A DNA stretch of 64,000 nt from Hoeflea ulvae (lineage in GTDB: Bacteria; Pseudomonadota; Alphaproteobacteria; Rhizobiales; Rhizobiaceae), in contig NZ_JAOVZQ010000001.1 of NCBI RefSeq assembly GCF_026619435.1, positions 1,185,501 to 1,249,500 on the forward strand, in the 5' to 3' direction. A program made the position numbers and the translations under genes. Every line of letters begins with the position of its first letter. Position 1 is the stretch's first letter. Of this stretch, positions 1-64,000 are shown piece after piece. The notes beneath the pieces are model-generated. The model had not been told where the DNA came from, made no database searches, and worked only from the letters and a program-made list of their open reading frames with translations.

Positions 1-2
1 GG

Positions 3-347
3 ACGAGCCACCGGCTTGTCGCCATCCGCGATACATTCTGCCCGCTGGTCGATGTCGGCCACATTCTCGATTTCCGCTCCGACCTGACCGATCCGGTTGA
101 CGGCGTGGTCCTGCTCGTCGAATCCGAGGGCGGCGGACAGCGGGCGCTGATGGTCGATGCCATCCAGGGGCAGCGGCAGGTGGTCATCAAGAGCCTTGAA
201 ACCAACTACCGGCACGTACCCGGAATTGCCGCCGCGACGATCCTCGGCGATGGCCGCGTCGCGCTCATCCTTGATGTCGACGCCATTGTCATGGCCTCGC
301 GCGGTCATTCGCTCGGCGCCGAAATGACCCTCGCGGCGACAGGCTAG
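3..347 (+). CDS. cheA: CheA chemotaxis histidine kinase, C-terminal end (5' truncated)
   Basis: This reading frame enters from the left edge and stops at TAG 345-347, giving about 114 C-terminal residues. The visible part is the CheW-like regulatory (P5) domain of CheA, which docks the kinase to CheW and receptors. The stretches QVVIKSLETNY and ATILGDGRVALILDVD are the typical end of alphaproteobacterial CheA. CheA autophosphorylates on histidine and passes phosphate to CheY1/CheY2 and CheB. The following cheR, cheB, cheY2, cheD and cheT give the order of the main rhizobial che operon. A CheW reading would fit the fold but not the ILGDGRVALI signature. The kinase core lies outside the window. 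Confidence 0.85.
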   Translation, partial: TSHRLVAIRDTFCPLVDVGHILDFRSDLTDPVDGVVLLVESEGGGQRALMVDAIQGQRQVVIKSLETNYRHVPGIAAATILGDGRVALILDVDAIVMASRGHSLGAEMTLAATG

Positions 348-363
348 GGGAGCAGCAACACCC

Positions 364-591
364 ATGCGATATCCGGCACACGACATCTGTGACCAGGCGG
401 CGCGCACGTCCCGCAGCCTGTCGTGCTGCGTTCTCCGCATGGTCCCGCATAACGTCTGCGCCCTGATGACTGCAAGGGCCAGGCCGCATGCGCCGGTTTG
501 CGCTGCCGTCACCGCCTCCGCCCCTGTCGCGAAGCTTTACCGCGTCGGGCCCGGCGCGGTTCAGGCTGCGGCTGAAAGCGAGGCCGCGTGA
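364..591 (+). other. 75-codon ORF between cheA and cheR, doubtful
   Basis: The 240-base gap between cheA and cheR holds an open frame starting ATG 364. A purine-rich GGGGAG lies about 10 bases upstream, and its TGA overlaps the GTG start of cheR (GTGA). The product is rich in Ala, Arg and Cys and resembles no family I know, so it may be a chance frame. Some rhizobia have cheW at this place and others, such as Agrobacterium, do not. Nothing here reads as CheW. Confidence 0.15.
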
Positions 592-1468
592 GCACCACCG
601 CAATTTTGCCGACGGGCCGGCCGGGTGAACACCTTGTCAATGCGGAATTCCTGCTGACGCGCAAGGACCTGTCCGACATCTCCGCCATGATCTATTCCGA
701 TGCCGGGATCGCGCTCAACGAGACCAAGGCATCGCTGGTCTATTCGCGTCTGTCCAAACGGCTGCGCCAGTTGGGCTTGACCAGTTTCGAGCAATATTGC
801 GCCCTGGTCAGCTCTCATGACGGCATCGACGAGCGCCGCGAGATGCTCAGCTTCCTGACCACGAATTTCACCCGCTTCTTTCGCGAGAACCACCATTTCG
901 ACTATCTCCGCACCAAAATCCTGCCGGAATTGCTGCTGCGCGCCAATGCCGGCGGCCGTGTGCGCATCTGGTCGGCGGGATGTTCCGACGGGCAGGAGCC
1001 CTATTCGATCGCGCTGACATTGCTCGGCATGGCGCCCGATGTCGCAAGTCTGGATATACGCATCCTCGCCACCGACATCGATCCGAAGATGATCGTCAAG
1101 GCAAAGGCGGGGATCTATGACGGCCAGGCGCTCGAAACTGTGGATGCCCGCATGCAGCAGCAATGGTTCACCCCTGCCGCCGGCAATTGCTGGCAGATCA
1201 GCGACCAGGCGCGGAACCTGGTCACCTTCCGGGAGCTCAACCTGCTGGCGCCGTGGCCCTTCCGCGGGCTCTTCGATGTGATCTTCTGCCGGAACGTGGT
1301 AATCTATTTCGATGAGGCCACGCAGGACAGGGTCTGGGCGCGCTATGCCGATCTGCTGCCACCGGGCGGGCATCTCTGCATCGGTCACTCGGAGCGTTTG
1401 TCCGGCGAGGCCGGGGACCGCTTCGACAACGTCGCTGTGACGACCTATCGCTGCAAGGGAGGGCCTGA
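588..1468 (+). CDS. cheR: CheR chemoreceptor glutamate methyltransferase (3' end needs a 1-base correction)
   Basis: CheR transfers methyl groups from S-adenosylmethionine to receptor glutamates during adaptation. The N-terminal helical domain (roughly residues 20-90) is followed by the SAM-binding fold with [15 protein letters not shown] near residue 125 and FCRNVVIYF near 235. The start is GTG 588. As read, the frame runs without a stop into cheB. One extra G in the run at 1457-1463 (GGGAGGG) would give the stop TGA at 1466-1468 after CKGGA and make a 293-residue protein of normal CheR length. The same purine run would then be the ribosome-binding site for cheB at 1473. I therefore read this as a missing base, not a real CheR-CheB fusion. 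Confidence 0.88.
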
Positions 1469-1472
1469 GGTC

Positions 1473-2541
1473 ATGATCGCACCCGTGCGCGTCCTCGTTG
1501 TTGACGACTCCCCCACCATGCGCGGCCTGATCCGGGCCGTGCTGAGCAGTGATGCCGGGATCAGCGTGATCGGCGAGGCCGGCGACGCCATCCAGGCCCG
1601 CAGCGCCATCAAGGAGCTCAATCCGGACGTCGTCACCCTTGATATCGAAATGCCGAACATGAACGGCATCGCGTTTCTCGAAAAGATCATGAAGCTCCGG
1701 CCGATGCCGGTCATCATGGTGTCGACGCTCACCCAAAGGGGCGCGGAAGCCACCCTGGCGGCTTTGGAAATCGGCGCGTTCGACTGCGTCGGCAAACCGC
1801 TGCCGGGCGATGCCGTGCCGTTTCCCCGCCTTGCCGAGATCGTCAAGGCCGCGGCCCGCTCGCAGCGTCACCGGCACGCTGCGTCCCAGTGCCGGACCAG
1901 CGGTTCCGGACCTGCCCGAAAAACCTGCAGCCCGCGAATATCAGCCGGCGTCCAAGATCATCGCCATCGGTTCGTCTACCGGCGGTGTTGAGGCGCTGAT
2001 CTCGATTCTGCGAAAATTCCCGGCCAATTGCCCGCCCACGGTCATCACCCAGCATATGCCTGCCGCATTCACTCGCAGCTTTGCCGAGCGCCTCAACCGG
2101 GTCTGCGCGGCGCAGGTGAGGGAAGCCGAGGACGGCGACCGGTTGCAGATCGGCCGGGTCTATTTGGCGCCGGGCGGCGAGCGGCACCTGCAAATCATCA
2201 ATGCGGCGGCGCCGAAATGCATCCTGACCGGTGAAGGTCCGGTGAACAATCACTGCCCGTCGGTCGATGTCCTGTTTGAGTCCGTGGCACGCCTCGCTGG
2301 TTCCCGGGCGGTCGGGGTCATCCTCACCGGCATGGGGCGCGATGGCGCCTCGGGCCTTCTCAGCATGCGCCAGGCCGGCGCCATCACCATCGGTCAGAAC
2401 GAGCAATCCTGCGTGGTCTACGGCATGCCGCGCATGGCCCAGGAGATCGGCGCCGTCGATCGCCAGTTGCCGCTCAGCCAGATCGGTGAGGAAATCCTCA
2501 AAGCCACCACAGCAACCTCCCGGAAAGATAGAGTCGCCTGA
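1473..2541 (+). CDS. cheB: CheB receptor methylesterase/glutamine deamidase, with a frameshift in the linker
   Basis: CheB removes methyl groups from receptors when phosphorylated by CheA. The receiver domain begins at ATG 1473 with [12 protein letters not shown] and has the phosphoacceptor in [12 protein letters not shown]. The esterase domain follows with the catalytic serine in [10 protein letters not shown], histidine in TQHMPAAFT and aspartate in [10 protein letters not shown]. The two halves lie in different frames, and the switch falls in the interdomain linker between about 1855 and 1923. Removing one base there, for example from the A run 1919-1923, restores 355 codons, the normal size. 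The linker is poorly conserved, so the exact site cannot be fixed. The stop overlaps the cheY2 start (TGATG). A sequencing error is likelier than a real mutation. Confidence 0.85.
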
Positions 2542-2930
2542 TGTCCATTGCACACAAAATCAAGGTCCTTGTCGTAGATGATCAGGTGACAAGCCGTCTG
2601 CTCATCAATGACATGCTTTTGCAGCTTGGTTTCACGAAGATCACCATTGCCCAGGATGGCGAGCAGGGCGCCAGGATCATGCGCCAGCAACCGCATCACC
2701 TTGTGATCTCCGACTATGCCATGCCGAAGATGGACGGGCTGGTTCTGCTGCATTCGATCCGCACGAATCCGGCGACCAAGAAGGCTGCGTTCATCATGGT
2801 CACCGGCCAGGGCAGCCGCGAGCTGGTGCACAAGGCCGCCGCACTTGGCGCCAACAACGTTCTGGCCAAACCCTTCACCATCGAGAAGCTGAAAGCCGCC
2901 ATCGAGATGGTGTTCGGGGAGCTGGCGTGA
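2541..2930 (+). CDS. cheY2: CheY2-type chemotaxis response regulator
   Basis: This is a single-domain receiver protein of 129 residues. The acidic pair D13/D14, phosphoacceptor D58 (in [12 protein letters not shown]), T88 and K110 (in LAKPF) are all in place. In rhizobia CheY2 is the output regulator that slows or stops the motor when phosphorylated, while CheY1, upstream of this window, acts as a phosphate sink. It sits between cheB and cheD with overlapping start and stop codons on both sides (TGATG at 2539, GTGA at 2927), so translation is probably coupled. The assignment as CheY2 and not CheY1 rests on operon position. Confidence 0.92.
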
Positions 2931-3468
2931 CAGCACAGCCGCAATTTCGCAAGGTCCACGTCATTCAGGGCGAGTTCAAGGTCACCGGCGACCCCGATGT
3001 GGTGCTCACCACCATACTGGGCTCCTGCGTGTCCGCCTGCATGCGTGATCCGGTTGCCGGGGTCGGCGGCATGAACCATTTCCTGTTGCCGGGCCAGGGC
3101 ACTGGCTGCGGCGCGGAGGCGACCCGTTACGGCGTGCATCTGATGGAGTTGCTGATCAACGGTCTCTTGAAGATGGGCGCGCGTCGCGACCGGCTCGAAG
3201 CCAAGATCATCGGCGGCGCCAGGACAATTGTCGGTCTGTCCAATATCGGCGAGCTCAATGCCGAATTCGCCCGGACCTTCCTGAGCGATGAGGGGATCAG
3301 GATCGTCAGCAGCAGCACGGGGGTGATGTTGGCCGCAAATTGCAATATCATCCGGTCAGTGGTCGCGCCCGGCAGTCCGCGCTCTCCGGGGCCGAGACCC
3401 AGAAGACGGTGGCGCTTGAAACGGTTCCACGCAATCTGGTCGCGCCGAAGTCGATCGAGTTTTTCTAA
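2927..3468 (+). CDS. cheD: CheD chemoreceptor glutamine deamidase, with a 1-base frameshift near the C-terminus
   Basis: CheD deamidates receptor glutamines. Its catalytic cysteine is C34 in [11 protein letters not shown] and the histidine H51 is in GGMNHFLLP. It starts at GTG 2927 overlapping the cheY2 stop. As read, the frame leaves the family pattern after IVSSSTG and ends in an Arg-rich tail at 3499, inside cheT. Adding one G to the run 3319-3323 restores the expected C-terminus ([26 protein letters not shown]) and a stop TAA at 3466-3468, 180 residues in all. That stop sits 11 bases before the cheT start, as expected for an operon. The corrected tail ends SIEFF, matching the LEFF end of CheT. 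Confidence 0.88.
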
Positions 3469-3479
3469 GGAGCCGTCCT

Positions 3480-3872
3480 ATGAGCCAATTGCCCTATGAG
3501 GCCGGCGACAGCCCTGACGAGCCCCTGCGCGAGGTCATGGCCAAGGTCTGCTCCGAACTTGTCGATGTTGCCGATCTGATCGAACGGCTCGAGCCGTTAT
3601 TGTCCGATGGCGGCTCGACCGAACTCCTTGCTTCGCCCGATCACATGCGCCTGATGCAGGGCATCGATCTCGCCGTCCAGAAGGCGCGCGGCCTGGCGGC
3701 CTTTCTCGAGGGCGTGAGCGAAGAGGTCGCCCCCGAACTCGCTGTCGACATCACCGAGGCTCTCAAGCTGGTGAATCTCGACGACATGAAGCGGCATCTC
3801 AAGGCCTCGACCCGCACTGCGCCGTCGAGCGAGGCCTACAAGAATGCCTCCGGTGATCTCGAGTTCTTCTGA
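3480..3872 (+). CDS. cheT: CheT, small chemotaxis-operon protein
   Basis: This 130-residue soluble, mostly helical acidic protein occupies the place of the last gene of the rhizobial che operon (orf10/cheT), directly before fliF. Work in Sinorhizobium links CheT to CheR and chemotaxis, and its biochemical role is still unsettled. It shows no catalytic motif. The start ATG 3480 has an AAGGAG ribosome site at 3467-3472. The C-terminus ends GDLEFF, like the corrected CheD tail, which suggests a shared docking peptide. The name rests on position and overall character, not on a search. Confidence 0.75.
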
Positions 3873-3898
3873 ACCGGGACAAACAGCTCCAGACCACT

Positions 3899-3923
3899 TT
3901 CGCGCAAGTTTCGCCGGCTAGGG
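3899..3923 (+). promoter_or_regulatory. Shared flagellar promoter element upstream of fliF
   Basis: TTCGCGCAAG, a 10-base spacer, then TAGGG, 51 bases before the fliF start. The same spaced element is found at six other flagellar operon heads in this window. The copy before flhA is almost identical, including the spacer end CCGGC. Probably the binding or core site of a class II flagellar promoter controlled by Rem. Confidence 0.65.
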
Positions 3924-3974
3924 TCGCCGAACCGGTTATCCTGACCGGCTTGCCCTGTTGAGCGCGGATACAGA

Positions 3975-5659
3975 ATGAGTCTGTTGAACCAGCTGTCACA
4001 ATTGACGAAAAACCTGTCCGGTCTAGGTCAGGCACGTCTCATGGCGCTCGCCGGCGTCGGCGCACTTTCGGTTTTTCTCGTCATTGCTGCCGCGATTTTC
4101 CTCAACAAGCCGACCCACGAGACGCTGTATATCGGCCTTTCGGGCGAGGATGTGAACCAGATCAGCCTGGTTCTGGCCGAAGCCAATATCGATTTTGACA
4201 TCGGTTCGGACGGAACCTCGGTCACGGTCCGCGCGGGCACCACCAATCAGGCGCGGATGATTCTGGCAGAGCGCGGCCTCCCGTCGTCAAACACCGCCGG
4301 ATATGAACTCTTCGACCAGGTCGGATCCCTCGGCCTCACCAGCTTCATGCAGGAAGTCACCCGGGTCCGGGCACTCGAGGGCGAAATCGCCCGCACCATT
4401 CAATCCATTTCCGGCATTTCCGCCGCGCGTGTCCACATCGTCATGCCCGACCGCGGCAATTTCCGGCGGGGGAGCAGAAACCATCGGCTTCGGTGATGGT
4501 TCGCGCCGGCAACAATCTGGCCGGCCGCACCGCCAATTCGATCCGCCATCTGGTTGCCTCCTCGGTTCCGGGCCTCAACATCGATGAAGTCACGGTTCTG
4601 GATGCGACCGGGCAATTGCTTGCGGCAGGCGACGACTTTTCCAATTCCAACCTGAACCGCTCCTTGTCGATCGTGCAGCTGGTCCAGAGCGAAGTCGAAT
4701 CCAACATCGACAAGGCGCTGACGCCGTTCCTCGGCATTGAAAACTTCCGCGCCAGCGTCAATGCGAAGGTCAACACCGACAGCCAGCAGACCCAGGAGAC
4801 GGTCTATGATCCCGAATCACGGGTCGAACGCTCGATCCGGGTGACCCGGGAAAACCAGACGTCCAACCAGTCCTCGACCGACGCACCGGCTACGGTCGAG
4901 CAGAACATTCCCGACGCGGGCGCCAATGGTGCGGGCAATGCAGGCCCGCAATCGAGCGAACTGGCCGAGCGCAAGGAAGAACAGACCAATTTCGAGATCA
5001 ACTCGAAGACCATATCGACGGTCCGCAACAGCTATGATGTCGAGGAACTGTCGATCGCCGTGGTGGTCAACAAGGCCCGCATCGACGCCATGCTTGGCGG
5101 CGAGCCGACACCCGAGCAGACCGCTGCCTATCTCGAGGAACTCGAACAGGTTGTCTCCATGGCATCGGGTCTGAGCGCCGAGCGCGGTGACCGCGTCAAG
5201 ATCACCATGATGGACTTCCTCGCCAGCGAATTGCTGACCGCCGATGCGGCCCAGCCCGGTTTCGCTGATGCCTTGAGAACGCAGCTCGGCACGATCATCA
5301 ACGCTCTCGCCTTCATCACGGTTGCTGTCCTGATCGTCATGTTCGGCTTCCGTCCCCTGCTGCGCAGTGCGGGCGTGGGTGGCGGTGCCGCCAATGAGAA
5401 CGCGATGGATGACGGCCTCGAACTGCCCGACTTCTCTGCCGAAGCGCTCGGCGAAGTCGGCGCGATGCCGATGGAAGGCTTCGGCGCGGACTTCGGATTT
5501 GGCGAAGAGGACGAGTCCGGTCTCGAGCTTGAGGAATCCGGCTCGTTCAACCGCCGCGTCAAGGAAGGTCCCGAGCGCAGGCTTGCCCGCATGGTCGAGA
5601 TCAATGAAGAGCGCGCGGCCAAGATCCTGCGCAGCTGGGCTTCCAGCGAAGCCGCATAG
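3975..5659 (+). CDS. fliF: FliF flagellar MS-ring protein, with a 1-base frameshift
   Basis: FliF forms the membrane/supramembrane ring on which the C ring and export gate assemble. The N-terminal membrane segment lies near residues 22-45, followed by the ring-building domains. A second membrane segment lies near 435-455 (INALAFITVAVLIVMFGF), before a C-terminal FliG-binding tail ending RLARMVEINEERAAKILR. The frame breaks at the G run 4468-4472. One more G gives the expected GNFRRGEQKPSASVMVRAG and joins the 5' part (ending at 4496) to the 3' part, for about 561 residues, the usual FliF length. A sequencing undercall is likeliest. It is transcribed from its own promoter element at 3899. Confidence 0.9.
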
Positions 5660-6219
5660 AGCCTGCTTCGCCAGTTTGTGGCTTGATCTACCCCGTTCGC
5701 TCCGCGCCGCTGATGGATGTCCCTGGCAGCCAACCGGGACCTGACAGGTCGCGATACCGATGATCGCTCTTTCACCCCGCTGATGATCCGGGGTTCTGGC
5801 AAAGGGTTGAGTCTGGCATCCCGATTCAATCGGATGTGCAGCGCAAATCAGGGCCCGGAGGCGCAGGGCTGCTGGGTTCGCGAGCCTCCCAAGGCAATCT
5901 TTTAAGCATGAAAGGTAGCTATAGCTGGGTTCCCGCACCGCATGTCCGGCCAAGCGATTCTGCGCCGAAATTCAGAACTATAAGAATTACAAAAAGTCAA
6001 GTCCCAAAATGAGGGGCTATTTATTTAGGGTTCGTTGCTGCACACTAACATTCATGGCTGATCGATTCGAAGATCTCCATTGATTGGGAGGGGTCGCAGG
6101 AGCGCGGCTTCGGATCGAACTACGGTTTGGCGTTGAAGGAGTGCTGATGGTTATTGGCGTCCAGTCTGGTACTTCCAGATGCGTTCAGGGTACGTGTTTC
6201 ACACGAGGGAGGACGCGGG
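5660..6219 (+). other. Long fliF-visN intergenic region, probable visNR promoter
   Basis: No convincing gene is seen in these 560 bases. The first 300 are GC-rich and hold only chance frames. From about 5900 the sequence becomes AT-rich (for example 5979-6030), which suits a promoter for visN. A 6-bp hairpin (AGTCCC at 6000-6005 with GGGGCT at 6013-6018, one G-U pair) followed by ATTTATTT could be a weak terminator for the fliF transcript. The shared flagellar element found before fliF is absent here, as expected for the top of the cascade. Confidence 0.5.
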
Positions 6220-6891
6220 ATGATCGCACGTGAGGCTTTTATCCACGACCTCGAAGCGCAGGGATCCAGTGATCACATCAGCATCGGGATGGAGCTTGTC
6301 TGCGCCTATGCCGGTGCGCGGTGCTATCTGCTCGGCCGAACCGATCTTTATTCAGATCGCCATCATGATTTCATCGTCACCTCCAACTGGCCCTTTGATC
6401 TGGTGCGCTCGTTCGGCGCGGACCTCGTCGATGCGCAAGCCCGCATCAGTCAGATCCGCCGGTGCCTGCAGGCCTTCGAGCCTTCTTTTCAGGATGTGGA
6501 ACCATCGGTAAACCTGCCCGACAGCTTCGCGCAGCGGGTATGCCTGATCCCCTACAATGCCGGCCAGGCGCGCATGATCCTGGCCCTGCTGTTCGACAAG
6601 GATGCCTTCCTGTCGCATGACCGGTTGCGCGACGTGGCGCTGGCGGCGGCCTATCACAGCTCGCACTACCCGGACGTCATCTCCAGCAATGATGCGCTCT
6701 CGGACCTGACAGACCGGGAAGTCGAATGTCTCTCCTGGATCGGCGAGGGCAAGACCAGTGACGAGATCGCGCTGATCATCGGCATATCACGCAACACCGT
6801 GAACAATTACATCACCAGCATCATGAACAAGACCGGAGCAAAAACCCGTTCCGAAGCCGTTGCTTTCGCTGTTCGGCAGCGTATCATTTAG
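6220..6891 (+). CDS. visN: VisN, LuxR-type master regulator of motility
   Basis: VisN pairs with VisR to form the top-level activator of flagellar and chemotaxis genes in rhizobia. The 223-residue protein has an N-terminal ligand-type domain (RCYLLGRTDLY region) and a C-terminal LuxR helix-turn-helix from about residue 155 (LTDREVECLSWIGEGKTSDE and NTVNNYI). ATG 6220 is preferred over the in-frame ATG 6154 because GAGGGAGG precedes it by about 8 bases and MIAREAFIHDLEA is the usual VisN beginning. visR follows after 17 bases. Expression probably starts in the AT-rich stretch upstream. Confidence 0.9.
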   Translation: MIAREAFIHDLEAQGSSDHISIGMELVCAYAGARCYLLGRTDLYSDRHHDFIVTSNWPFDLVRSFGADLVDAQARISQIRRCLQAFEPSFQDVEPSVNLPDSFAQRVCLIPYNAGQARMILALLFDKDAFLSHDRLRDVALAAAYHSSHYPDVISSNDALSDLTDREVECLSWIGEGKTSDEIALIIGISRNTVNNYITSIMNKTGAKTRSEAVAFAVRQRII

Positions 6892-6908
6892 AGAAGGGAG
6901 CCATACTG

Positions 6909-7649
6909 ATGGAATTAGGAGCATTACCAGATGCCCAAAGCACCCAGGAACGGGCTCAGAAACATGCACAGGATGGAGCCGCTGGACATGCCGGCTCGTC
7001 GGCGGATCTTTTTCCCAAGCTTGTAACCATGCAGAGATCATGCGGCAGTGAGGCATTCACCGTGCTGGTGGTTCAGGCCCACACGCTGCTGTCGCCCGGC
7101 CGCATCGAGTGCAAGATGCACAGCCCTGGCAGCGATGCAGTGGTTGCAAGCATGGTCGAGGAGCAGTCGGCCTTCCTGCTGTCGCATCTCTATTCGTCGC
7201 CCCGGCCGTTGATTTTCGCGCCGGAAGGCTATGTCGCGGCTGACATGTCGCCGGCAAAGACGGTTCACGTGGTCGACAAGGCCGGGGTTGATCTCGCCTT
7301 CCCGGTGCAGCTCGGCGCGATGGGCAACGGCTATGTGGTGTTCTTTTCGGTTCACACCGCCATCAACAATGATCTGCTGATCGATCTGCACCGCAAGTCG
7401 CTCTCGATCATGCGCGAAAAGCTGCGGGTTGTCTTCGGTGCGACGTCTGAAACCGAGAAGATGAACGAGCGCGAGATCGAATGCCTGCAGCTCGTCGGCA
7501 ACGGCATGAAGAGCGAAGCCATCGGTGAACGGCTCAATCTCTCGGTCCACACCGTCAACGCCTATCTGGGTTCGGCCACCACCAAGCTGAATGCGGTCAA
7601 CCGCATCCAGGCGATTGCCAAGGCCATCCGTCTCGGCCTCGTTGCCTGA
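6909..7649 (+). CDS. visR: VisR, LuxR-type master regulator of motility
   Basis: Partner of VisN in the heteromeric activator that switches on rem and so the flagellar cascade in S. meliloti. It is 246 residues long, with a poorly conserved N-terminal leader of about 45 residues, a sensory-type middle part and a C-terminal LuxR helix-turn-helix (MNEREIECLQLVGNGMKSEA, then SVHTVNAYLG). A GAAGGGAG sequence lies about 10 bases before ATG 6909. The gene is co-oriented with visN and converges on the flhB operon. A shorter start at the Met near residue 42 cannot be excluded. Confidence 0.88.
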   Translation: MELGALPDAQSTQERAQKHAQDGAAGHAGSSADLFPKLVTMQRSCGSEAFTVLVVQAHTLLSPGRIECKMHSPGSDAVVASMVEEQSAFLLSHLYSSPRPLIFAPEGYVAADMSPAKTVHVVDKAGVDLAFPVQLGAMGNGYVVFFSVHTAINNDLLIDLHRKSLSIMREKLRVVFGATSETEKMNEREIECLQLVGNGMKSEAIGERLNLSVHTVNAYLGSATTKLNAVNRIQAIAKAIRLGLVA

Positions 7650-7733
7650 GTGACGCCTTGAGGGCCCGGCTGGAGTCCTCTGTCTGAACGGTGCTGTTTG
7701 TCCCGTTGCGATCCGCCTTGAAGGCTGCGCGGA

Positions 7734-8186
7734 TCAGGCGGCCGGCCGGGAGATCTGCACCGCCGGCACGAATGGCCGGAACGCGGCCGCACGCAGGCTT
7801 TCCTTCAGACGATTGGTATTCTCGTCAGGATCATCCTGCGGCTCGTCAAACACGATGTGATTGATCTCCACGCCACCACAATCCTGCTCCAGTATCAGAC
7901 GCGCATAGATCTTCACGCCCCTTGGCTTGATTTCCAGATCTAGCACAACGCGCGGCTTGCCGCCCCAGTCGAGATAATAGTCCCCGCCGGTGCCGAGCTT
8001 GACGATGCCCGGCAGGAAGAACATTTCTGCGGCCGAGGCAACCAGATCTGCCAGATCGGCATGCCGCTCATAGCGCAGCATTGCAATCAGGTCGGCGACG
8101 TCAATCAGCCGCAATTCGCTGGCGACCGTGCAGATCGCGTCAGCAACGATGACTTCCCGTTCGGCGGAGAGGGGATCAGGTTTCAT
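7734..8186 (-). CDS. Conserved small protein at the end of the flhB operon (function unknown)
   Basis: A 150-residue protein of the kind found just after flhB in rhizobial flagellar clusters. I do not recognise a named domain. It has an N-terminal helical half (ADLIAMLRYERHADLADLV) and a beta-rich, acidic C-terminal half, with no signal peptide or membrane segment. Its ATG overlaps the flhB stop by one base (TAATG), so it should be translated with flhB. A flagellar role is inferred from synteny only. A 7-bp inverted repeat (GATCCGC 7710-7716 with GCGGATC 7729-7735) lies at its 3' end between the convergent genes, without a T tract. Confidence 0.7.
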   Translation of the reverse strand: MKPDPLSAEREVIVADAICTVASELRLIDVADLIAMLRYERHADLADLVASAAEMFFLPGIVKLGTGGDYYLDWGGKPRVVLDLEIKPRGVKIYARLILEQDCGGVEINHIVFDEPQDDPDENTNRLKESLRAAAFRPFVPAVQISRPAA

Positions 8187-9274
8187 TATCGGATGTCCGC
8201 AGTTTTGGATTTCGGTTTGTTGGCGTAAATCTTGTGTACCAGCTCGGCGACGGCCTTGTAGAACACCGCCGGGATGAAATTATCGACCGAGACTTGCGCA
8301 AACATGGAGCGGGCGAGCGGCGGATCCTCAAACACCGGAATTCCGTTGGCCTCGGCCACCTCGCGGATTTTCAGGGCGATCAGGTCCTGGCCCTTGGCGA
8401 TGACCACCGGCGCGCCGCCCTCCTCTGGCACATAGCGCAGCGCCACGGCAAAATGGGTCGGATTTGCAATCACCAGCGTGGCGCGCGGCACTTCGGCGAT
8501 CATCCGGCGGCGGGCGCGGTCCCGGGCCATCGATCTCTGGCGTGCTTTGACGATCGGGTCGCCGTCCGACTGCTTCATCTCCTCCTTGATGTCCTGCTTG
8601 CTCATGCGCAGGTCGGCGCCCCAGCTGTAGCGGGTCCACAGCACGTCGAGCACGGCCAGCGTGGCCGTGCACATCAGCACCACGGTCACCACCTTGCCGG
8701 CCAGGCGGGCGATGTCGGGGGCGATCAGGGTGGGATCCATGAACATGAAGTTCAGCGCCCCGAAGAACTCCGACTGCATCACGCCCGCCACGATCGCGGA
8801 CACGACCACGATCTTGAACAGCGACTTGGCGAATTCCACCATGCCCTTGGCGCCATAGATGCGGGCGAGGCCCTTGATGATGGAGATGCGTTCCAGCTTG
8901 GGCTGGATCCGGTCGAGAACAGGGCTGGGCATGTTCTGCAGCACCGAGGCGGCGATGCCGAAACCCATCAGCAGCGCAAAGGCCGGCAACAATACAGCAC
9001 CGGCCTCGAAAAACAGCAGCCGGAACAGCGCCACGGCGTCACCGCCGGTCGACATGCGCCAGCCGTCGGATTGTTCGAACAGGTCCCTGAGCGTTTCGGT
9101 GAAGCGACCGGCACTGCCGGGAAGAAAGAACACCAGATAGACCAGCATCCCCAGCGTCGAGGCAAAGATCGGGACTTCACGGCTGAAGGGCACATTGCCC
9201 TTGTCCACGGCGTCACGGATTTTTTTCTCGGTGGGTTCTTCGGTTTTGCTGTCTTTGTCTTCGCCTTCGGCCAT
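8186..9274 (-). CDS. flhB: FlhB, flagellar export gate substrate-specificity switch
   Basis: FlhB is the type III export component that changes specificity from rod/hook to filament substrates. The 362-residue product has a charged N-terminus ([14 protein letters not shown]) and four hydrophobic segments around residues 34-52, 84-111, 152-170 and 192-214. The cytoplasmic domain carries the self-cleavage motif NPTH at 271-274. It is the fifth gene of the minus-strand motA-fliM-fliN-fliG-flhB operon, 12 bases after fliG. Confidence 0.95.
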
Positions 9275-9286
9275 AGCAGCTCTGGC

Positions 9287-10339
9287 TTATGCCGCTGCTG
9301 CCGCGTCGTCAACCGGCGCATTCTCGCGCAACGTCAGTTGATCGAGGCCGGCCAGCCGTATGGCTTCCTGGGCAATGGTGCGACGGGCGACGGCGATGTC
9401 GCGGGCTGCGACGCCGGCTTCGCCGGAGGCAAGGTCGGATTCGATCATCCGGCGCTGGCGGGCACCGATGGCCGACAGGATCGCCTCGCGCAGCTCCTCG
9501 TTGGCGCCGCGCAGCGCCATGGTCATGATGTCGCCGGAGATGTCGTTGAGCAGCGTCACGCGGCTGCGCAGGGACATCTGGGCAACATCCTCGAACAGGA
9601 AGATGCGCGGGCGGATCTTCTCCATTGCCGAGGTGGAGACCGTGCCAAGCGCGCCCAGCAGCGATTCGACCTCGGGCTTGGACATTTCATTCATGATCTC
9701 GGCCACCTTGATCGAGCCGGTATTGGCCTTGTCGGCCTCGATCACGGTGATCAGTTCGCGGACCCGCTTTTCGATGATCTCGGCGGCCTTCGGATTGACG
9801 CTCTTGAGATCCACCGCGCGCCGGACGATGTCGACGCGGATGTTTTCCGGCATGCGCATCAATGTCTTGCTGCCGAATTCCGAAGGCAGCATCGACAGGA
9901 TATAGGCGGCGGTCTGCGGATGCTCGCTCTGCAGGAACTTGCTGACCCGGTCGGGGTCCGAATCCTGCAGCCGGTCCCATACCGACATCTCGTAGGCCTG
10001 GTACTGGGTGCGTCGTCCGAGCAGGCCATCGACCTCGTCGGGTGTCAGGCCTTCCTCGAGAATGCCTTCCATCGCCTTGGCGTTGTCCATCAGGCCTGCG
10101 CCTTCACTGAACAGGTCCTCGAATTCATTGACCAGTTCGATCAGTTCCTGCGGCTTGATCGAGCGCAGGTTCTGCGCCTTCTTGATGATTTCCTGCAGCT
10201 CTTCATATTCGAAGAACCTCAGAAGCTTGCCCGCGACCGGCTTGCCCATGGCCAGAAGCACGGCTGCAGCCTTTTCCGAGGGAGAAAGGTTGCTGCTGTG
10301 TCCGGTGCTTTCACTACCGGTCTGGTCATAGGCTGCCAT
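9287..10339 (-). CDS. fliG: FliG, flagellar motor switch (rotor torque) protein
   Basis: FliG links the MS ring to the C ring and carries the charged surface that interacts with MotA. The protein has 350 residues, as usual in the family, with the middle-domain EHPQ motif at 139-142 and the C-terminal torque domain (FLFEDVAQMSLRSRV, then GANEELREAIL). It is encoded directly after fliN with a one-base gap and before flhB. The Ala/Asp-rich end (APVDDAAAAA) is a short unstructured tail. Confidence 0.95.
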   Translation of the reverse strand: MAAYDQTGSESTGHSSNLSPSEKAAAVLLAMGKPVAGKLLRFFEYEELQEIIKKAQNLRSIKPQELIELVNEFEDLFSEGAGLMDNAKAMEGILEEGLTPDEVDGLLGRRTQYQAYEMSVWDRLQDSDPDRVSKFLQSEHPQTAAYILSMLPSEFGSKTLMRMPENIRVDIVRRAVDLKSVNPKAAEIIEKRVRELITVIEADKANTGSIKVAEIMNEMSKPEVESLLGALGTVSTSAMEKIRPRIFLFEDVAQMSLRSRVTLLNDISGDIMTMALRGANEELREAILSAIGARQRRMIESDLASGEAGVAARDIAVARRTIAQEAIRLAGLDQLTLRENAPVDDAAAAA

Positions 10340-10340
10340 C

Positions 10341-10946
10341 TTATCCAGCCTTCTTCTGCGGTTCGCCGATCACTTCGATGATGCGGACCGCAAATTTGGT
10401 CTCGTCCGATTCCATCACCGTGATCTCGCCGCGGCCGATCAGCTTGCCGCTAACCATGATCTCCACCGGTTCGCCGATCTTGCGGTCGAGGGCGATTGTC
10501 GCGCCTTCGGACAGGTTCATCAGCTTGGACACCGCCATGCGGCTGGTGCCCAGGATGATCTGGACATCGACCGGAATGCCCAGAACGAGGTCCATCCGGC
10601 CGGACGTTCCGCTCGCGCCGAGCTTCTGTCCGGCGGTTGCATCCGCTGTGCTGCCAAACATGCCATCCGCTCCCTCGGCGCCGGATGCCGGGCCGAAATC
10701 GGGCGCGTCGAGGCCTGAAAACCCGTCCATGTTCAGCGGGTCGTCGCCCTTGTCGTCGAGGTCCGCGCCCATATCGAGGCCTAAGGCTGATGCGCCACTC
10801 ATTAAATCCACGCTTTCATTGCTCGCCGGCGACTGGCCGGCATCCTTCTTCAAAATTCCGCGAAGGCCGTCGACGGCTCCGTCGATCGCGCCGTTGTCTT
10901 CTGCCATCGGATCGGATTCGTCATCAAGTGCTTCTTCGCCTGCCAT
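10341..10946 (-). CDS. fliN: FliN, flagellar motor switch protein with long acidic N-terminus
   Basis: FliN forms the base of the C ring. Only the C-terminal 80 or so residues (from LVLGIPVDVQIILG, about 120 on) form the SpoA/FliN domain. The first 115 residues are acidic, Gly/Asp-rich and probably disordered, an extension common in rhizobial FliN. It lies between fliM (58-base gap) and fliG (one-base gap). The gap to fliM shows no copy of the shared promoter element, so transcription from motA is the simplest reading. Confidence 0.93.
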   Translation of the reverse strand: MAGEEALDDESDPMAEDNGAIDGAVDGLRGILKKDAGQSPASNESVDLMSGASALGLDMGADLDDKGDDPLNMDGFSGLDAPDFGPASGAEGADGMFGSTADATAGQKLGASGTSGRMDLVLGIPVDVQIILGTSRMAVSKLMNLSEGATIALDRKIGEPVEIMVSGKLIGRGEITVMESDETKFAVRIIEVIGEPQKKAG

Positions 10947-11004
10947 GACCCTTTATCCCGTTCCAAGCTTGCCCGTAGCCTGTCTAGCAGCTCCGGATGC
11001 GTCT

Positions 11005-11958
11005 TCATACAAAGTCTGTCTTCCAGTTTTCATCCGGCCCGGCCTGTCCCTCGACCTTGACCATGTAGCGCGCGCCGGCCCGACCCAGTGCGCATGTATA
11101 AAGCGGCCGGCCATTGGCGCTCAGCGTGACCTCGATGTCGCCCGTGTCGGCGAAGGCAATCAGATCGCCGGCCTGAAGGCGGCTGATTTCACCCAGCTCG
11201 AGCGGCGCCAGCGCCACGGCGGCCTGCAGATTGACTTCCGAGCGCGAGACCCGGTGGCTCAGCCGTTCGGTCCAGTTTTCGCTGTTGGCCTCGGCCTTGG
11301 CATCGCCGCGAACATGCCTGATCGCGGTCTTGAGCAGCAGTGACTGCGGCAGGATCATGGTCAGCGAGGTGGCGACCGCGCCAAAGCCGATATCCAGTGT
11401 CATGGCGGCGGCGTGGAGGTCCGGCCTGAGATCACCGTCATCCTCCGGCAGCTCCGATTGCGGCTTGCTCAGCCTGGTCTTCGCCTTCGGGTCCGCCGAC
11501 ACCAGTTTGCGCAGATTGTCATTGAGTTGTTCGAACACCACCAGCGACATGTCGAGTTCGATGTTCGACAGCGGCCGGGCGACGATATCGAGATCAGCCG
11601 GGTCGGAGCCGCCGAGCAGGCATTCCACCAGGCCGATGATCAGTTTTGATCCGCACAGCACCGCAATGTCGTCGGTCCAGTCGGCGATGCCCGCCTCGCA
11701 ATAGACCGCGTCCTTGCCGAGCTGGGAAAGCAGTTCGCGCCGGCGGCCCTGCAGGATGGCGCCCGGCCGGACATCGATTTCAACCCCGGTGACCTTTTCG
11801 AAGGCCTGCGCCATCAACGGGCACAGCACCGACAGCACGGTGTGGCACTTGGCGTCGATATCCGACGGATTGCCCTTGGTGCCGGTCATCCGGTCCAGAA
11901 GGTCCGGGTCGAATGATCCGTGGCTGGATATGGGGTCGATCTCGGTTGCGGCGCTCAT
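11005..11958 (-). CDS. fliM: FliM, flagellar motor switch protein
   Basis: FliM binds phospho-CheY and transmits the signal through the C ring. The 317-residue protein has the central FliM domain and a C-terminal SpoA-like domain (LAPLELGEISRLQAGDLIAF). Sequence is more diverged than in enterics, as is usual in rhizobia, so the identification also leans on the motA-fliM-fliN-fliG order. The gene begins four bases after motA ends. Confidence 0.85.
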   Translation of the reverse strand: MSAATEIDPISSHGSFDPDLLDRMTGTKGNPSDIDAKCHTVLSVLCPLMAQAFEKVTGVEIDVRPGAILQGRRRELLSQLGKDAVYCEAGIADWTDDIAVLCGSKLIIGLVECLLGGSDPADLDIVARPLSNIELDMSLVVFEQLNDNLRKLVSADPKAKTRLSKPQSELPEDDGDLRPDLHAAAMTLDIGFGAVATSLTMILPQSLLLKTAIRHVRGDAKAEANSENWTERLSHRVSRSEVNLQAAVALAPLELGEISRLQAGDLIAFADTGDIEVTLSANGRPLYTCALGRAGARYMVKVEGQAGPDENWKTDFV

Positions 11959-11962
11959 GACA

Positions 11963-12841
11963 TCAGGCCGCTTTCGCTTCGCCGCCGCCGCCCGGGTTCA
12001 TCATTTCCTGCTCGACGGCATCGATGGAAGGACGCTCGTAAGAAGAGATGGTCTTGCGGCCGTGCTCGAGCGCAACCTGCGGGACCGAGCCGTTCATATA
12101 GGCCAGCAGCGTCTGCTTGACGATGGTGTAGAGCCGGTTCTGCTTGGTCCGCACCATCTTGATGTTGAGGGCAATCGGACCGAAGACGCAGTAGGACAGG
12201 AAAATCCCCAGCATGGTTCCCACCAGCGCCGCGCCGATCAGTCCGCCCAGGATGGCAGGTGATTCATTGATCGCCGCCATGGCCTTGATCACGCCCAGAA
12301 CCGCCGCGATGATTCCGATCGCCGGGCAGGCGTCGGACATGGTGTTCATGGCGTGGTAGCATTTGAGCCGGTCATAGGAGATCGTCTGGATTTCCTCATC
12401 CATCAATGCCTCGATTTCATGCGGACGGGCATTGCCGATGATGATCAGCCGCACATAGTCGCAGATGAACGAGGTCAGATCCTTGTTCTTCAGGATCGTC
12501 GGGGCGGAGAGGAACAGGTCGGACTCTTCCGGATTGTCGATGTGGCTTTCGATTTCGTTGCGGCTCTTGGTGCGCAGGTCGCGCATCAGCGCATATAGAA
12601 TGCTCAGCGTGTCGAGATATTCGCGTTCCTTGGGCACGGTGCCCTTGAACGCCTCGCCGGTGGCCTTCATCGTGTCCTTGATGACCTTGACCGGGTTGGA
12701 CATCACGAAACCGCCGATCGCGGCACCGCCGATGATCAGCAATTCGAAAGGCTGGTTGAGCACTTCGATATGCCCGCCCATGGCCATGAAGCCGCCGAGC
12801 ACGCAACCGAGTGTGATAACCAGACCGATAATGATATTCAT
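11963..12841 (-). CDS. motA: MotA, proton-channel stator subunit
   Basis: MotA and MotB form the stator that drives rotation with proton flow. The 292-residue protein has four membrane segments, two near the start (residues 2-22 and 32-52) and two in the second half (near 170-190 and 202-225). Between them lies a long cytoplasmic loop with the charged residues that meet FliG. ATG is at 12841 on the minus strand, 36 bases after the shared promoter element. It heads the operon and is divergent from the DUF1217-flgF operon. Confidence 0.94.
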
Positions 12842-12876
12842 GATGCCCCGCCGCGGAAATTAACACGCTATACAGG

Positions 12877-12901
12877 TCCTACGGCTTGAGCCTTGTGTGA
12901 A
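12877..12901 (-). promoter_or_regulatory. Shared flagellar promoter element upstream of motA
   Basis: On the minus strand: TTCACACAAG, 10 bases, then TAGGA, 36 bases before the motA start. It has the same spacing as the copy before fliF. It is one half of a divergent pair with the element at 12947, so both halves of the flagellar block are probably switched on together. Confidence 0.65.
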
Positions 12902-12946
12902 GCTGAATCTGACTGCCTTATTAATGGTTTCCCCGCAGCCAACAGC

Positions 12947-12971
12947 CTCGCACAAGCAAGCTGGCCTATTT
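12947..12971 (+). promoter_or_regulatory. Shared flagellar promoter element upstream of the DUF1217-flgF operon
   Basis: CTCGCACAAG, 10 bases, then TATTT, 76 bases before the GTG start at 13048. The downstream half keeps only TA, so this is the weakest right arm of the seven copies. It faces away from the motA copy at 12877. Confidence 0.55.
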
Positions 12972-13047
12972 CGGAACATATCCAGGGGAAATGTGCCGGT
13001 TTTTCGGTTTGGCAGAACGCCCTGACGGACCGAGAAGGGTAACTCCG

Positions 13048-13830
13048 GTGACAACGACCTACACCAGCTACAACCTGATCGCGCGGGATCTTCCCAGCTC
13101 AATCGAGCGGATCGCCAGTCAGCCGCAAATCGCCCGCGAAAGCGAATATTATCTCAGCCGGATTTCCGAGATCAAGTCGATCGACGAGTTCATGGCGGAT
13201 TCGCGGGTGTTCAACTATGCGATGAAGGCCCATGGCCTGGAGGACATGAACTACGCCAAGGCGTTCATGCGCAAGGTGCTCACCGAAGGCACCGAATCCG
13301 AGAGTGCTTTCGCCAACCAGCTTGCCGACAGCAAGTACAAGGATTTCGCCGAGACCTACAATTTCGCCACCCACGGCGAGACGGCGACGATCTTCACCAA
13401 GGCCCAGCAGGGCACGGTGGACAAGTATCACCGGCTGTCGCTGGAAGAGGAAGTCGGCGAAGACAACACCGGTGTGCGCCTGGCGCTCTATTTCCAGCGC
13501 ACCGCGCCGGAAATCACCTCGGTCTACACCATCCTTGCCGACACCGCCTTGTATGACGTCGTGCGCACCGCACTCGGCTTTCCCGCCGAACTGGCAGCCA
13601 GCGACATCGACAAACAGGCTGATCTGATCAAGTCGCGCATCGATATCGAAGATTTCAAGGATCCGGAAAAGCTCAACGAATTCATGCAGCGGTTCACGGC
13701 CCTGTGGGAGATTGAAAACCCGTCCTTCGGCACGCAGGATTCGAGCCTGCTGCTCAGTTCGTCGTCAGGCTTCGGCATCTCGACGGACCTCTTGCTGTCG
13801 ATCAACACCCTCAAACTCGGAGGCCGCTGA
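13048..13830 (+). CDS. DUF1217 family flagellar-cluster protein
   Basis: A 260-residue protein of the DUF1217 type found next to flgF in rhizobial flagellar clusters (the SMc03023 position). It is helical and soluble, with no signal peptide seen. GTG 13048 is preferred over ATG 12991: GAGAAGGG lies 8-9 bases before it, the product starts MTTTYTSYNLIARDL as in relatives, and ATG 12991 would put extra residues over the promoter region. Its stop overlaps the flgF start (TGATG). Role unknown; a flagellar function is inferred from the operon. Confidence 0.8.
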   Translation: MTTTYTSYNLIARDLPSSIERIASQPQIARESEYYLSRISEIKSIDEFMADSRVFNYAMKAHGLEDMNYAKAFMRKVLTEGTESESAFANQLADSKYKDFAETYNFATHGETATIFTKAQQGTVDKYHRLSLEEEVGEDNTGVRLALYFQRTAPEITSVYTILADTALYDVVRTALGFPAELAASDIDKQADLIKSRIDIEDFKDPEKLNEFMQRFTALWEIENPSFGTQDSSLLLSSSSGFGISTDLLLSINTLKLGGR

Positions 13831-14555
13831 TGCAGGGCTCGCTATATGTCGCATTGTCATCACAGATTGCGCTTGAGCGTCGCCTGAACACGCTGGCCGA
13901 CAATGTCGCCAATTCCAACACCACCGGTTTCCGCGCCACCGAAATCAAGTTCAACGAGGTTCTGGCCAATACCGGCGTCGCCGATGTCTCCTTCGTTGAC
14001 CAAGGCAAGGAATTTCTCAACACCAACAATGGCGGATTGCGGGCCACCGGCAACCAGCTCGACTTCGCGCTGCGCGGCGAAGCCTGGTTCATGATCGAAA
14101 CGCCCACCGGCGAAATGCTGACCCGCGACGGCCGCTTCACCATCACCCAAGCCGGTGAACTGGTCAATATCAACGGCTATCCGGTTCTCGATCCCGGCGG
14201 CGCGCCGATCCAGCTTGATCCGGGCGGCGGCACGCTGAAGGCTGGCCGCGATGGCGGCTTGACCCAGGACGGCGTCCGGCTCGGCGCAATCGGCCTGTTC
14301 CAGGCCGACCTGACCCAGGGCTACCAGCGCCAGGCAGCGCTCGGCGTTGTGCCGGTGATACCGCCCGAACCCATGATCGACACTGCATCAGCCGGTCTCC
14401 TGCAGGGCTATGTCGAGGATTCCAATGTCAATCCCGTGTCGGAGATGAGTCACCTGATCATGGTGACGCGCGCCTTTGAAAGCGCTTCGGCGATGACGAA
14501 GGCCACCGAGGATACCTTCAAGGAAGCCATCCGGACGCTTGGCAGCGGCAACTGA
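13830..14555 (+). CDS. flgF: FlgF, flagellar proximal-rod protein
   Basis: FlgF is a rod component in the periplasm, exported by the flagellar type III system and therefore without a signal peptide. The 241-residue protein has the rod/hook N-terminal motif (LADNVANSNTTGFRATE) and the C-terminal motif (GYVEDSNVNPVSEMSHLI) of the flgBCFG/flgE family. FlgG, encoded at 17807, is clearly distinct, and the position before fliI matches flgF in rhizobia. Confidence 0.92.
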   Translation: MQGSLYVALSSQIALERRLNTLADNVANSNTTGFRATEIKFNEVLANTGVADVSFVDQGKEFLNTNNGGLRATGNQLDFALRGEAWFMIETPTGEMLTRDGRFTITQAGELVNINGYPVLDPGGAPIQLDPGGGTLKAGRDGGLTQDGVRLGAIGLFQADLTQGYQRQAALGVVPVIPPEPMIDTASAGLLQGYVEDSNVNPVSEMSHLIMVTRAFESASAMTKATEDTFKEAIRTLGSGN

Positions 14556-14571
14556 GGACAGACGTGATCCG

Positions 14572-14613
14572 ATGAACACTCACCGCTTCGCGCTTCTGGA
14601 GGATGCCCTGTGA
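14572..14613 (+). other. Possible 13-residue leader ORF overlapping the fliI start
   Basis: Between flgF and fliI there is a short frame, ATG 14572 to TGA 14611-14613, coding for 13 residues. Its stop codon overlaps the fliI GTG start (GTGA), and the GGAGG used by fliI lies inside it. It could couple fliI translation to the upstream message, or be chance. Confidence 0.2.
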
Positions 14614-15989
14614 GTGGCCGGCAAAGCCTTGCCATGCTTGCGCAGGGGGTGCGCGAATTCTCCCGGCCCGATGGCGGCTATGACGTGTCGGGCACCGTCA
14701 CCTCGGTGTCGCCGGGCCGCTGCGTCGTGGCCGGCCTGTCGCGCCATGTCCGGATCGGCGATTTCCTGTCCTTCCGGCGTGACGGAACGCTCAAGCTGGC
14801 GGAAGTGATCAGTCTCGGCGCGGAAGAGCTGATTGCCTGCCCGGTCGACGGCTCGTCCCAGGCCAGTATCGGCGAGCGGGTCTGGCGCAAGGGCGCATTC
14901 CGGCTCTCGCCTGACGCCTCCTGGTGCGGACGCACCATCAATTCTCTCGGCGAACCGGTCGACGGGCTCGGTCCCATGCTGCAAGGCGACACGCCGCGGG
15001 CCGTGACCGGCTCGCCGCCGGCCTCGATGACGCGGCAGCGGGTCGACAAGCCATTGCGTACCGGCGTGCGGGTCATCGATGTCTTCACCCCGATCTGCCA
15101 GGGCCAGCGGCTCGGCGTCTTTGCCGGTTCCGGAGTCGGAAAATCGACGCTGCTGTCGATGTTTGCCAAGGCCGCCGATTTCGACCGGGCAGTGGTCGCA
15201 CTGGTCGGCGAACGTGGCCGCGAGGTCCGCGAATTCATCGAGGACACGCTTGGCCCGAACATGGCCAAGACCGTCGCCGTCGTCGCCACCAGCGACGAAA
15301 GCCCGATGCTGCGCAAGCTGGCGCCGCTGACGGCAATGGCCATTGCCGAGCATTTTCGCGACAGCGGCGAGAACGTCCTTCTGATTGTCGACAGCCTGAC
15401 CCGTTTCGCCCATGCCCTGCGCGAGATCGGCATGGCGGCAGGCGAGCCTCCGGTCGCCCGCGGTTATCCCGCTTCGGTGTTTACCGCCTTGCCCGGCCTG
15501 CTGGAACGCGCAGGTCCCGGACCGGAAGGGGCCGGCGCGATCACCGCCATCGTCTCGATCCTGGTCGATGGCGACAACCACAATGACCCGGTGGCCGATT
15601 CCGCCCGCGGCATCCTCGATGGCCATCTCGTGCTCGACCGGGCCCTAGCCGACGAGGGCCGCTACCCGCCGGTCAATCCGCTGACCTCGATCTCCCGTCT
15701 TGCCCGCAAGGCCTGGCGCGGCGACGAGGAGAAACTGGTGATGCGGCTCAAGGCGCTGATCCACCGTTATGAGGAAACCCGCGATCTGCGCCTGATCGGC
15801 GGTTACCGGGCCGGTTCGGATGCCGAGCTCGACATGGCCATCAAACAGGCGCCGGTTATCTACGAGACCTTGCGCCAGACACCTGAACAGCCGGCCAGCC
15901 TGGATGCATTCGCCGAACTTGCCGATGCGATGAAGGCCGCCGCCGGCATCCCCGCCACCCCGCCCGGCAAGGAAAGGACCCGACCGTGA
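14610..15989 (+). CDS. fliI: FliI, flagellum-specific export ATPase
   Basis: FliI is the F1-beta-like ATPase that energises unloading of flagellar export substrates. The 459-residue protein has the Walker A motif AGSGVGKST near residues 171-179 and Walker B-like LLIVDSLTRFA near 256-266. GERGREVREF and the conserved GRYPPVNPL stretch also fit. GTG 14610 has GGAGG about 6 bases upstream. The stop overlaps the next gene (GTGA at 15986). Confidence 0.95.
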   Translation: MSGRQSLAMLAQGVREFSRPDGGYDVSGTVTSVSPGRCVVAGLSRHVRIGDFLSFRRDGTLKLAEVISLGAEELIACPVDGSSQASIGERVWRKGAFRLSPDASWCGRTINSLGEPVDGLGPMLQGDTPRAVTGSPPASMTRQRVDKPLRTGVRVIDVFTPICQGQRLGVFAGSGVGKSTLLSMFAKAADFDRAVVALVGERGREVREFIEDTLGPNMAKTVAVVATSDESPMLRKLAPLTAMAIAEHFRDSGENVLLIVDSLTRFAHALREIGMAAGEPPVARGYPASVFTALPGLLERAGPGPEGAGAITAIVSILVDGDNHNDPVADSARGILDGHLVLDRALADEGRYPPVNPLTSISRLARKAWRGDEEKLVMRLKALIHRYEETRDLRLIGGYRAGSDAELDMAIKQAPVIYETLRQTPEQPASLDAFAELADAMKAAAGIPATPPGKERTRP

Positions 15990-16543
15990 CCGACCAGACG
16001 GATATCGAAGAGGAAGCACCCGAACCCGGTCCGGCGCGCAGGCGGCAGACGGGCGATCGCGTCTTTGTTGTCACCGGCTTTCTGCTTGCCACTGCGGCAG
16101 CGTTCTTTCCCTGGTACGTCTTCTTCAATCAGGAAAGCTTCGGCATCGCGCCGATGGGCTATACCGAAACCCGGGATCTGCCGGATATCGACGGCCGGGC
16201 CATGGTCAATGTCTCGCCGCTGGCGATTCCGGCCACCAGGAACGGACCGGCGCCGGCCTCCGCCTTTGACCCGATCACCACCGCGACCGTACCTGGTTCC
16301 GAAGCCGCGCCGAAATCCCTTGGCGCCGCCGCCGGCGAAGACCCCAACCTGTCTTTTCCGGGCAACCCACGCTACCGGTTGCTGCACGTGGCCAATGGAC
16401 GGGCGCTGATCGAAGACAAGACCGGCATGTATATTGTCCGCATCGGGTCGGTGCTGCCGGACAATTCCCGCCTCGCAAGATTGGAAGAGCGCGAAGGCAG
16501 CTGGGTGATCGTCACGTCCAATGGCGACGTGATAGAGCGCTGA
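15986..16543 (+). CDS. Small membrane-anchored protein after fliI (function unknown)
   Basis: A 185-residue protein with one membrane segment (about residues 24-46, VFVVTGFLLATAAAFFPWYVFF). A proline/alanine-rich linker follows, and then a compact C-terminal domain (RYRLLHVANGRALIEDKTG to VTSNGDVIER). The topology suggests a periplasmic C-terminal domain. Rhizobia carry an unnamed gene at this place (SMc03026-type). It starts with GTG overlapping the fliI stop, so it belongs to the same operon. It is not FliJ, which is soluble and coiled-coil. Confidence 0.65.
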   Translation: MTDQTDIEEEAPEPGPARRRQTGDRVFVVTGFLLATAAAFFPWYVFFNQESFGIAPMGYTETRDLPDIDGRAMVNVSPLAIPATRNGPAPASAFDPITTATVPGSEAAPKSLGAAAGEDPNLSFPGNPRYRLLHVANGRALIEDKTGMYIVRIGSVLPDNSRLARLEEREGSWVIVTSNGDVIER

Positions 16544-16610
16544 TTGCCGGCCTGCGCCCGGTGTGGCGCCGGCTCCGCTGCCCGCAAGCGCCAGGGCGCT
16601 GACCGCAAGG

Positions 16611-16635
16611 CACGCACAAGATTGATCGCATAGCC
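16611..16635 (+). promoter_or_regulatory. Shared flagellar promoter element upstream of flgB
   Basis: CACGCACAAG, 10 bases, then TAGCC, 29 bases before the flgB start. The left arm differs from the consensus only in its second base. It separates the flgB-to-fliP run from the fliI operon. Confidence 0.6.
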
Positions 16636-16664
16636 TCAAGACTTGCACAGGACGAGGACATGCC

Positions 16665-17042
16665 ATGCAACCGATTCAGCTTTTCGAACTGACATCCAAG
16701 CAAGCGCACTGGCTTTCGGTGCGCCAAAGCGTTGTCGCCGGAAACATTGCCAATGCCAACACGCCCGGCTACGCGACGCGTGAAGTGGCGGCCTTTCAGG
16801 CTGTTCTCGAGCAGACCGGAACACGCATGGCTGCAACCCATCCCGGTCACATCCAGGAAGATGCCTTGCGCAGTTCCGTCCAGGACGGAAGCGGCGATGA
16901 GATCGAGGTCCTGCCGTCGGGCAATTCCGTCAATCTGCCCGACGAGATGTCCAAGACAGGAGAAATCAAGCGCATGTACGAGCTCAACACCGGGATGGTG
17001 AAATCCTTTCACCGGATGATGCTTCTGACTGTGAGGCGCTGA
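16665..17042 (+). CDS. flgB: FlgB, flagellar proximal-rod protein
   Basis: FlgB is a rod subunit, and this product is 125 residues long. The N-terminal part has the family signature [19 protein letters not shown] and the C-terminal part [20 protein letters not shown]. It is exported through the type III gate and so lacks a signal peptide. The stop overlaps the flgC ATG by one base. It is the first gene of the flgB-flgC-fliE-flgG-flgA-flgI-motE-flgH-fliL-fliP series. Confidence 0.93.
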
Positions 17043-17464
17043 TGGTAGTCGACCCGCTCTCACTGGCATCGCGCATCGCGTCCTCGGGCCTCGATGTTCA
17101 GGAAACGCGCATGCGCATCCTGTCGGAAAACCTTGCCAACTCGCAGTCGACCGGTGACACGCCGGGTGCCGACGCCTATCGCCGCAAGACCATCAGCTTC
17201 GCCTGGGAGCTCGACCGCTCCATCGGCGCGTCGACGGCCAAGGTCAGCAGGATCGATTACGACCAGGGCGACTTCAACGTCGAATATGATCCGGGCAATC
17301 CCGCAGCCGACGAGAAGGGCATGGTCAAACTGCCCAACGTCAATGTGCTGATCGAACTGGCCGACATGCGCGAAGCCAACCGGACCTATGAAGCCAATCT
17401 TCAGACCGTCAAGCAGACCCGTGAACTGGTTTCCATGACAATTGACCTGCTGAGGGCACAATGA
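17042..17464 (+). CDS. flgC: FlgC, flagellar proximal-rod protein
   Basis: Rod subunit of 140 residues. It shows the rod-family N-terminus ([20 protein letters not shown]) and C-terminus ([19 protein letters not shown]). The start overlaps the flgB stop and its own stop overlaps the fliE start (ATGA). Length and position agree with FlgC in rhizobia. Confidence 0.94.
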
Positions 17465-17796
17465 TCGGTATGGTTGGAGCCACCAGCGCGCTGCAGCAAC
17501 TCTCCGGATCGGCCGACACCGATTTGGCGGCCGCGGCGGCCATGCCGCAGATGCCGTTGTCGCAGGGCGCAACGCCAGCCAATTCATTCGCCGATGTCAT
17601 GGCGTCACTTGGCCAGGGCGTGATGGGCAATCTCAGGGTCGCCGAAACCAATTCGCTCGCCGCCGTGCGCGGTGAGGTGCCGACCCGTGACGTCGTTGAC
17701 TCGATCATGTCCGCCGAACAGTCCCTGCAGACCGCCGTTGCGATCCGCGACAAGCTGGTCACCGCCTATCTCGAAATCGCCCGTATGCAAATCTAA
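17461..17796 (+). CDS. fliE: FliE, MS-ring/rod junction protein
   Basis: FliE joins the MS ring to the rod and is one of the first exported subunits. The 111-residue product ends with the conserved [18 protein letters not shown] and [10 protein letters not shown] helices. The start overlaps the flgC stop. flgG follows after 10 bases. Confidence 0.92.
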
Positions 17797-17806
17797 GGAA
17801 ATCGCC

Positions 17807-18595
17807 ATGAAGGCATTGGCCATCGCAGCAACCGGCATGAACGCCCAGCAGCTCAATCTCGAGGTGATCGCCAACAACGTGGCGAACATCAACACCACCG
17901 GCTTCAAGCGGGCCCGTGCCGAATTCTCCGATCTGTTGTACCAGGTCGAACGCAATGCCGGCGTGGCCAATGCGTCCAACCAGGCTATCGTGCCCGAAGG
18001 CGCCCATGTCGGACTTGGCGTGCAGACCTCCGCGGTTCGAAACCTGCATATCCAGGGAACGCTGGTGGGAACCTCCAACAAGCTCGATCTCGCCCTTGTC
18101 GGCCGCGGCTGGTTCCAGGTCGAAACCCCCGATGGCGAAACCCAGTATACCCGCGCCGGAGCCTTCAACACCAATGCCGAAGGCCAGCTCGTCACCATCG
18201 ACGGTTACACCGTCGTCCCCGGCGTGACCTTTCCCGACGACGCCAGCGAAGTCGTCATCAGCCGCACCGGACAGGTCTTTGCCCGCATCGGCAACGAAGT
18301 CGAGATGCAGGATCTGGGACAGTTGACGATCGCAAATTTCGTCAACGAGGCAGGCCTCGAGCCTCTCGGCGACAATCTGTTCCGCGAAACCCCGGCCTCG
18401 GGCCCCGCCAATGTCGGCGTGCCGGAAGATCCGGGCTTTGCGCATATCCAGCAAGGCTATCTGGAAGCTTCCAATGTGGATCCCGTCAAGGAAATCACCG
18501 ACCTGATCTCGGCGCAGCGCGCCTACGAGATGAATTCGAAAATCATTCAGGCCGCCGATGAAATGGCCTCTGTCGTTTCCAAGAACCTCAGATAG
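17807..18595 (+). CDS. flgG: FlgG, flagellar distal-rod protein
   Basis: Distal rod subunit of 262 residues, the usual size. The product begins [20 protein letters not shown] and has the rod signature [20 protein letters not shown]. It ends with the matching C-terminal motif ([18 protein letters not shown]). ATG 17807 is chosen because AAGGAA precedes it and the longer upstream frame only overlaps fliE. flgA follows. Confidence 0.95.
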
Positions 18596-18612
18596 CAAAG
18601 GACGTGGCGAAC

Positions 18613-19095
18613 ATGACGTTTGGCCAAACATTGCCTTTGCCCGGTTTTCTGCGCGCAGCGGTCGTCATCCTCAGCATGTTTTGCGGTGTTGCCGCAGGGC
18701 AGGCAGGGCAGGGCACTGCCGTGGTGCCGGAACGAACCATCTATCCCGGCGAGGAGCTTCTTGCCGAGCTGGTGCGGGAAGTCGTGGTTACCAATCCCAA
18801 CCTTCGCGCCGGCTACGCCGCGGTCACCGAAGAGGTCCTGGGCAAGGTCACCACACGCACCCTGTTGCCCGGACGCACCATTCCCGTCGGCGCCTTGCGC
18901 GATGCCTGGGCGGTCGAGCGCGGCGCCACGGTGCCGTTGATCTTTGCCGGCGGCGGTCTGATCATCACAGCTGTCGGAACGCCGCTCGAAAACGCAGCGG
19001 TCGGCGATTTCATCCGCGTCCGCAATGTCGAGACCGGCGTCATCATTTCCGGCACGGTGCTGGGCGATGGCAGCGTGCGGGTGGCGACGCAATGA
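18613..19095 (+). CDS. flgA: FlgA, P-ring assembly chaperone
   Basis: FlgA is a periplasmic chaperone for P-ring assembly by FlgI. The 160-residue protein has an N-terminal signal peptide (hydrophobic residues about 11-28) and the FlgA/SAF domain (LLPGRTIPVGALRDAWAVER, then GVIISGTVLGDGSVRV). ATG 18613 is preferred over GTG 18604, since AAAGGA lies at 18597-18602 and would be too close to the GTG. The stop overlaps the flgI start (ATGA). Confidence 0.9.
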   Translation: MTFGQTLPLPGFLRAAVVILSMFCGVAAGQAGQGTAVVPERTIYPGEELLAELVREVVVTNPNLRAGYAAVTEEVLGKVTTRTLLPGRTIPVGALRDAWAVERGATVPLIFAGGGLIITAVGTPLENAAVGDFIRVRNVETGVIISGTVLGDGSVRVATQ

Positions 19096-20249
19096 TCCGC
19101 AGACTAGCCAAGATTGCCGCTGTCTGGGCCGCCATGCTCTGCCTGGCCGGCTCTGGTTCCTATCTGACCCCGGAGCCGGGGTTTTCCTTCGTGCAGCCCG
19201 CTGGCGCCGCCTCGCGCATCAAGGACATTGCCTCGCTGCAGGCCGCGCGCGACAACCAGCTCATCGGCTATGGTCTTGTCGTCGGACTGCAGGGCACCGG
19301 TGACGGCCTGCGCAATTCGCCCTTCACCGAACAGTCGCTGCGCGCCATGCTGCAAAATCTCGGCATTTCGACCGAAGGCGGCTCCTCGCGCGCCAACAAT
19401 GTCGCCGCCGTCATTGTCACTGCCAATCTGCCGCCCTTTGCCAGTCTCGGTTCCCGCATCGATGTCACGGTCTCGTCGCTGGGCGACGCCACCTCCTTGC
19501 GCGGCGGCACCTTGGTGATGACCTCGCTGTCGGGTGCGGACGGGCAGATCTATGCGGTTGCCCAGGGCTCCATCGTGGTTTCGGGCGTCTCGGCAGAAGG
19601 CGACGCCGCCACCTTGCAGCAGGGGATCACCACCGCGGGACGGTTGCCCGGCGGCGGCATCATCGAGCGCGAGATCCCGGCAAAATTCAAGGAAGTCGGC
19701 GGTCTCGTCTTCCAGCTTCGCAATCCCGACTTTTCCACCGCGGTCGGCATGGCCGATGTGATCAATGCCTATGCCGAAGCCCGCTACGGCGGCGCCATCG
19801 CCGAGGCGCGCGATTCCACCACCGTCGCGGTGAGCAAGCCCAAGGCCGCCGATCTTGCCCGCCTTACGGCGGAGCTCGAGGGCCTGATCGTCGAGACCGA
19901 CACGCCGGCGCGGGTGGTCATCAACGAGCGCACCGGCACCATCGTCATTGGCAGCGATGTGCGCGTGTCCCAGGTGGCCGTCACCCATGGCACGCTGACG
20001 GTGCAGATCAACGAAACGCCGACCGTCGTGCAGCCCGCCCCGTTCTCCGAGGGCGTGACGGCGGTCGAGCCTCTGACCGACATCACCGCGGGCGTCGACG
20101 GCGGCAAGGTCGCCATCATCGATGGCCCGGACCTGCGCACGCTCGTCGCCGGCCTGAATTCGATCGGCGTCAAGCCTGACGGCATCATCGCCATCCTCCA
20201 GGGCATCAAGTCAGCCGGTGCCCTGCATGCTGAACTGGTGCTGCAATGA
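19092..20249 (+). CDS. flgI: FlgI, flagellar P-ring protein
   Basis: FlgI forms the peptidoglycan-level bushing around the rod. The 385-residue precursor has a signal peptide ending near AGA at about residue 40 and the strongly conserved IKDIASLQAARDNQLIGYG and GLVVGLQGTGDG. It ends with GVKPDGIIAILQGIKSAGAL. ATG 19092 overlaps the flgA stop. A longer open frame reaching back to 18558 exists but is only an antiphase passage through flgA. Confidence 0.95.
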   Translation: MIRRLAKIAAVWAAMLCLAGSGSYLTPEPGFSFVQPAGAASRIKDIASLQAARDNQLIGYGLVVGLQGTGDGLRNSPFTEQSLRAMLQNLGISTEGGSSRANNVAAVIVTANLPPFASLGSRIDVTVSSLGDATSLRGGTLVMTSLSGADGQIYAVAQGSIVVSGVSAEGDAATLQQGITTAGRLPGGGIIEREIPAKFKEVGGLVFQLRNPDFSTAVGMADVINAYAEARYGGAIAEARDSTTVAVSKPKAADLARLTAELEGLIVETDTPARVVINERTGTIVIGSDVRVSQVAVTHGTLTVQINETPTVVQPAPFSEGVTAVEPLTDITAGVDGGKVAIIDGPDLRTLVAGLNSIGVKPDGIIAILQGIKSAGALHAELVLQ

Positions 20250-20773
20250 CCACTGAACATCCCGCCGGCCGCACGCGGCCCTTTCCCCGCTTTGGCGTTG
20301 TCGCCGCCATGGCGCTGGCCATGCTTGCGCCGGGCGCTCTTGCCCAGCAGGCGCCGCCGCAGTCGATGGAAGACGAGATCCGCTCGTTTTGCGGCAACAT
20401 CGCCGACGCGGCGCGGGACCAGCGCTACCTGATCCAGAAGAAGGAACTCGAAGAGCTGCAAGCCGGCGTCGACGAGCGCATCCTGCGGCTGGACGAGCGC
20501 TCGATCAAATACAAGGAATGGCTGGAAAAGCGCGAGGAGTTCATGCGCGTCGCCGAATCCCAGCTTGTCGACATCTACAAGAACATGCGGCCTGACGCCG
20601 CCGCCGAACAGCTCGAGATCATTGCCCCGCAGGTGTCTGCGGCAATCATCATGAAACTCAGCCCGCGGCTTGCCAGCCAGATCCTCAACGAGATGGATTC
20701 CAAGATGGCGGCCGGCCTGGCCGGCATCATCGCCAGCGCCGCAGCACCAGACCAACCCGAGGATCCGTCATGA
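20246..20773 (+). CDS. motE: MotE, periplasmic chaperone for MotC
   Basis: In S. meliloti MotE stabilises the periplasmic motility protein MotC. The 175-residue protein has a signal peptide (cut probably after GALA, residue about 33). A charged coiled-coil stretch (YLIQKKELEELQAGVDERIL onward) follows, then a C-terminal MotE/MgtE-N-like helical domain (APQVSAAIIMKLSPRLASQI). It overlaps flgI and flgH by ATGA at each end. motC itself is at 29894. Confidence 0.88.
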   Translation: MTTEHPAGRTRPFPRFGVVAAMALAMLAPGALAQQAPPQSMEDEIRSFCGNIADAARDQRYLIQKKELEELQAGVDERILRLDERSIKYKEWLEKREEFMRVAESQLVDIYKNMRPDAAAEQLEIIAPQVSAAIIMKLSPRLASQILNEMDSKMAAGLAGIIASAAAPDQPEDPS

Positions 20774-21474
20774 TAAGGGCCATCGCCTTGACCGCCATTG
20801 CCCTTTCGCTTGCCGGATGCGGCTCCCAGACCCTGCAGGAAGTCGGCAAGGCGCCGTCGATGAGCCCGGTCGGCACCGGGCTGACCTATGGCGAGACGCC
20901 GCAGATGGCCGCCTATCCAAAACAGCCGCCGCAGCGCTCCAGCAGCTTCTCGCTGTGGGACGATCGCAGCTCGAAACTGTTCCAGGATGCGCGCGCTGTC
21001 AGCGTCGGCGACATTCTCACGGTTGATCTCGAAATCAACGACAAGGCAAGTTTCGACAACGAAACCGACCGCAGCCGCAACAATTCCAGCGGCATCAACG
21101 CCGCCATCAACATTCCGCTCATCGGCGCAGTCGGCAGCGGCGATCTCGATTACGGCTCCAACACCTCGACCAAGGGCCAGGGCACCACGGCGCGGTCCGA
21201 ACAGCTCAATCTGCGGATCGCCGCAGTCGTCACCGGCATTTTGCAAAATGGCAATCTGGTCATCAGCGGCAGCCAGGAGGTGCGGGTCAATCACGAGCTG
21301 CGGATCCTCAACGTGGCCGGCATCGTGCGTCCGCTCGACGTCGATCACAACAATACGGTTGCCTATGACAAGATCGCCGAAGCGCGGGTGTCCTATGGCG
21401 GCCGCGGCCGGTTGACCGAAGTGCAGCAGCCTCCGGTCGGGCAGCAGCTCGTCGACATCTATTCTCCGATCTGA
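20770..21474 (+). CDS. flgH: FlgH, flagellar L-ring lipoprotein
   Basis: FlgH forms the outer-membrane L ring. The 234-residue precursor has a lipoprotein signal peptide with lipobox SLAGC, modified cysteine C17. The conserved body includes SSSFSLWDDRSSKLFQD, SVGDILTVDLEI and GSQEVRVNHELR, and the protein ends QLVDIYSPI. It starts within the motE stop and is followed 10 bases later by fliL. Confidence 0.95.
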   Translation: MIRAIALTAIALSLAGCGSQTLQEVGKAPSMSPVGTGLTYGETPQMAAYPKQPPQRSSSFSLWDDRSSKLFQDARAVSVGDILTVDLEINDKASFDNETDRSRNNSSGINAAINIPLIGAVGSGDLDYGSNTSTKGQGTTARSEQLNLRIAAVVTGILQNGNLVISGSQEVRVNHELRILNVAGIVRPLDVDHNNTVAYDKIAEARVSYGGRGRLTEVQQPPVGQQLVDIYSPI

Positions 21475-21484
21475 CGAGCTGACC

Positions 21485-21994
21485 ATGGCTGACACCGAAG
21501 AAGACGATGACGGAGGCAAGGGCAAATCCAAGAAGACCATGATCGTCACGCTTGCGGTCGTGGCCGTGCTCAGCCTCGTCGCCGGTGGCGGCGGCTGGAT
21601 GCTGGGCGGCATCCTGGCGCCGCAGGTGGCCGAGCCCGAGGAGACCGCCGAGGCTGCGTCCCACGAGGAAGACGCAAAGAAGGAGGGGGAGGACGAGGAA
21701 GCCAAACCCCGGGAAAACCTGCTTCAGCTCGAACCGATCACCACAAATCTGTCATACCCGTCAGAGAACTGGATCCGGGTCGAACTCTCGCTCGTCTTCG
21801 AGGGTGATCCCGACATTGAAATGGCCGATGTGATCCAGCAGGACATCATGGCCTATCTGCGGACCGTCTCGCTTCAACAGATCGAGGGGCCGCGCGGCTT
21901 CCAGTATTTGCGCCAGGACCTGGGCGAACGGGTCAGGCTCCGCTCCAAAGGCCGCGTCAGCGACATCCTCATGAGGACTTTTGTGATCGAATGA
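21485..21994 (+). CDS. fliL: FliL, flagellar basal-body/stator-associated membrane protein
   Basis: FliL surrounds the stator and supports torque. The 169-residue protein has a basic/acidic cytoplasmic start, a membrane segment at about residues 19-44, and an acidic linker (EEDAKKEGEDEEAK). The periplasmic FliL domain follows (WIRVELSLVFEGDPDIE to ILMRTFVIE). It sits between flgH and fliP as in S. meliloti. A second, FliL-like protein is encoded at 44214. Confidence 0.9.
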   Translation: MADTEEDDDGGKGKSKKTMIVTLAVVAVLSLVAGGGGWMLGGILAPQVAEPEETAEAASHEEDAKKEGEDEEAKPRENLLQLEPITTNLSYPSENWIRVELSLVFEGDPDIEMADVIQQDIMAYLRTVSLQQIEGPRGFQYLRQDLGERVRLRSKGRVSDILMRTFVIE

Positions 21995-22728
21995 TCCGTT
22001 TCTTACCAGTCTTTGCGGCCATGATGGCATTCGCAACCGCGGCCCATGGACAGGCCATCGATCCGAGCCTGCTGCAGGTGCCGGTGGACGGTTCCGTTGC
22101 CAGCTGGATCATCCGGACATTCGGCCTGCTGACCGTGCTCTCGGTCGCGCCCGGCATCCTGATCATGGTGACCAGCTTCCCGCGCTTCATCATTGCCTTT
22201 GCCATTTTGCGCTCGGGCATGGGCCTGGCCACGACACCGGCCAACATGATCCTGGTCAGCCTCGCTTTGTTCATGACCTTCTATGTCATGGCCCCGACCT
22301 TTGATCGGGCCTGGGAAAACGGCATCAACCCGCTTCTGGAAAACCAGATCACCGAACAGGAAGCGATTCCGCTGATCGCCGATCCGTTTCGCGAGTTCAT
22401 GCTGGTCAACGCCCGGCCCAAGGATGTGTCGCTGTTCATCGATATCGCCGCCGAGCGCGGCCAGGCGACCCAGTCCGAAGGCAAGATCGATTTGCGGGTG
22501 CTTGTGCCTGCCTTCATGATCTCCGAGATCCGCCGCGGCTTCGAAATCGGCTTCCTCGTGGTCCTGCCGTTTCTGGTCATCGACCTCGTCGTCGCCACCA
22601 TCACCATGTCCATGGGCATGATGATGCTTCCCCCCACCGCCATATCGCTTCCGTTCAAGATCCTGTTCTTTGTCTTGATCGATGGCTGGAACCTGCTGGT
22701 GGGCAGTCTCGTTCGATCTTTCGTCTGA
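21991..22728 (+). CDS. fliP: FliP, flagellar export gate protein
   Basis: FliP is the central pore subunit of the type III export gate. The 245-residue product begins with a cleavable signal peptide (residues 1-17, ending HGQA). Four membrane segments follow, with the signatures FPRFIIAFAILRSGMG and LVVLPFLVIDLVVATI. The start overlaps the fliL stop (ATGA). It is the last gene before the flagellin array. Confidence 0.95.
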   Translation: MIRFLPVFAAMMAFATAAHGQAIDPSLLQVPVDGSVASWIIRTFGLLTVLSVAPGILIMVTSFPRFIIAFAILRSGMGLATTPANMILVSLALFMTFYVMAPTFDRAWENGINPLLENQITEQEAIPLIADPFREFMLVNARPKDVSLFIDIAAERGQATQSEGKIDLRVLVPAFMISEIRRGFEIGFLVVLPFLVIDLVVATITMSMGMMMLPPTAISLPFKILFFVLIDGWNLLVGSLVRSFV

Positions 22729-22835
22729 GCAGCTTAAACCCCTGTTAACCGTACTTAATTTGAATCCGCTTTCGACGGCCATATTATCTATTCGAAAGCC
22801 GATCCTCGTTATATGTAACTCCAGCACGACGGGAA

Positions 22836-22954
22836 GGAACCCCTTCGTGAAGCGAGTGGGTTCCGACAGGCATGATGCCGAAACGCCGTGACCGGTAAAT
22901 ACATAAGCCCGGTATGTCCCGCTTTAGTTTTGCGTAATCATAAGGGACAATCCT
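22836..22954 (+). promoter_or_regulatory. Structured 5' leader of the first flagellin gene
   Basis: Three stems are visible. GGAACCC (22836-22842) pairs with GGGTTCC (22858-22864) around an inner CTTC/GAAG. GGCATGATGCC (22869-22879) forms a small hairpin. TGTCCC (22915-22920) pairs with GGGACA (22944-22949), which contains the Shine-Dalgarno sequence of the ATG at 22955. The last two recur in the leaders of the other three flagellin genes. An upstream motif CTTAAA..GTTAACC lies at 22733-22750. It probably mediates control of flagellin translation or mRNA stability by FlbT/FlaF (inference). Confidence 0.6.
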
Positions 22955-23926
22955 ATGACAAGTATCATGACAAACGCTTCGGCGATGTCTGCCCTGCAGA
23001 CCCTTCGTTCGATCAATTCCGACATGGAAACCACCCAGGCCAGCATTTCATCCGGTTACAAGGTCAGCTCTGCGGCCGACAACTCCGCCTATTGGTCCAT
23101 CGCCACCACGATGCGTTCCGACAACAAGGCGCTGTCGACCGTTCAGGACGCTCTCGGCCTTGGTGCCGCGAAGGTCGACGTTGCCTATACCGGTATGGAA
23201 TCGGCCATCGACGTGGTCTCCGAAATCAAGGCAAAGCTGGTTGCGGCCCGCGAGCCTGGTGTTGACAAGACCAAGATCGACAAGGAACTGACCGAGCTCA
23301 AGAACCAGCTCCAGTCCGTTGCGGAATCGGCCTCGTTCTCCGGTGAAAACTGGCTCAACAACTCCGAAACAACCGCATCCGGCACCAAGAACATCGTCGG
23401 CGGCTTCAACCGGGATTCGGCCGGACTGGTCAAGTTGACCACGCTTGATGTCAACACCACGTCGACAACGCTGATCGGTGCTGCCAACGAAAGCCTCGGT
23501 ATCCTGACCAAGGACATCGATGCCGATGCGCTGGATGCGAACGGTACCGGTACGGCCCGGAACTACTTCCTGATCGACACCGGTTCGACCACGGGTACGA
23601 CGGCTTCCGGCACGGAAATCTCGCTGACCTCCACGACAACCGATGCCCAGGTCGAGGACATGATCCGCGCGGTGGACTCGATGTTCACCCAGATGACCGA
23701 CGCAGCAGCCAACCTCGGTGCGGTCAACAGCCGGATCTCGATGCAGGAAGACTTCGTCTCCAACCTGCGCGACTCCATCGACAAGGGCGTTGGCCGTCTG
23801 GTGGATGCCGACATGAACGAGGAATCGACCCGCCTGAAGGCTCTGCAGACACAGCAGCAGCTTGGTATTCAGTCGCTGTCGATTGCCAACTCCAGCTCGC
23901 AGAACATCCTGTCGCTGTTCCGTTAA
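22955..23926 (+). CDS. flaA: Flagellin 1
   Basis: Flagellin, the filament subunit, 323 residues. The conserved N-terminal (MTSIMTN, ALQTLRSINSDMETTQ) and C-terminal (KALQTQQQLGIQSLSIANSS, ILSLFR) helices form the filament core, and the short middle domain is typical of rhizobial flagellins. It is exported through the type III gate and has no signal peptide. Products 1 to 3 are nearly identical, and product 4 diverges more. By position this corresponds to flaA of rhizobia, which carries the main subunit there; the letter is positional. It is followed by a strong terminator at 23965. Confidence 0.93.
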   Translation: MTSIMTNASAMSALQTLRSINSDMETTQASISSGYKVSSAADNSAYWSIATTMRSDNKALSTVQDALGLGAAKVDVAYTGMESAIDVVSEIKAKLVAAREPGVDKTKIDKELTELKNQLQSVAESASFSGENWLNNSETTASGTKNIVGGFNRDSAGLVKLTTLDVNTTSTTLIGAANESLGILTKDIDADALDANGTGTARNYFLIDTGSTTGTTASGTEISLTSTTTDAQVEDMIRAVDSMFTQMTDAAANLGAVNSRISMQEDFVSNLRDSIDKGVGRLVDADMNEESTRLKALQTQQQLGIQSLSIANSSSQNILSLFR

Positions 23927-23964
23927 GGGCCACGCCAGACACCAGTTGAGACTGGAACTTGATC

Positions 23965-23995
23965 ACACGCCGGGGAGCAATCCCCGGCGTGTTTT
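23965..23995 (+). terminator. Terminator after flagellin 1
   Basis: A perfect 12-bp stem (ACACGCCGGGGA with TCCCCGGCGTGT, GCAA loop) followed by T residues. The same hairpin occurs after flagellin 2 at 25201, so the 3' flank was duplicated with the gene. Confidence 0.9.
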
Positions 23996-24103
23996 CGTTC
24001 CAGCTCCGTGAAAATCTGCAATCTGGTTTCCCGCTTAAATCTTCGGTAACCATAATCGGTCATTTTGCCGTCAATGAATGACGGGTCGTTGATCGGAGTA
24101 AGC

Positions 24104-24191
24104 CGACGGCGACGAGCATGAAGCCTTGCCGTCGTTGCCGGTTGTTTGAGCCCGGTATGTCCCACGTATCGCTGTCTAAAGGGACACCACC
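24104..24191 (+). promoter_or_regulatory. Structured 5' leader of the second flagellin gene
   Basis: A long imperfect stem links the GCCGACGGCGACG region (24102-24114) with GCCGTCGTTGCCGG (24128-24141), with AGCATGAAGCC (24115-24125) at its tip. Further down TGTCCC (24158-24163) pairs with GGGACA (24181-24186), covering the Shine-Dalgarno of ATG 24192. An upstream motif CTTAAA..GGTAACC is at 24034-24051. The block 24076-24191 is nearly the same as 25313-25426 before flagellin 3. Confidence 0.6.
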
Positions 24192-25163
24192 ATGACTAGT
24201 ATTATGACCAACTCCGCCGCCATGTCGGCGCTCCAGACACTTCGTTCGATCAATTCCGACATGGAAACCACGCAGAGCCGCGTGTCTTCGGGTTATCGCG
24301 TTGAGAGTGCATCCGACAACTCGGCCTATTGGTCCATCGCCACCACCATGCGGTCCGACAACAAGGTTCTGTCGACCGTCAAGGACGCTCTCGGCCTTGG
24401 CGCCGCGAAAGTCGACGTTGCCTATACCGGCATGGAATCGGCCATCGATGTCGTTTCCGAGATCAAGGCCAAGCTGGTTGCTGCCCGCGAGCCCGGCGTC
24501 GACAAGACCAAGATCGACAAGGAACTCACCGAGCTCAAGAACCAGCTGGTCTCGATTGCTGAATCGGCCTCCTTCTCCGGTGAAAACTGGCTCAACAACA
24601 CCGAAACAACCGCATCCGGCACCAAGAACATCGTCGGCGGCTTCAACCGGGATTCGGACGGACTGGTGAGCATCACCACGCTCGACGTCAACACCACGTC
24701 GACGACGCTGATCGGTGCTGCCAATGAAAGCCTCGGCATCCTGACCAAGGACATCGATGCCGATGCGCTGGACGCAAACGGTACCGGTACGGCCCGGAAC
24801 TACTTCCTGATCGACACCGGTTCGACCACGGGTACCACGGCTTCGGGCGATGCAATCGCCTTGACATCCACCACAACCGACGCCGAAGTCGAGGACATGA
24901 TCCGTGCGGTGGACTCGATGTTCACCCAGATGACCGATGCGGCTTCCAATCTCGGTGCGGTCAACAGCCGCGTCTCGATGCAGGAAGACTTCGTCTCCAA
25001 CCTGATGGATTCCATCGACCAGGGCGTCGGCCGTCTGGTGGATGCCGACATGAACGAGGAATCGACCCGGCTCAAGGCGCTGCAGACCCAGCAGCAGCTT
25101 GGCATCCAGTCACTGTCGATCGCCAATTCCAACTCGGAAAGCATCCTGTCGCTCTTCCGTTAA
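24192..25163 (+). CDS. flaB: Flagellin 2
   Basis: Second of four tandem flagellin genes, also 323 residues. It differs from product 1 at scattered positions (for example TQSRVSSGYRVESASDNSA in the N-terminal core) and shares the whole middle block AKLVAAREPGVDKTKIDK. It has its own leader and terminator, so it is probably an independent transcript. In rhizobia minor flagellins such as FlaB join FlaA in a complex filament. The letter is assigned by position. Confidence 0.92.
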   Translation: MTSIMTNSAAMSALQTLRSINSDMETTQSRVSSGYRVESASDNSAYWSIATTMRSDNKVLSTVKDALGLGAAKVDVAYTGMESAIDVVSEIKAKLVAAREPGVDKTKIDKELTELKNQLVSIAESASFSGENWLNNTETTASGTKNIVGGFNRDSDGLVSITTLDVNTTSTTLIGAANESLGILTKDIDADALDANGTGTARNYFLIDTGSTTGTTASGDAIALTSTTTDAEVEDMIRAVDSMFTQMTDAASNLGAVNSRVSMQEDFVSNLMDSIDQGVGRLVDADMNEESTRLKALQTQQQLGIQSLSIANSNSESILSLFR

Positions 25164-25200
25164 GAGCGAGCTCAGGCGCCAGTTGAGACTGGATTTCATC

Positions 25201-25231
25201 ACACGCCGGGGAGCAATCCCCGGCGTGTTTT
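25201..25231 (+). terminator. Terminator after flagellin 2
   Basis: The same 12-bp ACACGCCGGGGA/TCCCCGGCGTGT hairpin and T tract as after flagellin 1. A smaller CCAGT/ACTGG hairpin precedes both copies by about 15-20 bases. Confidence 0.9.
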
Positions 25232-25312
25232 GGTTTGGTGAAAAGATAATTAATGCAAATGGTTGGCGGTTAAAACTTCTGTAACCTTAACGCTTCATTC
25301 TCCTGCCTATGA

Positions 25313-25426
25313 AGTGACGGGTCGCTGATCGGGGTAAGCCGGTGGCGACGGGCATGAAGCCTTGCCGTCATTGCCGGTTTTTGAGCCCGGCATGTCCCAC
25401 GTATCGCTGTCTAAAGGGACACCACA
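25313..25426 (+). promoter_or_regulatory. Structured 5' leader of the third flagellin gene
   Basis: CCGGTGGCGACGG (25339-25351) can pair with CCGTCATTGCCGG (25364-25376) through several G-U pairs, with GGCATGAAGCC (25351-25361) at the tip. TGTCCC (25393-25398) pairs with GGGACA (25416-25421), which includes the Shine-Dalgarno of ATG 25427. The upstream motif GTTAAA..TGTAACC is at 25269-25286. It is a near copy of the leader at 24076-24191, with several changes that keep pairing. Confidence 0.6.
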
Positions 25427-26398
25427 ATGACAAGCATCATGACCAACTCCGCCGCGATGTCGGCGCTCCAGACCCTTCGTTCGATCAATTCCGAAATGGA
25501 GACCACGCAAAGCCGTGTCTCGTCGGGCTATCGCGTTGAGGATGCGTCTGACAACTCGGCCTATTGGTCCATTGCCACCACCATGCGGTCCGACAACAAG
25601 GCGTTGTCGACGGTCAAGGACGCGCTCGGTCTCGGCGCCGCCAAGGTCGACGTTGCCTATACCGGCATGGAATCGGCCATCGACGTGGTGTCCGAAATCA
25701 AGGCCAAGCTGGTTGCGGCCCGCGAACCCGGCGTCGACAAGACCAAGATCGACAAGGAACTGACCGAGCTCAAGAACCAGCTGGTCTCCATTGCCGAATC
25801 GGCCTCCTTCTCCGGTGAAAACTGGCTCAACAACACCGAAACAACCGCATCCGGCACCAAGAACATCGTTGGCGGCTTCAACCGGGATTCGGCCGGACTG
25901 GTGAGCATCACGACGCTGGACGTCAACACCACGTCGACGACGCTGATCGGTGCTGCCAATGAAAGCCTCGGCATTCTGACCAAGGACATCGATGCCGATG
26001 CACTGGACGCAAACGGAACCGGCACTGCCCGGAACTACTTCCTGATCGACACCGGTGCGACCACCGGTACGTCGGCTGCCGGCACGGAAATCGCGCTGAC
26101 CTCAACGACAACCGATGCCCAGGTCGAAGACATGATCCGCGCGGTGGACTCGATGTTCACCCAGATGACCGATGCGGCTTCCAATCTCGGTGCGGTCAAC
26201 AGCCGTGTCTCGATGCAGGAAGACTTCGTCTCCAACCTGATGGACTCCATCGACAAGGGGGTCGGCCGTCTGGTGGACGCCGACATGAACGAGGAATCGA
26301 CCCGGCTCAAGGCGCTGCAGACCCAGCAGCAGCTCGGCATTCAGTCACTGTCGATCGCCAATTCCAGCTCGGAGAGCATTCTGTCGCTCTTCCGTTAA
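25427..26398 (+). CDS. Flagellin 3
   Basis: Third flagellin, 323 residues, closest to flagellin 2 over the N-terminal half (TQSRVSSGYRVEDASDNSA). Its variable loop (GATTGTSAAGTEI) differs slightly from those of products 1 and 2. In S. meliloti the gene at this place is flaD, but the rhizobial letters are not transferable without a tree, so no symbol is given. Own leader and terminator. Confidence 0.92.
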   Translation: MTSIMTNSAAMSALQTLRSINSEMETTQSRVSSGYRVEDASDNSAYWSIATTMRSDNKALSTVKDALGLGAAKVDVAYTGMESAIDVVSEIKAKLVAAREPGVDKTKIDKELTELKNQLVSIAESASFSGENWLNNTETTASGTKNIVGGFNRDSAGLVSITTLDVNTTSTTLIGAANESLGILTKDIDADALDANGTGTARNYFLIDTGATTGTSAAGTEIALTSTTTDAQVEDMIRAVDSMFTQMTDAASNLGAVNSRVSMQEDFVSNLMDSIDKGVGRLVDADMNEESTRLKALQTQQQLGIQSLSIANSSSESILSLFR

Positions 26399-26452
26399 GA
26401 TCGCGCCGGACCGGAACCGCCTTCGGGTGGTTCCTGATCAGCCGAACGAATA

Positions 26453-26484
26453 CAGGCCGCATCGGAAACGATGCGGCCTGTTTG
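26453..26484 (+). terminator. Terminator after flagellin 3
   Basis: A 12-bp stem (CAGGCCGCATCG with CGATGCGGCCTG, GAAA loop) followed by TTTGCG. Another hairpin, GGAACCGCC/GGTGGTTCC with a TTCG loop, lies just upstream at 26413-26434. The terminator is different from those after flagellins 1 and 2. The rest of the 319-base gap to flagellin 4 holds the leader and upstream motif of that gene. Confidence 0.85.
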
Positions 26485-26640
26485 CGTTGGCGCGCGCGGC
26501 CCACCGGATATCGCACCGGTTTTTTTGCCCGATCGAACTCTATTCCATTAACAAGGGGTTGAATTAACTGTTGGTTAACCATAAGCGTTTACCTCTTAGT
26601 TACCAACGGTGAACCGGAACGCATGGGCAATGTCTGCTCC

Positions 26641-26717
26641 GGGTTGCATGATGCAAGATCACCGTAACCGGAACACACAGGCCGGTATGTCCCTGGGCAA
26701 TTTATGGGGCACTTATT
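26641..26717 (+). promoter_or_regulatory. Structured 5' leader of the fourth flagellin gene
   Basis: TGCATGATGCA (26645-26655) takes the place of the GGCATGATGCC hairpin of flagellin 1, with the outer pair changed from G-C to T-A. TGTCCC (26688-26693) pairs with GGGGCA (26706-26711), replacing an A-U by a G-U pair, again over the ribosome-binding site of ATG 26718. The upstream motif ATTAAC..GGTTAACC is at 26563-26580. This is the most diverged leader yet keeps both structures. Confidence 0.55.
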
Positions 26718-27692
26718 ATGACCAGTATTATGACCAATGCAGCCGCTATGGCCGCGCTGCAGACACTTCGTACAATCAATACCGATATGGAAACGACCCA
26801 GGCGCGGGTGTCTTCGGGCTTCCGCGTCGAGAATGCCGGCGACAATGCGGCCTATTGGTCGATCGCAACGACCATGCGATCGGACAACAAGGCACTTTCA
26901 ACCGTGAAAGACGCTCTTGGCCTCGGCGCCGCAAAGGTGGACATCGCCTACACCGCGATGAACAGTTCCATTGACGTGATCTCTGAAATCAAGGCCAAGC
27001 TGGTTGCGGCTCGCGAGCCTGGTGTTGACAAGACCAAGATCGACAAGGAGCTCACCGAGCTCAAGAACCAGCTTCAGTCGATCGCCGAATCAGCCTCGTT
27101 CTCCGGTGAGAACTGGCTCAACAACTCGGCCCTCACGGCAGCCGGTACCAAATCGATCGTCGGCGGCTTCAACCGCGACGTCAACGGTCTGGTGACGATC
27201 ACCACGCTCGATGTCAACGTCAGCAGCATCACCATGATCGGTGAGAACAACGAGAGCCTTGGCATCTTGACCAAGGATATCAATGCCGATGCGCTGGATG
27301 CGAACGCTACCGGTACTGCCCGGAACTACTTCCTCATCGACACCGGTTCCACAACCGGCACCAGCGCTGCCGGCGCGGCAATCACGCTGACTGCGACGAC
27401 ATCGGACGCCGAGGTGGAAGACATGGTTCGGGTGGTTGATTCCATCCTCAGCCAGATGACCGATGCCGCTTCCAATCTGGGTGCGATCAGCAAGCGTGTC
27501 TCGATGCAGGAAGACTTTGTCGCCAATCTGATGGATTCCATCGACAAGGGGGTCGGCCGCTTGGTTGACGCCGACATGAACGAGGAGTCGACCCGGTTGA
27601 AGGCGCTGCAGACTCAGCAGCAGCTGGGCATCCAGTCTCTCTCGATCGCCAACTCCAATTCGCAAAACATCCTGTCGCTCTTCCAGCAGTAA
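26718..27692 (+). CDS. Flagellin 4 (divergent paralog)
   Basis: Fourth flagellin, 324 residues, clearly more diverged (MTNAAAMAALQTLRTINTD, STTGTSAAGAAITLTATTSD, C-terminus LFQQ). It keeps the family core AKLVAAREPGVDKTKIDK and VDADMNEESTRLKALQTQQQ. It probably corresponds to the last flagellin of the rhizobial array (flaC position in S. meliloti). The longer frame at 26609 in another phase is not coding. Confidence 0.9.
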   Translation: MTSIMTNAAAMAALQTLRTINTDMETTQARVSSGFRVENAGDNAAYWSIATTMRSDNKALSTVKDALGLGAAKVDIAYTAMNSSIDVISEIKAKLVAAREPGVDKTKIDKELTELKNQLQSIAESASFSGENWLNNSALTAAGTKSIVGGFNRDVNGLVTITTLDVNVSSITMIGENNESLGILTKDINADALDANATGTARNYFLIDTGSTTGTSAAGAAITLTATTSDAEVEDMVRVVDSILSQMTDAASNLGAISKRVSMQEDFVANLMDSIDKGVGRLVDADMNEESTRLKALQTQQQLGIQSLSIANSNSQNILSLFQQ

Positions 27693-27770
27693 GCCTGGGC
27701 TCGCTCCCGTGGTGAGCGAAATCAATTACCGAATTCTGCTGTGCCGCCGGTCATCGGTCATGGCGGATCA

Positions 27771-27815
27771 GCTGGACCGCACCAATATTGCCCTTGGTGC
27801 GGTCCAGCGGCTATT
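27771..27815 (+). terminator. Terminator after flagellin 4
   Basis: A perfect 15-bp inverted repeat, GCTGGACCGCACCAA (27771-27785) with TTGGTGCGGTCCAGC (27794-27808), followed by GGCTATTT. It ends the flagellin array. The remaining bases up to 28000 hold the fliH-motB promoter element and a leader with a small ACGGCA/TGCCGT hairpin (27904-27926), with no gene. Confidence 0.85.
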
Positions 27816-27864
27816 TGGGCACGCTCGATCTCTGCCGCTCCACGGATGCGGCCCATCGTTCATG

Positions 27865-27889
27865 CTCACACAAGTTTTGCTCTTTAGGT
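27865..27889 (+). promoter_or_regulatory. Shared flagellar promoter element upstream of the fliH-motB operon
   Basis: CTCACACAAG, 10 bases, then TAGGT, 111 bases before the fliH-like start. This is the longest distance among the seven copies, leaving room for a leader. Confidence 0.65.
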
Positions 27890-28000
27890 ATGGGCGGCGC
27901 GTGACGGCACGGTTGAACCCTGCCGTTCCCGCCTTCGCCTTTCGAAGGGAAAGACATTGAACCGGTCATCGCCATTCACCGAGATCAATCGGAGACGATC

Positions 28001-28627
28001 ATGACGGCCAGTCTTGCCCGGCTTCTGCCGGACTTCGAGGTCTCCGGCATCAACAGTCTTCATGCCGCCCGGCGCAATCGCCCGGAAACCGCACCGGAGC
28101 CTGAGCGTGGACCCGAAATCGATCTCGAAGCCCTGCGCGCCGAAGCGAGGGCCGAAGGCGAGGCGGCTGCACGCGCGGAGCTGACCCAGAGCCTCGACCT
28201 GGCCATGCAGGCGGAAAAGAGCCGCCATGCGGAAGAGCTCTCCGCCCTGCGGACCGAACTCGAAATGCTGGCAGCCCGGACGATACCGGACGCGATCGCC
28301 GCCCGCAGCGCCGGAATTGCCGAACAGGTGGCCGGCGATGTCGAAGCCGTGCTGGCGCCGCTGATCGACGAGACCATACGCGCTCGCATCCTCGAAGGTC
28401 TGGCTGCCGAGATCCGCACCATCCTCGCGCTCGAAAATGCCGCCAGGATATCCGTCTCCGGTCCCGAAGGCGTCACCACCGCCTTGCGCGATCTCATCGG
28501 CGCGGAGGCCGACAGGCTCACGGTGCGCGAGACTGACGGCGTCGATGTTGAAATCGAGGTCGACCGGACCCGCTTTGCCAGCCGGATATCGGACTGGACC
28601 CAGGCGCTTGCGGAGAACCTTTCATGA
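28001..28627 (+). CDS. FliH-like export ATPase regulator (tentative)
   Basis: A 208-residue soluble protein. After a variable start comes a highly charged Ala/Glu helix (about residues 50-110, ALRAEARAEGEAAARAELTQ), then a globular C-terminal domain (IRTILALENAARISVSGPEG). This layout, a coiled-coil stalk plus V-type ATPase E/FliH-like end, suits FliH, the FliI regulator, and no other FliH is seen in this window. Rhizobia have an unnamed gene here before motB. The stop overlaps the motB start (ATGA). Confidence 0.6.
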   Translation: MTASLARLLPDFEVSGINSLHAARRNRPETAPEPERGPEIDLEALRAEARAEGEAAARAELTQSLDLAMQAEKSRHAEELSALRTELEMLAARTIPDAIAARSAGIAEQVAGDVEAVLAPLIDETIRARILEGLAAEIRTILALENAARISVSGPEGVTTALRDLIGAEADRLTVRETDGVDVEIEVDRTRFASRISDWTQALAENLS

Positions 28628-29904
28628 GTGACGGTTCATCCACCCATCAGGGCAAGAACGAAATCATCATCGTCAAGCGGCGCCACGGCGGCGATCACGA
28701 CGGCGCCCATGGCGGCGCCTGGAAGATCGCCTATGCCGACTTCATGACCGCGATGATGGCGTTCTTCCTCGTGATGTGGCTGGTCAATGCCGCCAATGAG
28801 GAAACCAAGGCCTCTGTGGCCAGCTATTTCAACCCGATCAAGCTGATGGATGACCGGCCGACCGACCGTGGCATCAAGGAAGTCGGAAACAGCTCGGAAG
28901 GCGAATCCAGCGCGCCGAAATCCGAAGCCGACGGCGATGTCACCAGCAATGGCCAGGATGGCGAGGCCGGCGACAAGGACAACACCACCATCGGCGAAAA
29001 GGAATCCTATTCCGAAGCCGACTATTTCGAAAATCCCTATTCCGTGCTGGCCGAAATCGCCATGGAAACCGGAACCGAGACAAATGTCTCCTCGAAAGGC
29101 GACGGCGGCGCGGCGGATTCCGGTCCCGCGACCGGAGCCAACGGCGGCGAAGCCTATCGCGACCCGTTCGACCCGGATTTCTGGTCCAAGCAGATCGAAC
29201 AGGAGCGCAAGGCGCTCGAGGAAAGCCAGGCAATGGTCCGGGCGGACGGTTTTGAGCAAAACCTCGCTTCCGCCGATGCCGTTGACGAACTTGGCAACCA
29301 GATGACGAGCGAACAGAACGGCAATCCTGCGGCAGGCCAGATGGGCGAGCAGAGTGCCGAGACCGCGGGCAAGGGCGGCACCGGCGCAGATGCCGGCGAC
29401 CAGACCGCTGCCGGACGGGCCGAGAGCGAGGCGGAAGCCGAGGTGCTCAAGAACGAGATCGCCGGGGCGCTCGGCGGCGCGGTTGGCAAGCTCGCCGAAG
29501 GGCTCTCTGTGACCCCGGCCGAAGGCGGCCTGCTGGTGTCGATCACCGACCAGCTCGATTTCGGCATGTTCAATGTCGGTTCCGCCGTCCCGGCGCGCGA
29601 CCTGGTGGTGGCCATGGAAAAGATTGGCCAGATCCTTTCCGAACGGGACGGGTCGATCGCCATACGCGGCCACACCGATGCGCGTCCCTTCGCAACCGGC
29701 AATGGCGACAATTGGCGCCTGTCGATGGCGCGGGCCCATTCGGCGCTGTTCATGCTGGTGCGCGGCGGCGTGCCCGAGGACCGGATCGTCCAGGTTTCGG
29801 GATTTGCCGACCGGCGGCTCAAGGACCCGGAAAATCCGTTCTCCGAGGTCAACCGCCGTATCGAAATTCTGGTTGAGGCCAAGGGAGCTGACCGTGCGGC
29901 GTAG
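28624..29904 (+). CDS. motB: MotB, peptidoglycan-anchored stator subunit
   Basis: MotB pairs with MotA as the ion-conducting stator. The 426-residue protein has a basic N-terminus and a single membrane helix at about residues 38-57 with the essential aspartate D39 (IAYADFMTAMMAFFLVMWL). A long acidic, probably flexible periplasmic stretch of about 250 residues follows, then the OmpA-like peptidoglycan-binding domain (IAIRGHTDARPF onward). The long linker is longer than in enteric MotB and usual in rhizobia. motC follows with an overlap. Confidence 0.94.
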   Translation: MSDGSSTHQGKNEIIIVKRRHGGDHDGAHGGAWKIAYADFMTAMMAFFLVMWLVNAANEETKASVASYFNPIKLMDDRPTDRGIKEVGNSSEGESSAPKSEADGDVTSNGQDGEAGDKDNTTIGEKESYSEADYFENPYSVLAEIAMETGTETNVSSKGDGGAADSGPATGANGGEAYRDPFDPDFWSKQIEQERKALEESQAMVRADGFEQNLASADAVDELGNQMTSEQNGNPAAGQMGEQSAETAGKGGTGADAGDQTAAGRAESEAEAEVLKNEIAGALGGAVGKLAEGLSVTPAEGGLLVSITDQLDFGMFNVGSAVPARDLVVAMEKIGQILSERDGSIAIRGHTDARPFATGNGDNWRLSMARAHSALFMLVRGGVPEDRIVQVSGFADRRLKDPENPFSEVNRRIEILVEAKGADRAA

Positions 29905-31384
29905 GTTCAGCCCAGGTCCCGTCAGCCTCGCCGTCCTGATGGCGATGCTTGCCCATGGGGCTCTGGCAGAGGACAAGCCGTCCGGCCACGAGGCCGCCGA
30001 CGGTCATACAGCCGCGGCGACCGAAACCCATGCGGATGCGGCCCAAGCCGGTGACGCGCATGCGGACATGGCCGAAACCGCCAACGACACCGGTGCCGAG
30101 GCGCAAGCGCCGATCGGTGTGACGGCCCCGTCCTCCGGCGCCGGTGATTCCGGTTTCCCGATGGCGGGCAACATGGAGGCGCTCGAACCCTACAAGCTGC
30201 TGCGCTCGCTGCAATTCGTGCAGGACAGCGTGGTCCAGGGTGACCATTCGGCGATGGAGATGCAGCGCTATCTTCTCGGCGTCATCGACAAGCGATTGCG
30301 CCAGGCCGAACAGAAGGTGTTTGACGATCCGCGCAATGTCGATGCGGCGCTGATCTACGCCATGAGCGGCGGCAACCCCGAAACGCTCGAAATCCTGGCG
30401 CTCAATGACAAGTTCGGCAATTTCGACAATGAAGTGACCACCGTGCTCCGGGCTTATCTGAGCGGGCGGGCAGCCCGGACCCGGACAACGCTCGACGAGG
30501 TCGTGAAGGTCTATCGCGACACCGATATCGGTCCCTATCTCACCCTCGTCGCCGCCAATGTGATGGCAGCCACCAATGACGCCGCTGCGCTGGACATGTT
30601 CGACTGGGCCCGGCTGGCCGCCCCGGGCACCTTGGTGGAAGAGGCAGCCCTGCGCCGGTCGCTGTTCATTTCGGCCAACAAGAACCTGGTCGAGCGGGCT
30701 CTCGACTATGCCCAGCTCTATGCCCGGCGCTTCATCAACTCGCCCTATGCCGGGCAATATGCCGATCTTCTCGTCGATCTGGTGGTGCTGCATTACGACA
30801 AGGTCGGAGAAGACCGCCTCAACCAGATCCTGTCCTTCATGGACGCGCCGCGCAAACGCGAAGTCTATCTCCGGATTGCCCGCAAGGCGGCGATCTCCGG
30901 TCTGCGCGACCTGGCCGTCATCGCCTCCGACAAGGCCGAGGCGCTGCTCACACCGTCCGACATTGCGCCGCAGGCCCTGGCCGACCTTTACTCGGGCATG
31001 GCGAAGATCCCGACCGATGGTGTCGCGTCGGTTCTGGCCGATATCAACGGCGTCTCCAACCGCCAGTTGTCGGCGCGCGACAAGGCCTTGCGCGCAGCCG
31101 CGGTGATCATTGCCGAAGAGGTGATCCGCAAACCCGACCCGAACAGCTTCACACAAGCATTGTCGCCCAATGTGCAGGCACCGGATCTGGCGGAGGCCGG
31201 TCAGGTTCCGGATGGCGCCGACGGCATGCCCGATCCCGGGGATGACACGGCGCAGCTCTCCCCAGAGGAAGAGGAAACCGCCGCCAAGGACAATGTGTTC
31301 CGCGCATATGTCTCGGATCGCAAGCAGACGCTCGAGCGCATCGACAAGATGCTCGAGGGAGTGGAAGAGGATAAAGGGTCTTGA
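29894..31384 (+). CDS. motC: MotC, periplasmic motility protein
   Basis: In S. meliloti MotC is a periplasmic protein that binds MotB and controls stator activity, with MotE as its chaperone. The 496-residue precursor starts at GTG 29894, 11 bases inside motB, behind AAGGGAG. It has a signal peptide (hydrophobic residues 9-22, cut after ALA) and an Ala/His/Glu-rich low-complexity stretch to about residue 75. The conserved helical body begins near EALEPYKLLRSLQFVQDSVV. The tail is acidic (SPEEEETAAKD). It is longer than the 434 residues of the S. meliloti protein, mainly in low-complexity parts. Confidence 0.88.
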   Translation: MRRRFSPGPVSLAVLMAMLAHGALAEDKPSGHEAADGHTAAATETHADAAQAGDAHADMAETANDTGAEAQAPIGVTAPSSGAGDSGFPMAGNMEALEPYKLLRSLQFVQDSVVQGDHSAMEMQRYLLGVIDKRLRQAEQKVFDDPRNVDAALIYAMSGGNPETLEILALNDKFGNFDNEVTTVLRAYLSGRAARTRTTLDEVVKVYRDTDIGPYLTLVAANVMAATNDAAALDMFDWARLAAPGTLVEEAALRRSLFISANKNLVERALDYAQLYARRFINSPYAGQYADLLVDLVVLHYDKVGEDRLNQILSFMDAPRKREVYLRIARKAAISGLRDLAVIASDKAEALLTPSDIAPQALADLYSGMAKIPTDGVASVLADINGVSNRQLSARDKALRAAAVIIAEEVIRKPDPNSFTQALSPNVQAPDLAEAGQVPDGADGMPDPGDDTAQLSPEEEETAAKDNVFRAYVSDRKQTLERIDKMLEGVEEDKGS

Positions 31385-32835
31385 GTGCTTTGGACTTTGT
31401 AATGCAGCGGCAAGTGCCGGCACGTGCACCTGTCTCGTCAGGCGACACTCATGCCGCAGACCCCGGGGGCGCGTCCAAAGGCGGCGCCTTTTCGGCAATC
31501 CTGTCGGGTGAGCAACGCGGCGCCGCCGGCAACCGTGGCCGGCTCGACACAAGCAGCCGGACCGACGCCGAAGCCGACACAGGCGCGACCGCAGCCGAAA
31601 CGCAGATTGATGCCGAAGTCGAAGCTGTCGACAGCCAGTTGCCATCGGTGACAGCCGAGACCGATGACATGCTGACCCTGCTGTCGGGCCTGATGTCCAG
31701 CGCTGCCTTTGCTGAAGAACCTGCCGAGACCGTGGTGGACGAGAATCTGACGGCCGCCGATGTTCTGGCCGCAGCGGAACTCGCCCCGGCGGAGCTTCCG
31801 AAAGTCGAGCCGGATCAGGTCGACGCCAAATCAGTGCTTGAAGGCGAGATGGAGATTGATCCTGAAGCAGGCGAAGAGCTGCAGTTGCAGCCCGATGCCG
31901 AGCCGGTCGCACAGGCCGCAACACAGCCGGTGGCGCCACAGCCCGCCGCTGTCGCAGCCACCGCGGCCGCACCGGTTGCCGCACTGGCCGCATCCGTGGC
32001 TCAGCCCGCACCGGGCAATGGTGTGGCTCAGCCCGCAGCCGCCAGAACGCCGTCCTCCGAGGGCGCTGCGGACAAGCAGAAGAAGGCGGACGCCTCCCGG
32101 GAAGCGCTTGGCGCACTCGGTCTGTCAAGCGATGCTGCGAGCACCGCAGAGACCCGATCCGCGCGCAATGAAGGTCTCTCGAACGCGGCGGCCGAGCGCA
32201 AGAGCGCCGGAGCCGACCGCCAGCCCGAAGAGAAGATCGAGGCCAAGCCGCGCACTGTCGAAGTGGTTGAATCGCGCCGGTTCACCCCCTCCACACAGCT
32301 CTCGGGCAATGCACAGATGCTGACCAGCTCACTGGCGGAGGCTGGCGACACGGCTCTGGCAGCCCAGCGGGTGGCGCGGACCTCCTCCGCCGCGGCCGCA
32401 GGCACGGCGCAAACCGGGCAGACCCTGCACACCCTCAAGCTTCAACTCAATCCGATGTCGCTCGGCAGCGTCACCGCCATCATGAAGCTTTCGGGTGAGG
32501 AACTGTCGGTCGAGCTCAAGGTCGAATCCGCCGAGGCCTACCGCCAGCTCTCCGATGACAGCCAGTCGATCGTCAAATCGCTGCGCGCCCAGGGATATGC
32601 GGTCGAGCAGATCACCATCCAGCACGTGTCCAATCCGGACAAGACTGCAAACCAGTCCGCCCAGCCCGGATTTTCCGGCGGCTTCCAGGGCAATGAACCG
32701 GGCGACGCGAAGTCTTCCGGCGGCAACAGCAGCGGCAGCAACACAAGTCAGCGGGACCAGCAGGGGAGACAGGGTCATGAAGGCAACACGATTGCTGGTT
32801 CCGGCACTGGTCGCACTGACGGCGTTTATCTCTGA
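31381..32835 (+). CDS. fliK: FliK, hook-length control protein (formerly motD)
   Basis: FliK measures hook length and triggers the FlhB switch. The first 340 of 484 residues are low-complexity (Ala, Glu, Pro, Gln). The C-terminal hook-length domain is recognisable at about residues 347-412 (LHTLKLQLNPMSLGSVTAIM, then LSVELKVESAEAYRQL). The tail is Gly/Ser/Gln-rich. TTG 31381 overlaps the motC stop with AAAGGG upstream. ATG 31402, seven codons later, is an alternative start. The 3' end overlaps the next gene by 59 bases. Confidence 0.85.
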   Translation: MSALDFVMQRQVPARAPVSSGDTHAADPGGASKGGAFSAILSGEQRGAAGNRGRLDTSSRTDAEADTGATAAETQIDAEVEAVDSQLPSVTAETDDMLTLLSGLMSSAAFAEEPAETVVDENLTAADVLAAAELAPAELPKVEPDQVDAKSVLEGEMEIDPEAGEELQLQPDAEPVAQAATQPVAPQPAAVAATAAAPVAALAASVAQPAPGNGVAQPAAARTPSSEGAADKQKKADASREALGALGLSSDAASTAETRSARNEGLSNAAAERKSAGADRQPEEKIEAKPRTVEVVESRRFTPSTQLSGNAQMLTSSLAEAGDTALAAQRVARTSSAAAAGTAQTGQTLHTLKLQLNPMSLGSVTAIMKLSGEELSVELKVESAEAYRQLSDDSQSIVKSLRAQGYAVEQITIQHVSNPDKTANQSAQPGFSGGFQGNEPGDAKSSGGNSSGSNTSQRDQQGRQGHEGNTIAGSGTGRTDGVYL

Positions 32836-33355
32836 GGGCACCGCGCCCAGCCAGGCCGCGGCGGCAACCAGCGTTTGCGAAGCCGAGATCCTCAGTGCCG
32901 CGCGGACCCATGGTGTCCCTCCCGGAATTCTCCACTCGGTCGGCCTGACCGAAACCGGCCGCAAGGGATCGCTCTATCCCTATGCGCTCAACATCGAGGG
33001 ACGCGCAGTATTCGCCAAGAGCCGCAAGGAGGCCATCCGCGAATTCGATCGTGCCCGCACCGAAGGCAAGAGCCTTATCGATCTGGGCTGCATGCAGATC
33101 AACTACCGCTATCACGGCGCCGAGTTCGCCTCGGTCGACGAGATGCTCGATCCGCGCGCCAATGTCGATTACGCTGCGCGGTTTCTCGCTCGATTGCACG
33201 CGCGGCACGAAACCTGGACCATGGCGGTCGCCCGCTACCACGCCGGTCCCAACAATGACCCCGCGCAAAAGCGCTATGTATGCCGGGTGATCGCCAATCT
33301 GGTCGCCACCGGCCATGGCGCCTGGACACACCAAGCAGAATCATTCTGCAGATAA
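32777..33355 (+). CDS. Secreted lytic transglycosylase (SLT family) of the flagellar cluster
   Basis: A 192-residue protein with a signal peptide (residues 1 to about 29) and a soluble-lytic-transglycosylase fold. The catalytic glutamate is E59 in SVGLTETGRKG, with the companion motifs LGCMQINYRYHG and ARYHAGPN. It probably opens the cell wall for the rod, a task done by the C-terminal domain of FlgJ in enterics; the FlgJ-like gene at 43265 lacks that domain. ATG 32777 has GGGGAGACAGGG upstream and lies inside fliK. It is the last gene of the fliH-motB operon. Confidence 0.85.
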   Translation: MKATRLLVPALVALTAFISEGTAPSQAAAATSVCEAEILSAARTHGVPPGILHSVGLTETGRKGSLYPYALNIEGRAVFAKSRKEAIREFDRARTEGKSLIDLGCMQINYRYHGAEFASVDEMLDPRANVDYAARFLARLHARHETWTMAVARYHAGPNNDPAQKRYVCRVIANLVATGHGAWTHQAESFCR

Positions 33356-33430
33356 CACAACCTGAAATAGAAATATCCGGATTTTCGGTGCCCCTGATGA
33401 ATTTGTCAGCAGTTAGGCAATCATTAACGA

Positions 33431-33554
33431 TGCAAGCAAAAAATTAACTTCTTGTTAACCATTTCCCGAGACAATTGTGCTTATCAACAGGGAACGCACC
33501 ACATCTAGCCAAATCAGTGGAAAACATGGTTAATCAACTGTTAAAATTAACCAT
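33431..33554 (+). promoter_or_regulatory. AT-rich control region upstream of rem with a perfect inverted repeat
   Basis: The 281 bases before rem hold no gene. ATGGTTAAT (33526-33534) and ATTAACCAT (33546-33554) form a perfect inverted repeat whose arm centres are 20 bp apart, two helical turns, suiting a dimeric regulator. ATTAAC..TTGTTAACCAT at about 33444-33463 adds a further copy of the same core. In S. meliloti rem is activated by VisNR and repressed by MucR, and either could bind here (inference). No shared YTCRCRCAAG-N10-TA element is present. Confidence 0.55.
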
Positions 33555-33636
33555 ATGTTTCTCATAGTTTACGCTGAATCGTGTGCTTCGTACTCCTTGG
33601 CCCAATGACGTAGCAGACTGATTCGGAGGCGAGCGA

Positions 33637-34308
33637 ATGATCGTCGTGGTTGATGACAGAAAACTGGTTAAAGACGGATACACTTCCCTTTTCGGGCGGG
33701 AAGGGGTTCCCTCGGCGACTTTTGATTCCATCGAATTTGGCGAGTGGGTGCAAACCGCTGCCGATTCCGACCTCGATGCGGTTGAAGCCTTCCTGATCGG
33801 TCAGGGCGAGATGACAATGGATCTGCCGCGGGCAATCCGGGATAGGTCGCAAGCTCCGGTCATCGCGGTCAGCGATGCGCCCTCTCTTGAATCGACTCTG
33901 GCGTTCTTCGACAGCGGTGTCGACGACGTCGTTCGCAAGCCGGTTCATCCACGCGAAATTCTGGCGCGTGCAGCCGCCATCCGGAGACGCCTCAAGGCCG
34001 TGTCCAACCATGTCGATATCGGTCCGATCCGGGTGTTTTCCGACGGCCGCGATCCGGAGATCGAAAACCGCACATTCGCCCTTCCAAGGCGCGAGCGCCG
34101 CATTCTCGAATACCTGGTCGCCAACCGTGGCCGCCGGGTAACGAAACAACAGATTTTCAACGCGATATACGGAATCTTTGACGAAGACGTCGAGGAGAAT
34201 GTCGTCGAGAGTCACATCTCCAAGCTGCGCAAGAAACTGCGCAAGCGGCTCGACTTTGACCCGATCGATTCCAAGCGCTTTCTTGGTTACCTGATCGATT
34301 GGGCTTGA
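33637..34308 (+). CDS. rem: Rem, OmpR-type activator of flagellar genes with a degenerate receiver
   Basis: Rem is the exponential-phase activator that carries the VisNR signal to the class II flagellar genes in S. meliloti. The 223-residue protein has an N-terminal receiver-like domain ([12 protein letters not shown]) and a C-terminal winged helix ([20 protein letters not shown] to [17 protein letters not shown]). At the usual phosphoacceptor place the sequence reads [10 protein letters not shown] with no aspartate, while the lysine (VRKPVHP) is kept, so it is probably phosphorylation-independent. CGGAGG precedes ATG 33637. Confidence 0.92.
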
Positions 34309-34319
34309 GCTGACGCAAC

Positions 34320-34339
34320 TGGCCGGGCGATCCCGGCCA
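34320..34339 (+). terminator. Possible terminator after rem
   Basis: TGGCCGGG/CCCGGCCA, a perfect 8-bp stem with a four-base loop, 12 bases after the rem stop. No T tract follows, so it may instead only protect the mRNA end. Confidence 0.4.
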
Positions 34340-34369
34340 AACGCTCATTCTACGATGCAAGGAATCAGG

Positions 34370-34394
34370 TTCACGCAAGGCCCGCCAGCTACGC
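34370..34394 (+). promoter_or_regulatory. Shared flagellar promoter element upstream of flgE
   Basis: TTCACGCAAG, 10 bases, then TACGC, 31 bases before the flgE start. It is the only promoter signal seen ahead of the flgE-flgK-flgL-flaF-flbT-flgD-fliQ series. Confidence 0.6.
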
Positions 34395-34425
34395 TGGAAT
34401 ACCGTATGAAACGAGGGATGATGCG

Positions 34426-35688
34426 ATGAGCCTGTATGGAATGATGCAAACCGGCGCTTCCGGCATGAATGCGCAAGCAAGCCGCCTGAGCACGGTTGCC
34501 GACAATATCGCCAACGCCAACACCACCGCCTATAAAAGGGCGTCGACCGAATTTTCCTCCCTGATCCTCCCCGGCTCCGCCAGCACCTACAATTCCGGTG
34601 CGGTGTCGACGGATGTCCGCTATTCGATTTCCGAGGCGGGACCGCTTGAATTCACCACTTCGAAGACGGACCTGGCGCTGGACGGCGACGGGTTCTTCAT
34701 CGTGCAGGACACCAATGGCACGCCGTTCCTGACCCGCGCCGGTTCCTTCATTCCCGACGGCAACGGCAATCTGGTCAACGCCGCCGGGTTCACCCTGATG
34801 GGCTATGACTACGAAACCGGAACGCCCGCTCCGGTGGTCAACGGTTTTGATGGCCTGGTTCCGGTCAACATCTCTTCGGGCAGCCTCACCGCGTCTCCCT
34901 CCACATTGGGCGTCTTCAAGGCCAACCTCAATGCCAGTGCCGAGATCGTCGCTGCGGCCAATCTGCCGTCTGCCAATGCCGGCACCGCTGAGTACTCCCA
35001 CAAGAGTTCGCTGGTGGTTTACGACAATCTCGGCGGAGAGGTCCTGCTCGACTTCTATTACACCAAGACCGCGGACAACACGTTCGAGGTATCGGTCTAC
35101 GACCGTGCGGACGGCACCGCCAACACGGCATTTCCCTACTCGTCGGCGGCGCTGGCAACCACGACGCTTGAATTCGATCCGGCAAACAACGGATTGCTCA
35201 CGGCTGGCAGCGCTAAGGACATAACCGTCAGTGTTCCCGGTGGCTCGTCCCTGACCATCGATCTGAAGGACATGACCCAGCTCAATTATGGCTTCACGGT
35301 TCAGAACGCCAATGTCGACGGCAACAAGCCCAGCGCCGTGATCGCAGTCGAAGTCGCCGCTGACGGCACCATCTACGCCCAGTACGACGAAGGCGATCTC
35401 AAGCCACTCTACCGGATTGCGCTGGCAGATGTGCCCAGCCCCGACAAGCTCAGGCCGCTGGCCGGCAATGTCTATGCGCAGGGCGTCGAGTCCGGCGTCA
35501 TCACCACCGGTTTTGCCGGATCCGGCTCCTTCGGTTCGATCGTGTCGGGCGCGCTGGAAAGCTCCAATGTTGATCTCGCCCAGGAGCTGACCGACATGAT
35601 CTCGTCGCAGCGCAGCTACACCGCCAATTCCAAGGTCTTCCAGACAGGTTCCGACCTGATGGACGTCCTCGTGAACCTCAAACGATAG
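34426..35688 (+). CDS. flgE: FlgE, flagellar hook protein
   Basis: Hook subunit of 420 residues. It has the family N-terminus (SRLSTVADNIANANTTAYKR) and C-terminus (ALESSNVDLAQELTDMISSQ), with the hook-specific middle domains between. It is exported without a signal peptide. The start ATG 34426 follows GAGGGATG. It is the first gene of the hook/filament-junction operon just after rem. Confidence 0.95.
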   Translation: MSLYGMMQTGASGMNAQASRLSTVADNIANANTTAYKRASTEFSSLILPGSASTYNSGAVSTDVRYSISEAGPLEFTTSKTDLALDGDGFFIVQDTNGTPFLTRAGSFIPDGNGNLVNAAGFTLMGYDYETGTPAPVVNGFDGLVPVNISSGSLTASPSTLGVFKANLNASAEIVAAANLPSANAGTAEYSHKSSLVVYDNLGGEVLLDFYYTKTADNTFEVSVYDRADGTANTAFPYSSAALATTTLEFDPANNGLLTAGSAKDITVSVPGGSSLTIDLKDMTQLNYGFTVQNANVDGNKPSAVIAVEVAADGTIYAQYDEGDLKPLYRIALADVPSPDKLRPLAGNVYAQGVESGVITTGFAGSGSFGSIVSGALESSNVDLAQELTDMISSQRSYTANSKVFQTGSDLMDVLVNLKR

Positions 35689-35720
35689 ACCGCCGGATCG
35701 GGAGGTAGAAGGACCAGCGC

Positions 35721-37175
35721 ATGTCTCTGTCATCGGCGATCAGTACAGCACAGTCATCACTGTCGAATTATTCGACGCAGACGAGCCTGCTGTCGCGCAA
35801 TATTTCCAATGCGTCCAATCCCGATTACTCCCGGCGCAGCGCGTCGCTGGCCACCTCTTCGGCCGGCGCCCAGGTGGTCAGCATCCAGCGGGCCCAGGAC
35901 CAGATACTGCTGGAAAAAACCGTTTCCAGCACCGCCACCGCCAGTGGCCAGAACGCTTTGCTCGATGGCCTTGCCAATCTCAAGGACATCATGGGCGGCA
36001 ACGACTACGAAAGCGCCCCGGCCACCCTTATCTCCTCGATGCGCGACACGCTCGCCACCTATGCTGCAAAGCCGGGTGAAAGCACGCTGGCGCAAACCGC
36101 AGTGGCCGATGCCACCACGGTGGCCCTCGGGCTGCGCGATGCCTCTGCCGCGGTGCAGAATGTCCGGCTCGGGGCAGATCAGGAAATCGGCCGTCAGGTC
36201 CACACCCTCAATGAACTGCTGTCTCAGTTCGAGGAAGCCAACACCAATGTCTATCGCGGCACCCAGCTCGGCAAGGATGTCAGTGCCGATCTGGACCAGC
36301 GCGATTCGGTCCTCAAGAAGATTTCCGAAATCATAGGGGTCACCTCGGTCACCCGCTCCGGCAACGATGTCGCGCTGTACACCAATGACGGCACCACGCT
36401 GTTCGAAACGGTGGCGCGCCCGGTAACCTTCGAAGCTTCGCCCGGATTTGCTGCCGGCATCGAAGGCAATGCCATCTATGTCGACGGCGTGCCGCTGGCA
36501 GCAGGGCAGGGGGCCACCACCACGGCGCGCGGTTCGCTGCAGGGCCTGATGCAGATCCGCGATGAATATGCGCCGGCGCTGCAGAGCCAGCTTGACGAGA
36601 TTGCCCGCGCCCTGGTTGTCACCTTTGCCGAGAAAGACCAGTCCGGCGGTCTGCCCGATCAGCCGGGACTGTTCACATGGTCCGGCGGCACCATGCCCGG
36701 CGGAACCATGGTGCCCGGCATCGCCGCTACAATCAAAGTCAATCCGGCACTGGTGCCCTCGGCTGGCGGCAATCCGCAATTGCTGCGCGATGGCGGGATC
36801 AATGGCGCCGCCTATATCGCCAACACCACGGGCGCTGCCGGCTTTACCTCCCAGCTCGATGCCTATGTGGTCGCGCTCGGCACGCCGATGACGTTCGACG
36901 CCGCCGCCGGGCTCGACACCAGCGCCAGCGTTCTGGATTTTGCCGCCGATTCCGTCGGCTGGCTCGAGCTCAACCGCAGCGAGGCCAGCGCCGCCTCGGA
37001 AACCCGCGAAGCGACCCGGTTCAGGGCCGTCGAGGCGCATTCCAACGCCACCGGTGTGTCGCTGGATGAAGAAATGTCGATGCTGCTCGAGCTTGAACAG
37101 TCCTACAAGGCGTCCGCACGCATCATTTCGGTCGTCGATGAAATGCTTCGCTCCCTGCTGGCAGCGGTAGGATAG
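35721..37175 (+). CDS. flgK: FlgK, hook-filament junction protein 1
   Basis: Junction protein of 484 residues. The N-terminal part (LLSRNISNASNPDYSRRSAS) and the C-terminal part (LDEEMSMLLELEQSYKASAR) carry the axial-protein helices. It is shorter than enteric FlgK (about 550), as in other rhizobia. GGGAGGTAGAAGG precedes ATG 35721. flgL follows 4 bases after the stop. Confidence 0.93.
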   Translation: MSLSSAISTAQSSLSNYSTQTSLLSRNISNASNPDYSRRSASLATSSAGAQVVSIQRAQDQILLEKTVSSTATASGQNALLDGLANLKDIMGGNDYESAPATLISSMRDTLATYAAKPGESTLAQTAVADATTVALGLRDASAAVQNVRLGADQEIGRQVHTLNELLSQFEEANTNVYRGTQLGKDVSADLDQRDSVLKKISEIIGVTSVTRSGNDVALYTNDGTTLFETVARPVTFEASPGFAAGIEGNAIYVDGVPLAAGQGATTTARGSLQGLMQIRDEYAPALQSQLDEIARALVVTFAEKDQSGGLPDQPGLFTWSGGTMPGGTMVPGIAATIKVNPALVPSAGGNPQLLRDGGINGAAYIANTTGAAGFTSQLDAYVVALGTPMTFDAAAGLDTSASVLDFAADSVGWLELNRSEASAASETREATRFRAVEAHSNATGVSLDEEMSMLLELEQSYKASARIISVVDEMLRSLLAAVG

Positions 37176-37179
37176 GATC

Positions 37180-38232
37180 ATGAAAACCAGTTTCATTTCC
37201 AACCAGGCCATGCAGAACGCGATGCGATTGACCATCAGTCGCGGCCAGAACGAAGTGCAGAAGCTGCAGACCGAGATCGTCACCGGCCGCCATGCCGATG
37301 TCGGTCTGGCGCTCGGCGCGCGCACCTCCAACAGCGTCACGCTCAACCACAATGTCGAACGTCTCAAGGGCGTGCAGGATTCCAACTCGCTGGTGACCCA
37401 GCGGCTGTCCGCATCCCAGTTGGCCCTCGACCTGATGGCCGACAGCGCGCAGCAGATGCTCGAGGCGTTTATCTCTGTCAACGGCGCCGACGATGCCGAC
37501 CGGCTGGCCATTGCCCGCCGCGATGTCGAGGCCTCGCTGGGCTCTTTCACGGTGGCTGCCAACACCTCGTCAAACGGCGAATATCTGTTCTCCGGCATCA
37601 ATTCGAGCCAGAAGCCGCTTGATGATTATTTTGGCCCGGGGTCCCCTGCAAAGGCAGCCTTCGACACCACCTTCTCGACCCATTTCGGCTTCACCCAGAG
37701 CGACCCGCAGGTCGCAAACATCTCCGTCGCCGACATGGATGATTTCATCACCAATGTTCTCGAGCCCGCCTTCAGCGGCGCCGACTGGAACAGCAATTGG
37801 TCAAGCGCCTCCGACACCAACATGTCGAGCCGCATCCTCGACAACGAGGTGGTCGATTCAGGCACCAATGCGAATTCGGCCGGCATGCGCAACTTTGCGC
37901 TGGCTGCAGTGATCGGGCTGGAACTTCTCGCGGCGCCGATTTCCAGCGAGGTGCGCGTTGCGCTCAATGCCGGGGCGATCGAATATGCCGGGCAGGCGGT
38001 GACCGGAATCGACAACCAGCGCAGCACGCTCGGCCTCTCCGAAAACCGGGTGACCAAGGCCAATGTTTCGCTGCAGTCCCAAATCGAGATTCTCACCCTG
38101 CATCTGGGCGATATCGAGGGTGTGGACGCCTATGAAGCGTCCACACGCATGCAAACTCTGCTGACACAGGTCGAGACGTCCTACACGCTCACGGCTCGTA
38201 TCCAACAATTAAGTCTTATGAATTACCTGTAA
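37180..38232 (+). CDS. flgL: FlgL, hook-filament junction protein 3
   Basis: Second junction protein, 350 residues, with flagellin-like N- and C-terminal helices (MRLTISRGQNEVQKLQTEIV at the start and MQTLLTQVETSYTLTARIQQ at the end). It bridges FlgK and the filament. It is placed between flgK and flaF. No hook-cap gene (fliD) is seen in the window, which is normal for this group. Confidence 0.92.
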   Translation: MKTSFISNQAMQNAMRLTISRGQNEVQKLQTEIVTGRHADVGLALGARTSNSVTLNHNVERLKGVQDSNSLVTQRLSASQLALDLMADSAQQMLEAFISVNGADDADRLAIARRDVEASLGSFTVAANTSSNGEYLFSGINSSQKPLDDYFGPGSPAKAAFDTTFSTHFGFTQSDPQVANISVADMDDFITNVLEPAFSGADWNSNWSSASDTNMSSRILDNEVVDSGTNANSAGMRNFALAAVIGLELLAAPISSEVRVALNAGAIEYAGQAVTGIDNQRSTLGLSENRVTKANVSLQSQIEILTLHLGDIEGVDAYEASTRMQTLLTQVETSYTLTARIQQLSLMNYL

Positions 38233-38284
38233 CCGTGTCTCCCGGAGTTGCCGGGCAAAATGGACAAACATGAAGGGCGTCTGA

Positions 38285-38632
38285 ATGTACCAGTTTTCCT
38301 ATGCGGATGTTCAGGAGGATGGTGTTGCCGAAGCGCGCGAACGCGAGCGCGAAGCGATCAATCATTCCATTACCCTGTTGACTGCAGCCAAAGCCAATGG
38401 CCTCGAATCCCGCGATGCAATCGAAGCGGTCTACTTCGTCAGCCGGCTTTGGGTTCGATTTGTCGAGGACCTCGCGGCGCCTGACAACGAATTGGCCGAA
38501 GAGCTTCGCGCGAACCTCATCTCCATAGGGATTTGGGTCATCAAGGAAGCCGAACGCATCCGGATGCGCCAGTCGGACAATTTCCAGGGCATCATCGACA
38601 TCTCGATCATCATCAGGGACGGGCTGAAATGA
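38285..38632 (+). CDS. flaF: FlaF, flagellin synthesis regulator
   Basis: FlaF works against or with FlbT in controlling flagellin synthesis and secretion in Caulobacter and relatives. The 115-residue helical protein begins [20 protein letters not shown] and has the conserved LITAAKANG-type segment ([19 protein letters not shown]). The stop overlaps the flbT start (ATGA). It has no membrane segment or signal. Confidence 0.88.
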
Positions 38633-39078
38633 AAAGTTCACTTCGCATTTCGCTCAAGGCCGGCGAACGCATCTTCATCAACGGAGCCGTGCTTCGGGTC
38701 GATCGCAAGGTCGCGCTGGAATTTCTCAACGACGTGACGTTCCTGCTGGAAAACCACGTGCTGCAGCCTGAGCAGGCGACAACGCCGCTCAAGCAGCTCT
38801 ATTTCATCGTTCAGATGATGCTGATCAACCCCGAAGGCGCCGAGCAGTCGATGGGCATGTTCCGCAAGTCCGTGGTCATGCTACTGACCTGCTTCAAGGA
38901 CGAGGAAGTGCTGGTCGAACTCAAGCACATCGACGGCATGGTCACCCAGGGCCGCGCCTTCGAGGCGCTCAAGGCGATCCGAGCGCTTTACCCGGTTGAA
39001 GAGCAGATCATCAACTCGTCGGCGATGCCTGCCGGCGTCATCGACAAGATTCGCAAGGAGCTGGCCCCATGGTCGTAG
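38629..39078 (+). CDS. flbT: FlbT, flagellin mRNA regulator
   Basis: In Caulobacter FlbT binds the 5' leader of flagellin mRNA and promotes its decay until the hook is finished; other alphaproteobacteria use it with varying sign. The 149-residue product has the family core ([19 protein letters not shown] and [16 protein letters not shown]). ATG 38629 overlaps flaF and is preferred over a longer frame from 38533. The four flagellin leaders at 22836-26717 carry conserved hairpins that are plausible targets. Its stop overlaps flgD by 10 bases. Confidence 0.9.
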
Positions 39079-39473
39079 ATACAGTATCCGCCGCCGCTTC
39101 CGCCACCGGCACTTCGGCCGCGGACAACGCCTCCAAGAAGAGCGCGCTCGATTATGACACCTTCCTGACGCTGCTGGTTCAGCAGATGAAGAGCCAGGAC
39201 CCGACCGATCCGATGGATGCGACCGACCAGATCGCCCAGCTCGCCACCTTCAGCCAGGTGGAACAGACGATCCAGACCAATAAGAACTTGGAAATGCTGC
39301 TGCAATCCTCGACGCTGAACCAGGCCGGATCGATCATCGGCCGCACCATCACCAATGCCGACGCCTCCATCACCGGCACCATTGAGCAGGTCAAGGTCTA
39401 TTCCGACGGCCTGGTGGCAGTGCTTCAGAACGGCAGCCAGGTTGTGGTCGGCGCGGGCGTGACGATCCAGTAA
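39069..39473 (+). CDS. flgD: FlgD, hook cap / hook assembly scaffold
   Basis: FlgD caps the growing hook. At 134 residues this is the short rhizobial form, essentially the N-terminal conserved domain ([20 protein letters not shown] and [20 protein letters not shown]) with only part of the C-terminal domain found in enteric FlgD (about 230). It lies between flbT and fliQ in the same operon. Confidence 0.9.
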
Positions 39474-39474
39474 G

Positions 39475-39741
39475 ATGAATGAAGCCGACGCGCTAGATAT
39501 CGTCCAGACCATGATCTGGACCGTGCTGATCTGCTCGGGTCCGGCGGTCTTCGTGGCTATGTTTGTCGGGGTCGGCATCGCCTTCGTTCAGGCCTTGACC
39601 CAGGTTCAGGAAATCACCCTGACCTTCGTCCCCAAGATCGTCGCCATCCTGGTCACGGTCGCCATTTCAGCGCCCTTCGTCGGCGCCCAGATCTCGACCT
39701 TCACCAACATCGTCTTCCAGCGCATCGAAACCGGTTTCTGA
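39475..39741 (+). CDS. fliQ: FliQ, flagellar export gate protein
   Basis: Small gate subunit of 88 residues with two membrane helices (about 17-37 and 52-72). Family motifs include GVGIAFVQALTQVQE and LTFVPKIVAILV. It begins one base after the flgD stop and ends the flgE operon; flhA follows behind its own promoter element. Confidence 0.95.
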   Translation: MNEADALDIVQTMIWTVLICSGPAVFVAMFVGVGIAFVQALTQVQEITLTFVPKIVAILVTVAISAPFVGAQISTFTNIVFQRIETGF

Positions 39742-39828
39742 TCCTTTTCGGGCCGTACCGCGGTTGGCCGGCACGATCGTTCGCACCGGCTCGCCGGGGC
39801 GCGCGGATCCCCCCGCGTTTCTGACACT

Positions 39829-39853
39829 TTCGCACAAGCTTCACCGGCTAGGG
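39829..39853 (+). promoter_or_regulatory. Shared flagellar promoter element upstream of flhA
   Basis: TTCGCACAAG, 10 bases, then TAGGG, 58 bases before ATG 39912. With the copy before fliF it shares more than the consensus: both read ACTTTCG on the left and CCGGCTAGGGTCG on the right. Confidence 0.7.
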
Positions 39854-39911
39854 TCGGCGTGACCAATTGCGCGGGCATGATGCCGGCGCCGTGATCCGGA
39901 GCTTCGCATAT

Positions 39912-41999
39912 ATGGCCGATCCGCAGGCGCTGGCGATACAAAAGTCCGCTTTCCAGGGCAAGGACATGGGCTTTGCCTTCGGCATTGTCGTCATTCTGTC
40001 CATTCTGTTCCTGCCGATTCCGGCCTTTCTGATCGATATCGGCCTGGCGTTTTCGATCGCCTTCTCGGTGCTCATCCTGATGGTGGCATTGTGGATCCAG
40101 CGGCCGCTCGATTTCTCCTCTTTTCCCACCATTCTCCTCATCGCCACGATGATGCGGTTGTCGCTCAATATCGCGACCACCCGCGTCATCCTGTCCGAAG
40201 GCCATCTCGGCTCGGATGCGGCCGGTCAGGTGATCGGCGGGTTCTCGCAGATGGTCATGTCCGGCGACTTCGTCATCGGCCTGATCGTCTTTCTGATTCT
40301 GGTCACGGTGAACTTCATCGTCATCACCAAGGGCGCCACCCGCATCGCCGAAGTCGGCGCCCGATTCACGCTCGATGCCATTCCGGGCAAGCAAATGGCC
40401 ATCGATGCCGACCTTTCTGCCGGTATGATTAACGAAAAGCAGGCGCATGACCGGCGCAAGGAGCTGGAGATGGAAAGTTCCTTCTTCGGATCCATGGATG
40501 GCGCCTCCAAATTCGTGCGCGGCGACGCCATCGCCGGCCTGCTGATCACCGGCATCAACATGTTCGGCGGAATCGTCATCGGCTATGCCCGTCACGACAT
40601 GCAGATCGGCGAAGCCGCGGACGTGTTTGTCCGGCTTTCGGTCGGCGACGGACTGGTCAGCCAGATCCCCGCGCTGATCGTGTCGCTCGCCGCCGGCCTG
40701 CTGGTCTCCCGCGGCGGCCAGCTCGGCTCGACCGATGAAGCGGTGATCGATCAGCTCGGCGGCTATCCGCGTGCGCTGTTTGCGGCTTCAGGCCTGCTGT
40801 TCCTGCTGGCGGTGATGCCGGGCCTGCCGTTCCTGCCCTTCATGCTGCTCGGCTCCGGCCTCGCATTCGGAAGCTGGATCATCCCGCGGCAGCGCGACCA
40901 GAAGGCCCGCGACGAGGCCCAGGAGATCCACCGCAGCCAGCAGGACGAAAAGGACAAGGAAAAGGATTCGGTCAAGTCGATCCTGAAGACCGCCGAAATC
41001 GAGTTGGTGCTGGGCAAGCAGGTCGCCACCAAGCTGCTCGGCTCGCACGAGGAACTGGCCTTCCGCGTCTCCAAGATGCGCAAGAAATTCGCCACCCAAT
41101 ACGGTTTCGTCGTGCCCGAGATCAAGGTCTCCGACGACATCTCGATCAAGGACAAGAGCTACCAGATCCGCATTCACGGCACCACGGTTGCCGCCAATGA
41201 CCTCAGGGTCGGCGAGCTTCTGGTGGTGCTGCAGGGCAAGCGCCGGCCGTCGCTGCCGGGCGACGAGATCCGCGAACCGGCCTTCGGCCTGCCAGCGCTG
41301 TCGATCCCGGAAAGCTTTGCCGAAGATCTCAAGCGCGAGGGCTTCCAGCCGATCGACAATGTCTCGGTGGTGCTGACCCATCTCTCCGAGGTGATCCGCA
41401 ACAACCTGCCGCAATTGCTGTCCTACAAGGACATGAAGATCCTCATCGACCGGCTCGATCCGGAATACCGCAAGCTGGCCGACGAGATCTGCACATCGCA
41501 CATGTCCTATTCCGGCTTCCAGGCCGTGCTCAAGCTGCTGCTTGCCGAACGCGTCTCGATCCGCAATCTGCATCTCATTCTCGAGGCCGTCGCCGAGCTC
41601 GCGCCGCACGTGCGCAAGACCGAGCAGATCGTCGAACATGTCCGCATCCGCATGGCCCAGCAGCTCTGCGGCGACATCGCCCGCAATGGCCAGCTCAATG
41701 TGCTCAGGCTGGGCAGCCGCTGGGACCTGGCCTTCCACCAGGCGCTCAAACGCGATCCCAAGGGCGAGGTCATCGAATTCGACATCGACCCGCGCATGCT
41801 CGAGGAGTTTTCCGAAGAGGCCACCAAGGTGATCCGCGAGCACATGGACAAGGGCGTGCCCTTCGTGCTCGTCACCTCTCCGGATTCGCGCCCCTATGTG
41901 CGCATGATCATCGAGCGGATCTTCGCCACCCTGCCGGTGCTGTCCCATGTGGAAATCGCGAGGGGCATCGAGATCAAGCTACTCGGCTCGATCTCGTGA
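39912..41999 (+). CDS. flhA: FlhA, flagellar export gate platform protein
   Basis: FlhA forms the nonameric export ring and proton channel. The 695-residue protein has an N-terminal membrane domain of about eight helices with the conserved loop [19 protein letters not shown], then a large cytoplasmic docking domain for chaperone-substrate complexes. ATG 39912 is preferred over ATG 39867: the 15 extra residues are not family-like and would start just beyond the promoter element. The stop overlaps the fliR start (GTGA). Confidence 0.95.
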
Positions 42000-42751
42000 T
42001 CGAGGATCCCGAGGGCACGGTCCTGGCGCTGTTTGCCACCTTCTGTCGGATCGGCGGCTGTTTCATGGTGCTGCCGGGTTTTGCCAGCTTCCGGGTTCCC
42101 ATGCAGTTCCGCCTGCTGCTCGCCGCCGCCATCTCGATGGCGCTGCTGCCGATCCTGTGGGACACGGTCTATCCCCGGGTCCAGGGCGGCGACAGCGTCT
42201 ACATTCTCCTGGTCGGCGCGGAACTGCTGATCGGCGTCACCCTTGGCCTGATCGCGCGCTACATTGTGCTGGCGCTGCAATTTGCCGGCACCGCCATCTC
42301 CATGGCGATCGGCTTCAACGCCGCACCGGCAAACGGCATCCTCGAGAATGAACCGGAGGGCCATGTCACCGCGGTGATCACCGTGACGGCGCTGATGGTG
42401 CTGTTTCTCGGCGATTTCCACCATCTGGTGATCACCTCGCTGGTCCGGTCCTATTCCTTCATGCCGATGGATTCCGGCTTCGAGGCCCGTATGGCGCTGA
42501 TGACCCTGACCGACACCCTCAACGGCGCCTTCATGCTGGTGCTCCGGCTGGCCAGCCCCTTCCTCGTCTATGGCCTGATCTTCAATCTGTCGATCGGCAT
42601 GGTCAACAAGCTGGCGCCGCAGATCCCGGTCTATTTCATCTCGATTCCGTTCATCCTGTTTGGCGGGCTGGTGCTGTTCTTCTTCGGCTCCACCACCTTC
42701 TTCTCGCTTTTCCTTGCCGGCTTCGAGCCGCTGTTTACCGGGTTGCCCTGA
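41996..42751 (+). CDS. fliR: FliR, flagellar export gate protein
   Basis: Export gate subunit of 251 residues with about six membrane helices and conserved stretches ([16 protein letters not shown] and [16 protein letters not shown]). It starts with GTG overlapping the flhA stop and is followed after one base by the fliJ-like gene, so the three form one transcription unit. Confidence 0.94.
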
Positions 42752-42752
42752 T

Positions 42753-43151
42753 ATGGCCGGATCACGTGCAGACAAGCTTGCCCGCCTCGTCCGGGTCCAG
42801 CGCCAGATCGAGCGGATGACCGAAAGCGAGCTGTCGCTGACATTGCGGGCGCAGGTCGTCACCGAGGAGACCCAGGCCGCTCTGGTCGACGCGGTCGGTT
42901 CCTTCGACCCGGTCCATGCCGCCATGTCGCATCAATATGCGCTGCGGTTCCAGCGGCTTTCTGCCCGCGCCCAGCAGCTCACCGGCGTCCGGGCGATGCA
43001 GGAGCGGCGGATGCTGACCGAAAAGACCAAGGCCGACCGCCTCGCCGATCAGGCGGCGGAGGCGGCCGAAGACGAGGACCGCATTGCCGAGGACGAGGCC
43101 CTGCTCGACCTGATCGAAGCCTCGCTCGGCGCCAGGGCGTCATCCTATTGA
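42753..43151 (+). CDS. Small coiled-coil flagellar protein (FliJ-like, tentative)
   Basis: A 132-residue, highly charged, almost wholly helical protein (KLARLVRVQRQIERMTESEL, LTEKTKADRLADQAAEAAED) directly behind fliR. The size and coiled-coil character fit FliJ, the soluble export chaperone-escort that binds FliI, and no other FliJ is seen. Sequence alone does not prove it. ATG 42753 is used; an upstream in-frame start at 42660 would lie inside fliR. Confidence 0.55.
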   Translation: MAGSRADKLARLVRVQRQIERMTESELSLTLRAQVVTEETQAALVDAVGSFDPVHAAMSHQYALRFQRLSARAQQLTGVRAMQERRMLTEKTKADRLADQAAEAAEDEDRIAEDEALLDLIEASLGARASSY

Positions 43152-43264
43152 ACGATCGCAACGCTGCTTTCCGCGGCCCGCGCTGACCGGCACAAGGCCA
43201 GCGTAAGCTTCATCAGCCACAATGGTGGCGATCATTTCCGGTCAGGCGTTACGAGGGAAGCTCT

Positions 43265-43840
43265 TTGTCCATACAAACGGCAACCGATCTCATTCTGGAC
43301 GTGGTGAAGGCGGCCGATCCCGCCGTTGCCCGCCGGGCGGAATCCATGCTCGAAATGGCCTCCACCCGCAAATCGGCGCAGGACGCGGCAACCCCGGCCT
43401 TCCAGCGCCAGCTGCTGGCGTCTGCCGAACCCATGGCGGTCATGGTGAGCCAGGAGGAAGCGGACGCCGCAGTCGGCAAGAATGCCCAATCCTACGAGCG
43501 CTTCGAGGCCATGGTTCTGCAGAACTTCATCGGCAGCATGCTGCCCTCCGACAGCGAAGAGCTCTACGGCAAGGGCACCGCCGGCGAGATCTGGAAATCG
43601 ATGATGGCCGAGCAGCTCGGTGCGGTGCTGGCCAAGGGCGGCGGCATCGGCATTGCCGCGCGCATGCTGGCTGACCGCTTCACCCCCGGCCTGACGCCCG
43701 AATCCGCCGATGGTGTCGCCTCCAATGTTTCCAACCGCGCCACCAGCCTGGTCAATGAAGTTCAAAAGGACATCTTTGCGGATATTTCCGCAACCGGTGA
43801 GCCAGCCGATACACCCCAAGACTCCGGCCGGAGGGCCTAA
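43265..43840 (+). CDS. FlgJ-like rod-binding protein without muramidase domain
   Basis: A 191-residue protein whose middle (SYERFEAMVLQNFIGSMLPS, GTAGEIWKSMMAEQLGAVLA, IGIAARML) matches the FlgJ N-terminal rod-cap domain. The C-terminal peptidoglycan hydrolase of enteric FlgJ is missing, and the transglycosylase at 32777 may supply it. It starts at TTG 43265 with GAGGGAAG upstream. A CACAAG at about 43192 resembles the left arm of the shared promoter element, but no TA follows at the right distance. Confidence 0.75.
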   Translation: MSIQTATDLILDVVKAADPAVARRAESMLEMASTRKSAQDAATPAFQRQLLASAEPMAVMVSQEEADAAVGKNAQSYERFEAMVLQNFIGSMLPSDSEELYGKGTAGEIWKSMMAEQLGAVLAKGGGIGIAARMLADRFTPGLTPESADGVASNVSNRATSLVNEVQKDIFADISATGEPADTPQDSGRRA

Positions 43841-43845
43841 TCAAG

Positions 43846-44217
43846 ATGAGCGAACTCGCATCCCGTGATCACCGTGTCGAGAGCGTCCTGCTCCGCCTCG
43901 AAGCCATTATCGATACCGAAAATGCCGCCATCGGCTCGGATCCGAAATTCGATCTCAAACAGTCCAACGCCATCAAGAGCCGCTGTCTCTACGACATGAC
44001 CATGCTGTTCAAGGACATCAATCCCGACCGGCTCGACAAGGCCCATCTCGGCCATCTCAAGGCCGTCAAGGCCAAGCTCGACATCAACAGCCTCAAGGTC
44101 GGTGCGCACATGGAAGCGGTGCGCGGCATCACCGACATGATCAAGTCGACGGTCACCGAATCCGAAGCCGACGGCACCTATTCGGCCGACCAGTTCAGGG
44201 CCTATGATCTGTCATGA
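43846..44217 (+). CDS. Small helical protein, possible FlgN-type chaperone
   Basis: A 123-residue soluble helical protein (HRVESVLLRLEAIIDTENAA at the start; LGHLKAVKAKLDINSLKVGA later), five bases after the FlgJ-like gene. Size, helix content and place in a flagellar operon recall FlgN, the chaperone of FlgK/FlgL, which is otherwise missing here, but I do not recognise the sequence firmly. The stop overlaps the next start (ATGA). Confidence 0.5.
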   Translation: MSELASRDHRVESVLLRLEAIIDTENAAIGSDPKFDLKQSNAIKSRCLYDMTMLFKDINPDRLDKAHLGHLKAVKAKLDINSLKVGAHMEAVRGITDMIKSTVTESEADGTYSADQFRAYDLS

Positions 44218-44753
44218 TCAAACTGCTGGTCACCGGCGTCTGGATCACCGCCGTGGCGCTGGCGTCGGTCTATTTCTCGATCCAGTCCACCAACACCAAG
44301 GAAAGCGCCGAGCCCGAAGCCGACATGTTCGGCGGGCTCGAAACGATCCGTGGCGAAGTCACCTCGATTCCGGTGATCAGCGATGGAGCCGTGCAGGGCT
44401 ATTTCCTCACCCGGCTGTCCTACACGGTCGATACCGACAAGTCCGACCTGCTGACCATTCCGCTGCAGGTTCTGGTCATCGACGAGCTCTACAGCGCGCT
44501 CGTGGGCGAACAGCTCATCGATTTTCCCAGCCTGAGCAAATTCAATCTCGAAGCCTTTAAGGTGCATATCCGCGAAGCCCTCAACGCGCGGCTGGGCGAG
44601 ATGGTGTTTCACGACATCATCGTCGAACAGATCGATTTCCTGTCGAAATCCGATATCCGCTCGAACATGCGCGAGGGCCGCTTCACCATGAAGGCCGGCG
44701 AACCGATCGGCCAGGTCGATGCCGCACCGGAAGGCGCTTCGCCCGGCCACTGA
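44214..44753 (+). CDS. Membrane-anchored FliL-like protein
   Basis: A 179-residue protein with one N-terminal membrane helix (residues 3-22) and a periplasmic domain (GYFLTRLSYTVDTD, FKVHIREALNARLGEMVFHD, IIVEQIDFLSKSDIR). The order of an extended strand, an amphipathic helix and a C-terminal strand matches FliL, although the sequence is distant from the FliL at 21485. It ends the flagellar block. Function unknown; a basal-body or stator role is inferred. Confidence 0.5.
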   Translation: MIKLLVTGVWITAVALASVYFSIQSTNTKESAEPEADMFGGLETIRGEVTSIPVISDGAVQGYFLTRLSYTVDTDKSDLLTIPLQVLVIDELYSALVGEQLIDFPSLSKFNLEAFKVHIREALNARLGEMVFHDIIVEQIDFLSKSDIRSNMREGRFTMKAGEPIGQVDAAPEGASPGH

Positions 44754-44841
44754 ACCGAGCCTTGAGCGTGAGATTTCCAGACCTTCGACCGGATACCGCA
44801 AGCGTCCTGCCGGTTCTCGATTCCGCCTCACGCGGCCCGGA

Positions 44842-45831
44842 TCAGTTGCTTTCGGGGTTGCGGTATTGCTCGTTGACCATGCCGAACTCTTCCATCAGCC
44901 GCCCCAGCGCCACCTGGATGTGATAGAGCCCGATCACAGCCGAGCCGGTCTGCACCCCCAGCCGCAATCCGCGCCAGGGCGCCACCGCCAGCAGCGCCAC
45001 CGATTTGAGGATGGTGCGGGCGCGCCCGGGAATGCCGGGCCTCTGGCGCTTTTCGAGGATCGAGGAAATTGCTCCGTTGCGCAGCGAGCGGGCATTGAGC
45101 CAGGAAAATTCGGCCCGGCGCGCCGGCAGGGTTTCCATCACCGCAGCCTCCGCGCTCCAGCCGAAGCTGAAGCCGCGGGCCTTTGCCCGGCGGTAGAAAT
45201 CGCTGTCGCCGCCGCCGATGAAATTGAAGGCCGGGTCAAGATAGGGTCTGGGCATGATGTCGAGAACCGATCTCGAAATCAGCACATTGCCGGAAGAATA
45301 CAGGATCGGCACCAGCCCGGTCTCGCTGTAATGCGGGGTGAACACCGGATGCTTGCGCCAGCCATTGAGCGCGCTGTCGGCAAACACCGGAACCTGCGGG
45401 CCGCCAATCAGGTCCGCGCCGGTCTTCTGCGCCGTCGACAGCAGGCCCGAAAGCCAGTCGGGGCCGGCGATCTCGTCATCATCGATCACGGCGATATGGG
45501 TCAGCCGGGGAAATTCGGCCAGGGCGGTTTCCCATCCGGCATTGTAGGCATGGCAGTTGCCGCGCTGATGCGCGACGATGACGATGCCCTTGATCGACGC
45601 GGTCTGCAGCCATTCGGCCGCGGCCTGCGCCCCCTGCAGGCCCTCGGCATCATTGTCCATGATCACCACGGCGGTCTCCGCGCCCAGACCCTGCGCCTGC
45701 AGCGAATCCAGTGTCGTGATCAGGTGATCCGGCCGGCGGAAGGTCGGCACCGTCACGACAATTCGGACGCTGTCGGGCTTGAGCGCCGGGGAGCGGGCAT
45801 GCTCGGTAACGGTACTGTGGTCTGGCGCCAT
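44842..45831 (-). CDS. Family 2 glycosyltransferase
   Basis: A 329-residue GT2-type enzyme that would add sugars from nucleotide-sugar donors to a surface glycan. It shows the Rossmann start VVTVPTFRRPDHL, the metal-binding DxD region AVIDDDEIAGPDW and an acceptor-side motif (FIGGGDSDFYRRAKARGFSF). No membrane helices are evident. The minus-strand ATG at 45831 is chosen because the first 50 residues of the longer frame (to 45981) run through the promoter region and are not family-like. It is divergent from the next glycosyltransferase. Donor and product cannot be told. Confidence 0.85.
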   Translation of the reverse strand: MAPDHSTVTEHARSPALKPDSVRIVVTVPTFRRPDHLITTLDSLQAQGLGAETAVVIMDNDAEGLQGAQAAAEWLQTASIKGIVIVAHQRGNCHAYNAGWETALAEFPRLTHIAVIDDDEIAGPDWLSGLLSTAQKTGADLIGGPQVPVFADSALNGWRKHPVFTPHYSETGLVPILYSSGNVLISRSVLDIMPRPYLDPAFNFIGGGDSDFYRRAKARGFSFGWSAEAAVMETLPARRAEFSWLNARSLRNGAISSILEKRQRPGIPGRARTILKSVALLAVAPWRGLRLGVQTGSAVIGLYHIQVALGRLMEEFGMVNEQYRNPESN

Positions 45832-45975
45832 GGCTGAACATCCGAATTGACAGGACGCCATCCAACCACATGAATCTGAAAATAGCCTGAAGCTGTCCCG
45901 CCATATTTGAAATGCGGGTTTAAGCCGATGTTCAAATCCTGCGGCTACAGTGCGGGGCAACAGTGGAACCGCCCC

Positions 45976-47148
45976 ATGCATTTCGTCTTCATCTCATCGC
46001 TCGTCCCGGTCGCAGCGCCCGCCTCGGGCTACGACATCGCCAACCGGGTCATTGTCGATGCCATCCGGCTGATCGGTCACACGGTCTCGGTCATCGGCTT
46101 CCTGCAGCCCGGCCACCAGCCCGCCGAACCGGACCAGACCCGGCTCTTGGGTCAGCTTGAAGTCACCAATGCCCGGGTCGGCAAATGGCAAAAGGCGCTT
46201 TGGCTCAAGGATGCCTTCCTCCATGGCGAGCCGGTGTCGGTTGCCAAGATGCATGCGGCGAGCCCGGCGCAAATCCGCGCGGCGCTCGATGATTGCGGCG
46301 CGATCGACGGGCTCATCCTCAATTCCGTGCAATTGCCCGGCGCATTCCTCGATGTGTTCAAGGCCTGGCCCTGCGTGTTTGTCGCCCACAATGTCGAAGC
46401 CCGCAGTGCTGCCGACAATGCCGCAAATGCAAGCAATCCGCTGACCCGGCAGCTGTTTTCCCGCGACGCGCGGCTGCTTGCGCGGCTCGAAGGCGCGCTG
46501 TGCAAGGCCTCCCGTCATGTCTTCACCCTTGCCAAGGCCGACCTGCAGGAGCTCGGAGTCGGGCAGGGGGATCGTGCTTCCGTGTTGCCGCTGGTCACCT
46601 CGGTGACGCCGCCCGAGGGACCGGCGCCGCGCGCACCGCTTTATGATGCGGGGATGATCGGATCCTGGACCTGGGCCGCCAATCGCGCCGGCCTGGACTG
46701 GTTCCTCTCCGAGATCGTGCCGCGCCTGCCGGAGGACTTCACCATCGCGATCGCCGGCGGCTATGGCGCCACCCCGCCGCCGGCGCCAGGCAATGTCCGG
46801 TTTCTCGGCCGCGTTGACGACGCCCGTGCATTCGTCCGCGCCTGCCGCATCATCCCGCTGATTTCGCGCACCGGCACCGGCGTGCAGCTTAAGACCATCG
46901 AGACCTTCGAGATGGGACTGCCTTCGGTGGCGACACAGAACGCCCTGCGCGGCATTGCCGCCCGGCCGGAAAACTGCGTAGCGGCCGAAGAGCCCGCAGC
47001 CTTCGCTGCCGCGCTCAGCAACCTGGTCGACCGCGCGCGAGCCGGAGAAGCGCTCGACGGCGACGGCCGTGCCTTTCACGCGCGCCAGCTCGACGGCCTT
47101 ACCGCCGCGCTGGCCTCCGGCCTGGCGCAGTGCCGGCCGCATGGTTAA
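45976..47148 (+). CDS. Glycosyltransferase of the GT-B fold (GT4-like)
   Basis: A 390-residue protein with an N-terminal domain MHFVFISSLVPVAAPASGYD, the typical start of GT-B enzymes that process nucleotide sugars. The C-terminal domain has IAIAGGYGATPPPAP, VRFLGRVDD and GTGVQLKTIETFEMGLPSVA, the sugar-nucleotide-binding site with its glutamate. It belongs to the surface-polysaccharide cluster. ATG 45976 has no clear ribosome site, and an in-frame ATG at 45928 is possible. Confidence 0.8.
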   Translation: MHFVFISSLVPVAAPASGYDIANRVIVDAIRLIGHTVSVIGFLQPGHQPAEPDQTRLLGQLEVTNARVGKWQKALWLKDAFLHGEPVSVAKMHAASPAQIRAALDDCGAIDGLILNSVQLPGAFLDVFKAWPCVFVAHNVEARSAADNAANASNPLTRQLFSRDARLLARLEGALCKASRHVFTLAKADLQELGVGQGDRASVLPLVTSVTPPEGPAPRAPLYDAGMIGSWTWAANRAGLDWFLSEIVPRLPEDFTIAIAGGYGATPPPAPGNVRFLGRVDDARAFVRACRIIPLISRTGTGVQLKTIETFEMGLPSVATQNALRGIAARPENCVAAEEPAAFAAALSNLVDRARAGEALDGDGRAFHARQLDGLTAALASGLAQCRPHG

Positions 47149-47276
47149 CAAATTGAACCTCCGGGTTTAACTGCATTGGGGGAATGGCAATGCGCAGCCA
47201 TTTCGAAAGTGCTAACACCACAGCCAATGGTGACCCGGTACGGGACACCTGCATTGCAAGCGCATCGGGAGGCATC

Positions 47277-48050
47277 ATGCCGGACCAGACTGAGCATCGC
47301 GACATCATCGGCATCCGTGTCGCAGCCTTTGGCTGGCGCCAGGCGCTCGCCGAACTGCAGCGCATTCTCGCTGAAAACGGCCCGCAGCGCGTCTACAATT
47401 TCCTCAACGCCAACAATGCCAATCTGGCCATGCGCGATCCGGTGTTCCGGCAGGGCCTGAGCCGCTGCGAAGTGCTGCCCGACGGCCTGGGCGTCGACAT
47501 CGCCTCGCGGGCCCTGCACGGCAAGACCTTTCCCGCCAATCTCAACGGCACCGATTTCATTCCGGCGCTGCTGGTGCACACCGAACGCCCGTTGAAGGTG
47601 GCGCTGATCGGCGCCCGCCCGGACATACTCGAACGTGCCCTGGGCCAGTTCCGGCGCTCGACCCCCTGGCATGAATTCCACGCCGTCTCCGATGGCTATT
47701 TCGACAAGAGCAACAGCGCGCCGGTGCTCGACCGGCTTGCCGCCATCGATCCCGACATCACCCTGGTGGCGATGGGCAGCCCCTCGCAGGAGATCTGGAT
47801 CGACGCCAATATCCGCCAGGGCCATGGCCGCGTGGTCTTCGGTGTCGGCGCCCTGTTCGATTTCGTCTCCGGCGAAATCCGCCGCGCGCCGCAGATGATG
47901 CGTGACCTCAGGCTGGAATGGGTCTGGCGGCTGGCGCAGGAACCGTCGCGGCTGTGGTACCGCTATGTGGTCGGCAATCCGCTTTTTCTCTACCATGTCT
48001 TCCGTTACAAGTTCTTCGGCGCGGGCCGAACCCCAAAAGCTCCTGTCTGA
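47277..48050 (+). CDS. WecG/TagA/CpsF family glycosyltransferase (GT26)
   Basis: GT26 enzymes add N-acetylmannosaminuronate, N-acetylmannosamine or glucose to lipid-linked glycan intermediates. The 257-residue product shows VLPDGLGVDIASRAL, NLNGTDF, LVAMGSPSQEIWI, and FGVGALFDFVSGEIRRAP followed by LEWVWRLAQEPSRLWYRY, the full family signature. ATG 47277 has GGGAGG 4 bases upstream. ATG 47184/47190 with GGGGGA is an alternative that adds about 30 residues. It lies in the polysaccharide cluster. Confidence 0.88.
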   Translation: MPDQTEHRDIIGIRVAAFGWRQALAELQRILAENGPQRVYNFLNANNANLAMRDPVFRQGLSRCEVLPDGLGVDIASRALHGKTFPANLNGTDFIPALLVHTERPLKVALIGARPDILERALGQFRRSTPWHEFHAVSDGYFDKSNSAPVLDRLAAIDPDITLVAMGSPSQEIWIDANIRQGHGRVVFGVGALFDFVSGEIRRAPQMMRDLRLEWVWRLAQEPSRLWYRYVVGNPLFLYHVFRYKFFGAGRTPKAPV

Positions 48051-48108
48051 GAGGTCTTTTCATGCGCGGCGCGGTACCTGACACCCTGACGGCCTTGCGG
48101 AGCGCGCC

Positions 48109-48987
48109 ATGAAGACGGCCGTCATGACCGCCTCCTATGTCGGCGATTTCGACCGCTGTGCGCTTCTGTGCGAAAGCATGGACCGGTTCATGCAGGGGCA
48201 GTGGCACCACTATCTGCTGGTCGACCGCGCCGACGTCTCGCTGTTTGCCCCGCTGGCCGGCGAAAAGCGCACGGTGATCAGCGAAGCCGATCTGTTCCCG
48301 GCCTGGCTGCGCTCCTTTCCCGATCCGCTGAGCCTGGGCCGGCGCCGGCTCTGGCTGAGCCCGTTCTCGCTGCCCCTGCGCGGCTGGCATGCGCAGCAGT
48401 TGCGCCGTCTCGCCATGGCCCGTCATGTCGATGCGGACATGCTGCTGTCGGTTGATTCCGATGTCGTGCTGGTGCGCCCCTTTGATGGCGCCTCCCTTTG
48501 GAACGGCGACAGGATGCGGATGTTCCGCGCCGACAATGGTGCGGTCGACGCCACGCCCGGCCATCTGGCCTGGCTCGCCCATGCCGGCGGCATTCTCGGC
48601 CTGCCGCGCCGGCCTGAGCCTGCGCATGACTACATCTCCAACATGGTGCCCTGGCGCGTCGACACCGCGCGCGCGCTGCTCGACCACCTCGAGGCGTTCA
48701 ACCATGAAAGCTGGATCCGCGCTGTCATCTCCTCGCGCGATATTTCCGAATGCATGATCTATGGCCGCTATGTCGACGAGATCCTCGACGGCGCCGGCCA
48801 CACGCCCGATGCGCGGTCGCTGTCCCATGTGCTGTGGTTCAGGGAAACCTTTCCGCAAACCGCCGAGGGCCTTGCCGAATTCATGCAGGGGCTGCGGCCC
48901 GACCAGGTCGCCATCGGGGTGCAGTCCTTCGTCGACCATTCCCTGGCCGACATCCGCCGCGTCGCATTCTCGGTCACCGACGGCTAG
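48109..48987 (+). CDS. DUF6492-type putative glycosyltransferase
   Basis: A 292-residue soluble protein starting MKTAVMTASYVGDFDRCALL, with an aspartate pair in MLLSVDSDVVLVRPFD that fits a metal-binding DxD of a GT-A glycosyltransferase. It resembles the DUF6492 group found in polysaccharide loci. The acceptor and donor are unknown. It sits 58 bases after the WecG-like gene and converges with the flippase gene on the other strand. Confidence 0.65.
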   Translation: MKTAVMTASYVGDFDRCALLCESMDRFMQGQWHHYLLVDRADVSLFAPLAGEKRTVISEADLFPAWLRSFPDPLSLGRRRLWLSPFSLPLRGWHAQQLRRLAMARHVDADMLLSVDSDVVLVRPFDGASLWNGDRMRMFRADNGAVDATPGHLAWLAHAGGILGLPRRPEPAHDYISNMVPWRVDTARALLDHLEAFNHESWIRAVISSRDISECMIYGRYVDEILDGAGHTPDARSLSHVLWFRETFPQTAEGLAEFMQGLRPDQVAIGVQSFVDHSLADIRRVAFSVTDG

Positions 48988-49002
48988 GGTACAAAAGGCC
49001 GT

Positions 49003-50268
49003 TCAGATCGGTCGCAGCCGCGCCGTGCGCAAGGCCCGGTAGGTCAGCAGCGCCGACTGCAGATACAGCACGAAAAATGCGACATTGAGCAGTTCCACCC
49101 AGATTGCCACCTCCGCATGCAGGCCCAGCATATAGGCCAGCAGCAGCGCTTTCATCGCCGCCAGCGAAGCCAGCGTCATCATGCGCACCACGGTTCGCCC
49201 GGTGGCGTAGAGAAGCTCCGAATGATACTCGATCAGATTGCGGAAGGCCGGCACCAGCGCCAGCAGGATCAGCAGCGGCGCGGCCTCGGCGACATTCTTG
49301 CCCAGGGCATCGGGAAACACCCACAGGAACCCGGCCATGCCCAGCAGCCCGGCGGTCGATACCGCCGCCACGGCCCCCTCGAGCATGATCCGGTTCTTCA
49401 GGTCGGTGATCATTTTGGCATTGCGCATCAGCCGCTGCGTCAACACCGTCAGGAAGGCGCGCACCGGCAGCGCGGTCAGATCCACCAGCCGCATCAGGAT
49501 CGCGTAGATACCGGCCGTTTCCGGCCCGCCCAGCGACAGCACCAGCACCTTGTCGAGCTCGGACTGGACATAAAACAGCATCTCCGCACCCGCCACCGAC
49601 ACCGCGTCAATCCAGCGGCGCAGATAGAGCGCCAGATTCCAGCGCAGCCGCACCCTGGGATAGAAGAAGATCACGGCGGTCAGCGCCGCCAGGTCATTGG
49701 TGAGCACGTAATAGGTCGACCAGACATCCAGCGATCCATCGCTCAGCGAGGCGAAGGCGACCGCGGCAATGGCCTTGAACAGGGTGGCGACCACTACCAG
49801 CGCCGAGCCGGCGGCAAACCTGTTGATGCCGTAACAGACAATGACCACGATCTCCATGATCCGCCAGCACACGACTTCGGCCAGCACGATCTTGGCAAAA
49901 GTGCCGATCTGCATCTGGCCGGCAAAGATCATCTCGTACAGAATCCAGGCAGCACCGGCGATCACCGGCGCCGACAGCACCACGCCGCCGAGAAACCCGG
50001 CGGTGTAGACGCCAAGCAGGCGTGGTTTCACGGTGGCGACGCGGTAGAGAGGCGAGACAAAGCCGAAAGCGAGCAGCCGCGACAACATGATGCCGCAGGC
50101 CGAGGCGGTGGCAAACAGCCCGAACTCGCTGATCGAGAGCGTGTTGGCAATCGCGATGAAATAGACCAGCGAAATCACCAGCCGGCCCGCCGAACCACCG
50201 ACCATCGAAAGATAGGCGGTGATCGAACCTTTGTAGGCGCGGGCAAATTCCTTCAGGCGAACGATCAT
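49003..50268 (-). CDS. Polysaccharide flippase of the MOP superfamily (Wzx-like)
   Basis: A polytopic membrane protein of about 421 residues with roughly 12 hydrophobic segments. Conserved beginning MIVRLKEFARAYKGSITAYL; a family-like stretch FYVQSELDKVLVLSLGGPET sits in the middle. Wzx-type proteins flip lipid-linked oligosaccharide units across the inner membrane. The start at 50268 is chosen over 50340 since the extra 24 residues are polar and no ribosome site precedes them. It is divergent from the chain-length gene, its likely partner in Wzy-type assembly. Confidence 0.8.
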   Translation of the reverse strand: MIVRLKEFARAYKGSITAYLSMVGGSAGRLVISLVYFIAIANTLSISEFGLFATASACGIMLSRLLAFGFVSPLYRVATVKPRLLGVYTAGFLGGVVLSAPVIAGAAWILYEMIFAGQMQIGTFAKIVLAEVVCWRIMEIVVIVCYGINRFAAGSALVVVATLFKAIAAVAFASLSDGSLDVWSTYYVLTNDLAALTAVIFFYPRVRLRWNLALYLRRWIDAVSVAGAEMLFYVQSELDKVLVLSLGGPETAGIYAILMRLVDLTALPVRAFLTVLTQRLMRNAKMITDLKNRIMLEGAVAAVSTAGLLGMAGFLWVFPDALGKNVAEAAPLLILLALVPAFRNLIEYHSELLYATGRTVVRMMTLASLAAMKALLLAYMLGLHAEVAIWVELLNVAFFVLYLQSALLTYRALRTARLRPI

Positions 50269-50340
50269 CTGTGTTCCGGTATCGCGAGACGGCTGCGGTG
50301 TCGCACTCGTCAAGACTGCAGTCACAGCCTTAGGCGGCAT

Positions 50341-50538
50341 TTGTTAATTCGAGGTTTGATTTCGGCGGAAACTGCATTTTGACAGTCTGCGGCAGACCGG
50401 CGGCACCCGTCCGCGGCCGAGGCAGGTGGACAAAATTACCGGTTTTGGCGCGAAATTAACCATTTATTACCCATGAATTTATAGCGTGGCGTCACAGGAT
50501 TCGAATTTTTCCAGAAACAAGGGTGGCTGCAGCCGGAT
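50341..50538 (+). promoter_or_regulatory. Divergent promoter region between flippase and chain-length genes
   Basis: A 198-base intergenic region, GC-rich on the left and AT-rich from 50433 to 50485. The latter holds AAATTAACCATTTATTACCC, whose TTAACCAT core also appears upstream of rem and of flagellin 4. No gene. It could be a site for a regulator that couples motility and polysaccharide, such as MucR (speculative). Confidence 0.4.
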
Positions 50539-53500
50539 ATGAGCGATTCCACCAAGATACCACGCCAGCGGGCCCGCCGCGGGTCCCTGCTTGACCACGC
50601 CGGTGATTCGCCATCCGTGCAGTTGCCGCTGCGTGATCCCTTGCGTCCGTCCCCGGCAGACAGCGCCGCACGGTCGCTGCTGTCGACGCCGCCGCGGTCC
50701 GCGCGCGTGTCGACCGCGGCCTTCGCGCGTTCGCAGGCTGCACCCATGGCAGAGCCCGAACTGCCGGCCGAAGAGCAGACTTCCGCTCCCCCTGCCGCAA
50801 GCTCCGGTCCCGCCCTCTGCAGGCAACGAGAAATTCGGCGACCGGATCGCCCGCCTGATCGGCACCATCACCCCGGAAGGCACGCCCCGGGTCGAGCCCG
50901 GGGAGGTGGAAGCCCAGCCTGTTTCAGAACCACCGGCGTCCGAACCGGCCGCAGCGGCAAAGCCCGAATCCGAGCCGGAGGCACCCGCAGCCCGGGCCGC
51001 CACGGTCGAACCGCCGCGCATCGACGATCAGTCTGCGGCCCGGCAGGTCCCGCCGCCGTCTGATCGCCGGCAGGGCGGTCCCGCGCAGCACGGCCCTGAA
51101 GACCAATACCACTGGTACGCCGCCCCGCCGTCGGGCGGCAATGACGGGTCGCGACCCTTGCTCGACATTTCCATCCTGCTGTCCTCGGTCTGGCGCTACC
51201 GCCGCCAGATCGCGCTCGCCACGATCGGCGGCGCGGTGATGGGTGTTCTGGTGGCGCTGTCGACGCCGCACAAATATTACGCCGAAAGCCGGCTGTTCGT
51301 GGATCCGCGCGAGATCCAGGTCACCGATGACGACATGCGCAACCAGCAGCTTTCCACCGAAGCCATGCTGGCGATCACCGACAGCCAGTTGCAGATCCTG
51401 TCCTCCACCAGCGTCCTCGAAAAGGTCGTCGCCGATCTCGGCCTGGCGCGGGATCCCGAATTCAACGGATCGCTTTCGATCGGCGGCATCAGCGGCGGCC
51501 TGACGCTGATCCGGGAAATCTTCACCGGCACCGGCGATACCAGCGAGGCCGAACAGAAGGCGCTCGAGAAACTGCGCGATGCGCTCTATGTCTCGCGTGA
51601 CGCCAAGACCTTCGTGATCATCATCGGGGTCGAGACCCGTGACGCCGAGAAATCGGCACTGATCGCCAACCAGATCGTCGACACCTATCTCGACTCCGAA
51701 GGCCAGGCCCAGTCGAGCCTGCTGGAGCGGACTTCGGAATCGATCGACACCCGGCTCAACGCGCTGCGCAACGATCTTGATGCTGCCGAGCGGGAAGTGG
51801 AGCGCTTCAAGGCCGAGAACGGGCTTGTCGGCGTCGGCGGCCAGTATATCGACGACAAGGTGATCCTCGCGCTGTCCGAACAACTGGCCACGGCGCGCGC
51901 CATGAAGGTCGGCATCAAGGTCAAGGCGGACAATCTTGCCCGGCTCAAGCCGGATGATGTGCTTTCGGGCGCCTTTCCCGAGGAGCTGCTGTCGGCCAAT
52001 CTGACAGCGCTGCGCAAGCAATATACCGATACCCGCTCCAGTGCCGAGACGCTGGCCACCCGGCTCGGGCCCAAGCACCCGCAATATATCGCGGCGCAAT
52101 CGGCGCTGAACACGATCAGTTCCGAAATCCGCGACGAACTGCGCCGCATCGTCGCCAGTTCCCAGACCGAACTGCAGCGCGCGGTGGAGACCGAGCAGGA
52201 ACTGGCCAGCCAGATGGCGGTGGCCAAGAGCCGCGCCATGGACCAGTCGGTGGAGTTCGTCACGCTGCGGGAGCTGGAGCGCAAGGCCACGGCCACCCGC
52301 GGCATCTACGAGGCATTCCTCACCCGCTCGCGCGAAACCAGCGAGCGCTCCAATCTTCTCACCCGCAACATCCGCGTCATCTCCGCGGCCGAACCGCCGC
52401 TGCGCAACATAGGTCCGTCGCGCAAGCTGATCGCCATCGGCGGAATGTTCGCCGGTCTGTTCGCAGGCATCGGCGTGGCCCTGCTGGTCGGCGCCGTCGA
52501 CAGCATCCGCGCCTATAATGGTGGCCCGGTGCAGGCGCGTTTTCAGAATCCGCCCTTCGGATCCTACCCGCAGGCCCCAGACCCCGATCCGCGCAGACCC
52601 TCGGGCGGTCCGTCCGGCCGCACGCGGTCGCGGCGGGAGCCGGATGTGGATCGTTTCGAGGCTGCGGCCGACCGTGAAACCAGCTCGCTCGAGTCTGCCA
52701 TCAAGGCCTATGCCGGCATTCGCGCCCGCGACGATGCCGAGCATCCGGCGCCGGAGCCCGCTCCCGCTGTCACCCCGGTCGAACCGGTTCACGCGACCGG
52801 CACCCCGACGGCCCGGGATGATTCCGCGGCAACGCCCGCGCCGCAGGAAAGCCGCGCCCAGGCAAGCCCGGAGCCGGTCCTTGCCGGTGCCCAACCGCAG
52901 CCGCGGTCTGCTGAACAGCCGCCGGTGACCGCGCCTCGGCATCAGCCGTCCGAAGACCGGCAGGACATGCCCGATATGCACCCCGCCGCGGAACGTTATT
53001 TCGACCCTGACCCGCGCCTGGCTCAACAGTCCCGGCCCGCGAAGCCCGCCCAGCCGCAGCACTGGCAGGATGAAGCCCAGCCCGAGCCACAGATGCGGTA
53101 CCATCAGCCCCCGCAGCAGGTTGCGTCCTATCCGTTGCGCACCGAGCCGGCGGCCTGGCAGATGCAGCCCGACGCCGCGACCGCGCGCCGTCATCAGCCT
53201 CAGCATGCTGCCGCCTATCCGCAGCATGGCGAACCGTCAGGCTACCAGCCGCAGCCCGAACCGCGGATGCCGCACCAACAGCCGCAGCCAACTCAAGCCT
53301 CGACCCATCCGCTGCGCACCGACCCGTCGGCCTGGCAGCCCCGGCCCGACGCCGAGGCCGCGCACCACCATCAGCCGCAGCAGTATCAGCAGCACCGGCC
53401 GTTCCGGCAGACCGAAGCAGAGCCGGCGCAGGTCCGGTCTCCGGCGCCGCAATGGCAGGCCGTGCAGCCAGCGCCGCAACCGGTCGAGTCCCGGTTCGCG

Positions 53501-54205
53501 CCATATCAGCAGCAGCCGATGCAGCCCCGGCAGGCCGAACCGATGCAGTCTCAGCCCATGCAGCACTGGGCGGAGCCGTCGCCGCAGCATCAACCGGTCC
53601 TGCACCAGCCCTCCCAACCGGCCTGGTCCCCGGCAACGCGCACCCGGCCACAGCAAGAATGGCAGTCCGCTGAGCAGCAGCTCTACGCAGCACCTCCGCA
53701 GGCGCCGCAGCCTTCCGCGCCGCCGCAGTGGCAGCCGCAGCCGGCTCAGCCACAGGCGTTTCATGCACGCCAATATCAGCAGATGCCGCAGCAGGAGCCC
53801 GGCCATTACCCGGAGCACCCGCCACAGGTCCAGCGCTGGCTGACGGAGCAACAGGCGCTTCAGCAGCAGCCATATCAGCCGCATTCACGTCCGCAGCATC
53901 CGGCGCAAGCCTGGCAGCAGCCGGCGCCTGCGGGCATGCCCTATCCGGAACAGGCCCGTCAGGCGTCCATGCCTGTCCAGCCTCAGCCGGTCTACACGGC
54001 CCCCGTCGCGCCGCATGCCGTTCCGGCCCCGCAGCCCGAGCAGGTCGCGCAGCAGCCCCATAAGCCCGCGCCGGTCGCACAGCCCGCGCCTGCCCAACCG
54101 CCCATGCAGGCGGCAGCCAATCCGTCGGTCGATGAGATCCGGCGCAACCTGGAACGGCTGAGATCCCGCATCGACGGCTATGGCGCAGCAAGAAACAGCG
54201 CCTGA
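50539..54205 (+). CDS. Wzz/GumC-like polysaccharide co-polymerase with a very long Gln/Pro-rich tail; one frameshift
   Basis: A chain-length determinant of the Wzz type. A Pro/Ala-rich cytoplasmic start of about 210 residues is followed by membrane helix 1 (IALATIGGAVMGVLVAL). Then come the periplasmic Wzz domain with coiled coils, the G-rich region (EFVTLRELERKATATRGIYE) and membrane helix 2 (LIAIGGMFAGLFAGIGVALL, near residue 630). No Walker motifs follow, so the tyrosine-kinase half of Wzc is absent. Instead there are about 560 residues very rich in Gln, Pro, His and Ala. The N-terminal frame (ATG 50539) shifts near the C run 50788-50792. One C fewer joins PEELPAEEQTSAPLPQ-type reading to NEKFGDRIARLIG, for 1221 residues. 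Confidence 0.78.
53090..53381 (+). repeat. Internal coding repeat in the Gln/Pro-rich tail
   Basis: Two copies of a unit of about 37 codons, near 53090-53210 and 53263-53381. The first has SYPLRTEPAAWQMQPDA and the second THPLRTDPSAWQPRPDA, each followed by a HQPQ end. This shows growth of the tail by duplication. Shorter, degenerate QPQ/HQP units fill the surroundings. Confidence 0.7.
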
Positions 54206-54346
54206 AGCCGCCTCCATCCTTGTTTTTTGACACCGGAGGACGCAAAGAGGCGTTCAGCGCCCGCGAGCGGTTTCGTAGGATTGCGCACAACCACACAGCA
54301 GGCCTTCGCCCGGGGGCGCGGGACGGGAAAACAAAAAGGGATTTTC

Positions 54347-55246
54347 ATGGCCAAGGTGATTGACGGCAAAGCTGTTGCCGCAAGCGTAGTCGAGCAGGTC
54401 ACGGCGGCCAGCGCCGCACTCGAGGCGGAAACCGGCGTCCGTCCCGGCCTTGCCGTGGTCATTGTCGGCGATGATCCGGCCTCGCATGTCTATGTGTCGT
54501 CCAAGAGCCGCATGGCCAAGCAGTGCGGCTTCAACTCGGTGCAGCACACCCTGCCGGCCGAGACCACCCAGGACGAGCTCGAAGCGCTTGTCGCCTCGCT
54601 CAATGCCGATGCCAGCATCCACGGCATTCTGGTGCAGCTTCCCTTGCCCGGCCATTTCGATTCCGACGCCGTCATCCAGTCGATCCTTCCGGAAAAGGAT
54701 GTCGACGGACTGCATGTCGTCAATGCCGGCAAGCTGATGACCGGCGATCTCGAAGGCGGTCTGATTTCCTGCACGCCGGCCGGCGCCATGTTGTTCGTGC
54801 GCCAGACCCATGGTGCGGACCTGTCCGGCCTCAATGCGGTGGTCATCGGCCGCTCCAACCTGTTCGGCAAGCCGATGTCGGCGCTGCTTCTGGCCGCCAA
54901 TGCCACTGTCACCACGGCGCACTCGCGCACCGGGGATCTCGCCGGGGTCTGCCGCAATGCCGATATCCTGGTCGCTGCCGTCGGCCGCCCGCAAATGGTC
55001 AAGGCAGATTGGGTCAAGCCCGGCGCCACGGTGATCGATGTCGGCATCAACCGCATCGACGCGCCCGAGCGCGGCGAGGGCAAGACCCGGCTGGTCGGCG
55101 ATGTCGCATTTGACGAATGCGCCGAAGTGGCCAGCACCATCACCCCGGTTCCAGGCGGCGTCGGCCCGATGACCATCGCCATGCTGATGGCCAACACCGT
55201 CACCGCCGCCATGCGCGCCAACGGGTTGAAGCCGCCGTCGTTTTGA
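54347..55246 (+). CDS. folD: FolD, methylene-THF dehydrogenase / methenyl-THF cyclohydrolase
   Basis: FolD is a cytoplasmic enzyme interconverting 5,10-methylene-, 5,10-methenyl- and 10-formyl-tetrahydrofolate. The 299-residue protein has [17 protein letters not shown] with the catalytic lysine, [38 protein letters not shown] for NADP and [20 protein letters not shown] 54347 has AAAAAGGG upstream. The 141 bases before it hold no gene. It is a housekeeping gene, unrelated to its neighbours. Confidence 0.96.
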
Positions 55247-55589
55247 GCCGCCGGGGCAGCCAGGTGGCTGTCCGGCCTTGTCGAGCCCTCAGACGAAACC
55301 CGTGTTTGAAAGGCAGATCCGACGCGAGGCCCTGCAGGGGCAGCGTTGCGGCATTTGCAACCCGGCGGACAAAATCCCGCCTGTCCGGCTGCTGCCGGCC
55401 GATACCGGGTTTTGTCCGGGCCGGGGGGCAAGATCCGGGTAACCGCAAGCGGTCATGGGGCATTGCGCTCGCCCGTCTTTGATGCTCACTTGTAGGAGAC
55501 CGGCCTTTGGACCCAACCCGAATTGATACAACATATGTTAGTGACACACGTGTTACGGGTGCATATGTTTCCGTCAATTGGAGCGCAAA
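55247..55589 (+). promoter_or_regulatory. folD-bphO intergenic region with nested palindromes
   Basis: No gene in 343 bases. Near the bphO start is a compact set of symmetric sites. GTGACAC-AC-GTGTTAC (55541-55556, one mismatch between arms) is flanked by ACATATGT (55531-55538) and GCATATGT (55561-55568), 30 bp apart. TTGATAC lies just before at 55523. This looks like an operator region for the bphO-bphP pair. The regulator is unknown. Confidence 0.45.
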
Positions 55590-56138
55590 TTGACTGTCAG
55601 TAGCCTCAGAAGCGCATTGCGCGATGGTACATCCGCCCTTCATCTTGAACTCGACAATGCCGTCGGCGAGTTCGGCGACCGGCTCGGCTATGCCGATTTC
55701 GTCCAGAAGACGCACCGGTTCCGCCTGGCCGTCGAACAGGCCCTTGCCGGCGCGCCGGAAGGCAGCTGGGCGGTCGAGCCGATCGCCGATCTGGCTGCGC
55801 ATGATCTGGCTGATCTGGGGGTGCCGAAGCTGCCCGAGGCCGAGGTCCCTTCACGGGACTGGACCCCGGAATCACGCCTGGGCGCGCTTTATGTTCTCGA
55901 AGGCTCGGCGCTGGGGGCGCGGCTTCTCATGCGGCGCGCTCAGGCGCTGGGACTGCATGCGGATTTCGGTGCGCGCCATCTGGCGCATCAGGCCTCTGAC
56001 AGCCAGCGCTGGCGCGGCTTCCTGGGCGTGCTCGAATCGGTGCCTTCCGACATGCACGCGACCGTGCTGAGCGCTGCCCGGGACATGTTCGGTGTCGCCC
56101 TCGCCATCTATTCGGAGACCGCTCATGAGTGCGCCTGA
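55590..56138 (+). CDS. bphO: BphO, biliverdin-producing heme oxygenase
   Basis: Heme oxygenase opens heme to biliverdin, the chromophore of bacteriophytochromes. The 182-residue protein starts LRSALRDGTSALHLELD, with the probable heme-iron ligand H18. It contains GALYVLEGSALGARLLMRRA, which matches the distal-helix Gly-rich region. TTG 55590 has TTGGAG upstream; TTG 55578 is possible but would overlap that site. The gene overlaps bphP by 14 bases, so enzyme and apoprotein are made together. Confidence 0.88.
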   Translation: MTVSSLRSALRDGTSALHLELDNAVGEFGDRLGYADFVQKTHRFRLAVEQALAGAPEGSWAVEPIADLAAHDLADLGVPKLPEAEVPSRDWTPESRLGALYVLEGSALGARLLMRRAQALGLHADFGARHLAHQASDSQRWRGFLGVLESVPSDMHATVLSAARDMFGVALAIYSETAHECA

Positions 56139-58659
56139 TTCTCCCAACCTGACCAATTGCGACGTCGAGCCGATCCACATTCCCGGCAGCATCCAGCCGC
56201 ATGGCTGCCTGCTGGCCTGCGACATGACGGCCACCACCATTGTCCGCCACTCCGCCAATGCCCAGGCAATGCTCGGCATCGACGGCAACCTCAACGGCAT
56301 GGCCTTGCGCAAGGTGACCGGCGATGCGCTGACCCATGACATCCGCAACACGCTTTCGCGCACGCAGTCGGGCGAGCGGGCGGCCTTGCTGTTCGGCAAG
56401 CAGGCGGACAACGGGCGGCGGTTCGACATCGCCGTGCACCGCTTCAAGGGCAGCATCATCCTCGAATTCGAGCCTGCGGAAGATTCCATCGCAGAGCCGC
56501 TGGAATTGTCGCGGGCGATGCTGGGCCGGATCGCGTCGATATCGACGACCGAACGGCTGGTCAGCGAATCGGCCCGGCTGATGCAGGGCATGCTGGGCTA
56601 TGATCGCGTGATGATCTACCAGTTCGGCCCCGACGGCGCCGGCAAGGTGGTGAGCGAGGCCCGTCGTCCGCAGCTCGAGAGCTTCCTTGGCCAGTATTTT
56701 CCGGCCAGCGACATCCCGCAGCAGGCGCGGCTGCTCTATCTCAAGAACACCATCCGGATCATTTCCGCCACGGATTTCGAGCGCATCCCGGTTCTTCCGG
56801 TAATCGATGCCTCCGGTGAGCCGCTCGATTTGTCCTTTGCCCATCTGCGCAGCGTCTCCCCCATCCACTGCGAATATCTGCGCAACATGGGTGTCGGCGC
56901 CTCGATGTCGATCTCGATCATTGTCGATGGCGAGCTATGGGGACTGATTGCCTGCCATCACTACGGGCCGCGCACCTTGTCGATGGCGCAGCGTGTGGCA
57001 GCCGAGATTTTCGGCGAGTTCTTCTCGCTGCACCTCAATGCCCTGCGTCACAAGCAGTCGCTGGATGCCGCCACCACCGCCCGCTCGGCGCTGGATGCGC
57101 TGCTCCAGGAAGCGGTCCGGGCGGAGGACATCAACGCCTTGTTGGCCGAACGTCTCTCCGAATTCAGCAAGCTGATGCCCGCCGACGGCCTGGCTCTGTG
57201 GCTGCGCGGCAAGCTCACCGTGCTGGGCACGACGCCGCCCGAAGCCGAGATACCGTCACTGGCGCGCTTTGCCGCAACCGTCGCCGACGGCAGGATCTGG
57301 GCCACGCACAAACTTGCCAATGCCGTCCCCGGTGCGGCCAGATATGCCGACCGCGCCGCGGGCATGCTGGTCATCCCCCTGTCGCAACGCGCCGGCGACT
57401 ATGTCTTCTTCTTCCGCAAGGAAGTGGTCCAGACCCTGGAATGGGCCGGCAATCCGGAAAAATCCTATGACACCGGACCGCTGGGGGACCGGCTGACGCC
57501 GCGCAAGAGCTTCGCCATCTGGAAGGAGACGGTGCACCAGCAATCCGTGCCCTGGACCGAGCAGGAGCGCATGTTCGGCGAAGCCGCACGGTCGGCGCTG
57601 GTCGGCGTCATTCTCGAACATTCCGAATTGCTGGCAGACGAACGCGCCAAGGCCGAAGTGCGCCAGCGCATGCTCAACCAGGAACTCAATCACCGGGTCA
57701 AGAACATCCTGGCGGTGATCAAGTCGCTGGTCAGCAATCCGACCGCGCGCAGCGACACAATAGAAAATTACGTCGAATCCCTGCGCGGGCGCATCCAGGC
57801 GCTCTCCGTCGCCCACGACCAGGTCATCCGCGGCGACGGCGGTGGCGGACTGACCGAACTGCTGACGGCGGAATTGTCACCCTATCGCTCCGGCTCCGTC
57901 ACCATCGACCTGCAGGGCCCGAATGTCTGGATGGACGCCCGGTCATTCTCGATCATGGCGCTGGTGCTGCACGAGCTGTCGACCAATGCCGCAAAATACG
58001 GCGCCCTGTCGCGCCCTGCTGGCAGCCTTTCTGTGTCCTGGAGCGTCGACAGCGTCGGCGCCTGCGACATTTCCTGGACCGAGCGCGGCGGCCCGGCCGT
58101 GCGCGCCCCCAGCCGGCGCGGCTTCGGTTCCGTGCTCATCGATCGCAGCATCCCCTTCGATCTCGGCGGCGAGAGCAATGTCCGCTACGATCCCGAGGGT
58201 ATCACCGCGCAATTCAGGATACCGCCGCGCTTCGTCTCGCTGCGCGCCGAGCGATCCGCGCCGATGCCGGCCGCTGCTCCGGCCGTGCCGGAGGGCACGC
58301 CGGGCTATGCCGGCAAGCGGGTGCTGATCGTCGAGGACCAGATGTTGATCGCCATCGAGCTCGAGCAGATTCTCGGCGATGCCGGGCTCACGGTCGCCGC
58401 CACGCTCACCTCGCCGCAGGAATCGATTGCCTATCTCTCGGCCAATGACCTGCCCGACGTCGCCATTCTCGACGTCCATCTCGGAGACAAGACCTCCGAG
58501 CCGGTCGCCGAATTCCTGATGGCCAGGGGCGTGCCGTTCCTGTTTGCCACCGGCTATGGCGACGGCAGCATGATCCCCGAGGCCTTCGCCAAGGTCCCGG
58601 TTGTCAGCAAGCCCTATGCCGCCGAGGACATCCTGCGCCAACTCGCCAGCCTGGTCTGA
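56125..58659 (+). CDS. bphP: BphP, hybrid bacteriophytochrome histidine kinase with C-terminal receiver
   Basis: A red/far-red light sensor kinase of 844 residues. The biliverdin-binding cysteine is C12 (NCDVEPIHIPGSIQPHG), in front of PAS and GAF domains. The GAF pocket has QYFPASDIPQQAR with its conserved aspartate, and a PHY domain follows (tongue region PRKSFAIWKE). The kinase is of the HWE/HisKA2 type, with H523 in LNHRVKN, LVLHELSTNAAKYGAL and GFGSVLID. The C-terminal receiver has phosphoacceptor D783 (ILDVHLGD). The order PAS-GAF-PHY-HWE kinase-receiver is that of Agrobacterium Agp2, a bathy-type phytochrome. It may report light to motility or other systems, but nothing here shows the target. 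Confidence 0.93.
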   Translation: MSAPDSPNLTNCDVEPIHIPGSIQPHGCLLACDMTATTIVRHSANAQAMLGIDGNLNGMALRKVTGDALTHDIRNTLSRTQSGERAALLFGKQADNGRRFDIAVHRFKGSIILEFEPAEDSIAEPLELSRAMLGRIASISTTERLVSESARLMQGMLGYDRVMIYQFGPDGAGKVVSEARRPQLESFLGQYFPASDIPQQARLLYLKNTIRIISATDFERIPVLPVIDASGEPLDLSFAHLRSVSPIHCEYLRNMGVGASMSISIIVDGELWGLIACHHYGPRTLSMAQRVAAEIFGEFFSLHLNALRHKQSLDAATTARSALDALLQEAVRAEDINALLAERLSEFSKLMPADGLALWLRGKLTVLGTTPPEAEIPSLARFAATVADGRIWATHKLANAVPGAARYADRAAGMLVIPLSQRAGDYVFFFRKEVVQTLEWAGNPEKSYDTGPLGDRLTPRKSFAIWKETVHQQSVPWTEQERMFGEAARSALVGVILEHSELLADERAKAEVRQRMLNQELNHRVKNILAVIKSLVSNPTARSDTIENYVESLRGRIQALSVAHDQVIRGDGGGGLTELLTAELSPYRSGSVTIDLQGPNVWMDARSFSIMALVLHELSTNAAKYGALSRPAGSLSVSWSVDSVGACDISWTERGGPAVRAPSRRGFGSVLIDRSIPFDLGGESNVRYDPEGITAQFRIPPRFVSLRAERSAPMPAAAPAVPEGTPGYAGKRVLIVEDQMLIAIELEQILGDAGLTVAATLTSPQESIAYLSANDLPDVAILDVHLGDKTSEPVAEFLMARGVPFLFATGYGDGSMIPEAFAKVPVVSKPYAAEDILRQLASLV

Positions 58660-58680
58660 GCCGCGACGTCCGGCCCGGTC

Positions 58681-59754
58681 CTATTCCGCGGCCTCGGCCG
58701 GGCTTTTGCGCGCCGGGCGCCGTGCCGCCGGGGCAGGGCCGGTTGTGGCGCGCACGATCAGTTCCACCGGCCAGACCTCCTGCACCGAACCGGTCTCCAC
58801 GCCCGAGATGATGTCGACCAGCCGTTCGCACACCCGCGCGCCTGCGGCCCGGATCGAGGAGCGCGTGGTGCTCAGCGGCACGGTGAAGCTTTCCGGCTTG
58901 AGAAACGGAAACACGTCGTCATGGGTGATGATCGAGACGTCGTCAGGCATCCGCAGCTTCAGCTGGTTGAAGCAGCGGACGATCCCCAGCGTGGTGAACA
59001 TCGAGGCGCTGAGCACCCCGGTCGGCCTTGTCTCGGAACCGGCGTCGCGAAACAGCGCCATCGCCAGCCGGAAGCCGTTTTCCTCGTTCATCGCCGCCGA
59101 GTGATGCGCGACCGCCGTCTCCGGCAGGCCGTGTTCGGCCAGCGCCCGGCGCACGCCGTTGAGCCGGTGCACGGCGAAGGCGAAATCGGTGTCGCCATTG
59201 ATGAAGGCCAGCCTCGTGTGCCCCAGTTGCAGAAGCAGCCGCGCCGCATTGTAGAACGCGCCCTCATTGTCGATGTCGAGAAAGGCGTAGCCCTCGGAAG
59301 GCGCGAGCGACCGGCCATGGGCCAGAAACGGAATGCCGAGATTGCGCACCAGCGCGATGCGCTGCTCGTCATTGCGCAGCGATGACAGATAGACCCCGTC
59401 CACCGAGCGACTCGAGGCGATGCGCCGATAGGCCTCGCTTTCGCGCTCCAGCACCGCCGGTGTCAGCGACAGGTCGACATCGCGCGACAGCGCATGTTCG
59501 CCCAGCCCCGACAGGAACTCGACGAAATGCGGATCGAGATCGACATTGCGCCCCACCGGCAGCACATAGCCGATCGACCCGGCCCGGCCGGTCGCCAGCT
59601 TGCGGGCGTTGGAATTGGGCTTGTAGCCGTGCCGGTGCGCCGCCTCCAGAACCCGGCGGCGGGTCCGCTCGCCGACTTCGGGATAGCCGTTGAGCGCCCG
59701 CGAGATCGTGGTCTGCGACAATTCCAGTAGCTCTGCCAGCTGCTTCAGGTTCAC
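58681..59754 (-). CDS. aglR: AglR-type LacI family repressor
   Basis: A LacI/GalR regulator of 357 residues. The N-terminal helix-turn-helix (LSQTTISRALNGYPEVGERT) and hinge (NARKLATGR) are followed by a periplasmic-binding-protein-like sugar domain. It is divergent from aglE and starts with GTG 59754. Two identical palindromes, CAAAGCGCTTTG, lie in the intergenic region at 59775 and 59984 and are its expected operators. In S. meliloti AglR controls the agl alpha-glucoside operon. Confidence 0.9.
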   Translation of the reverse strand: MNLKQLAELLELSQTTISRALNGYPEVGERTRRRVLEAAHRHGYKPNSNARKLATGRAGSIGYVLPVGRNVDLDPHFVEFLSGLGEHALSRDVDLSLTPAVLERESEAYRRIASSRSVDGVYLSSLRNDEQRIALVRNLGIPFLAHGRSLAPSEGYAFLDIDNEGAFYNAARLLLQLGHTRLAFINGDTDFAFAVHRLNGVRRALAEHGLPETAVAHHSAAMNEENGFRLAMALFRDAGSETRPTGVLSASMFTTLGIVRCFNQLKLRMPDDVSIITHDDVFPFLKPESFTVPLSTTRSSIRAAGARVCERLVDIISGVETGSVQEVWPVELIVRATTGPAPAARRPARKSPAEAAE

Positions 59755-59774
59755 GTCATGCGATCCAGTTCTTT

Positions 59775-59786
59775 CAAAGCGCTTTG
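59775..59786. promoter_or_regulatory. LacI-type operator, aglR side
   Basis: A perfect 12-bp palindrome, CAAAGCGCTTTG, 20 bases before the aglR start. It may mediate autorepression. The copy at 59984 is identical; the centres are 209 bp apart, close to a whole number of helical turns, which would allow a loop. Confidence 0.85.
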
Positions 59787-59944
59787 GAAAACCGCCGCGA
59801 TTGTCCGCAAGCGGAAATTTCCAATTCAGACATTAAGCCGCAGCTTGGCCTGCAGGAAAAGCAAAAACTGCTGATAATGCAATGCAAAACTCTACTGCGC
59901 TGCAGCAATACTGCGGATTTCAAAGCAAAATTGAAACTTTGAGC

Positions 59945-60071
59945 TTGACTCGGGCCTGCTCGCGTAATCCTCTGAAAGGGAGCCAAAGCGCTTTGAATTT
60001 GCCGCGCCGATGGTCGCGGGAATATGGAAAGCTTCACGTGGAGGCCAGATGCTGGCCGGGAGGAGAAATCA
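59945..60071 (+). promoter_or_regulatory. agl operon promoter and leader
   Basis: TTGACT at 59945-59950 is a good -35 box. No strong -10 is visible at 16-18 bp, so activation or an unusual -10 is possible. The operator at 59984-59995 lies just downstream, where a bound repressor would block initiation. The GGGAGGAG ribosome site is at 60059-60066 before ATG 60072. The 317-base aglR-aglE gap contains no gene. Confidence 0.5.
59984..59995. promoter_or_regulatory. LacI-type operator, aglE side
   Basis: The second perfect CAAAGCGCTTTG palindrome, 77 bases before the aglE start and immediately downstream of the probable promoter. Confidence 0.88.
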
Positions 60072-61421
60072 ATGAAGAGACTGTTCATGATGGGCGTCGC
60101 AGCCGCTGCGCTGACTTTGGGACCGGCACAGGCCGCGGATCTCAAATTCACCCCGGGCGAGGGCGATTTCAACTGGGAGAGCTACGAGGCGCTCAAGGCC
60201 ACCCAGCTCGATGGCGAGGAAGTCACCGTGTTCGGTCCCTGGCTCGGACCCGACCAGGAATTTGCCGAATCCGTTCTGGCCTATTTCGCCGAAGCCACCG
60301 GCGCCGATGTCAAATATGTCGGCTCAGACAGCTTTGAACAGCAGATCATGATCGATGCCGAAGCCGGCTCCGCCCCCAATGTCGCGGTCTTCCCGCAGCC
60401 CGGTCTTGCCGCCGACATGGCCAAGCGCGGCTTCCTGTCGCCGCTGGCCGAGGGCACCGGCGACTGGGTCAAGGAAAACTACGCCGCCGGCCAGTCCTGG
60501 GTTGATCTGGGCACCTATGCCGGCCCGGACGGCGCCGACAATCTCTACGGCTTCTTCTACAAGGTCGATGTCAAATCGCTGGTCTGGTACATCCCGGAAA
60601 ATTTCGAGGATGCCGGTTATGAGGTCCCCGAAACCATGGAAGACCTCAAGGCGCTGACCGAGCAGATCGTCGCCGATGGCGGCACGCCCTGGTGCATCGG
60701 CCTGGGGTCAGGCGGCGCCACCGGCTGGCCGGCGACTGACTGGGTCGAGGACATGATGCTGCGCACCCAGTCGCCGGATGTCTATGACAAATGGGTCTCC
60801 AACGAGATCAAGTTCACCGACCCCGCCGTCATCGGCGCGATCGAGGAATTCGGCTGGTTCGCCCGCAATGACGATTTTGTCGCCGGCGGTGCCGGAGCTG
60901 TCGCCACCACCGATTTCCGCGACAGCCCCAAGGGTCTGTTCTCCTCGCCGCCGCAGTGCTACCTGCACCACCAGGCCTCGTTCATTCCGGCGTTTTTCCC
61001 GGAAGGCACCAAGGTCGGCACCGATGCGGATTTCTTCTACATGCCTGCCTATGAAGGCAAGGATCTCGGCAAGCCGGTGCTCGGCGCCGGCACGCTCTGG
61101 GCCATCACCAAGGACAGCCCCGGCGCCCAGGCGCTGATCAAGTTCCTGCAGTCGCCGATCGCCCATGAAATCTGGATGGCGCAGAAGGGCTTCCTCACGC
61201 CTTACAAGGCGGTCAACACCGACGTGTTCTCCGATCCGACGCTGAAGAAGATGAATGACGTGCTTCTGGGCGCCACCACCTTCCGCTTCGACGGTTCCGA
61301 CCTGATGCCCGGCGGCGTCGGCGCAGGCTCGTTCTGGACCGGCATGGTCGATTACACCGGCGGCAAATCCGCCGAAGAGGTGACCGCGGCGATCCAGAAA
61401 TCCTGGGATGCGCTCAAGTAA
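60072..61421 (+). CDS. aglE: AglE, alpha-glucoside ABC transporter periplasmic binding protein
   Basis: The solute receptor of the agl system, which in S. meliloti takes up sucrose, trehalose and maltose. The 449-residue precursor has a signal peptide (MKRLFMMGVAAAALTLG, cut after AQA near residue 21) and the binding-protein body with VTVFGPWLGPDQEF and GGTPWCIGLGSGGATGWPAT. ATG 60072 follows GGGAGGAG. It is the first gene of aglEFGA. Hairpins downstream at 61453 may keep its message more abundant than that of aglF. Confidence 0.93.
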   Translation: MKRLFMMGVAAAALTLGPAQAADLKFTPGEGDFNWESYEALKATQLDGEEVTVFGPWLGPDQEFAESVLAYFAEATGADVKYVGSDSFEQQIMIDAEAGSAPNVAVFPQPGLAADMAKRGFLSPLAEGTGDWVKENYAAGQSWVDLGTYAGPDGADNLYGFFYKVDVKSLVWYIPENFEDAGYEVPETMEDLKALTEQIVADGGTPWCIGLGSGGATGWPATDWVEDMMLRTQSPDVYDKWVSNEIKFTDPAVIGAIEEFGWFARNDDFVAGGAGAVATTDFRDSPKGLFSSPPQCYLHHQASFIPAFFPEGTKVGTDADFFYMPAYEGKDLGKPVLGAGTLWAITKDSPGAQALIKFLQSPIAHEIWMAQKGFLTPYKAVNTDVFSDPTLKKMNDVLLGATTFRFDGSDLMPGGVGAGSFWTGMVDYTGGKSAEEVTAAIQKSWDALK

Positions 61422-61452
61422 AAGCGGGCAGTGACCCCGAAAATCAGGAGAT

Positions 61453-61483
61453 CCCGGCGCCTGGCCGGGGTCCCCTCCGGGAC
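61453..61483 (+). promoter_or_regulatory. Intercistronic hairpins between aglE and aglF
   Basis: CCCGGC/GCCGGG (61453-61469) and GTCCC/GGGAC (61470-61483) form two back-to-back hairpins without a T tract. Such elements often follow binding-protein genes and stabilise the upstream mRNA or slow transcription into the permease genes. Confidence 0.5.
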
Positions 61484-61504
61484 AGCATAGGGGGAGGGGA
61501 ACGC

Positions 61505-62746
61505 ATGCATCCGGCACTTCAGGGATTGATCACCATCATCGTCGGCGTTGGCGGTTGCGTGGGCTACTTCTATTTTTCCAACCAGTTCCTCGACAAGGTG
61601 CTGTTTCCCGCCACCGGCGAAAATGCCGGCCGCAACATCAACCGCGCCAACCAGGTCCGCCCCTGGCTGTTCCTGTTCCCGGCACTCTTCGCCCTCGGGC
61701 TCTATCTCGCCTATCCTGTCGTGGCCACGCTGTGGCTGTCGCTGACCGACCGTGACGCAGGCGGCGCCTTTGTCGGGCTCGCCAATTACCGGCAGATGTT
61801 CGGCGAATCCAAATTCTGGGAAGCCATGAGCAACAACATGCTCTGGCTGATTGTCGTGCCCGCCTTCTCCACCGGCTTCGGCCTGCTCGCCGCCCAGCTG
61901 ACCGACCGCATCTCCTGGGGCAATATTGCCAAGTCGCTGATCTTCATGCCGATGGCGATTTCCTTCGTCGGCGCCGCCGTGATCTGGAAACTGGTCTATG
62001 ACACGCGGCCGGCCGATCAGGACCAGATCGGCGTGCTCAATGCGGTCTGGCTCAGCTTTGACGGCGGCGTCATGTCGACCCTTGTGTTCAAGATCGTGCC
62101 GATCCTGATCCTGGCTGTGTTTGCCGGCCTCACCGCCTATTTCGCCTACCAGACCCTGCGGCCGGTGCTCCGTGCCGAAAAGGGCCACGGCAAGGCGGCC
62201 TGGTGGGCGCTGCCGCTGCGCGTGGTCGCGGCCCTTTGCGGCGCCTGGCTGATCTGGTTGTCGCTGCGCTCGATCATCTCGCTGTTCTTTGCCACGCTGC
62301 CCTATGGCGAGCCGCAGACCTGGCTGACCATTCCGTTCTGGAATTCCTTCTTCCTGATGGCGGTGCTGGTCTGGATCCAGACCGGCTTTGCCATGGTGAT
62401 CTTGTCGGCCGCCATTCGCGGCATTCCCGAGGAAACCATCGAGGCCGCCGTCATCGACGGCGCCAATCCGTTCCAGATCTTCTTCAAGATCAAGGTGCCG
62501 CAGATCATGGGCACCATCGTCGTGGTCTGGACCACCATCACCATCGTCGTGCTCAAGGTCTTCGACATCGTCTTCGCCATGACCAACGGCCAGTGGGAAA
62601 CCCAGGTTCTGGCCAACTACATGTATGACAAGCTGTTCCGCGCCAATGACTGGGGCGTCGGCTCCGCCAGCGCCATGGTCATCATGCTGCTGGTGACGCC
62701 GATCCTGGTCTGGAATGTCTACAACGCTCGCAAAGAAACACGCTGA
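61505..62746 (+). CDS. aglF: AglF, alpha-glucoside ABC transporter permease
   Basis: Inner-membrane permease of the MalF type, 413 residues. About eight hydrophobic segments are visible, including one at residues 6-25 and a tight group in the second half. The conserved cytoplasmic EAA loop reads EAAVIDGANPFQIFFKIKVP, the docking site for the ATPase AglK. ATG 61505 follows a GGGGGAGGGG ribosome site. aglG begins 12 bases after its stop. Confidence 0.93.
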   Translation: MHPALQGLITIIVGVGGCVGYFYFSNQFLDKVLFPATGENAGRNINRANQVRPWLFLFPALFALGLYLAYPVVATLWLSLTDRDAGGAFVGLANYRQMFGESKFWEAMSNNMLWLIVVPAFSTGFGLLAAQLTDRISWGNIAKSLIFMPMAISFVGAAVIWKLVYDTRPADQDQIGVLNAVWLSFDGGVMSTLVFKIVPILILAVFAGLTAYFAYQTLRPVLRAEKGHGKAAWWALPLRVVAALCGAWLIWLSLRSIISLFFATLPYGEPQTWLTIPFWNSFFLMAVLVWIQTGFAMVILSAAIRGIPEETIEAAVIDGANPFQIFFKIKVPQIMGTIVVVWTTITIVVLKVFDIVFAMTNGQWETQVLANYMYDKLFRANDWGVGSASAMVIMLLVTPILVWNVYNARKETR

Positions 62747-62758
62747 GGGAGGCGGAAG

Positions 62759-63898
62759 ATGCACTCATCATCCAAAAAATCGCCTCTCGTCTGGGTCGTC
62801 CACATCTCCGTCGTGCTGTTGGTGGCGCTGTGGCTGTTCCCGACGGTCGGGCTCTTCGTCTCCTCCTTCCGCACCGCCGACCAGATCGCCAATACCGGCT
62901 GGTGGAATGCGCTGTTCACCCAGGAGCGGCAGGCCCCGGCCATCCGCATTTCGGGTGACGAGACCCAGGTCGACGGCGAATTCGTCATCGACGGCCGGCT
63001 GTTCGAGGCGGAAAATGTCGCCATCAGCAAATGGGGCACCAGCTCGCGTGAGCCCGAGGCCTATGTCCCGGGCGATGTCGCCGATCTGGGCGACGGCGAA
63101 GCACTCACCGTCGCCGTCGACGGCAGCTTCCGGCTCTCGGCGCCGCAAAGCTTTGGCGACAGTCGGCTGCCGCGGGTGTTCACCACCGCCACCACGCCAC
63201 CCGAATTCACGCTCGAAAACTACCGTTTCGTGCTGTTTGATCCCAACAACCGCGAGGGCATGGCCAAGGCCTTTTTCAACACCCTGACGGTGACCATCCC
63301 CGCCACCATCATCCCCATCGTCATTGCCGCCTTTGCCGCCTATGCGCTGGCCTGGATGCGCTTTCCCGGCCGCTCGCTGCTGATTGCGGCCGTCGTCGGG
63401 CTGCTGGTGGTGCCGCTGCAACTGGCGCTGATTCCGCTTCTCAGGCTGCACAACGATATCGGTATCGGCAAGGGCTATCTCGGCGCCTGGCTGGCCCATA
63501 CCGGCTTCGGCCTGCCGCTGGCGATCTATCTGCTGCGCAACTACATGGTCGGTCTGCCGCGCGACATCATCGAGAACGCCCGCGTCGACGGCGCCACCGA
63601 TTTCCAGATCTTCGTCAAGATCATCCTGCCGCTGTCGTTTCCGGCACTTGCTTCCTTTGCCATCTTCCAGTTCCTGTGGACCTGGAACGATCTGCTTGTC
63701 GCTCTGGTCTTCCTGATCGATTCGACCGGCGAAACCACGGTGATGACCAAGCAGATCGTCGAACTGCTCGGCACCCGCGGCGGCAACTGGGAGATTCTCG
63801 CCACCTCGGCCTTTGTCTCCATCGCCGTGCCGCTGGTGGTCTTCTTCGCCATGCAGAAATATCTCGTGCGCGGCCTGCTGGCCGGCTCCGTCAAGTAA
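62759..63898 (+). CDS. aglG: AglG, alpha-glucoside ABC transporter permease
   Basis: The second permease, MalG type, 379 residues. After the first membrane helix (residues 13-33) comes an unusually long periplasmic segment of about 130 residues, before the remaining five helices. This long segment is also known in AglG of rhizobia. The EAA-like loop reads ENARVDGATDFQIFVKIILP. GGAGGCGGAAG precedes ATG 62759. aglA follows after 13 bases. Confidence 0.93.
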   Translation: MHSSSKKSPLVWVVHISVVLLVALWLFPTVGLFVSSFRTADQIANTGWWNALFTQERQAPAIRISGDETQVDGEFVIDGRLFEAENVAISKWGTSSREPEAYVPGDVADLGDGEALTVAVDGSFRLSAPQSFGDSRLPRVFTTATTPPEFTLENYRFVLFDPNNREGMAKAFFNTLTVTIPATIIPIVIAAFAAYALAWMRFPGRSLLIAAVVGLLVVPLQLALIPLLRLHNDIGIGKGYLGAWLAHTGFGLPLAIYLLRNYMVGLPRDIIENARVDGATDFQIFVKIILPLSFPALASFAIFQFLWTWNDLLVALVFLIDSTGETTVMTKQIVELLGTRGGNWEILATSAFVSIAVPLVVFFAMQKYLVRGLLAGSVK

Positions 63899-63911
63899 GG
63901 AACATCGATAC

Positions 63912-64000
63912 ATGACCGTTGCAATGCCCCATATCGAGGCCCCGACCGCCCCCGACCGTGACTGGTGGCGCGGCGCGGTGATCTATCAGATCTATCCGCG
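63912..64000 (+). CDS. aglA: AglA, alpha-glucosidase, N-terminal start (3' truncated)
   Basis: The first 29 codons of a gene cut by the window edge. After a short leader, DWWRGAVIYQIYPR is the standard beginning of family 13 alpha-glucosidases. AglA hydrolyses the imported disaccharides in the cytoplasm. AAGGA lies 8-12 bases before ATG 63912. Order and family agree with aglEFGAK. Confidence 0.85.
   Translation, partial: MTVAMPHIEAPTAPDRDWWRGAVIYQIYP

Follow-up and report, generated by a model that had tools for sequence, protein, structure and literature searches.

How is flagellin translation controlled in Hoeflea ulvae, whose flagellin mRNAs seem able to fold away their own ribosome-binding site? 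The 64,000-nucleotide stretch of its genome analysed here (the window) carries four flagellin genes, at 22955..23926, 24192..25163 and 25427..26398 (323 aa each) and at 26718..27692 (324 aa); these and all other features located below lie on the + strand. The first-pass annotation of this DNA had proposed that all four leaders can hide their Shine-Dalgarno (SD) sequence in a hairpin, TGTCCC pairing with GGGACA or, in flagellin 4, with GGGGCA, and that this could act as a translational switch. The pairing was right to the base for eight of eight arms. Flagellins 2 to 4 are 82-92% identical to flagellin 1; as paralogues, the genes do not constitute four independent observations, and the claim rests on comparative evidence.

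Architecture of the leader

The SD hairpin, which we call H2, belongs to a larger conserved leader, in which a mini-hairpin (HA), its loop reading AUGAN, is followed by a CCGG/CCGG hairpin (H1) and, at most one base further on, by H2, the 3′ arm of which is the SD sequence. Upstream of flagellin 1, HA (GGC-AUGAU-GCC) lies at 22869..22879, H1 at 22891..22913 (ACCGG 22891-22895, CCGGU 22909-22913; absent from the leader's own minimum-free-energy fold) and H2 at 22915..22949 (UGUCCC/GGGACA, arms 22915-22920 and 22944-22949). The flagellin 2 leader has an HA of only 2 bp (24115..24125), GCCGG/CCGGU as H1 (24137..24156) and UGUCCC/GGGACA as H2 (24158..24186, arms 24158-24163 and 24181-24186). In flagellin 3 the three hairpins are GGC-AUGAA-GCC (25351..25361), GCCGG/CCGGC (25373..25391) and UGUCCC/GGGACA (25393..25421, arms 25393-25398 and 25416-25421), and in flagellin 4 they are UUGC-AUGAU-GCAA (26644..26656), ACCGG/CCGGU (26667..26686) and UGUCCC/GGGGCA (26688..26711, arms 26688-26693 and 26706-26711), this last stem retaining a single U-G pair, as annotated. 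The H2 loops measure 23, 17, 17 and 12 nt from flagellin 1 to flagellin 4, in agreement with the remark that their lengths differ around an unchanged stem. HA, H1 and the occurrence of the leader across the order go beyond what had been annotated.

Predicted occlusion of the SD

In each of the four leaders, H2 is part of the minimum-free-energy fold. For flagellins 1 to 4, the SD bases are predicted to be unpaired with a probability of 0.10, 0.06, 0.004 and 0.004, compared to a median of 0.32 among 24 further ORFs of the window that have an SD, picked by a simple rule, of which two reach 0.15 or less. Similarly, over 80 representative leaders, obtained by thinning 313 pooled leaders at 87% (L193 was excluded before pooling; L176 and L177 were pooled and not kept), the SD core has a mean unpaired probability of 0.07 (the core could be scored in 75/80), and in 58 of the 80 the predicted pairing of the H2 arm with the SD region has a probability above 0.5. 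The SD is paired in the predicted fold, as it is in an SD-sequestering translational leader. Whole-leader folding energy is ordinary compared to dinucleotide shuffles (z of 0.09, 0.98, -1.04 and 0.21 for flagellins 1 to 4), so that energy by itself could not have exposed H2; thermodynamic stability, giving no signal against these shuffles, was dropped as evidence for the leader structure. A possible closing helix, formed by the start codon and the region preceding H1, scored 1/3000 when all 80 leaders were used, but 596/3000 for the 23 of them not starting ATGAC.

Promoter, distribution and gene context

A CtrA-type box, TTAA-N7-TTAA, precedes each gene. It is exact upstream of flagellin 1 (22734..22748) and flagellin 4 (26564..26578), and has one mismatch upstream of flagellin 2 (24035..24049) and flagellin 3 (25270..25284, with a further one-mismatch site at 25239). 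With at most one mismatch, the box was found in 159 of 165 leaders versus 22 of 165 shuffled ones, at a median of 156 nt before the ATG, which suggests that the leader element is transcribed. In the window it lies 80-135 nt upstream of HA. A transcript starting within the stem, which the first-pass annotation had named as fatal to its proposal, is therefore unlikely, the start being predicted from the box.

The leader model matched 116/151 sampled genomes of the family and 50/249 of the order, and a class-wide sample of 289 genomes gave a single weak match outside the order. A flagellin start follows the module in 60/60 loci (L096-L099, L104-L159). The same holds for 57 of the 60 places chosen from the family and order match listings, roughly half of these 60 lying outside the family. 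The leader is confined to flagellins of one kind and, in rare cases, a chemoreceptor gene, a restriction that suggests a shared regulator. We rejected as chance a fifth match in the H. ulvae genome (30.8 bits, E 4e-5), which falls within a coding sequence resembling murG by eye; the L193 match (25.8 bits) also looks like chance, and E-values near 1e-5 from this model are accordingly unsafe alone.

A search of Rfam 15 gave no credible match to the leader, no family reaching its gathering score in the window and no thermometer family among the matches there; scanning 20 loci and part of the window permissively returned only sub-gathering, implausible-looking matches. The leader is a conserved structured RNA missing from the Rfam 15 catalogue.

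Covariation and co-evolution of the hairpins

The strongest covariation in the leader is found in HA and H1. The model gave 161 matches over 97 chosen sources; the best 150 of these were model-aligned and the 148 distinct ones counted, with the result that 90.9% of cells pair (30.7-47.7% when slid) and 77 are double-change cells, versus 18.9 in shuffles. Under tree-based nulls, on 137 rows of the model-fitted alignment, one HA pair reached E about 0.003 and one H1 pair E 5e-5 to 3e-4. On a structure-blind alignment one HA pair was again significant, and no H1 or H2 pair was; HA covaries significantly on two alignments and H1 on the model-fitted one only. In some genomes other complementary arms stand in for H1, GCUGCU/AGCAGC in L191 and GCCGAC/GUCGGC in L262.

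The first-pass annotation had asked for covariation in relatives. This was found for the leader, in HA and H1, but no H2 pair was singly significant on either alignment against the tree-based nulls, and simulations reached the H2 helix sum in 4/80 cases with one of the two nulls and in 0/80 with the second. For the SD stem, support comes from the pairing counts and from swap tests. To the representative leaders we added six of ten diverged ones (L261, L263, L265 and L268 were omitted as near-duplicates); H2 arms paired better with their own SD than with a swapped one (-9.59 versus -8.78 kcal/mol, 0/10000), as did the 33 non-consensus arms (4/10000) and 20 distant leaders picked by hand (8/10000). 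Only 5 of the 33 non-consensus arms had their own SD among the top five out of 86, and leaders carrying the consensus arm gave no signal. Diverged genomes rebuild H2 as GUCUUUUC/GGAAAGAC, two C-G pairs becoming U-A, and RNAalifold predicts H2 with no structure supplied on 44 leaders (168 thinned at 85% identity). H2 is weak or missing in place in some homologues (L027_3727, L107_+2823, L267, L280). H2 is maintained mostly through sequence conservation, yet it co-evolves in the swap tests. We regard the leader structure as near certain and, from the predicted folds, occlusion of the SD by H2 as likely; the proposal that all four leaders can hide their SD is well supported, in the form of a conserved SD-occluding leader.

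FlbT as a candidate partner

The annotation had also pointed to flaF-flbT in the same window, and both genes are indeed there: flaF at 38285..38632 (PF07309, E 5.9e-33) and flbT at 38629..39078 (PF07378, E 1.1e-42; NF001995 over its cut-off), the latter of a subfamily that we call type II and the candidate trans-acting partner of the leader. FlbT is encoded in the H. ulvae genome and in 49/50 module-bearing genomes of the order sample (lists compared by eye), but also in 126 of the 199 module-negative ones; as flagellated members of the order generally have FlbT, this co-occurrence is weak evidence. More specifically, the leader accompanies one of two FlbT subfamilies, type II being present in 25/25 sampled module-bearing genomes (eleven module-positive genomes have two FlbT, and both copies were examined in five). 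Leader and FlbT lie in one gene cluster, so that common descent accounts for this link too. We take the flagellar system with type II FlbT and the leader to be the 'lateral' system of the Rhizobiales.

The sign of FlbT action is reported differently for different systems. In Caulobacter crescentus, FlbT binds flagellin 5′ UTRs and represses, according to passages of two reviews (PMC3930126, PMC4347634), the second of which calls the mode of action on flagellin mRNA unclear, the signs proposed for Caulobacter and for Brucella being opposite. FlbT enables flagellin production in Brucella (review, PMC8781033), and an excerpt of a further review (PMC8429497) states that it translationally induces the lateral flagellins LafA1 and LafA2 of Bradyrhizobium; FlbT may therefore open the lock rather than close it. 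The Caulobacter repressor model implied by the first-pass annotation may thus have the wrong sign here. The C. crescentus system, as summarised in those passages, resembles the present one in having a flagellin leader, post-transcriptional control and FlbT as a candidate, the likeness being one of function. The search of 289 genomes of the class gave one weak match outside the order.

A default-off model and its alternatives

A default-off translation lock on the flagellin mRNAs is the most likely role of the leader. In the model that we favour, a little above even confidence, a CtrA-type promoter would transcribe each flagellin gene of the system with a leader of roughly 110-130 nt ending in HA, H1 and H2. 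At rest H2 would conceal the SD and leave flagellin untranslated; FlbT from the same cluster, with FlaF, would recognise the HA/H1 part and open or bypass H2, and flagellin would be made solely when the export apparatus can use it. FlbT is a plausible candidate for the key to this lock.

Alternatively, the leader might have no regulator of its own and set flagellin levels as a fixed brake or through mRNA stability. Its ordinary folding energy would suit this, as would the lack of a conserved alternative inner stem: an inner anti-SD noticed by eye in the H2 loops of flagellins 2 and 3 gave no general competing stem, 19/200 shuffles doing equally well. However, the AUGAN loop and CCGG core conserved outside the SD stem, and two more covarying hairpins, exceed what a brake needs, and its confinement to flagellins of a single kind, with the rare chemoreceptor, also makes this reading unlikely. 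That FlbT is a repressor as in Caulobacter, binding the leader and keeping the SD hairpin stable up to completion of the hook-basal body, accords with the repression reported there, and the NCBI family model that the window FlbT fits (NF001995) is named a repressor; set against the induction in Bradyrhizobium and the enabling role in Brucella, we consider it quite improbable.

SD-occluding hairpins are commonly opened by small RNAs, temperature or ribosome standby binding, and such a factor (a small RNA acting with Hfq, for instance) could operate on H2. It is a still more doubtful reading, as no Rfam family reaches its gathering score in the window, H2 is there G-C rich and ill suited to a thermometer of the growth range, and the H2 loops vary between lineages (by eye), which counts against a single small RNA seed. 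Finally, binding of a transcription factor to inverted repeats in the DNA would fit the palindromic CCGG...CCGG and the high sequence conservation, but the fixed position of the module relative to the SD and start codon, the replacement of H1 by other complementary arms and the distance of HA from the CtrA-type box render it extremely improbable.

Favouring the FlbT-opened lock, we would extend it only tentatively, with somewhat less than even confidence, to the proposal that HA-H1-H2 represents an uncatalogued RNA family spread across the order and serves as RNA receptor for the lateral-type FlbT, acting as translational activator, its borrowing by a chemoreceptor gene in one lineage marking it as a portable assembly-coupled module. 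The present work adds an uncatalogued conserved structured leader to flagellins across a large part of an order. With its RNA defined, its arms named, natural variants to hand and the system clearly bounded, this leader makes the question of FlbT action directly testable in laboratory rhizobia.

Nearest known systems

The CsrA-FliW control of flagellin mRNA in Campylobacter and Bacillus resembles our proposal in that an RNA-binding protein controls flagellin post-transcriptionally, and a passage of a CsrA-FliW paper (PMC4894983) names FlaF-FlbT as a possible analogue. Those systems use CsrA, whereas a search for its gene in the H. ulvae genome found none, the identical search being positive in 3/14 control genomes.

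The closest RNA is the flg-Rhizobiales RNA (RF01736), described in PMC3765529 as a conserved three-hairpin RNA of flagellar genes, and found, like the present leader, in this order. It was our first guess for the leader, rejected because RF01736 precedes flgF and is absent from the H. ulvae genome (0 matches to its covariance model). That model matches 18/150 genomes of the order, 3 above its cut-off, and the gene following RF01736 passes the FlgF model TIGR02490 in 7/7 scanned loci (of 12), whereas the present leader precedes flagellin. The RF01736 hairpins moreover bear TTGGGAG motifs (by eye). In the dual-system genome G035 the distance from RF01736 to the type I FlbT is about 21 kb, and that from the present module to the type II FlbT about 12 kb.

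Architecture of the flagellin leaders

Each of the four tandem flagellin genes of the window (22955-27692; genes 2-4 are 82-92% identical to gene 1) carries, some 30-40 nt 5' of its ATG, a TGTCCC complementary to the GGGACA or GGGGCA of its Shine-Dalgarno (SD) site. The positions that the first-pass annotation had given for this pairing in the four leaders proved exact on re-check of the sequence, and its SD stem, here called H2, was borne out; two further hairpins, HA and H1, had been overlooked and were found in aligned leaders. The best named relatives of this genome are Hoeflea and Pseudohoeflea. We excised 168 flagellin leaders from 76 named loci and the window by a start-motif rule: TGTCCC is present in 120 of them, followed by GGG(A/G)CA near the ATG in 113, and a CCGG...CCGG pair in 135. 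An alignment of 44 non-redundant rows gives the fixed order HA, H1, at most one base, H2, ATG, with the consensus N-G-C-AUGAN-G-C-N' for HA, N-CCGG...CCGG-N' for H1 and UGUCCC...GGGRCA for H2. RNAalifold, run without a supplied structure, recovers the stem of H2 as well as the HA and H1 cores. In the window leaders the GCATGA motif in HA is found 72-85 nt 5' of the ATG. Two other flagellins of the same genome (contig C1, positions 580907 and 3862333) have neither the motif by eye nor a match to our model of the leader.

By eye, a possible further inverted repeat, variable in sequence, lies directly 5' of HA (22836-22864, 24085-24113 and 26614-26642; GGAACCC...GGGTTCC at flagellin 1). An SD-like string, GGGCAA, occupies the H2 loop of flagellin 4 (26695-26700) and is kept in orthologues of several Hoeflea genomes.

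The leader is undescribed in the openly readable literature that we searched (subscription work, including the primary FlbT papers, lay outside it), and Rfam 15 holds no family matching it.

Pairing, covariation and the SD stem

In the 44-row alignment, 87.4% of cells pair versus 32.8-47.0% when the arms are slid, and double-change cells number 18 versus 8.8 in shuffles (0/500). Among 150 model-aligned matches, an alignment biased towards structure, 90.9% of cells pair, 11 of 16 pairs show changes on both sides, and double-change cells number 77 versus 18.9 (0/500). Custom-written tree-based nulls, run on 137 rows of the model-fitted alignment, single out the outer HA pair (E about 0.003) and the H1 pair adjoining CCGG (E 5e-5 to 3e-4); no single H2 pair is significant there, and the H2 helix sum is matched by 4/80 simulations under null A and 0/80 under null B. 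With 80 rows aligned blind to structure, the outer HA pair alone is significant (E 0.016 and 0.002), the H1 and H2 pairs not. The covariation in relatives that the first-pass annotation had proposed to look for is thus seen for HA in both alignments, for H1 in the model-fitted one only, and for no individual pair of H2, whose arms are both nearly invariant and therefore leave little variation to measure.

An alignment-free swap test compared the fit of each 5' arm to its own SD and to the SDs of other leaders. Over 86 leaders the own SD gave -9.59 versus -8.78 kcal/mol with others (0/10000) and over the 33 non-consensus arms the outcome was 4/10000, both tests ignoring relatedness, which is addressed by 20 hand-picked leaders of distant lineages (8/10000). 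The own SD was among the best five of 86 for just 5 of the 33 non-consensus arms, and consensus-arm leaders gave no signal. The stem score was at least 5 in 59 of 80 representatives; H2 is weak in some homologues (leaders L027_3727, L107_+2823, L267 and L280).

Distribution and diverged forms

In the family sample 116 of 151 genomes match the model, and in the order sample 50 of 249; flagellin was found in 189 of these 249, including all 50 model-positive ones. In the class sample only 2 of 289 matched, the genome studied here and one weak match of 26 bits. A flagellin start stands behind the module in 60/60 loci (L096-L099, L104-L159), 59 by rule and L111 in addition; at L111 the leader is intact and the reading frame departs from flagellin some 25 residues in, through a frameshift or an assembly error. 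Four weak matches in the own genome (L100-L103; E 4e-5 for L100) have no flagellin. At 60 further fetched places we saw a flagellin-like start by eye in 57. Of the exceptions, L193 is probably a chance match, and at L176 (genome G085) a well-kept leader is followed by a short ORF that shows scraps resembling flagellin (AYWSI) and has no Pfam match. At L177 the leader precedes a methyl-accepting chemotaxis protein gene. The arrangement recurs in another genome of that genus, where the SD arm is weaker; in the two genomes of the genus (G090 and G124) these chemoreceptor genes, which have the HA-H1 leader and a weakened SD arm, lie at L281:152-2044 and L282:152-2023. Judged from these sequences, the leader is borrowed by a non-flagellin gene in one genus.

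In genomes missed by the model the module is still present in altered letters. In G307 (L262, L263) H2 reads GUCUUUUC/GGAAAGAC: the stem is longer, and U-A replaces C-G at two conserved pairs. L261 and L265, from the same genus (family f18), have H2 forms close to it. H1 is GCCGAC/GUCGGC in L262 and L265. In L191, a leader from within the family whose genome measures 1.5 Mb, H1 is GCUGCU/AGCAGC. Leaders L183, L186, L189, L267 and L268, from another genus within the family, have an H1-adjoining arm that now fits the SD poorly; by eye, the SD of L183, L267 and L268 is faced instead by a CCU or UACCU lying closer to it (L267 and L268 also folded), which may achieve the same SD-facing effect with different letters.

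Association with type II FlbT

Forty FlbT sequences of the order (L221-L260) split deeply into two clades, with 12 and 28 members (support 1.0 and 0.36, midpoint root). Type I bears the motif VITN...REKDIL and that of type II ends in ...RQLYF; the labels are our own, and three sequences that missed the motif rule were assigned by the tree. Type II FlbT was present in 25/25 module-positive genomes sampled. Ten module-negative genomes had type I in seven and type II in three (G307, G364 and G342); the leaders of G307 and G364 were read and proved to be diverged forms. Eleven module-positive genomes had two FlbTs; in five of these, which have both types, the module is on the type II contig. In G035, with both flbT genes on one chromosome, the module is separated from the type II gene by 12 kb and from the type I gene by 3.8 Mb; G035 is also the sole dual-system genome where both RF01736 (the flg-Rhizobiales RNA) and FlbT were placed, and there RF01736 is near type I. 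In each of two dual-system genomes of 7-8 Mb, a pair of neighbouring flagellins has the leader (L139, L162; L150, L164).

Twenty other flagellin upstream regions divided equally: ten have the module, intact or diverged (L261-L269, L280), and the other ten, which include all seven MPVI-start flagellins (L273-L279), lack it by eye. A published survey (PMC6406911) distinguishes 'lateral' and 'subpolar' flagella in Rhizobiales and gives Hoeflea and Rhizobiaceae the lateral system only. We infer that type II FlbT belongs to the lateral flagellar system.

Probable mode of action

Leaders that occlude the SD are known, as is control of flagellin mRNA by FlbT, and the present leader therefore joins known kinds; possibly it brings a new sign of FlbT control. 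According to reviews, Caulobacter FlbT is a repressor that binds the 5' UTRs of flagellin mRNAs, the mechanism of FlbT is unclear, and in Brucella it activates; another review (PMC8429497) has the lateral flagellins LafA1 and LafA2 of Bradyrhizobium diazoefficiens translationally induced by FlbT. The NCBI family model fitting the window's FlbT is named repressor. CsrA was not found in the own genome. A two-state RNA switch is unsupported, since we found no second conserved inner stem among 80 representative leaders; opening of H2 by a protein requires none.

We favor a default-off translation lock, which FlbT may open, because a locked SD and a translational inducer fit it. The SD would be locked by default in H2, with flagellin translation off, and FlbT, as the inducer, would open the lock by binding HA and H1. 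These hairpins are the natural candidate binding site because they covary yet do not touch the SD.

Probable promoter and transcript extent

Allowing one mismatch, a TTAA-N7-TTAA box occurs in the 350 nt upstream for 159/165 leaders versus 22/165 shuffled, and the median distance from its start to the ATG is 156 nt. A transcription start some 30-45 nt 3' of this CtrA-type box, as at CtrA-activated promoters in general, would place HA, H1 and H2 all within the RNA. For Sinorhizobium meliloti, CtrA motifs are reported at flaA, flaC and flaD (PMC3616915).

By eye, flagellins 1 and 2 of the window are each followed by a strong hairpin and a run of T, nearly identical in the two (ACGCCGGGGAGCAATCCCCGGCGTGTTTT; 23967-23995 and 25203-25231). 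They are likely terminators, in which case flagellins 2 and 3 are probably transcribed from promoters of their own.
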